DNA from: Paenibacillus sp. CC-CFT747
GTDB taxonomy: Bacteria > Bacillota > Bacilli > Paenibacillales > NBRC-103111
DNA: 64,000 nt
Assembly (NCBI GenBank): GCA_030323305.1
Contig: CP106741.1
Coordinates: 625,001-689,000, forward strand
Direction of reading: 5' to 3'
Shown: positions 1 through 64,000 of the stretch, piece after piece
How positions within the stretch are numbered: the first letter of the stretch is position 1
Layout: the number at the start of each line of letters is the position of its first letter
Made by a program: the position numbers and the translations under genes
Notes under the pieces: generated by a model
Database searches by the model: none
Seen by the model: the letters and a program-made list of their open reading frames with translations, nothing else
What the model was told of the DNA's origin: nothing

Positions 1-130
1 TCCATTGGATGGTCCGGCTGTTTAGCTTGAACTCGGCCAGGTCTTTGGCATGGATTTTGTGCTGCGCCTCAACAAGCATCGAAACCAGCAGCTCCAGACT
101 GGCACAGCTCGTAAGACCGTTCCGTTTCAT
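1..130 (-). CDS. N-terminal fragment of an HTH transcriptional regulator (runs off the left edge)
   Basis: Reading leftward from an ATG at 130, an open frame of 43 codons continues off the window. A GGTGGGG stretch upstream is a usable ribosome binding site. The peptide resembles the first helix-turn-helix of YafY/WYL- or BglG-type regulators: a leading helix, then KIHAKDLAEF and NSRTIQW, as in the common LAE-x-SxRTI pattern. Only the first helices are visible, so the family and the regulated target cannot be fixed. Confidence 0.45.
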   Translation of the reverse strand, partial: MKRNGLTSCASLELLVSMLVEAQHKIHAKDLAEFKLNSRTIQW

Positions 131-217
131 GCGGATATCCCCACCTTCTCATGGTTTGTGAGTACATATATATGCCATGAGATCGGCGTTAAAACCAGGG
201 GACAGAGCTTTCCCTCA

Positions 218-2102
218 TTATCCCGAGCGATTGACCGGACGGGGCGGCCTCAAGCGGGCATCCTCGGGAAGGCGGGTTCGGATAGAGAAGCGGAAGGCGG
301 CCCCCTCCCGCACATCCGGATCGGCCTCTATTTCGCCGCCCATCAGCTCGACGAGGGACCGGCAAATCACGAGACCGAGGCCGGTTCCCCCGTATTTGCG
401 GGCCATGGAGGTATCCAGCTGAGAGAAGGGCTGAAACAGCTGCCCGAGCTTATCCGGGGAATTCCGATCCCGGTGTCCCGGACCCGAAAGTGGACCTGAA
501 GCGTCTCTCCGTCCTTTTTGCCGCAGTCAGCCGTCAAGTAAATGCCGCCCTTCTGCGTAAACTTCACAGAGTTGCCGACCAGGTTGATGAGAATTTGCCG
601 GACCCGGTTCACATCCCCGACGAGATAACGGGGAAGCTCGGGGTCGAGCTTGCAGCGGAGCTCCAGCCCCTTCTCTTTGGTGGTGGCCTTGAACAGGGAG
701 AAGGTTTCGTCAATGCACGCCTGGAGCTCGAATGGCTGTTCTTCGAGCTGCATTTTGCCGGCCTCCATCTTGGAGAAATCGAGAATGTCGTTGATGACGC
801 TGAGCAGCGCGGTGCCGCTCTTCTGGATCATCTCCGCGTATTCCCGCTGTTCGTCGTCAAGCCCGGTGTCGAGCATCAGGTTGCTCATTCCGATGACTCC
901 GTTGAGCGGTGTCCGGATTTCATGGCTCATCATGGCCAGGAACTCACTTTTGACCCGAACGGCAGACTCCGCCTCCTCCTTCGCTTGAAGCAGCTCGCGC
1001 TCGGCCTTCCGGCTGTCGGTGATGTCCTTCGAAATGGTATAGACATCCACAGTTTGGCCGTCCACCATCATGGGGACCATCGTGGTGCTGAGCAGAAGGG
1101 GGTCCCGTTGTGGTGGCGTATGGAAAACTCCACGGTCTGCGGGCTTCCTTGAGCCGCTTTGCTAAAGGCCGCCATTGCCTTAGGGATATCCCGCTTCATC
1201 ACGAACGTCGTAAACGGCTTGTTAAGATACTTCAGAATGGAATAGCCCGTTAGGTTCTCCGCGGCCGGGTTCGCCCTAAGAAGGCGGCCCTCCAGGTTGA
1301 ACAGGCAGACCATGTCGGGATTATTCTCGAAAATCGAGTTGTAGCGGAGCTCGTTGAGGTAAGAGGCGCGAAGGGCCCATATCTTGTCGAGGTATAGACT
1401 TAACGCCGCCAGCGCCAGAACGAGCAGCGTCGCCCCTCCGGTCAGCAGGGCGATGGTATACGGACCTACGATGCGGCCGGGCGGATCCAGATTAGGGCCG
1501 GCGAGCGGGGTGAACCGGGCCGCCTGCATGCCGATATAGTGCATGGCGGCGGCCGCAACGCCAAGCAGCAAAGCGACCTGTAATTTTATCTGAAAGTGAA
1601 AAGAAAGCGTTCCCTGAACAAAACGATAAAAAATACGCAGAGCCACAAAGGACAGCGTCAGGGCGATCAAGGAGGAGAGAGAGAATAAATACGGGTTGTA
1701 CGACAGCTGGGCGTCCAGCCGGATAGCGGACATTCCTGCAAAATGCATGACCACGATGGCCAATCCCATGAAGACTCCCCGGCTGTAAAAGCCCCCATCC
1801 CATACGGGGGCGGCTGGATATGTAAAGAGCCGCGAATGAGGCAACCACAGGAAAGAGAATGGATAGGAAAATGATACGAAACTCATAGGTGACGGGAATC
1901 GGCATATGATAGGCGAGCATCCCGACAAAATGCATCGACCAGAAGCCGATGCCCATCACACAGGAGCCGGCCGCCATCCAGGCCAGTCCACCCCGCGTGC
2001 GGGAAGCGAGCCCCGCTTGACGATATCGATAGCGGTATAGGACGAGAGGACGGCTAAGAGGACCGACAGGAAGACGAGCAGCAGGTTGTAACTTCCTTCC
2101 AT
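218..2102 (-). CDS. MHYT-domain membrane sensor histidine kinase (several frameshifts)
   Basis: Four minus-strand pieces in different frames join into one protein. From the ATG at 2102 there is a membrane region with repeated MHFxGM/MHYIGM motifs (MHYT domain, proposed metal or gas sensor). A PAS-like segment follows ([22 protein letters not shown]). Next come a HisKA dimerisation domain with the phospho-acceptor in [13 protein letters not shown] and a HATPase domain ending with the G-box [17 protein letters not shown]. Frame changes lie near 1990, 1800, 1080 and 450. There is no receiver domain before the stop at 218, and no response regulator gene is adjacent. The stimulus is unknown. Either the gene is a pseudogene or the consensus has indels; the intact motifs favour indels. 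Confidence 0.75.
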
Positions 2103-2194
2103 TTGGTTCAAACGATCCACATCCCCGGGAGTAAGATCTACCTTTATTATAAAAGGAGTCCGGCGCCGGCGCCATCCTTAATTTCCTAAATCCC

Positions 2195-2481
2195 TTACCG
2201 GGGGCGGTTGCGGACCAGCTGCTCCTTGGCCATCTTCACCATTTCCCTTACCATCGCCCCCCGATCGGCCCTCCTACCCGGCCGGCTTCCTCGGTGGTCA
2301 GCCTTCCGTTGTTCCCTGCCTTCAGCGGGACGCCCAGCGACTGGGCCACCTCGTATTTGACGTCATCCGGCCTGTCCGGATCGACGGAGTAGCCCTCGCG
2401 GCGCATCACCTCCGTTTTGAAGGCCTCCAGTCCCTTCTCGGCCCCTTCGACCACGTGTCTTCTTCGGCTTCTTCTCGACAT
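2195..2481 (-). CDS. alpha/beta-type small acid-soluble spore protein (one-base frameshift near the 3' end)
   Basis: The protein coats forespore DNA and protects it from damage; the family is degraded by the GPR protease at germination. The family core is visible: DDVKYEVAQSLGVPL followed by NNGRLTTEEAGRVGGPIGG. The frame then runs into a run of six G (about 2260), after which the expected ending MVREMVKMAKEQL lies in another frame with a stop at 2195. Removing one G restores it. The start at 2481 (MSRRSRRR) is preferred over 2514 because AAAGGA and AGGTGA lie just upstream. It lies downstream of the AraC-type gene but is probably transcribed separately in the forespore. Confidence 0.85.
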
Positions 2482-2547
2482 GCTGTCACCTGTCCTTTCT
2501 TTTGGTTCTAACATGTCTCTTCCGGCCGGTTTTTAACCGGGCTTCTC

Positions 2548-3378
2548 TCATAAAGACTGTTCCCTGCGGTAGCGGGTCGGGGGCAGCCGTAGAAGGCCCG
2601 GAACTGCTTGGTGAAGTAAAAGGGCTTGCGAAGCCGACGCTCTCCGCAATCTCCGAAACCGGCCGGCGGGTGAACGCAAGCAGCTTGGCGGCGTGGCGGA
2701 GACGGAGCTGCAGCAGGGTTTCCATAAGGGAGTCGCCCATTTGCTCCTTGAACAAGTGAGCGAGCCGGGATGCCGAGAGATGAACCTCTTCCGCCAAGGA
2801 GGCTACCGAATGCGGTTCCTGTAGGCTTTCGGTCATCCGCTGAAGCACCTTCTCCACCCGTTCGTCCAGTACCGGCCCTTCCCGGGCGGAGAATTTCCGT
2901 GAGAGGAGAAGGAAGACTTCATGGAGACCGTTCATGGCAAGCTCCTCACCGCCTTTCCATGTTCTCGCATCAAGAATAAGCCTCTCGAATGCCTGCAGAA
3001 TCCGCCGGTGAAGGGCCTCGTCCTCCAGCGCCAGAAAGATAAGCCCATTCTCCTCCTCCGGCAGCTGAACGGCTCTTCCCCAATAAGGCGGGGGAACAAA
3101 GTGGGCCCACACAAACTCCCAGCCTTCTCCCTCGGCCGCTTCGTAATCGTGGGGAGTTCCCGGCTTAAGGATGGCGATGTCCCCGCTCCGGCAGGAGAAC
3201 AGCCTTCCGTTCAGGCGGAAGCGGCCTTCCCCGGCGATGGTGCAGGTGATCAGCCAATCCCGGGTCCCCTGGGCCTGCGGGTCGTGTACCCGAAGGCCCG
3301 GTTATAATGATCGGCGATCAGCACACCCGGATTGGGGGCGGCGTGAGTCGCAGCAGGATCGTTATGGTTATCGACCAT
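2548..3378 (-). CDS. AraC-family transcriptional regulator (two frameshifts)
   Basis: The N-terminal half is a cupin-like sensing domain (GEGRFRLNGR, GDIAILKPGTPHDYE). The C-terminal half has two helix-turn-helix units: SVASLAEEVHLSASRLAHLFK and VSEIAESVGFASPFYFTKQF, ending GCPPTRYR. Frame changes occur near 3285 and at a T run near 2620 (one T apparently missing); the natural stop is at 2548. The start at 3378 has AAGGG nine bases upstream. The gene is divergent from the PhyH-family oxygenase, with about 70 bp between the starts, so it probably controls that gene. AraC/PhyH pairs of this kind are common in Paenibacillus, but the effector is not evident. Confidence 0.8.
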
Positions 3379-3450
3379 ATGCTTCATCCCTTTTTCGTTT
3401 TCTCTATTTTATTATAAAGCCATAAGCGGGAAAACAAGGAGGAAGGGATC

Positions 3451-4269
3451 ATGGCGGCAAGCACCAAAATTACCGTTGAGGATAAAAGGCATTACGACGA
3501 AGAAGGTTTCCTGGTTGTAAAAGGGCTCGTGTCCGCGGAGGAAGCGGAAGGGCTGCGGGAGCATTTTATGAAGCTCCAAGCGGGAGGCCCGATTCCCGGA
3601 TGCTTCAGCCCCGTTCCCGAGGAAGAAGCCAAGGATATTCTGCAGCGTTATCCGAGGATGATGCATCCCCACAAGGTGGATGAGCTTTCGATGAAGATGA
3701 TGCTGGACGGCCGGATTCTGGACGTATTAAGGGAACTCCTGGAGGAGGAGCCCCTTGCCGCCCAGAGCATGTTCTACTTCAAACCGCCCGGAGCGAAGGG
3801 ACAGGCGCTGCACCAGGACAACTTCTACTTGAAGGTGGAGCCGGGCACCTGCATCGCCGCCTGGATCGCGGTGGATGATGCCGACGAGGAGAACGGAGGA
3901 ATGTTCCTCGTTCCGAAATCGAACGCCTTGGAGGTGCTCTGCCCTCATTTGGCGGACCCGGCCGTATCCTTCACCCGGGATGAAGTCGATGTTCCGGACG
4001 GTCTGCATCCCGTTCCCGCCCGGATGAAAGCCGGTGACGTGCTCTTCTTCAACGGGAGCATGATTCACGGCTCTTATCCCAATACCTCGGAGGACCGTTT
4101 TCGCCGGGCGTTCATCTGCCACTACACGGGAATCTCCACCACCCGGATCGGACAGTACTATACTCCTCTCTATGAAGCGTCGGGACAGCCGATCGACCGG
4201 GACGCGAATCCCACCTCGGGTCCGTGCGGCACCGAGCATAACCAGGGCGGGGTCTACCAGCCTCATTAG
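3451..4269 (+). CDS. phytanoyl-CoA dioxygenase (PhyH) family protein
   Basis: An intact 272-residue protein with a strong site (AAGGAGGAAG) upstream. The double-stranded beta-helix iron ligands are visible: the His and Asp of LHQDNFYL (about residues 119-121) and the distal His of MIHGSYPNTS (about 210), with an Arg following in DRFRRAF that could bind 2-oxoglutarate. Members are Fe(II)/2-oxoglutarate-dependent hydroxylases, often acting on small metabolites. The substrate cannot be inferred. It is paired divergently with the AraC-type regulator and ends before a strong bidirectional terminator. Confidence 0.85.
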   Translation: MAASTKITVEDKRHYDEEGFLVVKGLVSAEEAEGLREHFMKLQAGGPIPGCFSPVPEEEAKDILQRYPRMMHPHKVDELSMKMMLDGRILDVLRELLEEEPLAAQSMFYFKPPGAKGQALHQDNFYLKVEPGTCIAAWIAVDDADEENGGMFLVPKSNALEVLCPHLADPAVSFTRDEVDVPDGLHPVPARMKAGDVLFFNGSMIHGSYPNTSEDRFRRAFICHYTGISTTRIGQYYTPLYEASGQPIDRDANPTSGPCGTEHNQGGVYQPH

Positions 4270-4358
4270 GCTGGGAGCCGTAAGCCCCCGGCCTAACGTC
4301 GTGGATGCCCTATCCGCAAATTGCCACCCAAGTTACCGGATAAGGCACCTGTGTCAAA

Positions 4359-4403
4359 AAGAAAGACCTCGGTCTCCCTTATGTGGAGACCGAGGTCTTT
4401 CTT
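4359..4403. terminator. bidirectional intrinsic terminator between the PhyH and LCP genes
   Basis: A 19-bp near-perfect stem (AAGAAAGACCTCGGTCTCC and its complement) with a short loop lies between two convergent genes. A/T tracts on the flanks allow termination from either side. Confidence 0.85.
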
Positions 4404-4516
4404 GCGCAGGAAGCGGGAGGTTCCGTCCCGCCCGGACACCTTTCCGGTATCCCCCTTGTTCCGCCTCCCCCTTCTTACCGGTAGCCGGGTGAAGAAGCGG
4501 GACTCGATCAGGGGTT

Positions 4517-5655
4517 TTAGGAGCGGCTTCCAGACTCGTCCGCATCCGTCTTCTGGCCGGACCCGTTGTCCTCTCCCGCTCCCGAAGAGGCTCCGCCGTT
4601 CTCTCCATCCGACTCGTCAGACCCGGTGTTCATGCCGCTCACGCCAACCGCCTTGGAGAGGTCTCCGGTCGAGGAACTTTCCGCCGGCAGCCCAAGCTCC
4701 GCCCTGTAAGCGCGCAGCGCATCCTCCAGCTCGTTCTGGTGCATGAGCAGGTAGGGGCTGTCCCATATCCCGCCGGGATGCTCAAACTGGATTTGCTCCG
4801 GCTTAAGCTTCTTGAAGGACAGAATCCATTGCTTCAGCTCATTGGCAGGAATATCGGTTTGCACGCTTTCCCCGGCAATATCGAGAACGCCGCCCCATTT
4901 CGAAATGCCTCCGAGGAAGTCAGCTTATCGAGAAGCCCCGTCAGCACCTGCTGCTGGCGGGCGTTTCGTTCCAGATCGGACGATTCTTCCGTCCCGTTAT
5001 TGGACTTGCGGTACCGGACGAAGTCCAGCGTCTGTTTGCCGTCCAGCTCCTGCAAACCTTTGCGCAGGTTGATATCCGTTCCGTCCGCGCGGTCGGTATA
5101 CCGCATGTCCATGTCGACGTCCAGCTTCAGGCCTCCCAACTCGTCGACCGTCCGGCTGAAGCCGTCAAAGTCGATCACCGCCATATAATCGATGGGGACC
5201 TCAAACATGTCGCTGAAGAAGCGCTTGGTTTCCTGGAGAGCGGTGTTCTTGTCCTGGTTATAGAAGTAAGGAAAGAAATAGTTGGCCTTGTGCCGACCGT
5301 GATGCTTGGATTTCAGCAGCATGTCGCGGGGCAGGGAGACAACGGTCATTTTATGCGTCTCGGGATTAAGCGCGGCGAGCATCATGACGTCCATGTTCAT
5401 GGTCCCTCCGCTTCCTTCCCGGCTGTCAATTCCGGTTAGCAAAAAGGTCATCGGCCTCCACTTCCGGGAGTCGTCCGCCTTCTCCTCCGCACCGCCGCTC
5501 GGTTGGCTGCCGGACATTTTATCCAGCGCGTCGTTAGCCTTCGTATACAGATAGCCAGCGTATGCGGCCGCGCCTCCGGCTGCCAGCGCCATCCCTATGA
5601 ATAACGTAATGATTACTTTGCGTAAGGTTTTTCGGGGCTGTCTTCGGTTCCTCAT
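4517..5655 (-). CDS. LytR-CpsA-Psr (LCP) family cell-wall polymer ligase (frameshifted)
   Basis: LCP enzymes transfer lipid-linked anionic polymers such as teichoic acid to peptidoglycan outside the membrane. One N-terminal transmembrane helix (about residues 13-35) precedes an extracellular domain with family motifs: LLTGIDSREG, MNMDVMMLAALNP, VVSLPRDML, the Arg-rich DLERNARQQQV and LDFVRYRKS. A frame change near 4920 separates this from the C-terminal part, which ends in a low-complexity Ser/Gly/Asp tail (stop 4517). Start 5655 has GGAGGAG. It reads as a single-gene unit. Confidence 0.85.
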
Positions 5656-5770
5656 GATCTCCTCCTGATAAAGTATTAGGGTAAGCCGCCCCTAATTGTA
5701 CCGGAAGTTAGCCGGGAGTAGGTTACAGAAATGTGACGAAACCTGACAATAAGTGTCTAAACCGATAAGA

Positions 5771-5804
5771 AAACCCGCAAGCTCCTAAAAGAGCCTGCGG
5801 GTTT
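5771..5804 (-). terminator. intrinsic terminator after the Lin0512-family gene
   Basis: AAACCCGCAAGCTC pairs with GAGCCTGCGGGTTT around a six-base loop. On the minus strand it is followed by TTTTCTT, just past the stop at 5814. Confidence 0.8.
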
Positions 5805-5813
5805 CCCGTATGA

Positions 5814-6173
5814 TCAATAGCCGACCTCCACGGAGGCGTTGACCACATAAATCAGATCGTTCTTGTCGTTCTTGTCTTCGAGAACCACTCCGCTTGTCGT
5901 GAGCATGCCGCCGTCCAACAGCTCTACGGTTACCTCCCCGTAAGGGAGAACCGCCTTCACCCGCTCCACATCCAGCTGCTCCTTGTCGCAGGGAACCGCC
6001 AGCTTTACCCGAACCTTCATATTATGAAGGCTGTTGCCGGGGAGCATCGCCCGCAGGCCGGGCATGGAGTTGTGATGAATCGCGTTCTTCACGGCCCGAA
6101 CGGCCGCTTTCGTCACATCCTGCCCATGCAGATCAATGCCCGTGCCTAGCTCAATGAAGATCACTTTGTCCAT
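5814..6173 (-). CDS. Lin0512 family conserved protein
   Basis: An intact 119-residue protein with AGGAGG before the ATG. It begins MDKVIFIELGTGIDLHGQDVT and carries AIHHNSMPG, which I recognise as the small Lin0512 conserved family of Firmicutes and proteobacteria. No enzymatic function is established for this family. It shows no membrane helix or signal peptide and is probably a cytosolic alpha/beta fold protein. It appears to be a monocistronic gene. Confidence 0.7.
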   Translation of the reverse strand: MDKVIFIELGTGIDLHGQDVTKAAVRAVKNAIHHNSMPGLRAMLPGNSLHNMKVRVKLAVPCDKEQLDVERVKAVLPYGEVTVELLDGGMLTTSGVVLEDKNDKNDLIYVVNASVEVGY

Positions 6174-6230
6174 CCGTCATCCTCCTGTCAGGGATTAATA
6201 CCGCCTATCTCCCAGACAAGGTAACACAGA

Positions 6231-7433
6231 TTAGGGACCAAAGCAACGGGCCCGAGCTTCTTCCGGAACCCCTCGGTCCCCATCCGCCGGGTAGCGGTCA
6301 GGTCCCCCCGCCCCCTCTTCCGCAACGCCTCTGCCTTTTCCTTTCCTATCCTCCCGACGGAAGAGAGATACCACGAAAAGAAGAAGCGGATAGACCAGCC
6401 CGAGAAGGAGGCTCGGGTAAAACAACAGCTGGGGGTTCACTTTCAGGCTGACGATAATGTTGGGATTGGTGAGGTTAGACAGGAAGATCATCAGAGCGGC
6501 CAACGGAAACACAAGCCAGCGTACGTTGGCCGTAGTGAACAGGGAGGTCAATACCTTGATTCCCGCATAGTACGTAATCGAAAGCTTGAGAAAGCTCGAA
6601 AGAAACCAGGCACCGGCCAAGATGACCTCAATTCGCGTCAGGAAGTTGCCGATGTTGATTTTCCGTGCCAGCGTAAATGTCGGGTACAGCCTCATTTCCA
6701 TCAAGGGGGCCCCCATGACGGCAATGCTTAGAAACAAGAGGAGGACAAGAACGACACTTCCTCCGGCCGCACCCGCAAGCATCGCATTTCTCCCCTTTCG
6801 GGCATCCGCCACCTGCCCGTAAAAGATCAGAAACAGGAACAACTGGAGATAAGGAAACGCCCATAACAAGGCCGACGCTTTGGCAACCGGAAAGATTCCT
6901 TCCTCCAAAAACGGCCTGATTTTCTGAGGGTCTACGTTGGGCAACAGAAGAACATAAATGATCAGGATAAGGAGCAGAATCCATGGAAAGAAAATTTCCG
7001 CCGTCCGGGCTAACGGCTGGAGGCCAAGCCAGACCGCCATCCCCACAACGGACATGAAAATCACCTCTACCGCCCAGTCCGGCGTTTCGGGCAGAATCTC
7101 CCCTATAACAAAGTCCGCGGTGTTGTGCAGGATGAAGGCGCAGGTGAAAAAGATATAGATGAAGATCAGCACGGCCATACCTTTGGCCGTCCAGCGCCCC
7201 AGGAGCCGCCCCGTAAATTCCATCAAGGTGCTTCCCTTCATCCTCATTCCCAGCCAACCGTACAGCAGAGTCGTTCCCGTTCCTACTGTTCCTCCCAGCA
7301 CGGCGGCCAGCCAGGCATCCTGCCGGGCAAACGTTATAAGAATCGGCGGCGCCACCAGAATGGAGGTTCCGATCACAAAAATCAACGTCAAAATAAACAG
7401 CTGCCGGGTCGAGATCTGCCCATCCGCTTTCAT
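6231..7433 (-). CDS. GerAB/GerKB-type spore germination permease (divergent copy)
   Basis: A roughly 400-residue protein with about ten hydrophobic segments, belonging to the endospore germination permease branch of the APC superfamily. These are the B subunits of nutrient germinant receptors in the spore inner membrane. Family signals include ISTRQLFILTL at the start, the ARQDAWLAAVLGG segment and the GNFLTRIEV segment. It is divergent from the gerK operon that starts at 7590. The last 40 or so residues are polar and unusual for the family, so an indel near 6350 may have changed the true C-terminus. Confidence 0.8.
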   Translation of the reverse strand: MKADGQISTRQLFILTLIFVIGTSILVAPPILITFARQDAWLAAVLGGTVGTGTTLLYGWLGMRMKGSTLMEFTGRLLGRWTAKGMAVLIFIYIFFTCAFILHNTADFVIGEILPETPDWAVEVIFMSVVGMAVWLGLQPLARTAEIFFPWILLLILIIYVLLLPNVDPQKIRPFLEEGIFPVAKASALLWAFPYLQLFLFLIFYGQVADARKGRNAMLAGAAGGSVVLVLLLFLSIAVMGAPLMEMRLYPTFTLARKINIGNFLTRIEVILAGAWFLSSFLKLSITYYAGIKVLTSLFTTANVRWLVFPLAALMIFLSNLTNPNIIVSLKVNPQLLFYPSLLLGLVYPLLLFVVSLFRREDRKGKGRGVAEEGAGGPDRYPADGDRGVPEEARARCFGP

Positions 7434-7589
7434 GCCGCCTCTCCCTTCTTCCTTCCTGTTGTTAACATTCTCACCCCGGGCTTATTCTAAACGCCTATTC
7501 TTCGGATGAGTTGGCGGAAAAGTGAACAAGCTAACCATTACCGTTTCCCAATGACACTTTGCCTTTTCGCAAACAGGAAAGGAAGCCCT

Positions 7590-8720
7590 ATGACCATCAC
7601 AAGAATGACCAACCATCAGTTGTTATCCCTCATCATTCTGTTTGAGATGGGGAGCTCCATTGTCCTTGGCCTGGCCGTACAAGCCAAGCAGGATGCCTGG
7701 CTGGCCATTCTTGTCGGCCTGCTGGGCGGACTCGCGCTTCTGACGCTCTATGTCTGTATTCAGAAGCTTTGTCCCGGCATGACCCTGACCCAATGCTTCG
7801 TGAAAGCCTTTGGAGGCTACATCGGGCGGCCTCTTGCTTTTGCGTATTGTGTTTATTTTCTCTATCTCTCGGCACGGGTGCTGCGGGACTTCGGGGCCCT
7901 GCTGCTCACCTCCGCCCTGCCGAATACGCCCATGTCCGCCGTTAACCTGATCATGATTATCGTCATTCTTTACGGAGCGGTTCTAGGAATAGGGACCCTT
8001 GCCCGTACGGGAGAAATTTTTCTGTTTATCTGTATACTTGTGGCTGTGCTTGGCGTGATCGTGCTCTTCTTCTCCCATGTGGTCAAACCGGAAAACTTCC
8101 TTCCTATCCTGGAGAACGGCTGGGGTCCGGTCTTGTCAACGGCCTTTCCCCAAACGGTCACTTTTCCCTTCGGCGAGGTTATTGTGTTCACCATGTTTAC
8201 TCCGTACCTGGTCCATACCTCTGGAGCCATTCGGACGGCCTACCGGGCGATGATCATAAGCGGACTAATTCTGGCCTTTGTGACCGCCCTTAACATTGCC
8301 GCCCTCGGCACTTACGGATTAACCAACGCCGTCTTTCCTCTTCTCAAAACGTCCGCCCTCATGAAAGTCGGCAATTTTCTGCAGAGGCTGGAGGCCTTTA
8401 CCATTCTTCTGCTCATTGTGGGAGGCTATTTTAAAACGGTACTATTCTTTCTGGGAGGAGGAATCGGACTTAGCGAGCTCCTTTTTGGCGGTAAGCCGGG
8501 CCATTCCCTCAAGGGAATGTACGGGGTGCTGGCTCTGGCCGTTTGGTCGGTTTCCCTTCTCATGGCACGGAGCTTTCCGGAGCATGCTAAAATCGGGCTC
8601 GACGTCGTGCCGCGTTATGTGCATATCCCTATGCAAATGATCCTCCCTGTTCTGCTGCTCCTTACCCTCTATGTCCGTAAGCAAATCGCAGGCAAACGCC
8701 AAGGGAGGTTCCCTTCATGA
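7590..8720 (+). CDS. gerKB: GerAB/GerKB-type spore germination permease
   Basis: A 376-residue, multi-pass membrane protein of the germination permease family, with MTNHQLLSLIILFEMGSS and AKQDAWLAILVG near the N-terminus. The start at 7590 is preferred to the upstream ATG at 7506 because GAAAGGAAG is correctly spaced and the extra N-terminus is not family-like. It is the first gene of a B-A-C operon; its stop overlaps the gerKA start by ATGA, implying translational coupling. The germinant is unknown. The gerK name is by family likeness only. Confidence 0.85.
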   Translation: MTITRMTNHQLLSLIILFEMGSSIVLGLAVQAKQDAWLAILVGLLGGLALLTLYVCIQKLCPGMTLTQCFVKAFGGYIGRPLAFAYCVYFLYLSARVLRDFGALLLTSALPNTPMSAVNLIMIIVILYGAVLGIGTLARTGEIFLFICILVAVLGVIVLFFSHVVKPENFLPILENGWGPVLSTAFPQTVTFPFGEVIVFTMFTPYLVHTSGAIRTAYRAMIISGLILAFVTALNIAALGTYGLTNAVFPLLKTSALMKVGNFLQRLEAFTILLLIVGGYFKTVLFFLGGGIGLSELLFGGKPGHSLKGMYGVLALAVWSVSLLMARSFPEHAKIGLDVVPRYVHIPMQMILPVLLLLTLYVRKQIAGKRQGRFPS

Positions 8721-10308
8721 ACAAGCTGTTCTCTCTTTTCCAGAAGGTCAAAAAAGAGTGCCGGGCACCGAGCCTTCGGCGAAGCGTCCCCAACCGGAGC
8801 CGCCCGTGCCTCTCGATGACCGCATAGAAACCGTCTTTCAGGAGGTGGTGCGCCGTTTCGGAAACAGCCCGGACATCGTGTCGCGCCGCATCTATCTCGG
8901 AGAAGCCCCCGGCATTCCGGTCGGCATTCTGTACATCAAAGGCCTGACAGAGGCCACCCAGCTCCTCCAATCCCTGATCGCCGACCGGGTTGTGTGGGAC
9001 GGGGAGAAGCCCTGTCCCCCGCCCGGGCTCTTTCCTATCTGAAACACGTCGTCATTACGGTTTCCGAGGTTCAGGAAATCAGTGATTATCAAGCGCTGCA
9101 GCATGCGCTTTTCTCCGGAGAAACGATTCTGCTGGTTGAGGGCCATAACCGGGCCTTGGCCGTCTCCACCCAGGGAGGGGAACGCAGAGGGGTGGAGGAG
9201 CCGAGCACGCAGTCGGTCATCCGGGGGCCCCGTGAGGGGTTTACTGAGACGATCGATGTCAATACCGCCATGGTCCGGCGTAAAATCCGGGATCCCCGCT
9301 TGTGGATCGAGACCCAAAGGATCGGAAAAATCACCCATACCCGGATAGCGCTTATGTATATCAAAGGGCTTGCCGATGAAGGCGTGCTTAAAGAAGTCCG
9401 CCACCGGCTAAGCCGTATCGACATCGACGGCATCCTGGAAAGCGGGTATATCGAGGAAATGATTCAGGACGAGCCCTTCAGCCCCTTTCCTACGCTTTTC
9501 AACACGGAACGCCCCGATACGGCGGCAGCCTGGCTTCTCGAAGGGCATGTGGCCGTCTTTGTGGACGGAACGCCTTTTATTCTGCTTGCTCCGGCTTTGT
9601 TCAACCAGTATTTTCACGCACCGGAGGATTCGTACCAGCGGGCGGACTTCGCGGCGCTTCTGCGGCTGCTCCGGTTTCTGTGCTTTTTCATCGCTCTTCT
9701 GGCACCGTCCTTGTATATCGCCATCACGACGTTTCACCAGGAGCTGCTGCCGACTCCTCCTAATCGGCCTTGCGGGCCAGCGGGAAGGAGTCCCCTTTCC
9801 CGCCTTCGTGGAAGCCCTGGCCATGGAGATCACCTTCGAAATTCTCCGCGAGGCGAGCGTCCGGATGCCCAAAACGATCGGCCAATCCGTTTCCATAGTC
9901 GGTACCCTCGTTATCGGACAGGCGGCCGTGGAGGCCGGACTCGTTTCTCCGGCGATGGTCATCATCGTCTCCATCACCGCCATTTCGAACTTCGTCATTC
10001 CGGCGTTCAGCATGGGGATCTCCATCCGGATGCTCCGCCTGGTCTTCATGGGCCTTGCGGCTTCCTTCGGCCTGTTCGGTCTCGTCATCTGCATGATTGC
10101 CATGATTCTGCATTTGACCAGCCTGAGCTCCTTCGGGGTTCCCTACATGGCTCCCTTCGCTCCCTTTATGCCGGCGGAGCAGAAGGATTCGCTCATCCGG
10201 CTTCCCCGCTGGGCCATGTTCTCCCGCCCCCGGACGAGCACGGACAACAATCTGATCCGCGAGGAGAACACGGTGCAGCCCGAAAGCCAAAAGGAGGGGC
10301 CGGCATGA
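8717..10308 (+). CDS. gerKA: GerA/GerKA-type germinant receptor A subunit (three frameshifts)
   Basis: The A subunit has a large hydrophilic N-terminal domain and a membrane C-terminal half and helps form the nutrient receptor in the spore membrane. Family blocks are clear: VGILYIKGLTE, RGPREGFTETIDVNTAMVR, RIALMYIKGLAD, then FPAFVEALAMEITFEILREA, RMPKTIGQSVSIVG and IVSITAISNFVIP. These lie in three frames. One base is apparently missing from an A run at about 8752, and further shifts occur near 9040 and 9760. It overlaps its neighbours by ATGA at both ends, which strongly supports a real co-translated gene with consensus indels. Confidence 0.85.
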
Positions 10309-11518
10309 ATAGAAAAGGACTGAAGCTTCTTATTCTTCTCGGCCTCTTGGCCCCTCTGCTTGCGGGATGCTGGAGCCGCCGGGAACTCGACGAACTAGCC
10401 ATCTCCTCCGCTTTCGGCCTGGACAAAGAGGAGACCGGTACCAGGTATCGGTTCAGATCGTCAACCCGGGTGCCGTGGCGAGCAAAAAGAACGGAAGCGG
10501 CCGTGCTCCGGTCGTGACCTACCGGACGGATGGGCGCACGGTGCTGGAAGCCATCCGCCGCATGACCACGGAAGCTCCCCGCAAAATTTACGGCGCTCAC
10601 CTTCGGGCCATCGTCTTCGGAGAGAGCCTCGCCAAGGAAGGGATCGCCCAAGCCTTGGATCTGCTGTTTCGCGACCAGGAGGTCCGGGGAGACTTCTATA
10701 TCGTTATCACGAAGGGCGTCTCCGTCCAGACAGTCCTTCAGACCATGACCACCCTGGAACCGATCCCGGCCAACGATCTGTTCACCTCCCTGGAAATGTC
10801 CGAGAAGGTGTGGGCGGCGACCGGGAGCATCACGCTGGATGATCTGGTGTCGGATGTGGTCAGCAAAGGCAAGGAGCCCGTCTTGACGGGCGTTCAAGTA
10901 AGAGGAAACCGGGAGAAGGGAATAAAGAAGGAAAATACCGAGCAGGCCCACAGCGACGCCATCCTCGCCTATTCGGGAATGGCTGCTTTCCGGAGAGATA
11001 AGCTTGTCGGTTGGCTGAACGAGAGTGAGAGCAAGGGCTATAACTATAGCCAAGGCAAGGTGAGAAGTACGCTCGTAACCGTCTCCTGCCCATCCGGCGG
11101 CAAAACGAAAGATAACATCGGCATCGAGCTTGTCGGGACGAAGCGCAAGCTCAAAGCCCGGATGGAGAACGGCCGCCCCGTCATCGACCTGGCCATCAAG
11201 GGAGATGCTATCGTTGCCGAGTCCGGCTGCGAGGCGGATTTGTCCAAGCTGGAGACCCTCGCCACTCTTGAACAGGAAACCGAGAAGGACATCAACGAGA
11301 AAATCGTGAAGGCTCTGACCCGCGCCCGGAAGCTGCATACCGACATTTTCGGCTTCGGGGAGGCCATCCACCGCTCCCATCCCGCCTACTGGAAGGGAGT
11401 CAAGGATCAGTGGGAGAAGGAATTTCCGGAGCTTCCCGTCCGGGTCAAGGTGGACATCACGATTAAACGCACCGGAGAATCCATTCAATCGATTAAACAG
11501 AAGATGGGGGCCGATTAA
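10305..11518 (+). CDS. gerKC: Ger(x)C/GerKC germinant receptor lipoprotein (one frameshift)
   Basis: A lipoprotein C subunit of the germinant receptor. It has a signal peptide with the lipobox LLAGC at about residue 22, then SRRELDELAISSAFGLDKEE. The C-terminal domain has the characteristic RKLHTDIFGFGEAIHRSHP. A frame change near 10434 joins the start to the rest. Its ATG overlaps the gerKA stop, and a terminator lies about 190 bp after the stop. It completes the B-A-C receptor operon. Confidence 0.85.
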
Positions 11519-11707
11519 AGCTGGGATAAGGCTGCGGGCCATGCTCCAGCCCGGGGAGGAGGGCTGTCAGGACGGCCGGACCGTATTCCTTAAGAGGGAC
11601 GGCAGCCGTTTAGGATTCCCTCCGATCGGTGCCGGCCGAATCGGGAAGGCGGCGCTCCCTCGAACGGCTCTCTATGCAGGGAAGCGGGGCGTCCCTTCCC
11701 AAACGGC
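11519..11707. other. gap between gerKC and its terminator, no gene supported
   Basis: GC-rich sequence with a short open frame on the plus strand that has no family resemblance and no convincing start. I see nothing else here beyond the terminator that follows. Confidence 0.4.
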
Positions 11708-11734
11708 AAAAGCCTGGCTAGCGCCAGGCTTTTT
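11708..11734 (+). terminator. intrinsic terminator of the gerK operon
   Basis: AAAAGCCTGGC pairs with GCCAGGCTTTT around three bases and is followed by T residues. It also lies downstream of the tRNA-Leu gene on the other strand and could serve both. Confidence 0.85.
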
Positions 11735-11791
11735 CATCAAAAACTAAGGAAATAAAAAAAGTCCGGTCTCCCGGACTTCGGTTGGTATGTA

Positions 11792-11876
11792 TGGTGCGGT
11801 CGGAGGGATTTGAACCCTCACGCCCAGTGGGCACTACCCCCTCAAGATAGCGTGTCTGCCGTTCCACCACGACCGC
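11792..11876 (-). tRNA. tRNA-Leu (anticodon GAG)
   Basis: An 85-nt tRNA with an encoded CCA, a 7-bp acceptor stem (GCGGTCG/CGACCGC), a long variable arm and the TTCAAAT T-loop. The anticodon stem CTATC/GGTAG encloses TTGAGGG, giving GAG. It is the last tRNA of the Glu-Lys-Leu group. Its position matches the trnS-leu genes of B. subtilis, whose end hosts ICEBs1, but no integrated element is present here. Confidence 0.95.
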
Positions 11877-11933
11877 AAGTAAGAAAAACGAGGATTTGTT
11901 TACCGGATTCAGCCTTCCCTCTTGAGGATAGAG

Positions 11934-12009
11934 TGGTGAGCCATGAAGGACTCGAACCTTCGACACCCTGATTAAAAGTCAGGTGCTCTACCAACTGAGC
12001 TAATGGCTC
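11934..12009 (-). tRNA. tRNA-Lys (anticodon TTT)
   Basis: A complete cloverleaf with encoded CCA, acceptor GAGCCAT/ATGGCTC and anticodon loop CTTTTAA. It lies between tRNA-Glu and tRNA-Leu on the same strand. Confidence 0.96.
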
Positions 12010-12035
12010 GCAGCGGAAGCTGGTTCAAGTTGAAA

Positions 12036-12110
12036 TGGTGACCCGTAGGGGATTCGAACCCCTGTTACCTCCGTGAAAGGGAGGTGTCTTAACCCCTTGA
12101 CCAACGGGCC
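12036..12110 (-). tRNA. tRNA-Glu (anticodon TTC)
   Basis: A complete cloverleaf with encoded CCA, acceptor GGCCCGT/ACGGGTC (one G-T pair) and anticodon loop CTTTCAC. It is the first tRNA after the promoter at 12153-12181. Confidence 0.96.
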
Positions 12111-12152
12111 TTGCTTCGCTTCTTGGCTGCTGTCTCCGTGACAACAAAATTG

Positions 12153-12181
12153 ATTATATATGATTCTTTTGAAGAAGACAA
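12153..12181 (-). promoter_or_regulatory. sigma-A promoter for tRNA-Glu-Lys-Leu
   Basis: On the minus strand TTGTCT is followed after 17 bases by a perfect TATAAT, about 43 bp before tRNA-Glu. This gives the second half of the split tRNA cluster its own promoter. Confidence 0.75.
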
Positions 12182-12282
12182 GCCCTTTTTCAAAAAAGTT
12201 TTCTGCCAATATGTTGAAGTCCCGGGAAGCTGGCCTGGCCCGTTTTGTGCTATGCTTAGGCCATGACGATAGGAGGTCCGGC

Positions 12283-13215
12283 ATGCTCGTTTATCATACA
12301 TCCACTGGCCAGGTTACCAACGAGAAGGTCCGCGTTCCCGCTGAAGGGGAAGTGGCCTGGATCCGGCTGTACCGGCCCGATGAGAAGGAAATCCAGTACG
12401 TGCTGGAGGAGCTCTTCCACTGCCATCCCCTGCTCGTGGAGGACTGCATCAAGTTCAACCAGCGGCCCAAGCTCGACCGGTACAAAACGAACGTGTTCCT
12501 TACCTTCTACTCCTTCCGCCGCAAGGAGCTGAAGCCGGTGGAGATGGCCCATGTGCTAGGAAGCAATTACGTTATCACCATCTACAAAGAAGAGCTGCCC
12601 TTTCTCGAGAAGCTTTACCGGGAATTCGAGCAGGTCGAAGACCGGATGAAGCACGCCGGCGATATTCTCTATCACATTCTCGATCACTGCGTGGACGAAT
12701 ACAGCGAACTCACCACCGAGATTCAGGAGGATGCGGAAAGGCTCGAGCGGGCCATTTACCGCAACCCGAACGTACGGATCGCCCAGGACATTTTCCGGCA
12801 GAAACGGCACCTGCAGAAGGCAAGGCGCATCCTGGTCGAGGAGAAAACGATCCTCAGCACGATCAGCCATCAGAATTTGTCGTTTACCCGCCAGGAAACC
12901 GACGTCTACTTCATCGACATTTACGATCATATTTCCCGTGTCATCGACACGGTCGACATTTACCGCGAATCGACATCCGGCCTGCTGGATCTGCAGATGG
13001 CCATGAAGTCGGACCGGATGAATGAGATCATGAAGACCCTCACGATCATCTCCTCGATTTTCCTGCCGCTGACGTTTATCGTCGGCCTGTACGGGATGAA
13101 CTTCAAGCATATGCCGGAACTCGAGTGGAAATACGGCTACGCCTACGTCGTGGTCATCATGGCCGCGGTCGCCGCCGCGATGTGGATCTTCTACAAGCGG
13201 AAAAAATGGCTGTAA
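12283..13215 (+). CDS. corA: CorA family magnesium/divalent cation transporter
   Basis: A 310-residue CorA-like channel: a long cytosolic helical N-terminal domain, then two C-terminal transmembrane helices with the signature YGMNF (selectivity loop GMN) between them and a short basic tail. The start at 12283 is set by AGGAGG ten bases upstream, although the frame is open further up. It lies opposite to the flanking tRNAs and separates tRNA-Asn/Ser from tRNA-Glu/Lys/Leu. It is probably a magnesium uptake channel, but cobalt or zinc transport is possible. No M-box-like leader is visible. Confidence 0.9.
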   Translation: MLVYHTSTGQVTNEKVRVPAEGEVAWIRLYRPDEKEIQYVLEELFHCHPLLVEDCIKFNQRPKLDRYKTNVFLTFYSFRRKELKPVEMAHVLGSNYVITIYKEELPFLEKLYREFEQVEDRMKHAGDILYHILDHCVDEYSELTTEIQEDAERLERAIYRNPNVRIAQDIFRQKRHLQKARRILVEEKTILSTISHQNLSFTRQETDVYFIDIYDHISRVIDTVDIYRESTSGLLDLQMAMKSDRMNEIMKTLTIISSIFLPLTFIVGLYGMNFKHMPELEWKYGYAYVVVIMAAVAAAMWIFYKRKKWL

Positions 13216-13218
13216 ATA

Positions 13219-13460
13219 CCCCAAAAAGTGAAGCGGATGCTCCGAGGGTTAGTCCTAATACTTTTTGGGGACCCCGGAAAACCAGGAAACTAACACATCG
13301 CCCAAAAAAGTGAAGCCGACGCTTCGAAGGTTGGTCCTAATACTTTTTGGGGGCCCCGGAAAAAACCATAAACAAACACATCGCCCCAAAAAAGTGAAGC
13401 CGACGCTTCGAAGGTTAGTCCGATTACTTTTCGGGGACCCCGGAAAACCAGGAATACCTC
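13219..13460. repeat. three tandem copies of an 82-83-bp palindromic intergenic repeat
   Basis: Units begin at about 13219, 13301 and 13384. Each has outer arms CCCCAAAAAGT and ACTTTTTGGGG enclosing a small hairpin (GAAGC-cgac-GCTTC) and a second short palindrome (GGTTAGTCCTAAT). It is followed by GACCCCGGAAAA and a spacer ending ACACATCG. A degenerate fourth start lies near 13461. Compensatory changes keep the arms paired. The predicted fold is a three-way junction. The unit length is not a multiple of three, so the small open frame across it is probably incidental. Confidence 0.85.
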
Positions 13461-13510
13461 ACCCCAAAAGGCTCGAAAACCCAAAAAAGTAAAAAAGGAG
13501 CCAAAAGCAA

Positions 13511-13535
13511 AAAAGCCGCGGAATCGCGGCTTTTT
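13511..13535 (-). terminator. intrinsic terminator after tRNA-Ser
   Basis: AAAAGCCGCG pairs with CGCGGCTTTT around GAAT. On the minus strand it is followed by six T. It ends the tRNA-Asn-Ser transcript before the repeat and corA. Confidence 0.85.
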
Positions 13536-13546
13536 ACTGGTATGTA

Positions 13547-13637
13547 TGGCGGAGAGAGAGGGATTCGAACCCTCGCACCACTTGCGCAGTCTAACCCCTT
13601 AGCAGAGGGTCCCCTTGAGCCACTTGGGTATCTCTCC
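13547..13637 (-). tRNA. tRNA-Ser (anticodon GCT)
   Basis: A 91-nt class II tRNA with encoded CCA, acceptor GGAGAGA/TCTCTCC, a long variable arm and anticodon loop CTGCTAA. It lies directly after tRNA-Asn on the same strand. Confidence 0.95.
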
Positions 13638-13646
13638 AAGAAACGC

Positions 13647-13722
13647 TGGCTCCCCGAACAGGACTCGAACCTGTGACAACTCGATTAACAGTCGAGTGCT
13701 CTACCAACTGAGCTATCAGGGA
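13647..13722 (-). tRNA. tRNA-Asn (anticodon GTT)
   Basis: A complete cloverleaf with encoded CCA, acceptor TCCCTGA and anticodon loop CTGTTAA. It is the first tRNA after sprT, as in the trnS cluster of B. subtilis. Confidence 0.95.
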
Positions 13723-13733
13723 ACAGTACTACT

Positions 13734-13762
13734 AAATTATCATGGTTTGGCGGCCAAGTCAA
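13734..13762 (-). promoter_or_regulatory. probable sigma-A promoter for tRNA-Asn-Ser
   Basis: TTGACT lies 15 bases before GATAAT, or 17 before TAATTT, just upstream of tRNA-Asn and overlapping the 3' end of sprT. The -35 is good; the -10 is imperfect. Confidence 0.5.
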
Positions 13763-14212
13763 GCGGTTCCAGAATCAGCCTACCGCGGCATTTGCCGCAT
13801 ACGTAGCGGCCGGGATCCACCCTTCTTTTGCGCAAATATTCCATCGCGCAGGCCGTGCAGCGCAGGCGGTATTTGTCCGTCTCCTCGTTTTGGCCTGAGG
13901 CAGTGCGGAGCAGAACCGGGAGCCGCCTACCTGGCGGAGCAAGGTTTTGAAATCGGCATCCTGGTGCTTGTACCCTTTACGCTCCAAGTGGAGATGATAG
14001 TGGCACAGCTCATGCTTGATGATCTTCTCGACCTCTTCGGTCCCGAACACCTCGAACTGGCGCGTGCTGATCTCGATGTTATGGGATTTCGTAAAGTAGC
14101 GGCCGCCGGTGGACCGAAGCCTGCTGTTGAAGGTCGCCTGGTGGCGAAACGGCCGCCCGAACGAATGAAGGGAAACCCGCTCCACCCACTCCTGCAGCTG
14201 TTGGTCGTTCAT
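13740..14212 (-). CDS. SprT family zinc metalloprotease-like protein (one frameshift)
   Basis: It has the SprT-like domain with zinc site HELCHYHLHL (about residue 67) and a C-terminal zinc ribbon (LRCTACAMEY, YVCGKCRGRL). A frame change near 13895, after GGSRFCSALP, separates the two parts; the ribbon frame stops at 13740. The start at 14212 (MNDQQLQEW) is preferred over 14284 because AAGGGAG precedes it. The homologue in B. subtilis is YdcK, next to tex, cmpA and the trnS tRNAs, and the order here agrees. Its substrate is unknown; SprT relatives act on DNA-protein crosslinks. Confidence 0.85.
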
Positions 14213-14491
14213 GGTTATAGACTCCCTTACCTGGAAAGATTTTATTCCCTTATGGAGGAAGAGAAAGCGGTCTTTCGGCTGCATTCCGAAGAGCAGTCAA
14301 CCTTTATGCCTTATCCGTCAGTATGTTCGGCTTTCCTAGTGGTCTTCGTGAGCATTCACAGGTTTTCTCACCAACCCAGATACGGGATAAGGCACTAGCT
14401 CCTCTCTTGAATTTGTACCGTAGGTTGGGCTACACTGTCAAGAGAAACGATGCCGGCTGTCCGGCTCTTAGAAGAGGAGAAACGATAGGCT

Positions 14492-14848
14492 ATGGCACAG
14501 ATGAGATATGGACTGCTTCAGCTTGGAGAATCGCTGGAATTTGTGGAAATGCCCGCTACCCACATGTACCAGCTGACCGCCTTGAACCGCCGCCTGCACA
14601 AGGAAATCGAGAAACTGACGGCCGACCGGGTTCCGGCGCTGCCCCGCATGGCGGCGGAATGCGACAACCTCGAGGTCATCGACCAGGTTTACCCGGTAAC
14701 GAACGGCTTGGAGTATATCAACCGGCTGGAGGAGGCGTTCGCCGCCATCCCCGAGAAAGAGTACCCTCTCGTGTCCCTGCTGACCGAAATCCGCGCCCTT
14801 CAGGCCCAGCTGGAGCAATGGTACGAGGAAGAAGCCGAGCTGTCCTGA
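14492..14848 (+). CDS. uncharacterised 118-residue protein, predicted helical
   Basis: An open frame beginning MAQMRYGLLQLGESLEF, with no family that I recognise. It is acidic, without signal peptide or membrane segment, and has a probable coiled-coil C-terminus (RALQAQLEQWYEEEAEL). GAGGAGA lies 12 bases before the ATG at 14492; a start at 14501 is possible. It sits between sprT and cmpA on the plus strand. Codon choice matches neighbouring genes, so it is probably real. Confidence 0.6.
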   Translation: MAQMRYGLLQLGESLEFVEMPATHMYQLTALNRRLHKEIEKLTADRVPALPRMAAECDNLEVIDQVYPVTNGLEYINRLEEAFAAIPEKEYPLVSLLTEIRALQAQLEQWYEEEAELS

Positions 14849-15078
14849 TTCTCCGCAAGAACAGATCGGACTAAACGCGAAGGAACCGGCAAGCTCTCCC
14901 TCGTCTCCTAAGCCGGCCGGGCTTCCGTTCCTGGACATCCGGCGGGTTCCGCTCGGACCTGCACCAAAACGCCCAGCTCCCCATAGACTGTTAAAAAGGG
15001 TAACGGGGCCTGCGGGCGCCATCTGCCGCTTGATGGGGTTTCCAGGCTGCGGGCCGATGCCGGGAAGGAGCGAAACGG

Positions 15079-15210
15079 ATGCCTCAATGGCTTTCCAATC
15101 AGCTGATGCGGGCCTTTCATGCGAAGAACCGCCGTAAAATCCGTTTGCTGAACGATTGCTGGTTTTTCTACCGTACCCGGGAGACCGGGCAGACGGAACA
15201 GGTCAAATAG
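15079..15210 (+). CDS. cmpA: cortex morphogenetic protein CmpA
   Basis: A 43-residue protein, too short for most gene callers. It contains the family core: PQWLSNQLMRAF, KNRRKIRLLNDCWFFYR. In B. subtilis the 37-residue CmpA delays cortex assembly and acts as an adaptor for degradation of SpoIVA by ClpXP. GGGAAGGAG lies eight bases before the ATG. It lies between the sprT and tex homologues, as in B. subtilis, and is followed by a strong terminator. Confidence 0.9.
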   Translation: MPQWLSNQLMRAFHAKNRRKIRLLNDCWFFYRTRETGQTEQVK

Positions 15211-15225
15211 CTTAAGTAGGCGTGC

Positions 15226-15274
15226 AAAAAAGAGCGGAATCGATCGAAGAAATTCGACCGGTTCTGCTCTTTTT
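15226..15274. terminator. bidirectional terminator between cmpA and tex
   Basis: A stem of about 21 bp with a few G-T pairs (AAAAAGAGCGGAATC pairing with GGTTCTGCTCTTTTT). T runs on both strands serve the convergent cmpA and tex genes. Confidence 0.85.
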
Positions 15275-15380
15275 GGATTTAGCGGGGACGAAAGCGGCGA
15301 TGCCGGCTGCTCCTGAGGACTCATCGCGCCGTACTCCGGCTATTCACGAAAAACACACTACGGGATGTAACCAAAGCCGG

Positions 15381-17593
15381 CTAAGGCTTCTTCATCGTCA
15401 GGCTGACGCGGCCCTTCTTCTCGTCCACGCCGAGCACCCAGACCGTCACCGTATCCCCGACGGACACCACGTCCATCGGGTGCTTCACGTAGCGGTCGCT
15501 CAGCTGCGAAATGTGGACGAGGCCGTCGTTCTTGATGCCGATGTCCACGAAGGCGCCGAAGTCAATCACGTTGCGCACGGTGCCGTGCAGCTCCATGCCG
15601 GGCGCGAGGTCCTCGAGCTTCAGCACGTCCGTGCGGAAGATCGGAGGTGGAAGCTCCTCGCGCGGGTCACGGCCGGGCCGCTGAAGGCTGTCGAGGATGT
15701 CCCGCAGTGTCGGGACCCCGACGCCGAGCTGCGGCGCGAGCTCCTCCGGCTGCTGCTCCTGCAGCCGCGCCTTCAGCTGGGCCGTGCCCAGCTGCTCCCG
15801 TTCCAGGCGAAGCTCCTGGAACAGGCTGTCCACCACCCCGTACGACTCGGGGTGGATGGGGGTGCCGTCCAGCGGGTTCTTCCCCCGCTGATCCGCAGGA
15901 ACCCGACGCACTGCTCATACGCCTTCGCGCCGAGGCGCGGGACTTTGAGCAATTGCTTGCGGTCGGTGAACTTGCCGTTCTCCTCCCGGTAAGCCACGAT
16001 GTTCTTCGCGATGGTGCCGTTCACGCCGGCGACATAGCCGAGAAGCGACGGGGACGCCGTGTTCAGGTCCACGCCGACATGGTTAACGGCCGACTCGACG
16101 ACGGCGCCCAGGCTTTCTTCGAGCCGCTTCTGGGTTACGTCGTGCTGGTACTGCCCGACCCCGATTGATTTCGGGTCGATCTTGACGAGCTCGGCGAGCG
16201 GGTCCTGCATGCGGCGGGCGATCGAGATGGCGCTCCGTTCCGCCACGTCTAGGTCCGGGAACTCTCCCTGGGCGAGCTTGGACGCCGAATACACGCTGGC
16301 CCCCGCCTCGCTCACAATGATGTACTGCAGCTCCGACCGGCCCAGCTCCTTAAGCAGGTCGGCCACGAACTGCTCCGTCTCGCGGGAGGCCGTCCCGTTG
16401 CCGATCACGATCAGCTCGACGCGGTACTTGTCGATCAGCTGCCGGAACTTCGCCTTTGCCTCCGCCACCTTGTTGTTCGGCGGTGTCGGGTAAGTGACGG
16501 CGATCTCCAGCAGCTTGCCCGTCTCGTCCACGACGGCAAGCTTGCAGCCTGTCCGGTAAGCCGGATCGACCCCGAGTGCCACCTTGCCCTTCACCGGAGG
16601 TTGCAGAAGCAGGTTGCGGAGGTTCTCCGCAAAGATCCGGATCGCGTGCTCCTCCGCCTGCTCCGTCAGAAGGCCGCGCACCTCGCGCTCCACTGCCGGA
16701 GCGATCAGCCGCTTGTAGGCGTCCGCGATGACCGCCTGCAGCGTTTCCTTCGCGGCGGAGTCTCCGCGGATATACTGCCGCGCGATGAACTCGTGAATCT
16801 TGTCCGCCGGGACGTCCAGATTCACCTTCAGCACATCCTCGCGCTCCCCTCGGTTGATCGCGAGCGTCCGGTGCGGAGGAAGCCGCTTGACCGGCTCGCT
16901 GTATTCGTAATACATCTCGTATACGGATTCCTGCTCCTTGTTCTTTGCCGCCGTCACCACGATGCCGTGGTCCTGCGTATGCCGGCGGACCCAGGCGCGT
17001 ACCTTCGGATCATCGGCGATGCTCTCCGCCAGAATATCCATCGCCCCCTGCACGGCATCCTCGGCCGTCGGCACCTCCTTGGCGGCGTTCACATACTTCG
17101 CCGCCTCCTCCAGCACCGAGCCGCGGCGCGGCTGCGATAGAATCCACCCGGCGAGCGGCTCCAGCCCTCTTTCCTTGGCCACGCTTGCCCGTGTCTTGCG
17201 CTTCTGGCGGTACGGCCGGTACAGGTCCTCGACCTCCTGCAGCTTCCCCGCCTTCTCGATGGACGCCTTCAGGTCCGCCGTCAGCTTGCCCTGCTCGTCG
17301 ATCAGCCGGAGGACTTCCTTCTTCCGGTCCTCCAGGCTGCGCAGGTACTGAAGCCGTTCTTCAATCGACCGAAGCTCGTTCTCGTCAAGCTCCCCGGTCA
17401 TTTCCTTGCGGTACCGCGCGATGAACGGAATGGTGTTCCCCTCATCGAGCAGGCTGACCGTGGTTTTAACCTTCGCCTGCGGCAGGTTAAGCTCCGAGGC
17501 GATCTGTCTCCGAATCCGCTCTTGGACCTGCTGGTCATCCCCTGCCGTCTCCGGAACGGTCTTTACGGCCTCCCGGCCGGTTTCGTTTGCCAT
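15381..17593 (-). CDS. tex: Tex family RNA-binding transcription accessory protein (one frameshift)
   Basis: A protein of about 735 residues. In order: Tex N-terminal helical region (VKTTVSLLDEGNTIPFIARYRKE), central domain, YqgF-like fold (VALGVDPAYRTGCKLAVVDE), helix-hairpin-helix (NTASPSLLGYVAGV, LLKVPRLGAKAYEQCVGFLR) and C-terminal S1 domain (GMELHGTVRNVIDFGAFVDIG). At about 15890 the frame breaks in a five-G run; adding one G gives the expected SGGKNPLDGT. AGGAGG precedes the ATG. It is probably involved in transcription and RNA metabolism. The B. subtilis homologue is YdcI. Confidence 0.93.
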
Positions 17594-17744
17594 TCGTTGT
17601 CCTCCTTGGTTCCTTTGCTTACTTGCTGCTTACTTGCGTTCTTCTATGTAGGGTTTTCTTCGGCACGGCGTCGGCGAATCCCTGTTTATGGGCATCAAAA
17701 TAGCCCCACCGCGTGGAGCTCTCATGATTTGTGGCTCTATTCTT

Positions 17745-18093
17745 CTAGAAATCAATCAAGCCCACGCTGATCTGAAGCGATTCGTCCACCTTGCGCATGG
17801 TTTCGTCGTCCAGGTGCGTGATTTTGTCCGTGAGGCGCTGCTTGTCGATGGTCCGGATCTGCTCGAGCAGGATCACCGAGTCCCGGTCGAAGCCGTGCGT
17901 CTTGGCATCGATTTCGACATGAGTCGGCAGCTTGGCCTTCTGGATTTGGGCCGTGATGGCCGCAATGATGACGGTCGGGCTGAAGCGGTTGCCGATATCG
18001 TTCTGAATGACGAGCACCGGCCTTACCCCTCCCTGCTCCGAACCGACGACAGGGGACAGTTCAGCAAAAAACATCGCCGCGTTTGACTATCAA
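17745..18093 (-). CDS. ndoA: EndoA/MazF-type mRNA interferase toxin (N-terminal frameshift)
   Basis: A near copy of B. subtilis EndoA (YdcE), which cleaves single-stranded RNA at UACAU. Visible blocks are [19 protein letters not shown] and [14 protein letters not shown]. The family N-terminus (IVKRGDVFF) begins at a TTG at 18093 with GGGGTG upstream, but is out of frame with the rest. A six-T run at about 18065 would need eight T. With two bases restored the product is exactly 116 residues, the family length. It lies three bases after the antitoxin gene. Confidence 0.9.
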
Positions 18094-18096
18094 GGA

Positions 18097-18375
18097 CTAC
18101 ACCCCGCTAACCAAGCGGCTTACGGTACTTCCTGCGTCTTCTTCCGCCTGAAATGCTTCCGAAGCGATGTGGAGATTGATTTTGGCCATTTCCATATAGC
18201 CTCTTTGCATGGATTCGCGGAGATGCCTCTTTTTGCGTTCCATGAGGTACAGCTTCATGGCCTGACGGATAAATTCACTGCGGTTCGAATTTTCCATTTC
18301 TACAATCCCGTCTACTTCCTGCAGCAGATTGTCGGGCAGACTGATCATGATCCTTTTCGTGTTCATGTTTGACAC
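18097..18375 (-). CDS. ndoAI: EndoAI antitoxin, ribbon-helix-helix
   Basis: The antitoxin partner of EndoA. An N-terminal RHH/CopG DNA-binding region (MNTKRIMISLPDNLLQEVDGI, NRSEFIRQAMKLYL) is followed by a conserved toxin-binding tail (MQRGYMEMAKINLHIASEA, TVSRLVSG). A GTG start at 18375 after GGGGGTG is preferred; ATG 18366 is the alternative. The neighbours alr and ydcC upstream match B. subtilis. Confidence 0.92.
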   Translation of the reverse strand: MSNMNTKRIMISLPDNLLQEVDGIVEMENSNRSEFIRQAMKLYLMERKKRHLRESMQRGYMEMAKINLHIASEAFQAEEDAGSTVSRLVSGV

Positions 18376-18895
18376 AGGTTTAGCACCCCCAAGTGACGTT
18401 AGCGAAGACAATATTACCATTATGATGTGATCCAAGCCATTTCATACAAAAACTAATATATGCACGTTGTATATCATGTATGTTATACCGTAATTTCCAA
18501 ATAGGCAAGGGCCCGGGGAAACTTTTTATCCTTTAATGGCGTTTTTTAGCGTGAAATGGCATTCCCCGGAGAGGCCCTCCCTGCAGATTTTTCCGCTTCC
18601 CGACTGAACTTGTGCCCAACCGGCGGGTAAGCCCCCTCATTCCCCAAGAAAAAGAAGTCCCCGTCACCTTCTTCAGCAGGGACTTCTCCTTAGGGTCACG
18701 CCAAAAGGGCAACCGATCCAGTTCCTTCCATCTTCGGCATAGCCAATACCCTACCCGGTTACTTTTGTTGCGGGAGACCTCGTAAGCGCACGATAATCTT
18801 AAAGGAAGCAGAAGACTACTCAAGGATCAGGCACACGAAGGGTAGACGGCCTTGCTGCTCAAAGACCGTCCACCCTCACGCCCGGGCACCTGCGG
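18376..18895. other. 520-bp gap between ndoAI and alr
   Basis: The part next to ndoAI is AT-rich (18430-18500) and likely holds its promoter, though I see no box pair good enough to call. The rest carries the alr terminator at 18653-18687 and another hairpin at 18839-18875. The open frame at 18533-18823 has no family likeness and overlaps the terminator. Confidence 0.5.
18653..18687 (-). terminator. intrinsic terminator downstream of alr
   Basis: AGAAGTCCC pairs with GGGACTTCT around a 17-base loop. On the minus strand it is followed by TTTTTC. Confidence 0.65.
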
Positions 18896-20074
18896 TTAAG
18901 AATAGTGCTGCAAAAGGTTCACCGTGTTCACGATTTTCCCTTCGGACACATAGACCCGCGGCACCCGGTGCGAAATCATGCACGTGATCTCGTAGTTGAT
19001 GGTCCCGAGCTCGTCGGCAAGCTCTTCAACCGGAATCGCATAGTCCCCCTGGACTCCGAACAGCACGACCTCATCGCCCATGCGTACCCCGGGCACTTCC
19101 GAGACGCGGATCATGCACTGGTCCATGCAGATGTTGCCCACGACCGGCACCCTCTTCCCCCGAACGAGCGCATGGGCCTTGCGGGTCAGCATACGCGAGA
19201 AGCCGTCGGCATACCCGACCGGAAGGGTCGCGATCAGCTCGCCGTCCCTCTCCGTATGGTAGGTGGAGCCGTAGCTGATCCCGGCTCCGGCCGGCATGCT
19301 TTTGAGCATGACGATCCCCGTCTTCAGACTCATGACCGGCTGCAGCTCGATTCGGCTGCGGTCAACCTCGGCGGAGGGATAAAGGCCGTACATGCTGACG
19401 CCGAGACGCACCATCGAACAGGTCAGCTCAGGCGTGTCGATGGCCGCTGCGCTGTTGCCGGCATGCAGATGCCGGAAGCCCACTTCCTTCGCGGCAAAGT
19501 GATCCACCACCTGCTTAAACCGGGCGTACTGCTCCCGGGTGTAGGTTTTGTCGGCCTCATCCGCACTGGCATAATGGGTAAAAAGCCCCTCCACCTCCAC
19601 GCCCGGAAGAGCGAGCGCCTTCTCAATAAAGGTGACGGCTTCGTGATGGTCCGTCAAACCGACCCGGCCCATGCCGGTGTCAAGCTTGATGTGGATTTTG
19701 CCCCGGCGCCGGCCTTCTTGTCCCCAGGCGTTTACCGCCTCGAGGACTTCTTCGTCATACACGTTAAGGGTAATGTCATGAGGAAGCGCAAGGGCGACTC
19801 CCTGAACCGGGGTATAGCCGAGCACCAGAATAGGGGCGTCAATGCCCGCCCTTCTCAGCTCCAGCGCCTCGTCGAGAAAGGCCACCGCCAGGTAGCTCAC
19901 CCCGCACGCCAGCGCTTCCTTGGCCACCTGGACGGCGCCATGCCCGTAAGCATCGGCCTTGACCACGGCCATCATTTCAATTTCATCGGGTAGCTTCCGC
20001 CGAAAGGCATAGAGGTTATGGCGCAGCGCGTCCAAGGAAACCTCCACCCAGGTCGGACGGTAAAAGGAATCCAC
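18896..20074 (-). CDS. alr: alanine racemase
   Basis: A PLP enzyme making D-alanine for peptidoglycan. It is intact, with about 392 residues. The PLP lysine lies in MAVVKADAYGHG, the catalytic Tyr in GAGISYGSTYHT, and the C-terminal block is VVGNICMDQCM. The GTG start at 20074 fits the AGAAGGTGG site better than the ATG at 20080, which lies directly against it. It follows ydcC and precedes ndoAI/ndoA, as in B. subtilis. Confidence 0.95.
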   Translation of the reverse strand: MDSFYRPTWVEVSLDALRHNLYAFRRKLPDEIEMMAVVKADAYGHGAVQVAKEALACGVSYLAVAFLDEALELRRAGIDAPILVLGYTPVQGVALALPHDITLNVYDEEVLEAVNAWGQEGRRRGKIHIKLDTGMGRVGLTDHHEAVTFIEKALALPGVEVEGLFTHYASADEADKTYTREQYARFKQVVDHFAAKEVGFRHLHAGNSAAAIDTPELTCSMVRLGVSMYGLYPSAEVDRSRIELQPVMSLKTGIVMLKSMPAGAGISYGSTYHTERDGELIATLPVGYADGFSRMLTRKAHALVRGKRVPVVGNICMDQCMIRVSEVPGVRMGDEVVLFGVQGDYAIPVEELADELGTINYEITCMISHRVPRVYVSEGKIVNTVNLLQHYS

Positions 20075-20100
20075 GTCCATCCACCTTCTTCTGCAAGTAG

Positions 20101-20134
20101 AGGGTCCCCGCCTGCCTCACGGCTGACGGGGAAC
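20101..20134 (-). other. hairpin in the ydcC-alr intergenic region
   Basis: GGGTCCCCG pairs with CGGGGAACCC between the ydcC stop and the alr start. There is no T run, so it may be an mRNA processing or stability element rather than a terminator. Confidence 0.4.
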
Positions 20135-20214
20135 CCCTTGTTATGGTTTATGTTCAATTGTAAAGCCAAATGGCTAACTATTATCGTAAACGGAAGAGGG
20201 GAAGGCTGTCAATG

Positions 20215-20237
20215 AAGGACCCGTCGGAACGGTCCTT
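20215..20237 (-). terminator. hairpin overlapping the ydcC stop codon
   Basis: AAGGACC and GGTCCTT flank a nine-base loop at the 3' end of the gene. The T tract is short, so partial read-through into alr is likely. Confidence 0.45.
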
Positions 20238-21560
20238 TATTTCATGGAATCGCCTTGGACCGCCTGGGCAATGTTCACCATCTCGTCAAACGGCAGGTCT
20301 CCCGAGGACAAGCGGTACTCCATGCCGTCATACGTCCACGTCAGCGTCTTCTGCTGGTCGCCGGTCAGGAGACCGAGGGTGTAGCCGAGGCTGACCATTT
20401 TGCCGGGGAGGGCCGCTACCGCTTTGTCCGCAGGCTGGGACTCGACCAGCGTGTAGTTGTAGGTGCCGCCATAGCGGAGCATGACGGCCGGGTTGCCGCC
20501 GAGCGTGATGTCGCTCGAGCCCTTCAGGGCGACGCCCTTCGGCAGGTACCACGGATCCACGGCCGTAACCGTCTTGGCTGCAGCGGATGGAGCTGCCGCT
20601 CCGGCTGCTTTGCCGTCGGTTCCGGTGGCTTTCGCATCGGTACCTGTTGCCTTGCCATCCGTGCCAGTAGCTTTAGCGTCGGTGCCTGCAGCTTTGCTGT
20701 CCGTGCCGGTGGACTTAGCGTCCGTGCCAGTGGCTTTAGCATCGGTACCCGAAGCCTTAGCGTCCGTGCCAGTAGCCTTAGCATCTGTGCCCGTTGCTTT
20801 GCTGTCCGTGCCGGCAGCTTTCGCATCTGTGCCGCTGGCTTTCGCGTCCGTACCCGTAGCTTTGGCGTCGGTGCCCGCTGCCTTGCCATCCGTCCCCGCC
20901 ACAGTCGGCATGGACGACAGCGATCCGGTCAGGTTCCGCTGAGTGTCGAACGAATCCTTATCGAACGACGCATCGAATTTAAAGGTGTCAAAATCCACCG
21001 TCACCATAATGTTCGTGTTGGCATCGAGCACCTCTACGTGGCGGGGGTATAGCTTTTGCTGTCCAGCCAAATCTTCTGGCGAACCAGCGTCGGATTGCCA
21101 TAGTTGGCCAGCACATCGAACACGACATCTTTGCCGTCCGTGGTCATTTTGCGATCCTTGTCGGCTACAATGCTTTGAACAAGGGAGTGGTACAGGTAAA
21201 CCTGCCCCTGGTTGTTCGGCCAGTCGCTCTGGAAGCGGAAGCTTTTGTTCAGGTGGGGAGTCAGAACGAAAACCCCTCATCGTTGCGGAGCACGATCTGC
21301 TCAATGTCCTTCTTCTCGTTCGTGAGCGAAATCCGGTAGTAATGAGGATTCTTATACGATACGTCCACCGCGTATTCCTGGGGCTGCTGTCCCGTATACA
21401 GCACCATTTTGCCCGACCCCTGATAGCTTTCCAGCTTGCTGACCTTCTGGTCAAGGTCCTTTGACAGCGAGCCCGCATCCTTCTTCCCGCAGCCCGCCAG
21501 CGCCAGGGCCAGCACAAGCATCAGGGATGTCATCATCCATGTGATCCGACGCATTCCCAT
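20237..21560 (-). CDS. ydcC: YdcC-like LolA-fold sporulation lipoprotein with a heptapeptide repeat insertion (two frameshifts)
   Basis: It begins with a lipoprotein signal (lipobox LALAGCG at about residue 23). A LolA-like domain follows: LESYQGSGKMVLYTG, EYAVDVSYKNPHYYRISLTN, VLANYGNPTLVRQKIWLD, HVEVLDANTNIMVTVDFDTFKF. A Thr/Asp/Lys-rich repeat (14 x GTDxKAx) then interrupts the fold, and the domain resumes at DPWYLPKGVAL. The frame changes sit at a T run (21265) and a C run (21055). B. subtilis YdcC lies at the same place before alr and is needed for efficient sporulation. I do not know a YdcC homologue with such an insert. Confidence 0.85.
20603..20896 (-). repeat. 14 x 21-bp coding tandem repeat (GTDxKAx)14 within the ydcC homologue
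   Basis: Fourteen contiguous 21-bp units encode GTDAKAT-like heptapeptides. The fourth position is A, G or S and the last one is A, T or S. Unit boundaries are exact: the first G codon is at 20896 and the last codon ends at 20603. Third-base variation between units shows the array is not a recent homogeneous expansion. Confidence 0.95.
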
Positions 21561-22049
21561 CCATCCTCTCTTTTCGCTTAGGCTTATCCAACTGATAACA
21601 TGTCTATGAGGGAACTTGGACGATTATGCAGACTAGCCCCGGCTTGGCCGGAAAACGCGGATAGGCCTTTTTCTTCCCGCCTGGAAAGGCAGACTCATTA
21701 GTAGATCACCAAAACTAAGTTGCCAAAGCCGAATAAGCCATCTCCTTTCATTCAAGTCACAAAAGGAGTTCATGACAAAAAGCCCCGATCCCTCGAGGCG
21801 GGGTTCGGGACTAGGAAGAAGGAGGGTCCTAGAGACTAGGGAACCTATTTAAGTATTATCCTTAATCCGCCAGCCTTAGAGCATAGCCCTTCAAACCTCC
21901 AGCCTCAAGGGGTACTCGGAGGGCTGTCCTCTTTTATCAGCACGCTGCGAGTGAGCAGGGCAATCCGAAGAGGCCCTTCCTTTATAAGAACGAGATTATC
22001 AGTCCAGAAAAGGCCTTTCCCGCTTATTCATTAATTCTAGAGGGCCTAT
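21561..22049. other. 490-bp gap upstream of the ydcC homologue
   Basis: It holds a terminator at 21780-21805 for the small gene on its right, and imperfect GGACTAGGA/TCCTAG inverted motifs near 21810-21840. I see no open frame with family support or clear codon bias. Confidence 0.5.
21780..21805 (-). terminator. intrinsic terminator downstream of the small membrane protein gene
   Basis: AAGCCCCG pairs with CGGGGTT around an 11-base loop. On the minus strand it is followed by TTTTTG. Confidence 0.65.
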
Positions 22050-22184
22050 CTAGGAATTCGGCCAAAGCCACAGCCAAACGACCATCAGTATGACTCCCCA
22101 CATCAGGGCCCCGATCACCAGCCCGAGCACCAAGCCTCTTGCCGGACGGAGGCCGTCCTTCTCCTCTTCCTCCCGATCCACCAT
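22050..22184 (-). CDS. small single-pass membrane protein (44 residues), uncharacterised
   Basis: From the ATG at 22184 a frame of 44 codons encodes a charged N-terminus (VDREEEEKDG) followed by one strongly hydrophobic helix (LVLGLVIGALMWGVILMVVW) and a short Trp-rich end. GGGAGGGAG precedes the start at normal spacing. The overlapping longer frame in this region is Gly/Arg-rich and implausible. No known family is recognised. Confidence 0.6.
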   Translation of the reverse strand: MVDREEEEKDGLRPARGLVLGLVIGALMWGVILMVVWLWLWPNS

Positions 22185-22408
22185 CGGACTCCCTCCCGAA
22201 ACTCAACGTTACTACCAGTATCGGCTTTGCCTGCTAAAATAAACAGCGCTCTTTATTAGGAAGCTTTTTTTGCCTATAATGAATGAGCCTGAATGTATAC
22301 CAACGAACGGAAGCCGATATACTCTCATGTCTATGCTTTTTCGGCCGGTTTAAGCCCGGTCAGCTTACCCTCTGCTTCCATTCTACTATAAACAAGGAGT
22401 GTTCCTTT

Positions 22409-23348
22409 ATGAATCCTTCCGTATCCGTCATCGGAACCATTTTTGTGGATTGCAAAGGCTTTCCCCATCAAGCCTACCAGCCCAACGGAACCAACCTGGG
22501 CCAAATCTCGTTCGTTCACGGCGGCGTCGGCCGGAACGTTGCGGAGAATCTGGCCGACCTGGGGCTCAACACCGCCCTAGTCAGCACCGTAGATACATCC
22601 GGCATCGGGAAAGAAGTCACCGCCCATCTGCAGCAAAAGGCGTCCGCACCGAGTACCTCGGCGAGACCGCCAGTGGCGGAATGGGCCTGTGGCTGGCCAT
22701 TCTCGACGAGAACGGCAACCTGGCGGGCTCCATCTCGCAGATGCCGGAGCTCGAGCATTTTGAGCGGCTGGTGGCCGAGAAAGGGAGGAGATGGTTCGCT
22801 CCTCCGACCACCTGATTCTCGAGATCGATTTGAACGCGGCCATTTCCCGGGACATACTGACTTTCGCGCGCAAGCACGGCAAGCCGGTCTACGGCATCCC
22901 CGGAAACCTGTCCGTTATCCTTCCGCATATGGAGATGCTGGATGACCTCCAGTGCTTCATCTGCAACGACGTAGAGGCGGAGAAGCTGCTGCAGACGCCA
23001 TTTACCGGTCTGGAACCGGAGGCCTGCCTCGCTCCCCTACGCACGTTCGTAGACGCCCGCCCGCTGCGTTCCATGGTCGTAACCTTGGGCGCTAACGGCT
23101 CCATCTTCTACGACTCCGCCACCGGGGTGTCGGGCCACCAGCCGGTCTTCCCGGTCCGGATGGTCGACTCCAGTGGCGCGGGCGACGCGTTCATCTCCGG
23201 CACCGTGACCGGGCTCATCCGCGGCCTGCCGCTCGAGAAGGCCGTCATCGCCGGCACCAAGGTCGCCGGCTGGACGATCGAGTCCCCGGAGAGCAACTGC
23301 CCGGATCTTAAGGAGAAGGCAGCGGGGGACGGTTTGTTTGGGGGTTGA
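22409..23348 (+). CDS. PfkB family carbohydrate/nucleoside kinase (two frameshifts)
   Basis: A ribokinase-fold kinase that phosphorylates a sugar or nucleoside with ATP. It starts MNPSVSVIGTIFVD after AAGGAG, has the substrate motif HGGVGRNVAENLADLG and the ATP/catalytic motif VDSSGAGDAFISG near the C-terminus. Three frames make up the gene, with breaks near 22635 and 22780. The sequence resembles pseudouridine kinase or general PfkB proteins, and I cannot choose the substrate. It lies upstream of gtaB on the same strand, with about 100 bp between them. Confidence 0.8.
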
Positions 23349-23451
23349 GGAACTAGGCAGAACCGATTACCATCATCAGTCTCTTAGCCTCTTATTCATT
23401 TATCCTCTAAACTATTGTAAAATGGATAAGACAGGCAAGGGAGGATGAAAG

Positions 23452-24335
23452 ATGAAGGTTAGAAAAGCCATAATACCGGCAGCCGGGTTAGGGACCAGGT
23501 TCTTACCTGCGACCAAGGCCATGCCCAAAGAAATGCTGCCAATCGTTGATAAGCCGACCATTCAGTACATTGTGGAAGAAGCGGTCAATTCGGGGATTGA
23601 AGATATTATTATCGTGACCGGCAAAGGCAAACGGGCCATCGAAGATCATTTTGATAACTATTTCGAACTCGAACAGAATTTGCTGGCCAAAGGAAAGCTG
23701 GATTTGCTGGACGAGGTCCAAAAGTCCGCCAAGGTGGAAATCCACTACATCCGGCAAAAAGAACCCTCGGGCTAGGACACGCCATCTGGTGCGCCCGTAA
23801 ATTTATCGGCCAGGAACCGTTTGCCGTCCTGCTCGGGGATGATATCGTTCAGGCCGAGAAGCCCTGCATCGAGCAAATGATGGAGCTCTACGATGAGCAT
23901 CAATGCTCCATCATCGGGGTCCAGCCGGTTGGGGATGACGAAGTCTCCCGTTACGGAATCGTGGATGCCCAAGCTCTTCAGGAACGACTATACGGTGTTA
24001 ACCACCTGGTAGAGAAGCCTAAGAAGGAAGAAGCGCCATCCAATTTGGCGATTTTGGGAAGGTACATTTTGGCTCCGGGGATTTTTGATTTCTTAGCGAA
24101 CCAGGAAAAAGGAACCGGCGGGGAAATCCAACTGACCGACGCCATTTCCAAGCTTAATCGCAAAGAAAAGGTCCTCGCCTACCACTTCGACGGGACCCGG
24201 TATGATGTCGGGGAGAAGATGGGCTTCTTGAAAACCACCATCGATTTTGCATTGGAGCGGGAAGACCTGAAATATGAGCTATTGAACTATTTGCATAGTG
24301 TAATGGAGAAGCAGACGTTGGGAAAATCGTCTTAG
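23452..24335 (+). CDS. gtaB: UTP-glucose-1-phosphate uridylyltransferase (one frameshift)
   Basis: It makes UDP-glucose for teichoic acid, glycolipid and exopolysaccharide synthesis. The nucleotide-binding motif [20 protein letters not shown] and the [15 protein letters not shown] block are clear. A frame break at about 23773 (QKEPSG then stop) is repaired by one extra base in a GGG run, giving the family motif GLGHAIWCA. It is followed by a terminator and stands directly beside the glycan cluster, for which it may supply precursor. Confidence 0.92.
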
Positions 24336-24421
24336 CAAAAAAGTAAGTTTATAAAAAATCCAAGACGGTTTTAAAAGTGAAATTATGAAAGTTCTAAGAA
24401 ACATAATACAGCTTAATTAAT

Positions 24422-24454
24422 ACTGCCCCAATATCACGCAGGTTCAGGGGCAGT
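24422..24454. terminator. terminator between gtaB and the glycan cluster
   Basis: ACTGCCCC pairs with GGGGCAGT around a 17-base loop, flanked by A/T. It sits between convergent genes. Confidence 0.6.
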
Positions 24455-24526
24455 TTGTATAATAGGGATTGAACCACAACTGTTTTAGACAGAGAAGGAT
24501 CACACCGTTATACAGGGTTACTAATT

Positions 24527-25923
24527 TCAATATGCATTCCTGTTTACAAATCCATTCCAAATTGTTTTAATAATAATCTTTACATCAAATAGGAATGACC
24601 AGTTTTCAATATAATAAATATCATGATTAATGCGATCCTCGATCGAAGTATCTCCTCTTAATCCGCTGGCTTGTGCCCATCCGGTTATTCCTGGCCTAAT
24701 GTGATGTTTGACCATATACTTTGGGATTTCTTCTTTAAACTGATCTACAAAAAAGGTCTCTCGGGTCTGGGTCCTACTACGCTCATATGGCCAAACAAAA
24801 CATTAAAGAATTGGGGCAATTCATCCAAACTTGTCTTTCTTAAAAATGCTCCGAACTTTGTTTTTCTCGGATCATTTTTGGTGGTCCATCCAGTATCAAT
24901 GGTTCCTGGTGGTAAGGTTCTCATGGAACGAAATTTATACATTGGGAAAACTCTTCTATTAAGACCAACTCTTTCTTGTTTAAAAATAACCGGGCCAGGT
25001 GAAGTAAGTTTAACTCCAATCGCAATCAAAATTAATAATGGGGAGACTAAAGTAATAGCTATTAAAGAAAAAACTATGTCAAAAGCCCGTTTCAATATCT
25101 TATTCCCGTATTCATCTAAAGGAATGTCTCGAACATTAATAAGTGGCATTCCGGCAAAATTATCAAAATAAGGTTTGGCCGGAAGATAGTCATAATAATC
25201 TGGTATAATTAATACTCTTACTCCAGCCTTCTCACAAGTACCTATAATTTTATCCAACTTTGTGTGCGCAGTCATCGGAAGAGCTATAATGACTTCATCT
25301 ATCAATATATCATTGATTACTCTTTCTAATTCATCAGTTGTTCCTAAAATAGGCTTGTAATTTTGATAAGATTTGATATGTGTTCTATTAAAGTCGTCCA
25401 GAAAACCCACAATTTCAAATCCAAGTTCTGGAGATAACATCAAGTTATCATAGAACTGTCTACCTAAACTACCTGCCCCTAAAATCAGGACATATTGTTT
25501 ATCGAAGCCCTTTCTTCTAGCACGTTCCATTATCTTTTGCACTAGCATTCTGCTTATTATTAGCATTAATATCGTTATAAACAAAAACAAGGCAAGAAAA
25601 TATCGAGAAATATCAACAACTCGAATGATATATAAAATGCTTATTAGAGCAAACAGGCTTAGAAAATGAACTTGGCATAATTTAAAAAATTTTAAAGGAA
25701 TATTAAATCTATTTGGGGAATATAGGCCCATAAAAAAGCCAATTGCTACTGCCAGAAAAGCGTAAACGAACCCCCATGGCAAGTATAAGCTGAAGGAGGG
25801 AACAAAGGAGAATTTATCAATCTTAAATTTGAGCCACCAAGAAAAAATAAAAGAAAACTCAATAACAATAAAATCAACCAATGCATTTACTTGTGATAAA
25901 AACCTATCATTTCCCCTTACCAT
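24527..25923 (-). CDS. initiating phosphoglycosyl transferase, WcaJ/WsfP-like (one frameshift)
   Basis: A polyisoprenyl-phosphate hexose-1-phosphate transferase that starts glycan assembly on undecaprenyl phosphate. It has about four N-terminal membrane helices, a CoA-binding/Rossmann-like segment (YVLILGAGSLGRQFYDNL), a fifth hydrophobic helix (FDIVFSLIAITLVSPLL) and the bacterial sugar transferase domain with FKQERVGLN, MYKFRSM, LRKTSLDELPQ, VGPRPERPFF. At 24745 one T is apparently missing from a T run; the rest (KHHIRPGITGWAQASG) ends at 24527. GGAGG favours the 25923 start. It is the last gene of the minus-strand cluster. The specific hexose cannot be told. Confidence 0.9.
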
Positions 25924-25961
25924 AATGCCCTCCACTAAAACTGTTATCTTTGATAACTCAC

Positions 25962-27084
25962 TTAAACCCAGAAGCTATTGGCTTTCTCTCGAATGAAATC
26001 TAGCATTTCTTCCTTGAACCTTTGAGGGAAAAACGAAGAGCGTTATCTCTGCATGTCTGGTACTTGATATTCTCTACATTTGCCTCGAATCTAGTTATGG
26101 CTTCTATAATACTGTCCACTGACTGCTCTTCAAAAAAAACACCAGTTGGAGTACCATGTTCTAGACCCAGAATAGTCTCCTTCGCGCCCCCTTACCATAG
26201 GCGATAACAGGGGTTCCACATGCTTGAGCTTCGACTGGCATTATCCCAAAATCCTCTTCCGCGGCGAAGACAAATGCCTTGGCTCGTTGCATATAATCCT
26301 TCAAAACTTCGAAATGCTGGTAGCCAAGCAATAAAACATTATTTCCAGCCTTAGCTTTAATTTTGTCGAAATCAGGACCATCTCCTATTACTACTAATTT
26401 TTTATCGGATAGTTGCGAAAATGCTTCAACAATTATATCAATTTTTTTATAAGGAACCATGCGAGATGCTGTTAAATAAAAATCTTCCTTATTAGAGCAA
26501 AAGGTGAATAAGTCGACATCAACAGGAGGATAGATGACCTTGGAGTCCCTGCGATAGACTTTCTGAATTCGTTTGGCAATAAATCGGGAATTGGCAATAA
26601 AAAAATCTACTCCATTAGAAGTCCTGGTATCCCATAATCTGACTTTATGAAGGATCCACCTAGCCACCCAACTTTTCAATCCTTTTGTTAATTGAGATTC
26701 TTTTAAGTATTGATGTTGCAGGTCCCACGCATAACGGATAGGAGAGTGTACGTAAGAAATATGAAGCTGATTAGGTCCAGTGATAACACCCTTGGCTACA
26801 GCATGGGAACTGGATATCACCAAATCGTAGGAGGATAAATCAAATTGTTCTATCGCCAAAGGCATTAACGGCAAATATTGTCTATATTTCCTCTTAGACA
26901 AGGGAAGCTTTTGAATAAAAGAGGTTGTTACTTTTTTATTAGCCAGAAAGGAGCCTTCTTCTTTCGGAAGGTAGTTTACCACTGTAAATACGTCTGATTC
27001 TGGGAACAATTCTAAGATCTGTTCTATAACCCTTTCCGATCCCGCATAAGTCACAAGCCATTCATGAACAAGTGCAACCTTCAT
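25962..27084 (-). CDS. GT4-type glycosyltransferase (two frameshifts)
   Basis: A GT-B fold retaining glycosyltransferase resembling mannosyltransferases of O-antigen clusters. It begins KVALVHEWLVTYAGSERV, has FYLTASRMVPYKKIDIIVEAF, and the EX7E region EEDFGIMPVEAQACGTPVIAY with its two Glu residues. The frame breaks in a G run near 26180 and again near 26015; the reconstructed stop is 25962. The nearby manC suggests GDP-mannose as a possible donor, but this is inference. Confidence 0.85.
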
Positions 27085-27129
27085 TCTATCCCCTGCTTTT
27101 TATTATTGGTATATGGCGAAGTACAAACT

Positions 27130-28952
27130 TTATATTGACGTTCTAATACTTCGATAATAAGAAATAGTCAATCCGAGCATGATCGTAAAAGGCATCATTT
27201 GAGATGGAGTAAACAATCTATGTTCAGTGAATGAAGCAATTATGGCAACCCAGAAAGCCAAACTTAATGCAATCTTTAAGGAACGGCTCTCTATTTGATC
27301 AATACTTTTTTTATTTGAAATAGCAAAAGCAACAACAACCCCAACCCCACCAATCCAGTTTCAGCTAAGACATGCAAGAATGTATGATGTGCATGTCCGT
27401 CGTTAAAATAATGATTGCTAGTGTTATTAAATTGAAAAACGTATGGAATCCCTCCATTCAACTCATACGGAGTATCGTTGAAACTCCCGAACCCAGTACC
27501 AAAAATAGGAGAATGAAGGAACAAGTAAATTGCCTTAGGCCAAATAAAAAAACCTCTTTCTATTACTGTATTGCTTCTTTTTATTCCTTCGATACTGTAC
27601 TTCTGTATGTCAGATGCTTCTGGGTGTAGGAAGTCTTCAGGATGCGAATTCTGATAAAAGAAAGCCATCATTCCCACTTGAAAAACAATCAAAGCGATGG
27701 TAATGGGCAAAGCTAGCTTATTACGTAGAATGATTACAATAATAATAGCAATGACAATAGCTAAAATGCTTCCTCTTGAATCGGAAGCATATAATCCTAC
27801 ACTGTTTGCAACTGTTAGAAGCAAATATAGCTTTCTTCTTGTTTGTATAAAATATCCTATACTGAATGATGTAAGCATAGCAAGAAAGCCGCCTGCGGCA
27901 TTATGTGCATAAAATAAAAAATGATACAAACCCGGTTCATAAAAAAAGATGGTTCCACCTGTGGCAAAATATATCATTAGAAAAATAATATTCAACAAGC
28001 TTGCTAAAATGATAAACCATTGAAATACTTTTTCGATATCTAATCTGATTTTCACTAAAGATAATAATAGAAGAGGGGCGAACGTAATGAAAACATTTCC
28101 GTCTCTTCTAAAGAATTCGTATAGTGTAAGCGACTTGGGGTAATATGACAAAATGTGTATACTGAAATAACTCAACATTAAAAACAAATATAGAAACAAT
28201 TTATTATATTTTCTAATTTTAAGTAGTAGTAAAGGGATCGTTATTATAAACACAGCCATAGAAGCGCTGAAAGGCACTAGATTTGTTACAGTGGATGCAA
28301 GACTTATTAGGCTGACTCCTAAAATGATCTTGTTAAATATGTTATTTTTTTTGTGTGGGGTATCATTCCTTTTTTGATAGTAATCATACTGGTAATCCAC
28401 ACCTTCTGTTAAAAATCTTTTCAAATGAAATTTCTTGTTGTTTTTTAGTATATTATATGTTTCTTCATCTCTAAACTTAATTATTTTTGCAGGATTGCCT
28501 CCAACAATAGCACAGGGTGGAACATTCTTCGTCACTACTGACCCCGCAGCTATAACTGAGCCCTCCCCAATAGATACTCCGGGGAGGATTAGACTATGGC
28601 CGCCAATCCATACGTTATCCTCTATTGTTACCGGCTCCAGGATGCTATGATCGTCAAAAGGAAGTTCTGTGGCATTCTCATATCTATGATTTGTAGTGTG
28701 AATACTTACTTTAGGACCGATGGCAATGTTGTTTCCAATCTTAAGTCCTCCTCTTCCCCAAAAATAAGCGTCTGGACCAATATATACGAAATCTCCGATT
28801 TCAATTTGGTCAGGATCGCCAAATTGTCCGGATGACAAGGATACACATTCACCTTTAGCCTTAAATTTTATAAACTCCGGTGATTTTTTTATTTTTCTTA
28901 TCCATGTATGAAATAAAGGAATCTTTTTCACTGCTCTGAAGGCAAAACTCAT
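27130..28952 (-). CDS. hexapeptide acetyltransferase joined to Wzy-like O-antigen polymerase (possibly two genes)
   Basis: Residues 1-170 form a left-handed beta-helix acetyltransferase (IGDFVYIGPDAYFWG, VWIGGHSLILPGVSIGEGSV, GGNPAKIIKFR). From about residue 205 the protein has 9-11 membrane helices and the O-antigen ligase/polymerase block (SDSRGS, GTGFGSF, HAHHTFLHVLAETGLVG). The frame breaks at a G run near 27335; the real stop is at 27130. The join lies at an eight-A run (about 28343-28350). One more A would stop the acetyltransferase at once and leave a new overlapping ATG for the polymerase, so the fusion may be artificial. Confidence 0.8.
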
Positions 28953-28958
28953 TAAAAT

Positions 28959-30502
28959 TCACCGCTTCCTGATAACTGTTGTCATTTTATGTATAATTTT
29001 TATTATGAGGCCGAAAAAATCATCCCTAATCTCCTCCACCTTTAAATATGAGCTTAGAAAAAGGTACACTATCAATCCTATAATAACATTAAATCCCATT
29101 AGAATAACTTCGTTTATTCCCAATCCGGTAAAGGCTTTATTAATATACCACACGACTAACCCCATAATAGCAGAGGCAACCGATATTTTAATTGAAAACA
29201 TCATGATTGACCTCGATTGAGAAACTTTGCAATATCCTCTTACCAAATAATAGAACACCGCAAGTAATAATGTTAGATTTATTAAATTGGCAAGTGAGTT
29301 TGCCAAAGCAAGTCCTTTATGGTGAAATATATTTACCAAGTATAAGCTCAGCAAGATGTTAGATACTACCGTAATAATCCCCGTAACCACAGCTACTTTC
29401 ATCATCTTCATAGCAAAAAAAGCATTAAGTACAATAGCAATGATAGCCCCAAAATAAACAGCTCCGAGAAAATACGGAAGGGTACCTGCTGTTAGAATCG
29501 TGTCCTCATAAGTAAATTCTCCTCGTTGAAAGATTAGTTTTACCAAAGGTTCCTTTAGCACAATGATACCGACCAACGAAGGAATCAAGAGTATCGATGT
29601 AAGCCTAAAAGCTCTGATGACCTGTTCAATCAAATTTGTATAATTAAACTTTGATGCCGCCTCCACAAGTACTGGGTAAATGACTGTCGCTACCGCTGTG
29701 ATGATGACTCCATAAGGCAAATAGATTAATTTGTTAGAAAAATAGAGGGCGGAAACAGATCCTGTGGGCAGACTGGTTGCCAAAGTTCTGTCTACCACAA
29801 GATTTATCTGCTCGATTGCACCCAACAAGGTAAATGGTAAAACCAATTTCAATACTTCTCGCAAACCTTCGTTCTTGTAATCAAAATTGAATTTGAATCT
29901 CAATCCGGCTTTATAAGCGGACGGAAGTTGCATAAGGAATTGAAGAATGACTCCGATTAAGCTGCCAACAGCCAAACCATAGATTCCCCATACGCTACCT
30001 AAAAAAATAACACCTAAGATAATTGTTCCATTATAAACAAGCCCAATAGCAGACGGTATAATAAAAGATTGATTCGCATTGTTGATCCCAACCAAAAGAC
30101 CAAGTATCCCTCCAAAAAAAGAGTCGGCAAAAGATATCTTGTCAGATTAATTGTAAGTTCTTGTAATTCACCAAAATAATTAGGAGCTATAGTCCCAACT
30201 ATAGCAGGAGTAAAAATGATTGCGATTAAAGTTAAAAGAGTAAGACCTAAAATAAAAAAAGATAAAACAACATTTGTCATAATCCATGATTCTTTTTTCT
30301 TATGCTGAGCGCGGTAATATACGAAAACAGTGATAAACGTTTTTGTGAAGGACCCCTTTATTGACTCGATAAATAGAGTCGGAATAATCATCGCAACCAA
30401 ATAAGCATCAGTAGTAGAGGATGCTCCAAATTGATATGCAATCACCATCTCTCTAAATAATGCCAACATGGTGCCAAGCCCTAAAATAATAGTTACAATC
30501 AT
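28959..30502 (-). CDS. MurJ/MviN-family lipid-linked oligosaccharide flippase (one frameshift)
   Basis: About 14 membrane helices of the MOP superfamily. It begins LALFREMVIAYQFGASSTTDAY, typical of MurJ, and includes LLGAIEQINLVVDRTLATSLPTGS and IFQRGEFTYEDT. The break at about 30115 lies in a seven-T run; an eighth T restores PTLFFGG. In this context it probably moves the lipid-linked glycan across the membrane (a Wzx role); a second MurJ-like copy in the genome would be expected for lipid II. Confidence 0.85.
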
Positions 30503-30530
30503 TGAGTTCTTTAAAAACGTTTTTTATCGG

Positions 30531-31720
30531 TCACCGCGAGTCCTTCCCTAGTATCTTCTCATAGACTGTTTTATTTATCTCAGAACTTATAGATTTCCAT
30601 GAGTTCTTGGTCAAAAATTCGGCCAATTTCTCTTTATCATAATTGGTCTCACCCTCTATAGCCAATCTTATGTTTTCAATAAAATCGCTTGTTTGATTGG
30701 AAAGTAGCAATGGGCCAACCATTATTAATTTGCGCAGTTCAAACATATTGGTAGAGACTACTGGTAATCCTGCAGACCAATATTCATATAACTTTAAAGG
30801 ATTTACAGAATGCGTCAATTCATTTAATCTAAAAGGTATAATAGCTACGTCGAATCCTTTTAACAATCCAGGTACCTCGTCACTCTTTCTCTTTCCTAAA
30901 AAATGCACATTACTCCTAATTAGCAAATTGGATACATCCACATTGTTACCTACCGGTCCCACAAGCACAACCGAATAATCCGTGTAGTATTTCGCTACTT
31001 CTTCAATTAATTCAATATCCACCCAGTCATGTATAGCTCCGACAAAACCAATAATTGGTGTTTTCAGTGACTTTAGTTCTTGCGATTTTTCCGTTCCTGA
31101 TTTATTAAAACTCGACAATTCTACGCCATTTCCAAACAAATAAGTATTAGCATTTATCATTGATATTCTTTCATAAAGCTTCTGACTAGTCGTAATGACT
31201 GTATTAGCCGAATGAATTATTTTTAATTCCGTTTCTATTATCTGCTGTTTGTTTAGATGAGAGAAATGAGCCATTTCATCAACACAATCATAAACCAAAT
31301 TTTGGTAATTAAGCTTCTTTATTGTATAAAAGATAATATCCGATGGAGAATAGACCCAAATATCATAATTGCTTACGCATTCTTTCTTTAATTTGCGTTT
31401 AATCTGATAGAGCAATAAATAAGAATTCATAATCTTAAATATCTTTGAATTACGGAAAAAGGGTATAATTAACGGCGTAAGGACAGCAAGGTTACGATTT
31501 TTTGTTTCTTCTTTACTTATTGATTTTTTTAATATGAATTTTTTAAACTTTGTAATAATAAGGGGAGATCACGAATTGTAACTTTACGTAATCCTATGTT
31601 ATCCACATAAATCACTTTATGACTCTCAGAAAGATACTGCATTAAATACTGAGGACGCTGTTTAAGGCCATCCCAATCCACAAGAGAGAAACATACGATG
31701 CTTCTGTTTTCACTTCTCAT
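30531..31720 (-). CDS. TuaH-like glycosyltransferase (two frameshifts)
   Basis: A GT4-like protein whose start (IVCFSLVDWDGLKQRPQYLMQYL) matches the TuaH/teichuronic acid glycosyltransferase type. It also contains LVYDCVDEMAHF, IIGFVGAIHDWVDIELI, PFRLNELTHSVNPLKLYEYW and AGLPVVSTN. The pieces are in three frames (breaks near 31560 and 31450). Its ATG overlaps the stop of the preceding GT2 gene at 31720. The donor sugar is unknown. Confidence 0.85.
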
Positions 31721-32671
31721 CAGAAAACCCTTCCTTTTCTCACTTTCCCCGAAATCCTATCCCATATGCCTGTGATATAGCCTGTTAGTGCAGCAGCATC
31801 AATAGTTAAAATGATTAATAAAGACAAATACAGCTTCTCAAAAAAAGGGACATTCACTTTTGTGGACCTTCCTATATACCTTACAAAATAACAAGCAATT
31901 ACACATGCGTAAACCATTCTGACATATAGATTATCCAGGAGTAAAAGAAGAAAACCCAAATAGAAAAAAATCTTAAAAAATATCTTTTGAAAAATAGGAG
32001 AATGTTTCCGTCCCCACGTGAATAAGAAAAGAACTGTCTAAATACTTTTTTTAGGTTCTCACGCGGTCGCCAGAACACTAGTGCTTCTCGAGCCACTTTA
32101 ATGTTGAATCCACTTTTTTTAAGTTCCAAAAAAACTTTGTATCTTCAGCAGTAAATAAATCTTCTGGATATCCCCCCACCGTTGCCCACGCTTTCTTTTT
32201 GAACGCTAAAGAACGGCTGGATGGGATAAACTCTTCGTCTGGCATATGTCTCATGGTAGGTACGGTTATAGAAGATAACACTTCTTCAAAATTCGTTTTA
32301 TTATCGGGCATATACCAACCGGAAACTACTTCTGTCTTGCCAGAATAGAACGGCTCTGTTATTCTCATTAGCCAGTCCTTATGGAGAGTACATCCGCAGT
32401 CTGTGGTGGCAATAATTTCATTTTTGGCTTCTCTAATTCCAATATTTCTACCTTGTGAAATATTAACTTTTCCGGCCACGATTAATTTAATCCATGCTTT
32501 ATCTTTAAAGAGTAGATTTAATCTCCGGACAACATCTTCCGCAGAACCGCCATCGACAACCATAAGTTCATCTGGAAGTTTGCTTTGGTTTTCTAGAGAG
32601 GCAACTAACTCCTTAACCCCTTTTTCATCATCTTTCATAGTCACCACCACGGAAACTTCCACACTCTTCAC
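31720..32671 (-). CDS. GT2-family glycosyltransferase with C-terminal membrane helices (two frameshifts)
   Basis: A GT-A fold starts at residue 5 (VSVVVTMKDDEKGVKELVASL, ELMVVDGGSAEDV, ISQGRNIGIREAKNEIIATTD). After the catalytic part (YPEDLFTAEDTKFFWNLKK) there are two to three membrane helices and a basic tail. Frame changes at about 32105 and 31960 sit in T-rich runs. Overlap with both neighbours supports an operon. It is predicted to act at the inner face of the membrane. Confidence 0.85.
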
Positions 32672-33702
32672 CTTTTCTTCATTGTATATAATGTCTCATG
32701 AATTTTAGCCAAATTTTCCCAAGAGTATTTTCCGATAATTTCCCTTGCAAGATCTTTATATTCTTTGGTTTGACCCGGAGTAAAACTATTGTAAATAATC
32801 AGCTCTTTTATGATATCTTCTTTAGATTCAGCAATTGATATGAGTCCTGAAACATCTTTCCACAGACTCAGATAATCATGTTTTAATTCATTATCATAAG
32901 TTGAGATAACAAAAACCCCAGCTGCAAGCGCTTCAAGAATAGACAAGTAGCCTGAAGCAAAAGAATATTTATAGTAGCTAAGATAACTAGATGCTTCTGA
33001 GTCCCAGCCAAGCCAACGAACATCAAGACCTTTTTTTTGGTATGTTCCATGAGGGCAGGCTTCAATGTGCCTTCTCCATAAATATCTAAGGGAATGGTAG
33101 TACCATTTTGCTGCAAGCAACACAACGCGTCAATATACTTCTCTATAGAAGTGTCTTTTTCAATCCTTCCCACAAATATTGCCCTGTCAAGTTTTGCTGA
33201 TATCTTTTCTCTTGGTATATCCACTGCCCCATAAATAACTTTTGTTGGCAGGCTTCCATACCATTTTTTTATAAAATCACCAACCGCAATTCGAGGAAAA
33301 CAAACCTTTTCGACATATTTTCTTAGGAATATATTCTTTTTCTCTATGGGATAACCCTCATAACCGTGAAAAGTAATAACAACCTTCTTGCGAAACATAA
33401 GTGCATGTACCAGCGAAACCCACTTAATGTATGGGATGAAATCATGGACGTGTATAACATCGTATTTGCGATATTTATTCAATAGAGAAAATTGTTGAAA
33501 GAAAAGTCCCATTGGATTCTTTTTTTCAAAACACTTTGAACTTCCATTCCTGCAATATACGAATGTCTGTCCCCTTTACTGTTACTGGTTAATACACAAA
33601 CCTCATGTCCTCTATTGACTAGTGCCTCTGACAATTTATACACATGCTTCTCAACCCCACCTACATTTGGAAAAAACTATTAGCAATCATTAATATTTTC
33701 AT
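32668..33702 (-). CDS. GT4-type glycosyltransferase (three frameshifts)
   Basis: It begins KILMIANSFFPNVGGVEKHV, the usual GT4 N-terminal loop, followed by YDVIHVHDFIPYIKW, RAIFVGRIEKDTSIEKYID and a C-terminal donor site with GYLSILEALAAGVFVISTYD. Breaks near 33675, 33525 and 33030 are at A/T runs. It sits between the Wzz-like gene (6 bp upstream) and the GT2 gene (overlap). The acceptor and donor are unknown. Confidence 0.85.
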
Positions 33703-33707
33703 GTAAG

Positions 33708-34739
33708 TTACTGCTCCAATAAATTTTTTTCCACTCTTGGTTCAACAGGCTTTTTGCTCTTCTTCCAATAGTCCCGAATAAAAACAATCACTGTACTAAA
33801 AATAAGACCAACTACTATGGCTACAAGGTAATAAAGCAACTTATTTGGGCCTACAGGCTCACCTGAATCAACTGCTGGAATAAGCAACATAGCATTAAAC
33901 CTATTTTCAGAGAGATTATAATTGGTCTTTTTCAGTTCCTCTACATTAAGAGGTTTTTGGAGATCTGTGATAATCCCTTGATTATTAACTATTTCTTGTT
34001 CCAAGGTTTGCTTTTTTGATTGATTTTTGGATAATTCAATTGAAATTTCTGAGTACTTCTTTTTAATATCCGTATAAGCAGGGTTTAATTCCTCTAGATT
34101 AAGTTCAAGCGAACTTAAATTTTTGTTGCTTTGAGTTCCTTGATCCCTCACTAACGATTGTAGGTATGGGTCGTCCGCCAAAACTCGTTGAGTCTTAATT
34201 TTTTCAGGAGTAGCTTGAAGCAATGTGTGTGCATTTTCTAATTGGCTCTGGTTCAGTTTTATTTCATTTTCTGTTACAATTAAGGATTTCTTTAGATCCG
34301 ATATGGTTGCTAGTCTAGAAGCAACCTCAACAATAGAGCCCAATTCAAATGCAAAAACGTTCGAAATAGTTACTATTTCTGCTGAATTGTTTCCCTTGGC
34401 AGTAATTTTAATGAGGTTAGAATCTTTGGACGCATCCACCTCAATCATACTTCTTACCTTATTTAAATTGTAATTATTGGGATCTAATTTGCTGCTTTCA
34501 ATAACTTTATTAATTTCATAATTACTTTCCATCTGTTTTGAAAAGGCGGTAAGATCCAGGTTATTTTGTTTTTCGTTGGTAGTATTGATCAAAACCGTTG
34601 TAGTTGCTTCATATATTGGAGCCGTGAAACTAACAACAATGGTGGCTAGCAGTAAACATGCGGCAATCAATATTAAAATAACTTTCTTTCCTCCCCAAAA
34701 AACCTCTACAATTTCTCGCAAACTGATCTCATCTTGCAT
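33708..34739 (-). CDS. Wzz/YveK-like polysaccharide chain-length protein
   Basis: An intact protein of about 343 residues. It has a transmembrane helix near residues 20-42, a long extracellular coiled-coil region (residues 130-270) and a second helix near the C-terminus (LLYYLVAIVVGLIFSTVIV), the topology of polysaccharide co-polymerases. AAGGGAG favours the start at 34739. It is the first gene of the minus-strand cluster. No adjacent BY-kinase or phosphatase is present, so control by tyrosine phosphorylation is not evident here. Confidence 0.85.
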   Translation of the reverse strand: MQDEISLREIVEVFWGGKKVILILIAACLLLATIVVSFTAPIYEATTTVLINTTNEKQNNLDLTAFSKQMESNYEINKVIESSKLDPNNYNLNKVRSMIEVDASKDSNLIKITAKGNNSAEIVTISNVFAFELGSIVEVASRLATISDLKKSLIVTENEIKLNQSQLENAHTLLQATPEKIKTQRVLADDPYLQSLVRDQGTQSNKNLSSLELNLEELNPAYTDIKKKYSEISIELSKNQSKKQTLEQEIVNNQGIITDLQKPLNVEELKKTNYNLSENRFNAMLLIPAVDSGEPVGPNKLLYYLVAIVVGLIFSTVIVFIRDYWKKSKKPVEPRVEKNLLEQ

Positions 34740-34963
34740 AATAATATCTCCCTTACATTTTATGCTTTTCAACACACTTGAGAAGAACTATGGTTAATAT
34801 TATCAAAATGCATCTAATAAAACTACCCGTTTAATTTTAAACTTAATTTCATCGTATTTATGCTTCTTCTAAAAACAGAATAGCTAAATCTTACCTTATA
34901 CATAATCTATGTGTTAAAATAAATTCTCTGCAAGGATTAGAATTCAAAGGAGACCATAAGAAT
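34740..34963. promoter_or_regulatory. AT-rich divergent promoter region between the glycan cluster and the ligase gene
   Basis: Both strands start from this 220-bp spacer. TTACCT and TAAAAT about 18 bases apart, just upstream of the ligase gene, are a possible promoter. I see no confident operator. A single regulatory protein could serve both directions. Confidence 0.4.
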
Positions 34964-37390
34964 ATGACGTTAAAGAATGACAACACCCCGTCGACAGTTC
35001 CGGATAGAACTTCAATTACTTTTTGGTTAAGCGCAATAGCAACTGTAAGCTTTATATTTATCACTCCTTTTTATAAAGCGTTGTTCAATGGTTATAGCCC
35101 TCAGTTTGAACTTCCCATATCTTCCGCTATATCGGTAGGCTCTATAATATTATTAATTATTTCCATTTTATTTATAGGTAAGTGGAGCCTCCACGATCAA
35201 GGTGACTTGCTTGGTTTAGCAGTATGGCTTATCCCCTTAAGTTATTATTTATCTTATCTTTTTGCTGCCTCTCCCCACTTAGCCTTGATTGGAGTATACA
35301 TACAGTCGCTTTATACTATTTTTTTCATAGCAGGTCTATACTTGTCAAGGATAAAAGAAGGGTCGAGCGTTATCCAAGAAAGCATCCTATACAGTGGTTA
35401 TCTCATTATGCTATTTGGTATAGGCAATCTCTTTGGCAATTTATATTATAAAGATGCTGTTATGCCGTCGGATGGAATTCGCTTAACTTCCGTCTTTCAA
35501 TATGCCAATTCCTATGCCGCTTTCTTAATAAGCGTTACAATATGCTGCCTTTTCAAAATTGTTAATTCAAAAAAGACTCAAATTGTTTTCTTCCACTCAC
35601 TAGTGCTTACCGGTACTATTTTGTCATTCTTTATGACACTTTCTCGAGGTGCTTTGGTGTTGTTTCCTGCTATCTTGTTACTATCAATTATTATTTTGCC
35701 ATTGGCTCGTCAATTAATTTTAATATTTTATCTTTTTATCGGGGTGGCAAGTGCATTAATAATAAATGGACGAATCACAGAAATAGCTTTGGAAATAAGT
35801 AAGTTGGTTCAGGCAGGAACAGAGAAAACTGTCGGCTTTTCTTCCCCTTTTTCTATCAAAGGATGGCTCATTCTTACTATAGCATCCTTAGTAACTGCTC
35901 TCCTGATCACTCTATTCCAAAAGTATGTATTTTCTCATCTGGAGGAAAAATTAGGTAATATCAACAAACTAAGATTTGCCAAATTAATTATCCCATTTGC
36001 TTCCGTTTTTTTAGGGTTAATAATTACATTTCTTATTTTTGCAGAAACCGGTATTAGAAGCCTGCTTCCAACTACATTAAGAGACAGAATTGAAAACATC
36101 AATCTGACCCAACACAGTGTGCTGGAACGGGGCACATTTTATAAAGATGGATATAAGCTGATTAAAGAACACTTCTTTTTTGGTGCAGGTGGGGGAGGTT
36201 GGGCCACATTATATGAGAAATATCAGAATAATCCTTATACGAGCAGACAGGCACATAGTTTCTTTCTTCAATATTGGATTGAAGCCGGTTTAATCGGATT
36301 ACTTTTGTTTCTGGCTTTGGTCCTATTCGTCTTCTTTAAATATTTATCTTCTATATTTCGGGATGAGTCAGAAAATGGGTATTTGTTTTATATCCCTTCT
36401 GTTACTTTGCTAGTTCACAGCTCTATCGATTTTGATATGAGTTTCTTATACTTAGGATGCCTACTGTTCTTATGTCTTGGAGGAATGGCTTCGACAACCA
36501 CTTTAACCCCTCTGCTCAAGCAAACAGGAAAACAAATAGGAAGATCGTTGGGTTACATTTATCCTATTTGTCTTATTATATCTTCAGTCGCTTTATTTCT
36601 CGCATCGATTATTACTCATAAAGCTAATTCAAACTATCTTATTGCTATTGACAAATTACAAAAACAACAGCCTTTTCAAGAGGTAATGGATTCACTTAAT
36701 CAATCAATAAAACTTCAATCTAATAATGTTGACTACCTTGGAACTAAGGCAAACCTCTTAGTACAGGCCTACCAACAAACCCACAATAAAACTTTTTATG
36801 AAGAATTTAAAAAAGTTATTTTACAAGCGAAACAAAAAGAGCCTAACAGTCGTATAATCATTGAATCAGAATTTTCCATGTTTCAACTTAATCAACAACT
36901 AACAGACTCCCTATATGTGTTAGAAAGAGCTTTAACTAACTATCCTTGGGATATGAGCTTATACGAGAGAAGCATTTTATTCAACAATCAACTTGCTCTT
37001 AAAGCTAAAACCTCTGGTGATGTCGAATCTTATAAAAAATATAGTACTAGAAGCATACAGATCTATGAACAGTTTAAAAGCAAAATTGCATATTTAGATA
37101 CTCTACCAAAAGAACAGTTCAAAGGAAGAGACTTCTTTATTTCCAAAAATGTTTATTTAGCAGTTGGCCAAATATATTATTTAGACAATAGGTATGCAGA
37201 GGCAAGTGATTTGTTAGAAAAAGCGGCTACTAATATAAATCTTGATGTTCCTGAGAACAGAATTATTGCAAGATGGTATATCTCCTCACTCCTAAAGCTG
37301 AACAAAAACAATGAGTCAATGTATAAAGAATTAATTGAAAAAGATCCAAATGAAAGGCAAGAAATCAGTGATTTGATAAAAATTAACTAG
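34964..37390 (+). CDS. O-antigen ligase family protein with TPR tail (candidate S-layer O-oligosaccharyltransferase)
   Basis: An intact 808-residue protein. Twelve or so membrane helices carry the Wzy_C/O-antigen ligase block: DGIRLTSVFQYANSYAAFL, TLSRGALVLFP, GAGGGGWATLYEKYQ, RQAHSFFLQYWIEAGLIG, HSSIDFDMSF. After the last helix (about residue 550) comes a 250-residue helical region with TPR-like repeats (FQEVMDSLNQSIKLQS, VYLAVGQIYYLDNRYAEAS). This build resembles the WsfB/WsaB ligases that move glycans onto S-layer proteins in Paenibacillus alvei and Geobacillus. AAAGGAG lies upstream. It stands next to the SLH gene and is very AT-rich. Confidence 0.85.
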   Translation: MTLKNDNTPSTVPDRTSITFWLSAIATVSFIFITPFYKALFNGYSPQFELPISSAISVGSIILLIISILFIGKWSLHDQGDLLGLAVWLIPLSYYLSYLFAASPHLALIGVYIQSLYTIFFIAGLYLSRIKEGSSVIQESILYSGYLIMLFGIGNLFGNLYYKDAVMPSDGIRLTSVFQYANSYAAFLISVTICCLFKIVNSKKTQIVFFHSLVLTGTILSFFMTLSRGALVLFPAILLLSIIILPLARQLILIFYLFIGVASALIINGRITEIALEISKLVQAGTEKTVGFSSPFSIKGWLILTIASLVTALLITLFQKYVFSHLEEKLGNINKLRFAKLIIPFASVFLGLIITFLIFAETGIRSLLPTTLRDRIENINLTQHSVLERGTFYKDGYKLIKEHFFFGAGGGGWATLYEKYQNNPYTSRQAHSFFLQYWIEAGLIGLLLFLALVLFVFFKYLSSIFRDESENGYLFYIPSVTLLVHSSIDFDMSFLYLGCLLFLCLGGMASTTTLTPLLKQTGKQIGRSLGYIYPICLIISSVALFLASIITHKANSNYLIAIDKLQKQQPFQEVMDSLNQSIKLQSNNVDYLGTKANLLVQAYQQTHNKTFYEEFKKVILQAKQKEPNSRIIIESEFSMFQLNQQLTDSLYVLERALTNYPWDMSLYERSILFNNQLALKAKTSGDVESYKKYSTRSIQIYEQFKSKIAYLDTLPKEQFKGRDFFISKNVYLAVGQIYYLDNRYAEASDLLEKAATNINLDVPENRIIARWYISSLLKLNKNNESMYKELIEKDPNERQEISDLIKIN

Positions 37391-37507
37391 TCTATGTTTG
37401 CGAATAGATTTTTCCAATTAAAAGTGATAAACTTAAAAAGTTGTTTCCATATGTTTCATCATGCGACAATTATTTTAAGTATTTCTAGGTAAAGGAGGTG
37501 AAATCCA

Positions 37508-39130
37508 ATGCAACCTAGACAAAGTATTGCAAACCAAAAAAGAGAAAAGAGGGAGAAAAACTTGTTTAAGAAGCCTGTAATGAAAAAAACTTCTGCTATT
37601 TTAACTACAGCATTAGTTGCTTCTGTACTATCTCCAGTAATTGCATTCGCGGGAAGTTGGTTGAATAACAGCTCCTATGAATCCAGTACTGGTAAATTTG
37701 CCACAACGGTATCCACTGATGTTTATAGCCCTGCTGGAGTTTCCGTAAAAGTATATGACCAAAACGGTAATTATATTACAACTGTTAACGACGCTACTTA
37801 TGAAAGATATGAATCTGTGAATGGGGCTACATACTACTACTATGATGTTACTGGCTCCGTTACGGCAAACACTTACAGTTCTTTGAAGCTGTGGGCTGAT
37901 GGAGTAACCGATGCCGTTTATGTAACTCCTGCACCACCAGCCGGTTATGGTGGCGGATTGTTCCCTGGAAGCAATATTGTAAACAGTGACGGTCGTGCCA
38001 ATGCCGCATTATTGGAAGCACTTGTTAAGAACAACACTAACGCTGAACTGAAAATCTCCGGAGAATTTGTGTTGTTGCCTGCAACAGCATTGGCAGCTGG
38101 TAAGAATCTAACTATCTATAATGATACTGGCTCTTATACCCTTCCACTGGATAAGCTCGATATTGATGCTCACGCTAAAGCACTTGGTGTTGATGCAAAA
38201 GACCTGTGGATCCGCGTGCAAATCGCAAAAGTTTCCGGGGATGCTCTGACAGCCGTGCAAAGTGCCGCTAAACAAGTAAATGGAACGGTAATCGGGGATT
38301 CCGTTGACTTTCAGGTAACGGCTGAAGCTGCTGGTAAAACTGCGATTGATGTATCCTTCGGTCAAACGTACGTAAAGCGTACAATTAACATTGACAAAGG
38401 CTACACTACTATTAATACCAACACGACCACTGCAGCTGTTTATGATCCTGCCACTCAATCCTTTGGCTTTGTTCCTTCCACCTTTGGTGCTAAGGGTGAA
38501 AAAGCTGAAGTTGTTATCTGGCGTGTAGGTAACTCCGTTTATACTGTACTTGAAAGCAACAACAGCTTCACCGACATTGCCACTCACTGGGCTAAAGGCA
38601 ACATCGAGCTGCTTGCCAATAAGCTTGTTGTGGATGGTTATGAAGATGGATCGTTTGGTGCTGAGCGTAGCATTACTCGCGCTGAATTTGCTGCTTTGAT
38701 CGTACGTGCACTGGGTATTACCCCTACGGTAACTTCGAACACGTACTTTACTGATGTAGCCCCAGGACAATGGTACACCAATATTGTTAATACGGCTGCT
38801 AGCGCTGGTTTGATTGATGGTTATGCTGACCGTACTTTCCAACCAAATGCAAAAATCAACCGTGAAGAATTGGCTGCTCTTGTTGTTCGCGCTATGAAAT
38901 ATGCAGGTAAAGAAGTAACGGTGGATGCTACAGAGCAAGCTTCTCTGTTGACTAAATTTACCGACGCGAAGCAAATCGTATGGGGACAAGCCGAAGTGGC
39001 TGCTGCCATTAAATCCGGTATCGTGGATGGTATGACCGATACGACCCTGAGCATTCGTTCGGATGCTACTAGGGCTCAATCGGCCACGATGCTGAAGCGC
39101 TTCTTGGAGAAAACAGACTTCATCAACTAA
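37508..39130 (+). CDS. SLH-domain surface (S-layer-like) protein
   Basis: A 540-residue secreted protein. A long basic N-region precedes a signal peptide (SAILTTALVASVLSPVIAFA). The middle part is Ser/Thr-rich with Gly/Pro linker APPAGYGGGLFPG. Three C-terminal SLH domains start at about residues 357 (FTDIATHWAKGNIELL), 415 (YFTDVAPGQWYTNIV) and 485 (FTDAKQIVWGQAEV), with ITRAEFAALIVRAL and NREELAALVVRAM. The SLH domains should bind pyruvylated wall polymer. A perfect AAAGGAGGTGA site supports high expression and the 37508 start. It is a likely glycan acceptor for the neighbouring ligase. Confidence 0.9.
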   Translation: MQPRQSIANQKREKREKNLFKKPVMKKTSAILTTALVASVLSPVIAFAGSWLNNSSYESSTGKFATTVSTDVYSPAGVSVKVYDQNGNYITTVNDATYERYESVNGATYYYYDVTGSVTANTYSSLKLWADGVTDAVYVTPAPPAGYGGGLFPGSNIVNSDGRANAALLEALVKNNTNAELKISGEFVLLPATALAAGKNLTIYNDTGSYTLPLDKLDIDAHAKALGVDAKDLWIRVQIAKVSGDALTAVQSAAKQVNGTVIGDSVDFQVTAEAAGKTAIDVSFGQTYVKRTINIDKGYTTINTNTTTAAVYDPATQSFGFVPSTFGAKGEKAEVVIWRVGNSVYTVLESNNSFTDIATHWAKGNIELLANKLVVDGYEDGSFGAERSITRAEFAALIVRALGITPTVTSNTYFTDVAPGQWYTNIVNTAASAGLIDGYADRTFQPNAKINREELAALVVRAMKYAGKEVTVDATEQASLLTKFTDAKQIVWGQAEVAAAIKSGIVDGMTDTTLSIRSDATRAQSATMLKRFLEKTDFIN

Positions 39131-39138
39131 TTCTACTC

Positions 39139-39170
39139 AAAAGACTTGGTGCCAAGGCACCAAGTCTTTT
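39139..39170. terminator. bidirectional terminator between the SLH gene and manC
   Basis: A perfect 15-bp stem (AAAAGACTTGGTGCC and its complement) with a two-base loop. It overlaps the manC stop region and serves both convergent genes. Confidence 0.9.
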
Positions 39171-40536
39171 AGTTTACTATGCTTTGATCCGCTATTTCTT
39201 CCCAGCTTCTTTGAAGCCGATGGATGTCTTCCTCCAATAACTGTCCGTTTTGTATTTCAATAATCTCAAGGTCCGTTAAAGCTTTTATAGCATGTTTTAA
39301 GCCTGCAGGTATTTGGATAACATCTCCCGCTGAAACGGAAACGATGTTGTTTTCTAATTTCACCAGTCCTCTTCCTGAAATTACGTTCCATGTTTCTTTT
39401 CTTAGTCTATGAAAGTGATAACTTATATTACTATTGGCCGAGATACAAATTCTCTTGGTTAACACTTCACTTCCTTCACCGGTTTTCGTATAATCCAGTA
39501 CCCGATACCATCCCCATAATCTCTCTTCATACCTTATAGGTAGCGTGTCTTTGATAAAATCTTTTATCCGGGGACTGGCTTGCTTGTCTGCCACCAAGAT
39601 TCCGTCGGGGCTAGCCGCAATTATGGCATTAGTCATTCCAATAATAGTTACGGGAATATCCAGCTCGTTGACCAAGTGAGTATTTGTCGAATCATTGGAT
39701 ATACTTCCTTTTCCAATTTGACGAGATTTCATCTCTTCTGTAAGAGTATTCCATGTCCCTAAATCTTTCCAACATCCAGAGTAAGGAAGCATAACGATCT
39801 TTTCACATTTTTCAACCACTTCATAATCAAAACTTATTTTATCAAGTAACCCATATTGCTTAGTTAGCTCCTCGTACTGGACAGGCAATCTCTTACTCTC
39901 AAGCAAGGAGATAAGAAAACCGAGCCGAAAAGCAAACACTCCACAGTTCCAAAAGGCATTTTGTTCTATTAATCTTTTAGCACCAGCCTGATCGGGCTTT
40001 TCTGCGAACCTCTTAACTGTTAAGTACGTAGCAGAAGATCTGGTTTGATCTTCTGGAACAATATATCCATACTTTTCAGACGGATAAGTCGGTTTTACTC
40101 CAATTAACGCAATATCTGCTTTAGAATGAAGTAATATTTTTTCAAGTTCCTTAACTTCATTAAAAAAACTATCTTCTACAAAAGGATCTACGGGAAGGAC
40201 GGCTACAACTTCATTTAAGCCTATCCCCACATGGGAATATAAGTAAGTTGAAGCTAACGCTATAGCAGGAAACGTATCTCGACGAGATGGTTCTATTATT
40301 ACAGGAACATCTTCTCCTAATTGACTCTGGATCAATTCTGATTGTGACTTACTAGTTGCTATATATGAGGAAGAAGCCAATCCAACGGAATCAAGCTGCT
40401 TCCAAACCCGCTGAACCATCGACTCCATCTCATTGCTATTTTTACTTAAAACCTTAATAAATTGTTTAGACCTTGAATCATTTGATAGTGGCCACAATCT
40501 TTTTCCCGAACCTCCGGAAAGAAGAATTAACTTCAT
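39169..40536 (-). CDS. manC: mannose-1-phosphate guanylyltransferase / mannose-6-phosphate isomerase-like
   Basis: An intact protein of about 455 residues. The N-terminal nucleotidyltransferase has LLSGGSGKRLWPLSNDSRSKQ, VLPVDPFV and FAEKPDQAGAKRLI; the C-terminal cupin has YHFHRLRKETWNVISG and GDVIQIPAGLKHAI, the isomerase-type half. It makes GDP-mannose from mannose-1-phosphate and GTP. The ATG at 40536 is taken rather than 40548, where AAGG abuts the start. It is convergent with the SLH gene and likely feeds the glycan pathway. Confidence 0.92.
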   Translation of the reverse strand: MKLILLSGGSGKRLWPLSNDSRSKQFIKVLSKNSNEMESMVQRVWKQLDSVGLASSSYIATSKSQSELIQSQLGEDVPVIIEPSRRDTFPAIALASTYLYSHVGIGLNEVVAVLPVDPFVEDSFFNEVKELEKILLHSKADIALIGVKPTYPSEKYGYIVPEDQTRSSATYLTVKRFAEKPDQAGAKRLIEQNAFWNCGVFAFRLGFLISLLESKRLPVQYEELTKQYGLLDKISFDYEVVEKCEKIVMLPYSGCWKDLGTWNTLTEEMKSRQIGKGSISNDSTNTHLVNELDIPVTIIGMTNAIIAASPDGILVADKQASPRIKDFIKDTLPIRYEERLWGWYRVLDYTKTGEGSEVLTKRICISANSNISYHFHRLRKETWNVISGRGLVKLENNIVSVSAGDVIQIPAGLKHAIKALTDLEIIEIQNGQLLEEDIHRLQRSWEEIADQSIVN

Positions 40537-40860
40537 ACCTGAACACATCCTTATTTTTCTAATCCTTCTCCATCAAACCTCTACTCTAACCTACACCAAA
40601 TGGTTAATAAACGAACAAAGCCACTACATCCTATGGATGGTGGCTCTACTGTTTATTATACGACATTTTGATATAATGGCAATATTATTCCAAAAAGACA
40701 GCATGGTTGCAAGATTAGTAGTAGACTACTTTAGAAAAAGGAAGGTTTTCTTAATATAGGAGATACAGAATCAAAAAAAGCCTCCCGGTCTCTGATATTA
40801 TCCCCTTTAAGTAGACAGTGTGGAAAAAGCACACTATGGTTTACTTGGAGGGGATTTTTC

Positions 40861-41124
40861 TTGGGCGAAATTCGGAAGACGTATGACATAGAATTCAAAC
40901 GGCGAGCAGTGGAAATGTTCGTTGTAGAGGGTATGGGCTACAAAACCGTAGCAAAGGCTTTGAGCATCAACGACAAAATGGTTCGAAGATGGGTATCACA
41001 TTTTGAACGAGAAGGACTCGAGGGGCTTAAGGAAAAAGAGGCACATCAAGTACAGGGAGACCCAAGAAACCGGCAACGGTGGAAGAAGAACTATTGCAGC
41101 TCCGAGCGGAGAATGCGTTGCTAA
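40861..41124 (+). CDS. IS3-family transposase OrfA (HTH part, reading frame disturbed)
   Basis: A TTG start after GGAGGGG. The Tnp_1-type helix-turn-helix is clear: YDIEFKRRAVEMFV, GYKTVAKALSINDKMVRRWV. After about residue 58 the expected GRPKKPATVEEELLQLRAENALLKK leucine-zipper region is in other frames. In IS150 members OrfA and OrfB are joined by a -1 frameshift. Here extra shifts near 41040 and 41125 suggest consensus errors or decay. Confidence 0.85.
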   Translation: MGEIRKTYDIEFKRRAVEMFVVEGMGYKTVAKALSINDKMVRRWVSHFEREGLEGLKEKEAHQVQGDPRNRQRWKKNYCSSERRMRC

Positions 41125-42023
41125 AAAGCTTATCGAACTGCAAAGGGGGAAGAGAAGAACAACGTCAAACGTACCAAGCCATTGAAGAACTAGCTCCGTC
41201 CTATCCGATCACGCTGCTTTGCCGGCTGGCAGGCGTAGCCCGAAGCAGTTACTACAAGTGGGCAGCGCGCAAGCAACACCCTACAGCCAAACAGATCCAG
41301 GACGACGAGCTGAAGGTGAAGATCATGGAATGCCACACGCATGTAAAGGGGATCTACGGGTATCCCCGTGTTCGCACATGGCTGAAGAAGACCTATAATC
41401 TCCAAGTCAATCACAAGCGAGTTTACCGGCTCATGAGGGAACTCGGCATCCGATCGCGGATTAGGCGCAAGAAGCCCTACTTCGGCTCCCGGGAAGCCAC
41501 CGTTGTGTCTAAGAACGTGCTTAACCGGAAGTTCAGCGCAACAGCCCCGAACCAAAAGTGGGCAACCGATGTTACCTATCTGCCGATCGGTTCCCGATTC
41601 CTATACCTATCGGTTATTTTTGATCTCTATAACAACGAAGTGGTGTCCTACCAAATCGGCCGCCACAACAACTTAAAGCTTGTACTGGATACCGTCGAAG
41701 CAGCTGTACACAAGCGCAATGTGAAGAAGCTTTTGCTTCACAGCGATCAAGGATTTCAATACACCCACAAGCATTACCATACGCTGTTGAAGCGCAAGAA
41801 GATAAAGCCAAGTATGTCGCGCAAGGGCAACTGTTGGGACAATGCCTGCATTGAAAGCTTCTTCGGGCACCTCAAGTCGGAGTGTGTTCGCCTACAATCC
41901 TTTGCATCTGAAGATGAACTAACAGAGGCCATTGGAAGCTATATTCACTTTTACAATAACGAACGTTTTCAACAGAAACTAAACAACCTTAGTCAGGTTG
42001 AATACCGGACCAAGGTCGCTTAG
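41079..42023 (+). CDS. IS3-family transposase OrfB (DDE integrase)
   Basis: A retroviral-integrase-fold transposase. It has the HTH_21 segment (KGIYGYPRVRTWLKK, VNHKRVYRLMRELGIRSR) and the catalytic rve domain: first Asp in NQKWATDVTYLP, second Asp in LLHSDQGFQYTH, Glu in DNACIESFFGHLKSE. The frame is intact from about 41150 to the end, so the element may still be active if OrfA is intact in reality. Confidence 0.92.
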   Translation: MEEELLQLRAENALLKSLSNCKGGREEQRQTYQAIEELAPSYPITLLCRLAGVARSSYYKWAARKQHPTAKQIQDDELKVKIMECHTHVKGIYGYPRVRTWLKKTYNLQVNHKRVYRLMRELGIRSRIRRKKPYFGSREATVVSKNVLNRKFSATAPNQKWATDVTYLPIGSRFLYLSVIFDLYNNEVVSYQIGRHNNLKLVLDTVEAAVHKRNVKKLLLHSDQGFQYTHKHYHTLLKRKKIKPSMSRKGNCWDNACIESFFGHLKSECVRLQSFASEDELTEAIGSYIHFYNNERFQQKLNNLSQVEYRTKVA

Positions 42024-42102
42024 TGGCTTGATATTTACTGTCTACTTGACGGGGGTAAGTTCACTCCCGGGAGGCTTCTCTATTTTAGCCCAAAGGCCAA
42101 AC

Positions 42103-43812
<1,710 letters not shown>

Positions 43813-43848
43813 TTAAAGCTGGGCTCGCGAGGAACCCGAATATGATCA

Positions 43849-44130
43849 TTAGCCCAGAACGGCCAGAATGTCGCTTTCACGCATGATGAGCAGTTCGCGT
43901 CCTTCGAACTTCACTTCGGTGCCGGCATATTTGGAGAAGATGATGCGGTCGCCTTCTTTCACTTCCAAAGGAACACGTTCTCCGTCCTTGAAGGTTCCGG
44001 CGCCAACAGCTACAACACGACCTTCCTGCGGCTTCTCCTTTGCCGTATCCGGCAATACGATTCCGCTTGCTGTGGTTTCCTCCTTAGCAACGGCTTCGAT
44101 AACTACGCGATCACCCAAAGGTTTGATCAT
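43849..44130 (-). CDS. groES: co-chaperonin GroES
   Basis: An intact 93-residue lid protein of GroEL. It begins [12 protein letters not shown], has the mobile loop ([20 protein letters not shown]) and ends [15 protein letters not shown] site precedes the ATG. It is the first gene of the HrcA-controlled operon. Confidence 0.98.
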
Positions 44131-44165
44131 GGAAAAACTGCCTCCTTTAATTTATGTAGCTTGGG

Positions 44166-44192
44166 TTAGCACTCAAGACTGGTTAGTGCTAA
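44166..44192 (-). promoter_or_regulatory. CIRCE operator (HrcA binding site)
   Basis: TTAGCACTC, nine bases, TAGTGCTAA: one mismatch from the consensus TTAGCACTC-N9-GAGTGCTAA. It lies just downstream of the -10 box of the groESL promoter, where HrcA represses until heat or misfolding stress. Confidence 0.95.
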
Positions 44193-44203
44193 CAACACTA
44201 TTT

Positions 44204-44232
44204 ATGATAATAATTTTGGGATGATTTTGCAA
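44204..44232 (-). promoter_or_regulatory. sigma-A promoter of groESL
   Basis: TTGCAA, 17 bases, TATCAT on the minus strand, placed a few bases before the CIRCE element. Confidence 0.7.
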
Positions 44233-44455
44233 GTCTTTTTGGACATTTTTTCAAAGGTTTATCCGATTCGCCAAAAGAACCCGCCAATCGACAACCTGAC
44301 CGGCCATATGGCGGAAAAGGCTAACGCTTGCGGGTTTTCTAGAGGCATCGCACGTTTATGTCAGACACGACGGAAGGCGGGATGGTGGCTCGGAACAAGC
44401 CTCTCGCTTATGGCTGAAAGGTGGCGGACTCGGAACAAGCTATCCCTCATCCCCA

Positions 44456-45211
44456 TCACTTCGGACCGTATTCCTCCTCCCACTCCCGGTCCTGCTCCAA
44501 CTGCCGGCGGTAGATGCGACCGGACAGTACCACGCTAATCTCGTACAGAATGATAAGCGGCAGGACGATGAGCAGGTTGGACAAGAGATCGGGCGGCGCG
44601 ATCAAGGTGGACAGAATGACCAGAATGAGGTACGAATACCGGCGCAGCTTCCGCAGCCGGATAGGGTTCAAGACCCGGAGCTTGGTCAGAAACATCACCA
44701 CCACCGGCAGCTCGAACACGAGGGAGACGGGCAGCAAGATGTTGAACATAAAGGTAAAATATTGCGTAATCCCGTACGTCTCGATAAGGCTCATTCGTTC
44801 GTTAAGGCTCGTGGTAAAAGCCAGGGCGAGCCGGAAGACCACAAAGTAGGCAAACGAGAAGCCGGCCAGAAAAAGCAGCACGGAAAACGGAATGTACTTG
44901 ATCGTGGCCTTCTGTTCCTCTTCGCGAAGCCCCGGCTTGACGAACGCCCAGAGGTGATAAAGCGTAAACGGCAGCGTCACCGCCACCGCAAAAAGAAAGG
45001 CGAATTGAAAATAAACGCGGATTCCGTCACCCGGCGCCAGGGCGTGCCAGGAAATGCCGGTGGCGGGAGGAATGCTTTTCAAGTAGTCGAGCGCCGGAAC
45101 GGCGATAAAAAAGCCGGCGACCATCGTGACGACAAGCACGGCCGCCACCCACATAATGCGGCGGCGCAGCTCGCCCAGATGGTCCACCAGCGACATTTGA
45201 TCTTCTTCCAT
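44456..45211 (-). CDS. tatC: twin-arginine translocase subunit TatC
   Basis: An intact 251-residue protein with six membrane helices, the receptor for RR signal peptides. Family motifs: DHLGELRRRIMWV at the N-terminus, FAYFVVFRLAL and FELPVVVMFL. It lies about 50 bp after tatA in the same direction. The location between moaC and groESL matches tatAy-tatCy of B. subtilis. Confidence 0.95.
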   Translation of the reverse strand: MEEDQMSLVDHLGELRRRIMWVAAVLVVTMVAGFFIAVPALDYLKSIPPATGISWHALAPGDGIRVYFQFAFLFAVAVTLPFTLYHLWAFVKPGLREEEQKATIKYIPFSVLLFLAGFSFAYFVVFRLALAFTTSLNERMSLIETYGITQYFTFMFNILLPVSLVFELPVVVMFLTKLRVLNPIRLRKLRRYSYLILVILSTLIAPPDLLSNLLIVLPLIILYEISVVLSGRIYRRQLEQDREWEEEYGPK

Positions 45212-45261
45212 AATTCACCAACCCCATGCTTGTATGTGCCCGTTCGGGCCCGCGGGCGGGC

Positions 45262-45528
45262 TTAATCGGGCAGTCGGCGGTTGTCCGGCTTCTTCGCTTC
45301 GGGCTTGGCCTCGGACCGGGTTTCATGAACGCGGACTTCTTCGGCCGGAATCTCTTTGCGGACCGGTTTCTGGTCGTCGTCATCGTTCATAATGTCCTTG
45401 GCCCCGTTCTTGAACTCCTTAAGCGTTTTGCCGAATGCCCTTCCGAGCTCCGGAAGCTTGTTCGGTCCGAACAGCAGCAGGGCCACCAGGACGATCAACA
45501 GGATTCCTATCGCACTCGGTGTGTGCAT
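45262..45528 (-). CDS. tatA: TatA/TatE-type twin-arginine translocase subunit
   Basis: An 88-residue protein with one membrane helix (IGILLIVLVALLLFGPNKL), then the FGPxKLPELGRAFGKTLKEFK amphipathic helix and a charged tail. It forms the pore of the Tat pathway with TatC. A GGAG site precedes the ATG. Confidence 0.93.
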   Translation of the reverse strand: MHTPSAIGILLIVLVALLLFGPNKLPELGRAFGKTLKEFKNGAKDIMNDDDDQKPVRKEIPAEEVRVHETRSEAKPEAKKPDNRRLPD

Positions 45529-45565
45529 AGAATCATCTCCTAATCTAAATGTTATGCCTTAAGCA

Positions 45566-46597
45566 TCAGCAGCCGTGAAGCCCGCCGTAGCCCATCTCCA
45601 CAATGTCTTCCTTGCGGATGATTTCGCCGGCGCAAATTCTCGGGAGCAGCACGTCAAACGAGGTGTAAGGGTCATGCATGACACAGCCGGGAAGCCCCAT
45701 AACCGGGATGCCGTCCAGGTAAGCCATCAGCAGCATGGAGCCCGGCAGCATCGGGGTCCCGTAGCTGACGATGTCCGCTCCGGCCTGCCGGATGGCTCCC
45801 GGCGTCCGGTCGTCCGGATCGACGGACATGCCGCCCGTCAGGAGCAGCAGGTCGACCCCTTGCTCCCGGAAATACCGGATGTCTTCGACAATCCGGGAGC
45901 TTTCGTCGGGCGCAAGCCGCTGCTCCACGACCTCAGAGCCGAGGGCGGCCAGCTTCTCCCGGACGATCGGCCCGAACTTGTCCTGGATCCGTCCTTTGTA
46001 TACTTCGCTGCCGGTTGTAATAAGTCCTGCACGCAGCGGACGAAAAGGTTTCACCGAGACGAGCCCTGCTTCATCCGGTCCGGATCCGCTCCCTGCCCGG
46101 TGAGCCTCGGCCAGCCGCTCCACCTCCCGAATGCGCTCCTCCTCGATGACGAGGGGAATGACCCGCGTGCCGACGAGAGCCTGTCCGGACTTCACGACGG
46201 TGTTGTTCTTAACCGTCGAGAAGACGACGGATTCGAGCGCGTTGGCTTCGTTGACGAAGTCCCGGTGAATCTTGGCCAGGCCGTGGATCGAGGATTTCAG
46301 GCTGACCTTTCCCTCATGCGGGTCGGTCAGCACAATATGCTCTCCCGCCGCCGCCCGCGCCATCCGCAGGGCGGCTTCATCCTCGTGAAGATAGCCGTCG
46401 GCCAACTCCAGCGTGTAGATGTGCTCCTTGCCGATGGAAAGGAGCGCGGGAATGTCGTCTTCCCGGACAACGTGGCCTTTCTTGAACAGCCTTCCCTTGA
46501 ATTCCCCGGGAAGGATCTGGGTTAAATCGTGGGCGAGCACCAGCCCGACCGCTTCCTCCACCTTCACTTCGCGCAGCATTCCGGCGGGGGCGGTCAT
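45566..46597 (-). CDS. molybdopterin-binding (MoeA/Mog-domain) protein
   Basis: A 343-residue protein. The C-terminal half is a MoCF_biosynth/Mog-like domain: LRAGLITTGSEVYKGRIQDKFGPIV, LLLLTGGMSVDPDDRTPGAI, MLPGSMLLMAYLDGIPVMGLPG. The N-terminal half (VGLVLAHDLTQILPGEFKGRLFKKG) recalls MoeA domains. The role may be molybdenum insertion or a related molybdopterin step, or it may be a MoeA paralogue without activity. The ATG overlaps the stop of the MoaB-like gene. Confidence 0.8.
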   Translation of the reverse strand: MTAPAGMLREVKVEEAVGLVLAHDLTQILPGEFKGRLFKKGHVVREDDIPALLSIGKEHIYTLELADGYLHEDEAALRMARAAAGEHIVLTDPHEGKVSLKSSIHGLAKIHRDFVNEANALESVVFSTVKNNTVVKSGQALVGTRVIPLVIEEERIREVERLAEAHRAGSGSGPDEAGLVSVKPFRPLRAGLITTGSEVYKGRIQDKFGPIVREKLAALGSEVVEQRLAPDESSRIVEDIRYFREQGVDLLLLTGGMSVDPDDRTPGAIRQAGADIVSYGTPMLPGSMLLMAYLDGIPVMGLPGCVMHDPYTSFDVLLPRICAGEIIRKEDIVEMGYGGLHGC

Positions 46598-47085
46598 GAA
46601 TGATCCGCTCCGCTTCCCGTCAGAATGCTGAGCGCGTGAGGCAGCTCGTCGATGATCGCCGCCAGATTCTCGGCGACTCCCTTCGGGCTGCCCGGCAGGT
46701 TGACGATGAGCGTCTTGCCGCGGATCCCCGCCACCCCGCGGGACAGCATCGCGCGCGGGGAGCGCTGCATGGACGCCATCCTCATCGCTTCAGGCAGACC
46801 GGGAACGAGCCGTTCCACGACCTGCAGCGTGGCCTCGGGGGTCACATCCCGCGGCGCCAGGCCGGTGCCTCCCGTCGTCAGAATCAGGTCGGCCTGATAG
46901 TATTCCGTCATCTCAATCAGAGAGGCCATGATTTCGTTCATTTCGTCGGGGACGATGCGGTACTCGACGATTTCTCCCATGAGCTCCTCTTCGACAAGCT
47001 CGCGGATGACTTGGGCGCTGGTATCCTCTCTTTGCCCTCTCGAGCCTTTATCACTGGCTGTTAGAATCGCTACCTTCCAGCGCAT
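46594..47085 (-). CDS. moaB: MoaB/Mog-family molybdenum cofactor protein
   Basis: An intact 163-residue protein of the Mog/MoaB fold: VAILTASDKGSRGQREDTSAQ, LILTTGGTGLAPRDVTPEAT and VNLPGSPKGVAENLAAI. It probably adenylylates molybdopterin. It is part of a moaC-moaB-moeA-like-tatA-tatC run on the minus strand, fitting export of molybdoenzymes by Tat. Confidence 0.9.
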   Translation of the reverse strand: MRWKVAILTASDKGSRGQREDTSAQVIRELVEEELMGEIVEYRIVPDEMNEIMASLIEMTEYYQADLILTTGGTGLAPRDVTPEATLQVVERLVPGLPEAMRMASMQRSPRAMLSRGVAGIRGKTLIVNLPGSPKGVAENLAAIIDELPHALSILTGSGADHS

Positions 47086-47118
47086 GGCCGTTCACCTCTC
47101 TCCTAGTGTATCAAATAA

Positions 47119-47616
47119 TCAGGAAGAAATCGTATCGTTTCTGTGAAAATCTCCGCTCTTGCCGCCGGTTTTGTGGAGGAGACGCGTCGGGCCGATCTCC
47201 ATTTCCTTCTCCAACGCCTTGCACATGTCATAGACGGTCAGCGCCGCGGCGGAAACCGCCGTCAACGCCTCCATCTCCACGCCGGTAGGTCCCGTTATCC
47301 GGACCGTTGCTTCTATATATAGTTCATCTGTCCCGTTGTCATCGAAGCGGACGTCGATTCCCCGCAAGGCGAGCGGATGGCACATCGGAATCCACTCGGA
47401 CGTCTTCTTGGCCGCCATCACCCCGGCCACCTGAGCGACGGCCAGCACATCGCCCTTTCCGATTCGGCCCTGCCGGATCGCCTCCAGCGTGCCGGGCTTC
47501 ATGCGGACCGTGGTCCGGGCGGTCGCTTCGCGGCGGGTCTCCTGCTTCTCCGTCACATCGACCATCCGGGCCCGGCCCTGCTCATTAAAATGGGTCAACC
47601 CCTCAATCTCCGGCAA
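47119..47616 (-). CDS. moaC: cyclic pyranopterin monophosphate synthase MoaC
   Basis: An intact 165-residue protein. [43 protein letters not shown] and [26 protein letters not shown] are MoaC signatures. It converts the 3',8-cyclo-GTP product of MoaA into cyclic pyranopterin. The start is a TTG at 47616 after AAGGAGGCGG. It follows the formyl-THF cyclo-ligase gene with overlap. Confidence 0.94.
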
Positions 47617-48327
47617 GGCATCCGCCTCCTTTATAAGTATCGTGTAATCGTATCGTTATGGAGGTGTCGCAAAACATAAAAAAATTAACGCCGTTAGCCT
47701 TCATCCCGCCCAAGCAAAAGGGCTGCTCTCCGGCGGATATCCAGCGGGACTCCGTCACCACCGCATTCACGGGAATATCGTGGGGCTCCGTTGGCACCTC
47801 CGGCACAAGCTGAAGCTCGAATGCAAGGGCCAGCAGGAACGGCAGCGAGCCGTGACGGCGGGCATACTCGGATAAAAAGCGGTCGTAATAGCCCCCGCCG
47901 TAGCCAAGCCTGCCGCCCTTCGGGTCGAAAGCAAGGCCCGGCATCACCACCCAGCCGATAAGAGCGGTGTCCGGCAGCTCCGGACACTCCGGCTTGGGCT
48001 CCGGGATTCCCCATATCCCCTGCTGCACATCCTCGCGGGTGGAAATGAGATGAAGCTTCATTTCCTTCGTCTTCGACAGGGTCCGCGGGGCGGCCGTCGG
48101 AATTCCGGCACGCCAGCAGAACTCCAGCAGGGGATAGGTGTCAACCTCCGCGCCAAAGGAAAGATACGAGAAGACAACCGGCGGATAGGAAGAGGCTGAC
48201 TCCTCAGCCGTTCCGCCGCCCGTTCGCAAATGATGCGCGAAATCCGGCTTCTCTCTTCCGGCGGAAGCGCGGACCGCTTCTCCTCGATCTCCCGGCGGAG
48301 CCGTTTTTTCGATTGGGGCGCTTGCAT
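47603..48327 (-). CDS. 5-formyltetrahydrofolate cyclo-ligase (frameshifted)
   Basis: It converts 5-formyl-THF to 5,10-methenyl-THF using ATP. The N-terminus [20 protein letters not shown] and the core [47 protein letters not shown] are diagnostic, but in two frames (break near 48210). The start at 48327 has GAGAAGGG. The C-terminus beyond NAVVTESRW may also be shifted; an alternate frame stops at about 47694, which would remove the overlap with moaC. Confidence 0.85.
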
Positions 48328-48511
48328 GGGAATTCCCTTCTCCTCTTGTTTGATCACGTACTGGCAGTTGATCTCATTTTAGCACAAGGTTGTCCGTAAG
48401 AAAAAGCAGTCTACTAAAGAAGAAACATTCCGGGGTTCCTTGCGTACTAAAAGATGAGCAAGAAACTAAAAGTGTAAGCTTGCTATCACATCCTCGAGGA
48501 GGTGGGGCCCC

Positions 48512-48892
48512 ATGATGACCAATCCGGGCTTCGGCGGGGGCGGGATAAGCCATGCGCTGTTTTCCCTCTTCCCGATTATTTTCGGGACGGTCTTTGTACT
48601 GGTGATCGGTACGATTCTGGTGAAGTCCGTTAAGGGAGTCGCCCAATGGTCCTCCAACAACCAGGCGGAACGGCGGAAGGAGTGGGCCCGCGTGGTCACC
48701 AAACGCACCCAGGTGTACGGAGGGTCGGGGGACACCAGCGCGTCAACCGACTATTATGTAACCTTCGAGCTGCCCGACCGCAGCCGTCTCGAAATGAAGC
48801 TGCGCGGAGCCGAATACGGCCTGCTGGCCGAAGGAGATACCGGTACCCTGGACTACCAGGGGACCCGTTTTCATGCTTTTCAGCGGGATTAA
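48512..48892 (+). CDS. DUF2500 domain-containing membrane protein
   Basis: An intact 126-residue protein. One N-terminal membrane helix (LFSLFPIIFGTVFVLVIGTIL) is followed by a soluble domain with WARVVTKRTQVYGG, DYYVTFELPDRSRLEMKL and YGLLAEGDTGTLDYQGTRF, which I recognise as DUF2500. The function is unknown. AGGAGG precedes the ATG. It is a single gene divergent from the folate gene. Confidence 0.8.
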   Translation: MMTNPGFGGGGISHALFSLFPIIFGTVFVLVIGTILVKSVKGVAQWSSNNQAERRKEWARVVTKRTQVYGGSGDTSASTDYYVTFELPDRSRLEMKLRGAEYGLLAEGDTGTLDYQGTRFHAFQRD

Positions 48893-49042
48893 AGGCCTTC
48901 GTCTTCTGCTTTGCCGGCGTTTCATGTAAACTGAGAATAAGAACCGCCCGAAAAAGGCATCAACATGCCGCCCGCCTACCCTTCTTACCTGGAGATGGCC
49001 CGGGCATTGCAGAAGGCGAAAAATGATGGAGGTTTGTGTACC

Positions 49043-50977
49043 ATGCTGCTGCAGGCTGTCAACATTACCAAAAGCTACGGGGTCCGCCCCGTGCTGTCCC
49101 ATATATCCATTCAAGTCAACGAACGGGAAAAAATCGGGCTCGTCGGCGTAAACGGCGCCGGAAAATCTACGTTTCTACAAATTATTGCCGGGGAAATGTC
49201 GTACGATAGCGGCGAGATTTACAAAGCGAAAGAAACCCGTGTCGGTTATTTGGCCCAGAACAGCGGACTGGATTCCGACAAGACGATTTATGAGGAAATG
49301 CGCGAGGTTTTCTCCCACCTGCTCACGGCGGAGAAGGAGCTGCGCGGCTTGGAGCAGGCGATGTCGGATCCTGACCTGCTCGCCGACGAGAAGAAGTACA
49401 ACGAAACGATGAACCGCTATGCGGCCCGCTCGGAGTGGTTCCGGGAACAGGGCGGCTATGAGATCGAATCCAAAATCCGCAGCATCCTGCACGGGATGGG
49501 CTTCGGAAGCTTCCCCGCGGACACGGTCGTCTCTACGCTGAGCGGAGGCCAGAAAACGCGGCTAGCACTCGCCAAAATGCTCCTTCAAGAGCCGGATCTG
49601 CTCATGCTCGACGAGCCGACCAACCATCTCGACATCCAGACGCTGACGTGGCTGGAGGATTACCTGCGAGGCTATCCCGGCGCCATCCTGGTCGTCTCCC
49701 ACGACCGTTACTTTCTGGATGCGCTTGTCGGCACCATCTACGAGATTGAGCGCCATACGTCCAAGCGGTACACCGGCAACTACTCGCGTTATGTCGAAAC
49801 GAAAGCCGCCGAGTACGAGATTCAGATGAAGCAGTACGAGAAGCAGCAGGACGAGATCGCGAAGATGGAGGATTTTATCCAGAAGAACATCGTCCGTGCC
49901 TCCACCACGAAAAGAGCCCAGAGCCGGCGCAAGGCGCTGGACCGGATGGACCGCATCGACAAGCCTCTCGGCGAGCTGAAACGGGCCTCCTTCTCGTTCG
50001 AAATCGAGCAGACGACGGGCAAGGACGTCCTGAACGCCGAGAATCTGTCCGTTTCCTTCGACGGCACTACCCCGCTTTTCCGCCATGTGTCTTTTCAGCT
50101 GTCCCGCGGCGACACGGCCGCACTCATCGGCCCGAACGGGATCGGGAAGTCCACCCTGCTGAAGACACTCATCGGGGACCGCCGGCCGGACGCCGGGACC
50201 TTCAAGTGGGGAGCCAACGTCAAGCTCGGCTACTACGACCAGGAGCAGACCGGGTTGAATCCGGAGCGGGCCGTGCTGGATGAAGTGTGGAACGCTTTTC
50301 CTCATCTGGAAGAAGCGCGCATCCGGTCGGTGCTCGGGAGCTTCCTGTTCAGCGGGGAGGACGTTTTCAAGAAAATCGCCGGCCTAAGCGGCGGAGAGAA
50401 GGCCCGGGTGTCCCTGGCCAAGCTGATGCTTCAGAACGCCAACGTGCTCATTCTGGACGAGCCGACCAACCATTTGGACCTGTACAGCAAGGAAGTGCTG
50501 GAGGCCTCGCTTATGGACTACGAGGGCACCCTGCTCTTCATCTCCCACGACCGGTACTTCCTGAACAAAATGGCGGACCGCATCCTTGAGCTGAAGCCGG
50601 ACGGCGTGGAAGCCTATCTGGGCAACTACGACGATTACCTGGAGAAAAAGGCCGAGCTCGCCGCGATCGAAGCCGACCGGCTGGCCGCAGCCGCCGCCGT
50701 CGACAAGAAAGGCACCGCCCCTCCTGTCGAGAAGCCGACCGACTACGAGGCCGACAAAAAGGCGAAGCGGGAAGAACGCAGCCGCCAGCGGAGGCTGGAG
50801 CAGCTTGAGCAGGACATTGCCCGGCTAGAAAGTGAAATCGCCGCTCTCGAGGAAGAGCTGGCTTTACCGGAAGTGTACCAGGATTATATGCTCGTACAAG
50901 AGAAGAACCAGGCCATCGACGCCAAGAAGGCGGAGCTTCAGACCGGCTATGAAGAATGGGAACAGCTGTTGGCCTAA
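49043..50977 (+). CDS. ydiF: ABC-F family ATPase, YdiF-like
   Basis: A 644-residue soluble protein with two ABC ATPase domains and no membrane part. Walker A: GVNGAGKSTFL and GPNGIGKSTLL; signatures LSGGQKTRLALAKML and LSGGEKARVSLAKLM; Walker B ending LDEPTNHLD in both. The linker between the domains (RASTTKRAQSRRKALDRMDRI) and a C-terminal coiled coil match YdiF. ABC-F proteins act on ribosomes. The ATG at 49043 has GGAGGT. Location beside moaC and tsaD matches B. subtilis. Confidence 0.92.
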   Translation: MLLQAVNITKSYGVRPVLSHISIQVNEREKIGLVGVNGAGKSTFLQIIAGEMSYDSGEIYKAKETRVGYLAQNSGLDSDKTIYEEMREVFSHLLTAEKELRGLEQAMSDPDLLADEKKYNETMNRYAARSEWFREQGGYEIESKIRSILHGMGFGSFPADTVVSTLSGGQKTRLALAKMLLQEPDLLMLDEPTNHLDIQTLTWLEDYLRGYPGAILVVSHDRYFLDALVGTIYEIERHTSKRYTGNYSRYVETKAAEYEIQMKQYEKQQDEIAKMEDFIQKNIVRASTTKRAQSRRKALDRMDRIDKPLGELKRASFSFEIEQTTGKDVLNAENLSVSFDGTTPLFRHVSFQLSRGDTAALIGPNGIGKSTLLKTLIGDRRPDAGTFKWGANVKLGYYDQEQTGLNPERAVLDEVWNAFPHLEEARIRSVLGSFLFSGEDVFKKIAGLSGGEKARVSLAKLMLQNANVLILDEPTNHLDLYSKEVLEASLMDYEGTLLFISHDRYFLNKMADRILELKPDGVEAYLGNYDDYLEKKAELAAIEADRLAAAAAVDKKGTAPPVEKPTDYEADKKAKREERSRQRRLEQLEQDIARLESEIAALEEELALPEVYQDYMLVQEKNQAIDAKKAELQTGYEEWEQLLA

Positions 50978-51017
50978 AAAAGCAATGCCATTAATCTTTC
51001 CCCACTTAAAATTACCG

Positions 51018-51375
51018 TTATACACACAGGAACCCCTTGCGTATAACGGTTACGGGATAAAGTACCAAAGGGAGCTCCGATCTGGGGCTCCCTTTCTTGG
51101 TTATACCATAATGTTGGTTGCGCAAACGTTTACCTGGATAATCCCTTCCAGGAAGCAAACCATCGCCTTATCCACAGGGTTATCCCCATAATTACAGGGT
51201 CTTTAGGCCTTTTTGGACAAGGTTTTCCCGCTTCTCCACATAGTTATCCCCATTATTAACATTTTTCTTGGGAAAACTTATCCCGAACTAGCGGCAACGT
51301 TTAGGACCTACTCCCAAAAGGGTTTTCCCCATTTTGTCCACATTATACACAGGGGTGTGGATAACTATATCCACA
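51018..51375. promoter_or_regulatory. cluster of DnaA boxes between ydiF and leuA
   Basis: Perfect TTATNCACA boxes lie at 51018-51026 (+), 51168-51176 (+), 51343-51351 (+) and 51356-51364 (-). Single-mismatch copies lie at 51038-51046 (-), 51180-51188, 51232-51240, 51244-51252, 51334-51342 and 51367-51375. Ten boxes in 360 bp is far above chance. No dnaA or dnaN is nearby, so this is probably not oriC. It looks like a DnaA-box cluster that titrates DnaA or controls genes. Confidence 0.8.
51067..51095 (+). terminator. intrinsic terminator of ydiF
   Basis: AAAGGGAGC pairs with GCTCCCTTT around an 11-base loop, followed by CTTGGTT. It lies inside the DnaA-box cluster region. Confidence 0.7.
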
Positions 51376-52987
51376 CCCTTTTGAAACAGATTTTGAAGAA
51401 AAAGTTATGGCCAGAAATGAACCGGTGCCGCAAAGGATTCCCCGCTTTCTCCGCCTTGGCGTGAGGAACGAGGCCTTGGTTCCGGGCCGCCTGGTTGCAG
51501 GCCGCCAGGTAAGCCTGCGCCACGGCCAGCAGAATGTCCTGGTGCACCGCCGTTCCCCGGTAAGCCTGCCCTCCGGCCGCTATCGTGACCTCCGCTTCTC
51601 CCCGGCGGATTCTCCCGCCGATAGGGAGTGAAGCTCCATGTCGACGAATTCGACCGGGAACGGAACGGCCTGCTTGATGCAGCCGATGATGGCCTCAATC
51701 GGGCCTTTGCCGATGGCCGAGGAGCTCACCTGCTGCCCGGTCCCGTTGTACCGGACCACGGCGGAAGCCATCCGGCTCCGTTCGCTTCCGGACACGACCT
51801 GAACCTCGGTGAGGGTAAAGCTCTCCAGCGCTTCCTTCGTCACCGCTCCGGCCAGCCGCATCAGCTCTTCGTCAGTGACGACCTTCTGGGCGTCGGCTTT
51901 CTCCTTGAACCGGCGATAGATCTCCTCCATCTGCTCGTCGTTCACTTGGGCCCCCAGCTCCCCGATCCGGTGACGGATGGCATGACGGCCGGAATGCTTG
52001 CCCAGAATGATCATTTGGCGGGGAATGCCGAGCCGCTCCGGATCCATGATTTCGTAGGTGCTCCGGTTTTTCAGCAGGCCGTCCTGGTGAATACCCGCCT
52101 CGTGCTGAAAGGCGTTCCGTCCGACAATCGGCTTGTTGAACGCTATCGGGAAATGCATCGCCTGGCTGACCATCCGCGACGTGCGGTAAATCTCCTCCGC
52201 CGCTATGCCCGTTTCCGCCCCAAGCGCCGCCCCTTCGTTTCGATCGCCATCACCAGCTCCTCGAGGAGCAGTTGCCGGCTCTCTCCCCGATTCCGTTCAC
52301 GGTCACCTCCACCTGCGTCGCTCCGTTGCGGATCGCCGCGAGACTGTTCGCGACCGCGAGCCCCAGGTCATTGTGGCAGTGGGCACTGTACTCGACGGTC
52401 TCCCCGCCCCTTACCTTCTCCCGTACCGTGCGGAACACTTGGCCGTATTCCTCCGGCAGTGCATAGCCCACGGTATCCGGGATGTTGATGATGGTGGCCC
52501 CTTCGGCAATGACGGCTTCGACCATCTCGAGCAGAAATTCCTCTCCCGTCCGCGTGGCGTCCATCGGGGAGAACTCGATTCGTTCCACAAACTGCTTGGC
52601 GTAAGCGACCATCTCACGAGCCGTCCGGATCACCTGCTCCCGGGATTTGCGCAGCTGAAAATCCAGGTGGATGTCCGACGAGGAAAGAAACATATGCAGG
52701 CGCCGGGTCGCCGCGTCCTCGGTGGCCCGGACGGCGGCGTCAATGTCTCCCTTAACGGCGCGGGCGAAGCCGCATATTTCTACGGCAGGCAGCAGCCGGG
52801 ATATTTGCCGGACCGCCTCGAATTCCCCAAGGCTGGAGACCGGAAACCCGGGCTCGATGACGTCCACGCCAAGCCGGGCGAGCTGAAGCGCGATCCTCAC
52901 TTTCTCTTCGGGGGCCAGGGAAGCGCCCGGCGCCTGCTCTCCGTCTCGTAACGTCGTGTCAAAAATGCGGATGCGGTTCATGCTCAT
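51365..52987 (-). CDS. leuA: 2-isopropylmalate synthase (two frameshifts)
   Basis: The first step of leucine synthesis: acetyl-CoA plus 2-oxoisovalerate. The N-terminal TIM barrel has RIFDTTLRDGEQAPGASL, EYSAHCHNDLGLAVANSLAA and VTVNGIGERAGNC; then FNKPIVGRNAFQHEAGIHQDGLL; the C-terminal leucine-sensing domain includes ESFTLTEVQVVSGS. Breaks occur near 52245 and in a G run near 51600; the last frame ends at 51365, touching the DnaA boxes. GGAAGAG precedes the start. Two leucine T-boxes lie upstream. No other leu/ilv gene is adjacent. Confidence 0.93.
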
Positions 52988-53026
52988 CTCTTCCTTTCGA
53001 ATGGGATTTTTGGTTAGCTTGGTATA

Positions 53027-53365
53027 CAAAAAAGCCTGCCGTCTCGTAAGAGACGACAGGCTGTAAACCCGACGCGGTACCACTCTCGTTGATTCAGGGC
53101 AACCTGAATCCGCTCGTTCGCCGCCGGGCCCTCTTTTGGCGTCCGCCCCCTTCGTAATAGACAGAAAAGGGACTGACAGCCTTAAAGGTTGCTTCGGCGG
53201 CGATGCCTGGTAACGGCGGCAAACCGGGATCACTTAACACCTTACGGCTTTCGGCGATCCAGCTCCCGGGCGAGATTCGGTATGGCCTTGCGCTGCGTCG
53301 CACCCTCCCGCAGCTCTCTTAAGCAAAGGCCATTCCTACTGCTCCCGTTCTACGCTTGCTTGACT
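53027..53365 (-). ncRNA. T-box leader 1 (leucine), proximal to leuA
   Basis: The stem I region has AGAGAGCTGCGGG and GGTGCGACGCAG. The specifier is read as CTC (Leu) at 53272-53274, before GCCCGGGAGC. The T-box motif AACGAGAGTGGTACCGCG is at 53073-53090 (minus). The terminator at 53033-53062 (AGCCTGCCGTCTC and its complement, then six T) lies about 40 bp before the leuA ATG. Uncharged tRNA-Leu should favour the antiterminator. Confidence 0.9.
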
Positions 53366-53516
53366 ATTTTCCCTTCCCTAGATAACCGGCTTCGCCGTCC
53401 GCCGAACGGAAATGTTCGCCGAGGGGAAGAGCCACTTCCGGCTATGACGTTCCTCGGAAGGGAAGCCTTTATCTAGTGGTAGGGCCTTTTCGAGGATGGC
53501 ATTGCCCATCCCAATT
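53366..53516 (-). other. spacer between the two T-boxes
   Basis: I see no good promoter here on the minus strand, so T-box 1 is probably reached only by transcription through T-box 2. CTAGATAA and TTATCTAG at its two ends could pair. Confidence 0.4.
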
Positions 53517-53915
53517 AAAAAGCCTGTCGTCTCTTCAAGAGACGACAGGCTTAGCCATCGCGGTACCACTCTCGTTGACCCGCCCAGGGCGGATCCCCTT
53601 ATCGGCTCGGCCGGCGGTTGTCTTACCCGTCAAGCTTCGCCCGCCCGATTACGGAGGCTGCCCGTCAGAACGTGAGACCCGGCTTGCCGAGCTGCTGGAC
53701 TGGCCATCCTGCCGAAATCCGTGAGGATTCCGGACGGCTGCCCGCTCGTCGTTCGGCCGGCAAGCCGAAGTGGCTTGCGGACCTGCCGCGTGTTCCGTTC
53801 TGCCGCTCCCGGGTGAGTTCAGGGTTCCTTCGTCTGCGTCGCACCTTCCCGCAGCTCTCTGATCAAAAGGCTGTCACCTTACTGCTCCCGTTCCCAGCGT
53901 TTGGCTATTTGAATT
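53517..53915 (-). ncRNA. T-box leader 2 (leucine), distal
   Basis: Stem I has GGGAGCAGTA, AGAGAGCTGCGGG and GGTGCGACGCAG. The specifier is CTC (Leu) at 53815-53817 in GAACTCACCCGGGAG. The T-box motif AACGAGAGTGGTACCGCG is at 53560-53577. The terminator AGCCTGTCGTCTC with its complement and T5 is at 53517-53552. It is nearly identical to T-box 1 in the terminator and T-box motif, which suggests duplication. Confidence 0.9.
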
Positions 53916-53922
53916 GTTGTTG

Positions 53923-53951
53923 ATTATAATATGCCGCTTGCGGCCTGTCAA
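53923..53951 (-). promoter_or_regulatory. strong sigma-A promoter for the T-box/leuA transcript
   Basis: A perfect TTGACA (53946-53951) and perfect TATAAT (53923-53928) on the minus strand, spaced 17 bases. It lies between the tsaD stop and T-box 2. Confidence 0.88.
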
Positions 53952-53970
53952 TACATGCAAAAAGAATGGG

Positions 53971-55020
53971 CTACTGCACCGACCAGTCCTCCAGGGAGAG
54001 GGACGGCTCGGCTTTCAGGTAAGGGGGCGCGAATTGGCCGCGCTCCCACTTCAGGAAAGCCGCGGCGCCGATCATGGCGGCGTTGTCGGTGCAGAGGCTG
54101 AGCGGCGGGACGAGAAGCGGGATCCCGCCCTCCGCGCAGCGCTCCTCCAGGCGGGTACGGAGGCCGCGGTTCGCCGCCACGCCTCCGGCCAGCAGCAGCT
54201 GCCGGGAGCCGGTCTCCCGGACGGCGCGGATCGCTTTCTCCGTGAGGACGTCGAGGACGGACTCCTGAAAGCCCCGCGCCACCTGGTCCGCCGGCAGCTC
54301 CACGCCCTTCATGCGCGCCGTGTTGAGAGCCGCCAGTACCGCCGATTTCAGCCCGCTGAAGCTGAAATCGTACGATTCCGGCTCCAGCCAGGCGCGCGGC
54401 AGCGGCAGCGCGGTGTCCGCCTCTGCGGCGAGCCGGTCGACATGCGGCCCGCCGGGATACGGCAGGCCGAGCGCCCGCGCGACCTTGTCGTAGGCCTCGC
54501 CGGCGGCATCGTCACGTGTGCGGCCGATGATGCGGAAGCGGCCCGGCGCTTCGACGTGCACGAGCTCGGTGTGGCCGCCGGAGACGACCAGCGCGAGGAG
54601 CGGATACTCCAGCTCGTGAACGAGAGCGTTCGCGTAGATGTGGCCCGCAATGTGATGCACGCCGATCAGCGGCAGCCCGAGCGTCGAGGCGAGCGACTTG
54701 GCGGCCACGAGCCCGATGAGCAGGGCTCCGACCAGACCGGGGCCCTGCGTCACGGCGATCGCCGACAGGTCGCCGAGCCCGAGCCCGGCCTCGCGGACCG
54801 CCTGCTCGATAATGAGCGTGATCGACTCCACGTGCTTGCGCGAAGCGACCTCGGGCACGACGCCTCCGAAGGCTTTATGGGTTTCGATTTGGCTGGAGAC
54901 CACATTGGAGCGGATGACCTTGCCGTCCTCTATGACGGCTACCGAGGTTTCATCGCAGCTTGTCTCCAGCGCCAGTATATAGCAGGGCCGGCCGGACCGG
55001 TCCCGGGTGTTCATCCTCAT
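53971..55020 (-). CDS. tsaD: tRNA N6-adenosine threonylcarbamoyltransferase TsaD
   Basis: An intact 349-residue protein (formerly Gcp), the catalytic subunit for t6A37 in tRNAs reading ANN codons. It has ILALETSCDETSVAV, the metal site GVHHIAGHIYANAL, and ALVVSGGHTELVHV, ending with SLCTDNAAMIGAAA. It works with TsaB and TsaE encoded just upstream. In B. subtilis the gene lies next to ydiF; here leuA stands between. Confidence 0.96.
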   Translation of the reverse strand: MRMNTRDRSGRPCYILALETSCDETSVAVIEDGKVIRSNVVSSQIETHKAFGGVVPEVASRKHVESITLIIEQAVREAGLGLGDLSAIAVTQGPGLVGALLIGLVAAKSLASTLGLPLIGVHHIAGHIYANALVHELEYPLLALVVSGGHTELVHVEAPGRFRIIGRTRDDAAGEAYDKVARALGLPYPGGPHVDRLAAEADTALPLPRAWLEPESYDFSFSGLKSAVLAALNTARMKGVELPADQVARGFQESVLDVLTEKAIRAVRETGSRQLLLAGGVAANRGLRTRLEERCAEGGIPLLVPPLSLCTDNAAMIGAAAFLKWERGQFAPPYLKAEPSLSLEDWSVQ

Positions 55021-55083
55021 GGCTATCGCTCACTCTCTGTAAGAAACCGGGGAAGGCCGTCTTGTTCGCTCCGGCCCTCCCCG

Positions 55084-55575
55084 TTAGGATTGTGGATGGT
55101 ACTTCTCCAGCTCCGCCCACATGATCAAAGCATCCTCGTTATTATCCGTATAATAGCCTTTGCGCACTCCTACGGAACGGAAACCCATTTTGACATAGAG
55201 GTTCTGGGCGACCACGTTCGTCACGCGGACCTCCAGCGTCATTTTGGCCGCTCCCATGAAGCTGGCCGTTTTCTGAAGCTCCGCCACGAGGCGTTCCCCC
55301 AGCTTGCGGCCGCGGAAGGGGGCCCGGACGGCGATATTCGTAATGTGGGCTTCATCCATGATGAGCCACATGCCGGCATACCCGGCGATGACACCGTCCA
55401 CCTCCATGACCATGTAATGGGCAAAATGGTTGTTGACCAGCTCATTGTAGAAGGCTCCCGCCGACCAGGGAGTCGGAAAGGCCTCCTGCTCAATCTCGCA
55501 TATGGTGTCGATGTCGTTCAGCTTCATGGCGCGGAACGTCAGTTGAAAGCCCTCGTCAGGCACGATCTGCTCCAC
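55084..55575 (-). CDS. rimI: ribosomal protein S18-alanine N-acetyltransferase RimI-like
   Basis: An intact 163-residue GNAT acetyltransferase. The N-terminus FRAMKLNDIDTICEIEQEAFPTPWS and acetyl-CoA loop VRAPFRGRKLGERLVAEL are typical, with VRVTNVVAQNLYVKMGFRSVG at the C-terminus. It overlaps the end of tsaB by 20 bp. Confidence 0.92.
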   Translation of the reverse strand: MEQIVPDEGFQLTFRAMKLNDIDTICEIEQEAFPTPWSAGAFYNELVNNHFAHYMVMEVDGVIAGYAGMWLIMDEAHITNIAVRAPFRGRKLGERLVAELQKTASFMGAAKMTLEVRVTNVVAQNLYVKMGFRSVGVRKGYYTDNNEDALIMWAELEKYHPQS

Positions 55576-56536
55576 CCGGCACCTCCCCGCCGCCGCTCTT
55601 GGCCAGAAGGTTAACCTCGGCCTCCGCGAGCTGAGTGTAATTCGGCACGATCCCGTGTGGATCGCGGCTGTAATCCCCTAGCTGCTCCTTAATCCGGGCG
55701 AGCCTCCCAATGGAATAAGCACGGATGTCCTGGCCGAATGCCTGCACCTCGGCGGACAGTCCAGCCGCAAGCCGCTCGGCGAAAGTGCCGAAGCCGGCCG
55801 TTTCGCAAACCAGCAGGATCCGGTCCGGACGGTGTTCGTCGGCGAGCCGGAGCAGCCGCTCCGTCCAGTCCTCCATGCGCCGGATGCCGTCCTCGGCAAG
55901 CCGCGTCCATCCGCCGCCGGCCGCCGCCCGGTCACCTGCATCCGAAACGCGGACGGCTCCCGGTTCCGGCGCGGCCTGTAGGGCCGCAGCGGCAGATGCC
56001 GGTACAACCGATGCCCCTTCGGAAGAAACGGACAAGGGCGTCCCGGGACCATACGCCAGCTCGAAAAGCCCCGTATACGCCTGGGCCCGGCGGGCATCCA
56101 TCAGGGGAACAATCCACAGCTTTCCGCCGGCTTCGTCCGTTCGCTCCCCCTCCGGTTCCGCATCGGAGCCGGCCGTCTGCCCTTCCACCGGGGTCCCGTA
56201 AGCCAACGCCTCCAGGCTCGAAACGCCGATCACCGGCCTCCCCAAAGCCCAGGCCATCGTCTTCGCTACGGTTACCCCTATGCGTACCCCGGTATAGGAG
56301 CCTGGGCCTAGCCCCGCGGCGAAGCCCGCCAAATCCGCCGGCCTCATGCCATGGGTTTCGAGCAGGGCGTCGATCATCGGGTTCAAATAAAGCGAGTGGT
56401 TGCGTTCCGCCTGCTCGGTACGCTCTTCGATCAGCCGGCCGCCCTCCATCAGCGCTATCGTCATGCAGGCGGTCGAGGTATCCATGGCCAGCCAGCGGCC
56501 GGCCGGTGCTTGTGTTGTCGTCACGGTGTCGTTCAT
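55556..56536 (-). CDS. tsaB: TsaB, t6A biosynthesis partner
   Basis: A TsaD-like ASKHA protein of about 326 residues: WLAMDTSTACMTIALMEGG, ERNHSLYLNPMIDALL, GFAAGLGPGSYTGVRIGV. The middle (residues 140-230) is longer and richer in Ala/Gly/Glu than usual. The ATG at 56536 overlaps the tsaE stop. It supports TsaD in forming threonylcarbamoyl-adenosine. Confidence 0.93.
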   Translation of the reverse strand: MNDTVTTTQAPAGRWLAMDTSTACMTIALMEGGRLIEERTEQAERNHSLYLNPMIDALLETHGMRPADLAGFAAGLGPGSYTGVRIGVTVAKTMAWALGRPVIGVSSLEALAYGTPVEGQTAGSDAEPEGERTDEAGGKLWIVPLMDARRAQAYTGLFELAYGPGTPLSVSSEGASVVPASAAAALQAAPEPGAVRVSDAGDRAAAGGGWTRLAEDGIRRMEDWTERLLRLADEHRPDRILLVCETAGFGTFAERLAAGLSAEVQAFGQDIRAYSIGRLARIKEQLGDYSRDPHGIVPNYTQLAEAEVNLLAKSGGGEVPGGADRA

Positions 56537-57017
56537 ATCAGCAATCCGTTCTCCTTCAGGCGGCGGCACCAGTCCGTGTAGGGAAGTCCCCGCGGGGTCA
56601 GGCGGAAAAGCCTGTCGTCCGGCCCCTTGTTCTCGATGTAGACGGCCAAGTGATCCTCCGGCATCCACTCGCCGATCAAGCTGGCCCATTCCACTACGGT
56701 CAGCCCGCCTCCATAGAAATATTCGTCCAGCCCGAGCTCTCCGGCTTCTTCGGAGGAGAGGCGGTAGACGTCCATATGATAAAGGGAAACTCGGTTCCCT
56801 CGTATTCCTTAATGATGGTAAACGTCGGGCTGTTTACCGTATCCGTCACGCCGAGCGCCCGGGCGGCGGCCTGCGAGAACGCGGTTTTGCCCGCGCCGAG
56901 GTCTCCGTCCAGCGCCCATACCGTACCGGGGACGGCCAGCTCCGCCAAGGCGCGGGCCAGGCGTGCCGTGTCCTCCAGCCCGTGCGATTCGTAGAGGAAG
57001 ACCCGCGGTTCGTCCAT
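56533..57017 (-). CDS. tsaE: TsaE, t6A biosynthesis ATPase (one frameshift)
   Basis: A P-loop protein of about 160 residues. Walker A GDLGAGKTAFSQ and the family block SPTFTIIKEYEG are in the first frame; PLYHMDVYRLSSEEAGELGLDEYF and VVEWASLIG in the second. One C missing from a CCC run at about 56790 explains the break. It is an essential gene in many bacteria, so the break is probably a consensus error. Confidence 0.92.
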
Positions 57018-57247
57018 GGTCTGCAGCTCCTTTGCGAGTTGGGGTTCTTAATTCGGAAGATAGGATGTTCTGAAGATAGACCGTACCGATCGGAATAGAG
57101 CCGCACGCGGATCAGGCCCGCACATACGGACGCCCCCGGCTTGAGCCGGGGGACGAAGAAAGCCGCCTGCGGCTTGGAAGCCTATCCGACCCACGTTCGT
57201 TCGGGGCCCGGAAGCTTCTTTCGGGCCCACCGTAAGGTCTCTTCGGG
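57018..57247. other. gap between thiL and tsaE with three hairpins
   Basis: Perfect or near-perfect palindromes at 57133-57152 (CCCCCGGC/GCCGGGGG), 57159-57175 (AAGCCG/CGGCTT) and 57206-57230 (GGGCCCG/CGGGCCC). None has a T run. They may be processing signals in the thiL-tsaE mRNA. No gene is seen. Confidence 0.5.
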
Positions 57248-58288
57248 CTAGCCGAAATGGTTGTAGCCCGACTTGGCGACCCGCCTCTCCTCCCCGTCGA
57301 TTCCGACGAGCCGGACCCCGGCAAAGGCCGAGGTCGCCGTGCCGATGCGGAAGAACGGCAGCCCTTCCGCGGCGAAGGCTTCGGCTGTGGCGGCCACCGC
57401 TTCTTCCGGCAGGGTGCCGAGCAGGACGTAGTCCTCGCCGCCGGTCAGGATCCACTCCAGCGCGCTCGCGCCGACGGCATCGGCATAGGCCTTAAGCTCC
57501 GGGGCGACCGGGATATCGGCCTCCCGCAGCAGCAGGCCGCAGCCGGACGCTTCGGCGATTTCCCACGCCTCGCTCGACAGGCCGTCGCTGATGTCGTTCA
57601 GCGCGGGAGCGGCTCCGCCCGCGAGCAGCCGGCGCCCGGCCGCTACGCTCGGCTCCGGCCGGCGGTGCGCCGCCACGAGCCCTCTCACCGGAGGAGGGAA
57701 CTCCTCCTCCGGGACAGGCTCGTCTGCGGCTGCCTCCGGCCGGGCGCCCGCGGCAAGCAGCGCGTGCAGCCCCGCCGCCGAGCGGCCCGGCCAGCCGGTG
57801 ACGAACACCGCGTCACCGGGCCGGGCGGCGGAGCGGAGCAGCGCGCGGCCGGGCTCGACCTCGCCGGTCACGGTCACGGTGACCGTGAGCCCTCCGGGCG
57901 TCGAGGTCGTGTCCCCGCCGGCTAGGGCGACGCCGTAGCGGTCCGCGCAGGCGTAGAGGCCCGCGTAGAGCTCGCGCAGCCGGTCCGCCGGCACGGAAGC
58001 CGGCACGGTGAGCGCGACCAGCGCGGTGCGCGGGACGGCACCCATGGCGGCCATATCGCTGACGTTCGAGGCCACGGCCTTCCAGCCGATGTCATATAGG
58101 GACATCGTCTTGGAGTTGAAGTGCACATCCTGCACCATCGTGTCGCACGAGAGCACCAGGTGCATGCCGGGAGTGAGCTCCGTCACCGCGGCGTCGTCGC
58201 CGATCCCGACGACAAGATGGGTCTCCGCGACCGTCCTTCGGCCGGGCGGACGATCCGTCAAATGCCGGATCAGGGCAAACTCTTCCAC
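57248..58288 (-). CDS. thiL: thiamine-monophosphate kinase
   Basis: An intact 346-residue protein, making thiamine diphosphate from the monophosphate. Motifs: GIGDDAAV, VLSCDTMVQDVHF, WKAVASNVSDMAAMGAVP, LAGGDTTSTPGGL, LNDISDGLSSEAWEIAEAS. It begins the thiL-tsaE-tsaB-rimI-tsaD run seen in B. subtilis (thiL-ydiB-ydiC-rimI-tsaD). Confidence 0.95.
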   Translation of the reverse strand: MEEFALIRHLTDRPPGRRTVAETHLVVGIGDDAAVTELTPGMHLVLSCDTMVQDVHFNSKTMSLYDIGWKAVASNVSDMAAMGAVPRTALVALTVPASVPADRLRELYAGLYACADRYGVALAGGDTTSTPGGLTVTVTVTGEVEPGRALLRSAARPGDAVFVTGWPGRSAAGLHALLAAGARPEAAADEPVPEEEFPPPVRGLVAAHRRPEPSVAAGRRLLAGGAAPALNDISDGLSSEAWEIAEASGCGLLLREADIPVAPELKAYADAVGASALEWILTGGEDYVLLGTLPEEAVAATAEAFAAEGLPFFRIGTATSAFAGVRLVGIDGEERRVAKSGYNHFG

Positions 58289-58631
58289 TGGGCATAACCC
58301 GCTTTCCCTCTATGGTTGACCTTTATTATAGCCCTACCGAATTACGCAAGCAAGGCATAGACCCGGCACCTTTCGGTTGGGAATGTCCCTTGCGGGAAGG
58401 CTCCCGTTAAGGTTACCTCACTGCAAGGGCAGCAGGTGAGGGTAGGGGCCGGTGAAAGAAAAAAGCCCGCCCATTCTCTAAACTGTCCTTTACATAGAGT
58501 ACAGTTTTCTCATGGGGAGGGGCTTTAAATAGTCAGAACCTGGCTCGGGAAAAATCCGCTCTTTCTGCCTTACCGGCATCGTCGAAACGCACATGGCCTT
58601 CGCCTATCATTCGTTAAAATAGGTCGCTTAG
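58289..58631. other. 343-bp gap between P450 and thiL
   Basis: It contains the large hairpin at 58461-58526 and presumably the thiL promoter, for which I see no clear boxes. No gene is supported. Confidence 0.4.
58461..58526 (-). terminator. long intrinsic terminator of the P450 gene
   Basis: About 25 imperfect base pairs (AAAGCCCGCCCAT ... ATGGGGAGGGGCTTT, and inner AAACTGT/ACAGTTT) around a 15-base loop. On the minus strand six T follow. Confidence 0.75.
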
Positions 58632-59975
58632 CTACCTGCGCTTCTCAGCCACCATCCGCAGCCCATGCTTCGGTCTCAGCGTCACGAGCGGCTCGCCTTC
58701 CACCTTATGGTGATCCTCCGCCAGATCCAGCCGGAACCGGCGGGCGATCGTAGCCAGCACCAGGCTCGCCTCCATAAAGGCGAAGTGGTTGCCGATGCAG
58801 ATGCGAGGGCCTCCTCCGAACGGGAAGTAGGCGAAACCCGGGATGCGCTTCAGCAGATCGCCCTCGAACCGTTCGGGCCGGAAGACCTCCGGGTCTTCGA
58901 AGTAGCGGTCGGACCGGTGAATGACATATTGGCTCATCATCACGGTGTCGCCCGGCTTCAGCAGGTGGCCTCCGATCTCCACCTCCTCCGACACTTCGCG
59001 GTTGACCGCCCATACGGGAGGATAGATGCGCAGCGCTTCCCATATCACATTGCCGGTGTAAGGAAGCTTCTCCAGATCGGCCACCGTCGGCAGGCGGTCC
59101 GGCAGCACCCGGTCCAGCTCCTCCTCGAGCTTGGCGCGCGCGTCCGGATTTTGCGACAGCAGGTAGAACGTCCAGGCGAGCGTGTTAGCCGTCGTTTCAT
59201 GCCCCGCCAGGAAGATTGTCATGACCTCGTCGCGTACCTGCTTGTCGGTCATGCCGGTCCCATCCTCGTCATCGCGTGCAGCCAGAAGCATAGCGAGCAG
59301 GTCCTCCCGGTCCTCGTCTCCTTTGGCCCGGCGCTCCTGGATGATGCCATAAATAATTTTGTCGAGCATTTCCGCCGATTCCTTGAATTCCTTGTTGTTC
59401 TTGGTCGGAAGCTCGAACGGAAGGTCGATAAAGGAGCTCGCCCGCCTCGAGACATATTTCATCCCGACCTCCAGCGCATGGCTCACATCCCCGTACCCTT
59501 CCGACAGATTCATGCCGAACATGGTTTGGGTGATAATGTTCAGGGTAAGGCGCATCATGTCGTTCGTGATCACCCGCTCTTCGCCGCTGCGCCATTCCGA
59601 AATCAGCTCCTCGGAATACCGCACCATCGTGTCCCCGTAGCGGCTGATGGTCGTCTTCTTGAAGGCCGGCTGCAGCATGCGGCGCTGCCTCATGTGCTGT
59701 TCGCCTTCGCTCGTAAGCACGCCTTCCCCGATGACGGCCTTAGCCGTCTGAAGGCCTTTGGCCTTGCGGAAGCTCGCCTGCTTCGTCAATAGAACCTCCT
59801 TGATCGAATCGGGGTCGCTGATCAGGTAGACATGGCGGGTCGGCCCGAACCGGATCGGCACGAAATCCCCGTATTCCATATAAGCCTTCTGCAAAAAAGC
59901 GAGCGGGTCCTTGCGGAATTCCAGCAAATTGCCGGTAATCGGCCGGCCTTTGGGTCCTGCTCCGTTTACAGCCAT
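58632..59975 (-). CDS. cytochrome P450
   Basis: An intact 447-residue soluble P450. It has the I-helix AGHETTANTLAW (oxygen activation), the K-helix EALR, the PERF motif RPERFEGD and the heme-binding loop FPFGGGPRICIG with the axial Cys. The type resembles bacterial CYP102-like/fatty-acid hydroxylase P450s without a reductase domain. No ferredoxin or reductase gene is next to it, so the redox partner is elsewhere and the substrate unknown. GGAGGAGGAAG lies upstream. Confidence 0.92.
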   Translation of the reverse strand: MAVNGAGPKGRPITGNLLEFRKDPLAFLQKAYMEYGDFVPIRFGPTRHVYLISDPDSIKEVLLTKQASFRKAKGLQTAKAVIGEGVLTSEGEQHMRQRRMLQPAFKKTTISRYGDTMVRYSEELISEWRSGEERVITNDMMRLTLNIITQTMFGMNLSEGYGDVSHALEVGMKYVSRRASSFIDLPFELPTKNNKEFKESAEMLDKIIYGIIQERRAKGDEDREDLLAMLLAARDDEDGTGMTDKQVRDEVMTIFLAGHETTANTLAWTFYLLSQNPDARAKLEEELDRVLPDRLPTVADLEKLPYTGNVIWEALRIYPPVWAVNREVSEEVEIGGHLLKPGDTVMMSQYVIHRSDRYFEDPEVFRPERFEGDLLKRIPGFAYFPFGGGPRICIGNHFAFMEASLVLATIARRFRLDLAEDHHKVEGEPLVTLRPKHGLRMVAEKRR

Positions 59976-60088
59976 TCGGCTTCCTCCTCCTCTTCCTGCA
60001 CCTTTATAAAAATCGCCTCGCCCGAAAAGGGAGGCGTCTCCATTTTATTACCACCGAAACGAGGCGCGTTAATTAACCGTTGGTCAAA

Positions 60089-60271
60089 TCAATGAACCTC
60101 GTCCAGCTCCTCTACCGAAACGGTTCTCGTATCCGCCGGGTTGCTCTCGGCGTGCACCTTCACCTTGTTTCCCTGCCGGTCGACGCTGTCGATCCAGACA
60201 GGTACGCCGTTCATCTCCACCGTAATGCGTTCGCTTGCCTGTAAGATCTCTTGGGCGCGGGTAATGTCCAT
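60089..60271 (-). CDS. sspH: H-type small acid-soluble spore protein
   Basis: A 60-residue protein with the SspH pattern MDITRAQEILQASERITVEMNGVPVWID and SVEELDEV. The family is a minor spore protein made in the forespore. AAAGGAGAACGG lies before the ATG. It lies 36 bp after the next gene on the same strand. Confidence 0.88.
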   Translation of the reverse strand: MDITRAQEILQASERITVEMNGVPVWIDSVDRQGNKVKVHAESNPADTRTVSVEELDEVH

Positions 60272-60307
60272 GCTCCGTTCTCCTTTTCCTGTTGATCTTG
60301 TGGGGAT

Positions 60308-60514
60308 CTATTCCCCGTCACGCTCGGGGTCTTCTTCGGCCGCTACGGATTCCGGGAAGGTCATCGTGTCCGTGGTGGAGCTGTTGATCCAGCCGTTCTC
60401 ATAGGAAACGACTCCTCCGCCCAAGCCTTCGTTGATCATCCGGTCAATGTCCATAAAATGCTCGTCCCGGCCTTCGAGCGTAGTGTCCCCGTGCTCATCG
60501 GTACGTTCTGCCAT
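60308..60514 (-). CDS. uncharacterised acidic 68-residue protein
   Basis: A small acidic protein with DEHFMDIDRMINEGLGGG and SYENGWINSSTT, not matched by me to a named family. GAGAGGAGG precedes the ATG. It is possibly co-transcribed with sspH, which hints at a spore role, but this is inference. Confidence 0.7.
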   Translation of the reverse strand: MAERTDEHGDTTLEGRDEHFMDIDRMINEGLGGGVVSYENGWINSSTTDTMTFPESVAAEEDPERDGE

Positions 60515-60586
60515 GGAAATCCTCCTCTCAGCGGCTTATGTCATCAGCCTAAGCGGGAATAGCTTATCCGGATTGGGCCGGCTTCA

Positions 60587-60617
60587 TTCATAAAATTGGT
60601 GAAATCGGGATAGACTA
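60587..60617 (+). promoter_or_regulatory. possible sigma-G-type promoter of the NHEJ operon
   Basis: TTCATA, 18 bases, TAGACTA upstream of ku resembles forespore sigma-G elements only partly. In B. subtilis the ku-ligD operon is expressed in the forespore. A hairpin (GCCTTATTCG...CCGGATAAGGC, 60652-60687) lies between it and ku. Confidence 0.3.
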
Positions 60618-60702
60618 GGAGATAACAATCTGCCCGACTGCCGGGCCAACAGCCTTATTCGACCGAAAGATGGACCGGATAAGGCGCCAGGAGGAATCGT
60701 TC

Positions 60703-61526
60703 ATGCATACCATTTGGAAAGGCGCCATCTCGTTCGGGCTTGTCCATGTGCCCGTCAAAATGTTCGCCGCCACGGAAGACAAGGACATCTCCATGCGTTA
60801 TGTCCACAAGGAGTGCAGCACCCCCTCTCGTATGTCCGCAAATGCCAAAGCTGCGACCGCGAGGTCGGCTGGGACGAGATCTCGAAGGGCTATGAATATG
60901 AGAAGGGCCGCTTCGTGCTGTTCGAGAAGGACGAGCTGGAGAAGCTGAACCAGGAAGTGAACCGCGAGATCAAAATCCTCGATTTTGTGGACCTGGAAGA
61001 GATCGACCCGATTTATTTTCAGAAAACCTACTACCTCTCCCCGGGCGACACGGGCTCGAACGCTTACAGCCTGCTGCTCGAGTCCATCAAGCAGACGAAC
61101 AAGATCGGAATCGCTTCCGTCTCCCTCCGGTCCAAGAGCTCACTTGCCGCCATCCGCGTTATCGACCGCTGCATCGCGATGAACACGATTTTCTACCCGG
61201 ATGAAATCCGGCCTGTGGGCCAGGTTCCTAATCTTCCCGAGGCGAGTCAGGTCAACGACAAGGAGCTGACCATGGCCAAAATGCTCATCGAGCAGCTCTC
61301 CACACCGTTCGAGCCTGAGAAATACAAGGACGAGTACCGGTCCGCCCTTATGGACGCGATCCAGCAAAAGATTTCGGGCGAAGAAATCCGCGTGGCTCCG
61401 GAGCAGCAGCGGGCGAACGTCATCGACCTCATGTCCGCCCTGCAGGCGAGCCTCGATGCCGTGAAGCCGGAGAAGCCGGCCGCAGGCAAACGGAAGGGCA
61501 AAAAAGCAAAGGACTCCGTTTCCTGA
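60703..61526 (+). CDS. ku: Ku protein, NHEJ end-binding (one frameshift)
   Basis: A DNA-end-binding homodimer for non-homologous end joining, about 274 residues. MHTIWKGAISFGLVHVPVKMF and IYFQKTYYLSPGD are Ku signatures; the tail is Lys-rich (AAGKRKGKKAKDS). A C run at about 60825 breaks the frame (CSTP then LSYVRKCQSC). AGGAGG precedes the ATG at 60703. It overlaps the ligase start by one base (TGATG). Confidence 0.93.
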
Positions 61527-62434
61527 TGCTGCCGCTTGAGCCCATGTCCCCGATTCTGGACGAACGTCTTCCCGCCGGTCCCGAATGGGGCTACCAGCTG
61601 AAATGGGACGGCGTCCGCCTCCTCACGAGCCTCGATAACGGGAGCGTTCAGCTCTACTCCAAGCGGCAGCTGCCGAAGAACACCGTGTTCCCCGAGCTGG
61701 TGGAGACCCTGTCCCGGGTGAAGGGCCGGCTGGTGCTCGATGGAGAGGCGGTGGTGTTTGATCCGGTCAAGGGCCGGCCGGTATTCCAGAAAGTTCTCCA
61801 GCGGGAACGGCTGAAGCAGCCGGCGGGCATCCGCGAGGCGATTGCCCGGGAACCGGTCGCTTACGTGCTGTTTGATGTGCTGGAGCAGAACGGGAAGGAT
61901 CTACGGGATCAGCCCTTCCGGGAGCGGCATGAACGGCTGCTGGAGCTCTTTCCCGAGAAGAAGCCGGGGCTGTTCGTGACGGACCTGTTTCCGGACGGAC
62001 AGGCGCTGTGGACCTGGGTGGAAACGAACGGCTGGGAAGGCGTCGTAAGCAAGCGTCTCGCGAGCAAATACCGCTCCGGCAAGAAGCATGGCGACTGGTT
62101 CAAGAAGAAGACCGCCCTGGTGCTCGACGTCTCTATCGTCGCCTACACGATGAAGGTGGGGGTGCTTTCGAGCCTGGTCATGCTCCGGGACGGGGCATAC
62201 TTCGGCCGCGTCTCGCTCGGGCTCGATACCGCGAAGAAGCGGGAGCTTCTCGACTACGCCGCCCGGCTCACCCCCGGTCCGGCCCTCTGGTCCCCGCTGC
62301 CCGCCGATCTCCGGAAGGAGACGCTTCTGTGGCTATCCGTCCCCTTCCCCGTGACCGTCACAGGCCTCGAAATAACGGAAGCCGGCCAGCTCCGGCACCC
62401 GAAACTGGTTAACCCGGGAGGCATCCATCCATGA
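61526..62434 (+). CDS. ligD: ATP-dependent DNA ligase of NHEJ (LigD ligase part)
   Basis: An intact 302-residue ligase. The adenylation lysine is in YQLKWDGVRLL; LVLDGEAVVFD and GWEGVVSKRLASKYRSGKKHGDWFKKK are motifs III-V; an OB-fold C-terminus follows. In B. subtilis LigD the ligase and polymerase parts are one chain, while here they are separate genes with the next ATG overlapping by ATGA and its own GGAGG site. Confidence 0.93.
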   Translation: MLPLEPMSPILDERLPAGPEWGYQLKWDGVRLLTSLDNGSVQLYSKRQLPKNTVFPELVETLSRVKGRLVLDGEAVVFDPVKGRPVFQKVLQRERLKQPAGIREAIAREPVAYVLFDVLEQNGKDLRDQPFRERHERLLELFPEKKPGLFVTDLFPDGQALWTWVETNGWEGVVSKRLASKYRSGKKHGDWFKKKTALVLDVSIVAYTMKVGVLSSLVMLRDGAYFGRVSLGLDTAKKRELLDYAARLTPGPALWSPLPADLRKETLLWLSVPFPVTVTGLEITEAGQLRHPKLVNPGGIHP

Positions 62435-63314
62435 AGACCGTCAAAGGCACCGTCACGATCGAAGGCCACGAACTGACGATTACGAATCCGGACAAGCCCC
62501 TGTGGCCGGAGATGAAGATCACCAAGCTGATGTACCTGCAGAAGCTTATCCGGCTTGCTCCCTACCTGCTGAAGTACACCGCGAACCGCTACCTGACGAC
62601 GATCCGCTTCCCCCACGGGGCGGGCGACGAGAAGTCCTTCTATCAGAAAAACGCCCCGGAGCCGGTGCCCTCCTTCGTCCGGACGGCTGAGCTTCAGGGC
62701 ATTAATTATGTCGTGCTGGATTCGGTTCCTACCCTGATCTGGCTCGGCAATCTGGCCTGCCTGGAATTTCATCCGTCCTTCCACTATGTAGACGATGAGC
62801 TGCCGGCCGAGTGGGTCATCGACATTGATCCCACCCTTGAAGTCGAGCCGAGAATCATGGACGCGGTCGATAAAATCGGGGACGCCCTGGACGGGATGAA
62901 GATCCAGGCGGTTCCCAAGACGTCCGGAGCGACCGGCGTTCAGCTCTTCATTCCGATCGAGCGCGGGTATACGTTCGACCAGCTGCGAAGCATCGGGCTT
63001 TTTCTGGGGAACTTTCTCGTGGAGAAATACCCCAAGCTGTTCACGATCGAGAGGCTGAAGAAGAACCGCGGCGACCTTATTTACGTCGATTACCTTCAGC
63101 ATTATTACGGCAAAACGCTTTCCGCCCCCTACACCCCCCGCGCCCGCGCGCATGCCACCGTGTCCACCCCCTGTTCTGGGACGAGGTGCACCGCCGGGTC
63201 GATCCCCGCGACTATAACCTGCTCACCATCGAGGAGCGCCTGAACAAGTTCGGCGATCTCATCGACCGGGTCAAGCCCCAGTCCCTCGATCACGTGCTCT
63301 CCTTCCTCCGCTGA
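62431..63314 (+). CDS. LigD-type primase-polymerase of NHEJ (one frameshift)
   Basis: A protein of about 294 residues. It has ITNPDKPLWPEMKITKLMYL, FPHGAGDEKSFYQKNAP, the metal site WVIDIDPT, and PKTSGATGVQLFIPIERGYTF. The last part (DEVHRRVDPRDYNLLTIEERL) is after a frame break near 63155, ending at 63314. It fills and edits ends in NHEJ. GGAGG, nine bases from the ATG, supports a real separate gene. Confidence 0.9.
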
Positions 63315-63317
63315 CCC

Positions 63318-64000
63318 CTACAAGAGGGGCGAGAGGATGCGGAGCACGATTTCCCCTGCCTTCTGGGCGGCCGGACGACGGGCGAACGAATCCAGCTGCA
63401 GCTCCTCGCTTGCCGCCAGGTCCCTGTCAAAATCCTCTGCCAGCCTGTCCAGCGTCCCGCGTCCATAAAGCACCGCACTCAGCTCAAAATTGCAGAAGAA
63501 GCTCCGCATGTCGAGGTTCATCGTCCCAACGGTGGCGACGGCATCGTCAACCAGCATGATTTTGCTGTGGAGGAAGCCCTTCTTGTACCGGTAGAAACGG
63601 ATCCCCGTTTGCATGAGCTCCTCCAGATAGGAGAACGAGGCCAGCTGGATGAGCCGGGAATCCGGGACGGACGGGACGAGAATCCTAACGTCCACTCCGC
63701 TGAGCGCCGCCGTCTTAAGCGCCATGATCAGACTGGCATCGGGGATGAAATACGGGGAAGCCAAGTAAACCTTCTTCTTAGCGGTGGAAATGGCGGAGAA
63801 GCATACCTCCAGCAGACGATCCGAGTGGCCGTCCGGCCCGCTGCAGACGATCTGCAGCTTCTCCCCTTCCCCGGCGGCTGTATGGGATAATAGGCGGATG
63901 CGTCGATTCGTGTCCGGGCGGCAAAACGCCAGTCCGACAAAAAAGACGCTGGAGGCCGTGGACGGCCGGACCGCGCATTCTCAGGTGCGTATCCCGCCAG
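63318..64000 (-). CDS. cls: cardiolipin synthase, C-terminal part (two frameshifts, runs off the right edge)
   Basis: A phospholipase D-family cardiolipin synthase: DWRFAARTRIDASAYYP, VYLASPYFIPDASLIMALK, then the second HKD-like motif HSKIMLVDDAVATVGTMN. The last residues fit (DFDRDLAASEELQLDSFARRP). Frame breaks lie near 63930 and 63855. The N-terminal membrane helices and first HKD motif lie outside the window. Convergent with the NHEJ operon, with a three-base gap. Confidence 0.88.

Follow-up and report, generated by a model that had tools for sequence, protein, structure and literature searches.

The heptapeptide array encoded in the window (a stretch of 64,000 nucleotides from contig CP106741.1 of Paenibacillus sp. 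CC-CFT747, to which all positions refer) is probably a fast-evolving disordered tether between two folded domains of SsdC, a sigma-E-driven mother-cell lipoprotein of RseB architecture. The gene bearing the array is ssdC (formerly ydcC), encoding a spore-shaping membrane lipoprotein. The original prediction of a YdcC-type lipoprotein was therefore right, and the gene has both the lipobox cysteine and the neighbour alr. In B. subtilis, where ydcC was renamed ssdC, the protein is a mother-cell protein controlled by sigma-E, is anchored in the membrane and accessible to trypsin, forms a ring-like structure or clusters, and is required for normal cortex, shape and germination (PMC7769602). The window protein resembles B. 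subtilis SsdC (Luhur et al. 2020, PMC7769602) in its position beside alr, its sigma-E-like promoter, its lipobox or membrane anchor and its RseB-like architecture, and the two genes are orthologous by position beside alr. B. subtilis SsdC differs in being 338 aa long and having no repeat array; judging from its length, its linker would be about 20 aa, and the paper describing it does not mention a linker. In this way, an odd repeat becomes a defined part of a spore-shape protein.

The gene, its promoter and alr all lie on the minus strand. The signal peptide with the lipobox cysteine (codon at about 21489-21491) and the LolA/GerS-like N-terminal domain are encoded at 20927-21560, a segment with two 1-bp deletions relative to the same-species genome. 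The lipobox of the window protein reads LALAGC, and its cysteine is invariant in 29 relatives. The C-terminal domain (DUF4367; RseB C-domain fold) and the stop codon occupy 20237-20563, as seen from a domain match and a structure model. The layout of a LolA-like domain followed by DUF4367 was confirmed; the LolA_like match is under the Pfam cut-off, and the fold nonetheless matches. A literature search for DUF4367 together with LolA found no paper. The alanine racemase gene alr, the expected downstream neighbour of ydcC/ssdC, is located at 18896-20080 (TIGR00492, E 2e-116), and MazE/MazF-like genes also adjoin ssdC. A candidate sigma-E promoter, GCATAAT-N14-CATAGACA, was recognized by consensus match at 21601-21629, 40-69 bases upstream of the first ATG, and most of the relatives listed have it in the same place, with little change in distance. 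By consensus match only, 57% of upstream regions scored at least 12 for the sigma-E-like motif, versus 7% of shuffled ones.

The ssdC frame of the window is interrupted twice, by apparent 1-bp deletions beside a C run at 21272-21273 and beside a G run at 21046-21047 (minus strand). The second genome of the same species, G063, is open at both places and has an intact ssdC frame of 476 codons; its completeness is 99%, versus 90.65% for the window genome. Because the breaks are single-base deletions at homopolymers, neighbouring genes are similarly hit and the same-species frame is intact, both frameshifts appear to be assembly errors. One such neighbour is galU, which is split into two matching halves. 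Compared with the same-species genome, the window carries about 15 deletions and 6 insertions of one base each between 13941 and 24350, many of them next to homopolymers. These indels break ssdC and galU, and probably also tex and the gene of a PfkB kinase; their pattern resembles that of an unpolished long-read assembly. With so many single-base indels in the assembly, two of them in ssdC, the array itself might be suspected to be a collapse or expansion. This is barely credible: the array is also present in the independent G063 genome, where units 1-8 are the same or almost the same, and the units differ by substitutions, not by indels. An artefact is thus largely refuted, though the count of 14 units is provisional.

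Structure models revealed where the array sits. In the AF2 model of P. flagellatus SsdC, which was built from 6 sequences, the LolA-like strands lie before residue 194, a separate strand-helix domain lies after residue 274, and the linker has pLDDT below 50. In the AF2 model of the window protein, the C-domain is mostly at about 70-94, and the array has pLDDT of 33-40 and no regular secondary structure; this agrees with the disordered spacer proposed originally, although with 6-7 sequences behind the models low pLDDT is not proof of disorder. The modelled C-domain superposes on RseB residues 220-316 with Z 12.5 (2.1 A over 91 residues), and the best Foldseek matches of the full-length model are RseB and MucB. 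The RseB/MucB domain order, a LolA-like N-domain and then the RseB C-domain fold, is present in SsdC. RseB/MucB and SsdC share this LolA-like N-domain and small C-domain, with fold matches over both. They differ in that RseB works in the periplasm as a soluble regulator of RseA, and RseB/MucB proteins bind an anti-sigma factor and lipid/LPS signals, whereas the window protein is a lipoprotein of a spore former, with a linker of more than 100 residues. The array had been thought to split the LolA-like fold. The models contradict this, because all LolA-like strands lie ahead of the linker, on the N-terminal side of the array, with another domain beyond it. The array is thus predicted to fill the position of the RseB interdomain linker, between a complete LolA/GerS-like domain and the C-domain. 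This shows at which point SsdC could be cut, shortened or exchanged with both folded domains left intact.

The array, (GTDxKAx)14, forms the body of the interdomain linker and is encoded at 20603-20896 (minus strand). Both these coordinates and the number of heptads had been given exactly. The whole linker consists of GSLSSMPTVA, the array and GAAAPSAAAKTVTA and extends over 20564-20926 (minus strand), with approximate boundaries taken from domain HMMs. Read from 20896 down to 20603, there are 14 consecutive in-frame heptads, G-T-D-[AGS]-K-[AS]-[TAS], opening with GTDGKAA GTDAKAT and closing with GTDGKAA. G, T, D and K never vary, either among the 14 units of the window or among the 16 of the same-species genome, and the 7-residue periodicity, measured on the 16-unit array, reached z = 29 against shuffled linkers. 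Two weak Pfam matches fall on the array, YadA_head (E 0.067) and LbR_Ice_bind (E 0.12). They would suit an ordered stalk in which the heptads stack as a left-handed beta roll, like YadA heads or the grass ice-binding protein, and so form a rigid spacer. We consider such a stalk very unlikely, as both matches are below the Pfam cut-offs, AF2 puts no strand in the array, and only Ala would occupy the inward positions. PHROG tail-fibre and NCBIfam adhesin matches on the array were taken as low-complexity matches.

At the DNA level, the repeat is far less regular. The units had been described as fourteen exact 21-bp repeats; their length is exact, but their sequence is not, with a mean unit-to-unit identity of 15.0/21 and a maximum of 19, and Tandem Repeats Finder reported period 21 with 68% matches. 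Between-unit identity at the three codon positions is 0.865, 0.909 and 0.369. Synonymous codons are shared between units at 0.400 in the window, versus 0.389 +/- 0.014 for random choice, and at 0.426 in the same-species genome, versus 0.424 +/- 0.011. Near-identical DNA units, as expected of a recent VNTR, are therefore lacking; in neither array did this comparison find a pair of units resembling a recent copy, and no two units are more alike than random synonymous codon choice gives, which speaks against recent slippage. At the same time, pN/pS among units is 0.13 in the window and 0.09 in the same-species genome. Because the units share codons no more than by chance yet keep their amino acids, the array appears, from these sequence comparisons, to be old and constrained at the amino-acid level and not a fresh product of slippage. 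A perfect-looking protein repeat over fully scrambled DNA points to constraint on amino acids rather than slippage. An exact-repeat pattern search of the window's own genome gave no match, consistent with diverged DNA units. Avoidance of shared codons between adjacent units, as selection against recombination would give, was not significant (0.33 vs 0.40, P 0.12). In the window array, 42% of Ala codons are GCT, versus 6% in the compared genes. Across the family, codons of ssdC linkers end in A/T more often than those of their own domains (GC3 0.515 vs 0.634; lower in 85/99).

Comparison of the two genomes of this species, the window genome and G063, revealed that the copy number varies, as had been suggested: the window has 14 units and G063 has 16. 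Units 1-8 of both match in register at 20-21 of 21 bases. Beyond unit 8, window units 9 and 11 are close to G063 units 10 and 11 (20/21), and the remaining units are unmatched. At synonymous sites, the strains diverge by 0.07 within units 1-8 and by 0.06-0.11 in the sequence flanking the array. The simplest reading is that the two lineages have lost or exchanged units of an old, constrained array, and recombination with another array may be the source of the unit differences.

We also surveyed the linker in 180 distinct SsdC proteins, with boundaries set by domain HMMs, and an interdomain linker was present in all of them. The 102 linkers from the window's family range from 20 to 249 aa with a median of 95. 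Those from the remaining families of the order range from 12 to 125 aa (median 38, n=26), and those from other orders from 11 to 69 aa (median 19, n=52), where 50/52 fall within 11-26. A family-wide shift toward longer linkers is supported by these lengths. The C-domain has a constant length of about 109 aa across the surveyed proteins; in relatives, the N-terminal part is 209-213 aa, the C-terminal part is 107-111 aa, and all length variation lies in between. When proteins with domains at least 98% identical were paired, linker identity had a median of 84%, and lengths differed in 43/60 pairs, in one by 48 residues. Fixed length or sequence in all relatives, which would have contradicted the predicted variability, did not occur; both vary. 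The tether site is constant across nearly all relatives, but its length and sequence turn over rapidly.

The composition of the linkers is more uniform. They are rich in Ala, Gly, Thr, Ser, Lys and Asp and nearly without Arg (0.1%), Tyr, Phe and Ile. Strong periodicity was found in 7/91 linkers of at least 60 aa, with a repeat unit of 7 to 30 residues that differs from one linker to the next, and arrays of other species retain more codon similarity between units (0.45-0.85). Single G[TS]DxK motifs occur in 11/101 other linkers, above shuffles, although many of the 11 are close relatives. In genomes G043 and G050, dozens of large open frames (600-1300 aa) have low-complexity stretches resembling the array.

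Two further explanations of the array need to be weighed. The GTDxKAx heptad might be a sequence-specific binding or assembly module, for peptidoglycan, the coat or another SsdC in a ring, with copy number tuning avidity. The invariance of G, T, D and K in every unit of both arrays despite randomised synonymous codons would fit such a module, as would the ring-like clusters of SsdC in B. subtilis (PMC7769602). Strict invariance of these residues exceeds the needs of a generic spacer and counts against the tether. A dedicated module is nevertheless improbable, for the array is confined to ssdC of this species among 104 family genomes, and at the same site relatives carry either linkers that are unrelated or repeats of 13-30 residues with a different sequence. 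The opposite explanation is that length and sequence of the family's linkers are effectively neutral and that the array is a by-product of replication slippage and recombination at a permissive site. Fast linker turnover agrees with this drift, and the SpoIIIAH low-complexity linker is likewise longer in the family. We judge drift to be about as improbable: pN/pS of about 0.1 together with random codon sharing is unexpected for recent neutral slippage, and linker composition is constrained family-wide.

If the array is a tether, the lipid-anchored LolA/GerS-like domain would stay at the membrane with the RseB-C-like (DUF4367) domain hanging on the tether, which might bring within its range a partner lying some nanometres away from the membrane-proximal domain. 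By rough polymer scaling, 120-135 residues would have a mean reach of ~10 nm, and 20 residues ~3 nm. Selection would keep a flexible, soluble, charge-balanced composition free of Arg and aromatic residues. Length would be weakly constrained, so that units could be lost or exchanged, and in this species the composition may have become a regular heptad. The tether may serve as a spacer across the wall or intermembrane space. LpoB/LpoP-type outer-membrane lipoproteins activate peptidoglycan synthases across a gap via a disordered tether. They offer a possible works-like analogy only, in having a lipid anchor, a disordered tether and a folded effector domain; their folds are unrelated to SsdC, and the SsdC tether lies between two folded domains.

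In the window's family, a low-complexity linker also lengthens SpoIIIAH, another membrane protein of the mother cell, exposed to the same gap (median matched span 246 vs 181 aa). Across species, the length of the SsdC linker and that of SpoIIIAH were correlated (Spearman 0.47, and 0.60 when genus means were used), but the correlation was gone with independent contrasts (r 0.13, p 0.35). Length matching of the two proteins to a shared gap was therefore rejected, because the correlation vanishes after phylogenetic correction. The low-complexity linker of SpoIIIAH is itself repetitive (SPQPTEGGKASPQPTDSGKASPKPTDSGK) and is the same in the window genome and the same-species genome, though their ssdC arrays differ. 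DUF1510, considered as a vegetative control for linker growth, is absent from the window's family and was uninformative.

The N-domain of SsdC appears to be a distant full-length relative of GerS of C. difficile, judging from profile and structure matches. In every one of the 30 intact relatives, the NCBIfam GerS model (NF041286) gave a single full-length match, which coincides with ssdC wherever coordinates can be compared; model positions 3-194 are aligned, with E 1e-8 to 2e-16. All 29 of the 29 aligned SsdC proteins match. It also matches the SsdC N-terminal fragment in the window genome and the B. subtilis control, and one relative has an additional partial match of 51 residues. GerS (PDB 7RAG) aligns with SsdC end to end at E 0.026, with structural Z 9.7 over 120 residues; LolA and LolB have the same fold. 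SsdC was rejected as a GerS equivalog, because its scores, at most 61.8 bits, are far below the curated cut-off of 175 bits. GerS, an activator of the CwlD amidase (PMC8496864), is like SsdC a sigma-E-controlled lipoprotein affecting cortex and germination. Unlike SsdC, GerS stops after the N-domain and has neither a linker nor a DUF4367 domain. The GerS papers describe GerS as Peptostreptococcaceae-specific; the SsdC paper (PMC7769602) is silent on GerS, as is the GerS structure paper on YdcC. A doubtful but conceivable extension is that SsdC is the Bacillales counterpart of GerS. Its N-domain would then engage CwlD or some other enzyme of the cortex, and the disordered tether, tuned by lineage and here made of a conserved heptad array, would set the reach of the RseB-C domain and so link enzymes of the cortex with assembly of the coat or envelope. 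If the GerS link is true, the way in which SsdC acts on the cortex, a matter left open by published work, could be tested directly.

Elsewhere in the window, an intergenic tandem repeat at 13219-13454 comprises 2.9 copies with a period of about 84, and every copy contains a self-complementary motif, CCCCAAAAAG...CTTTTTGGGG.
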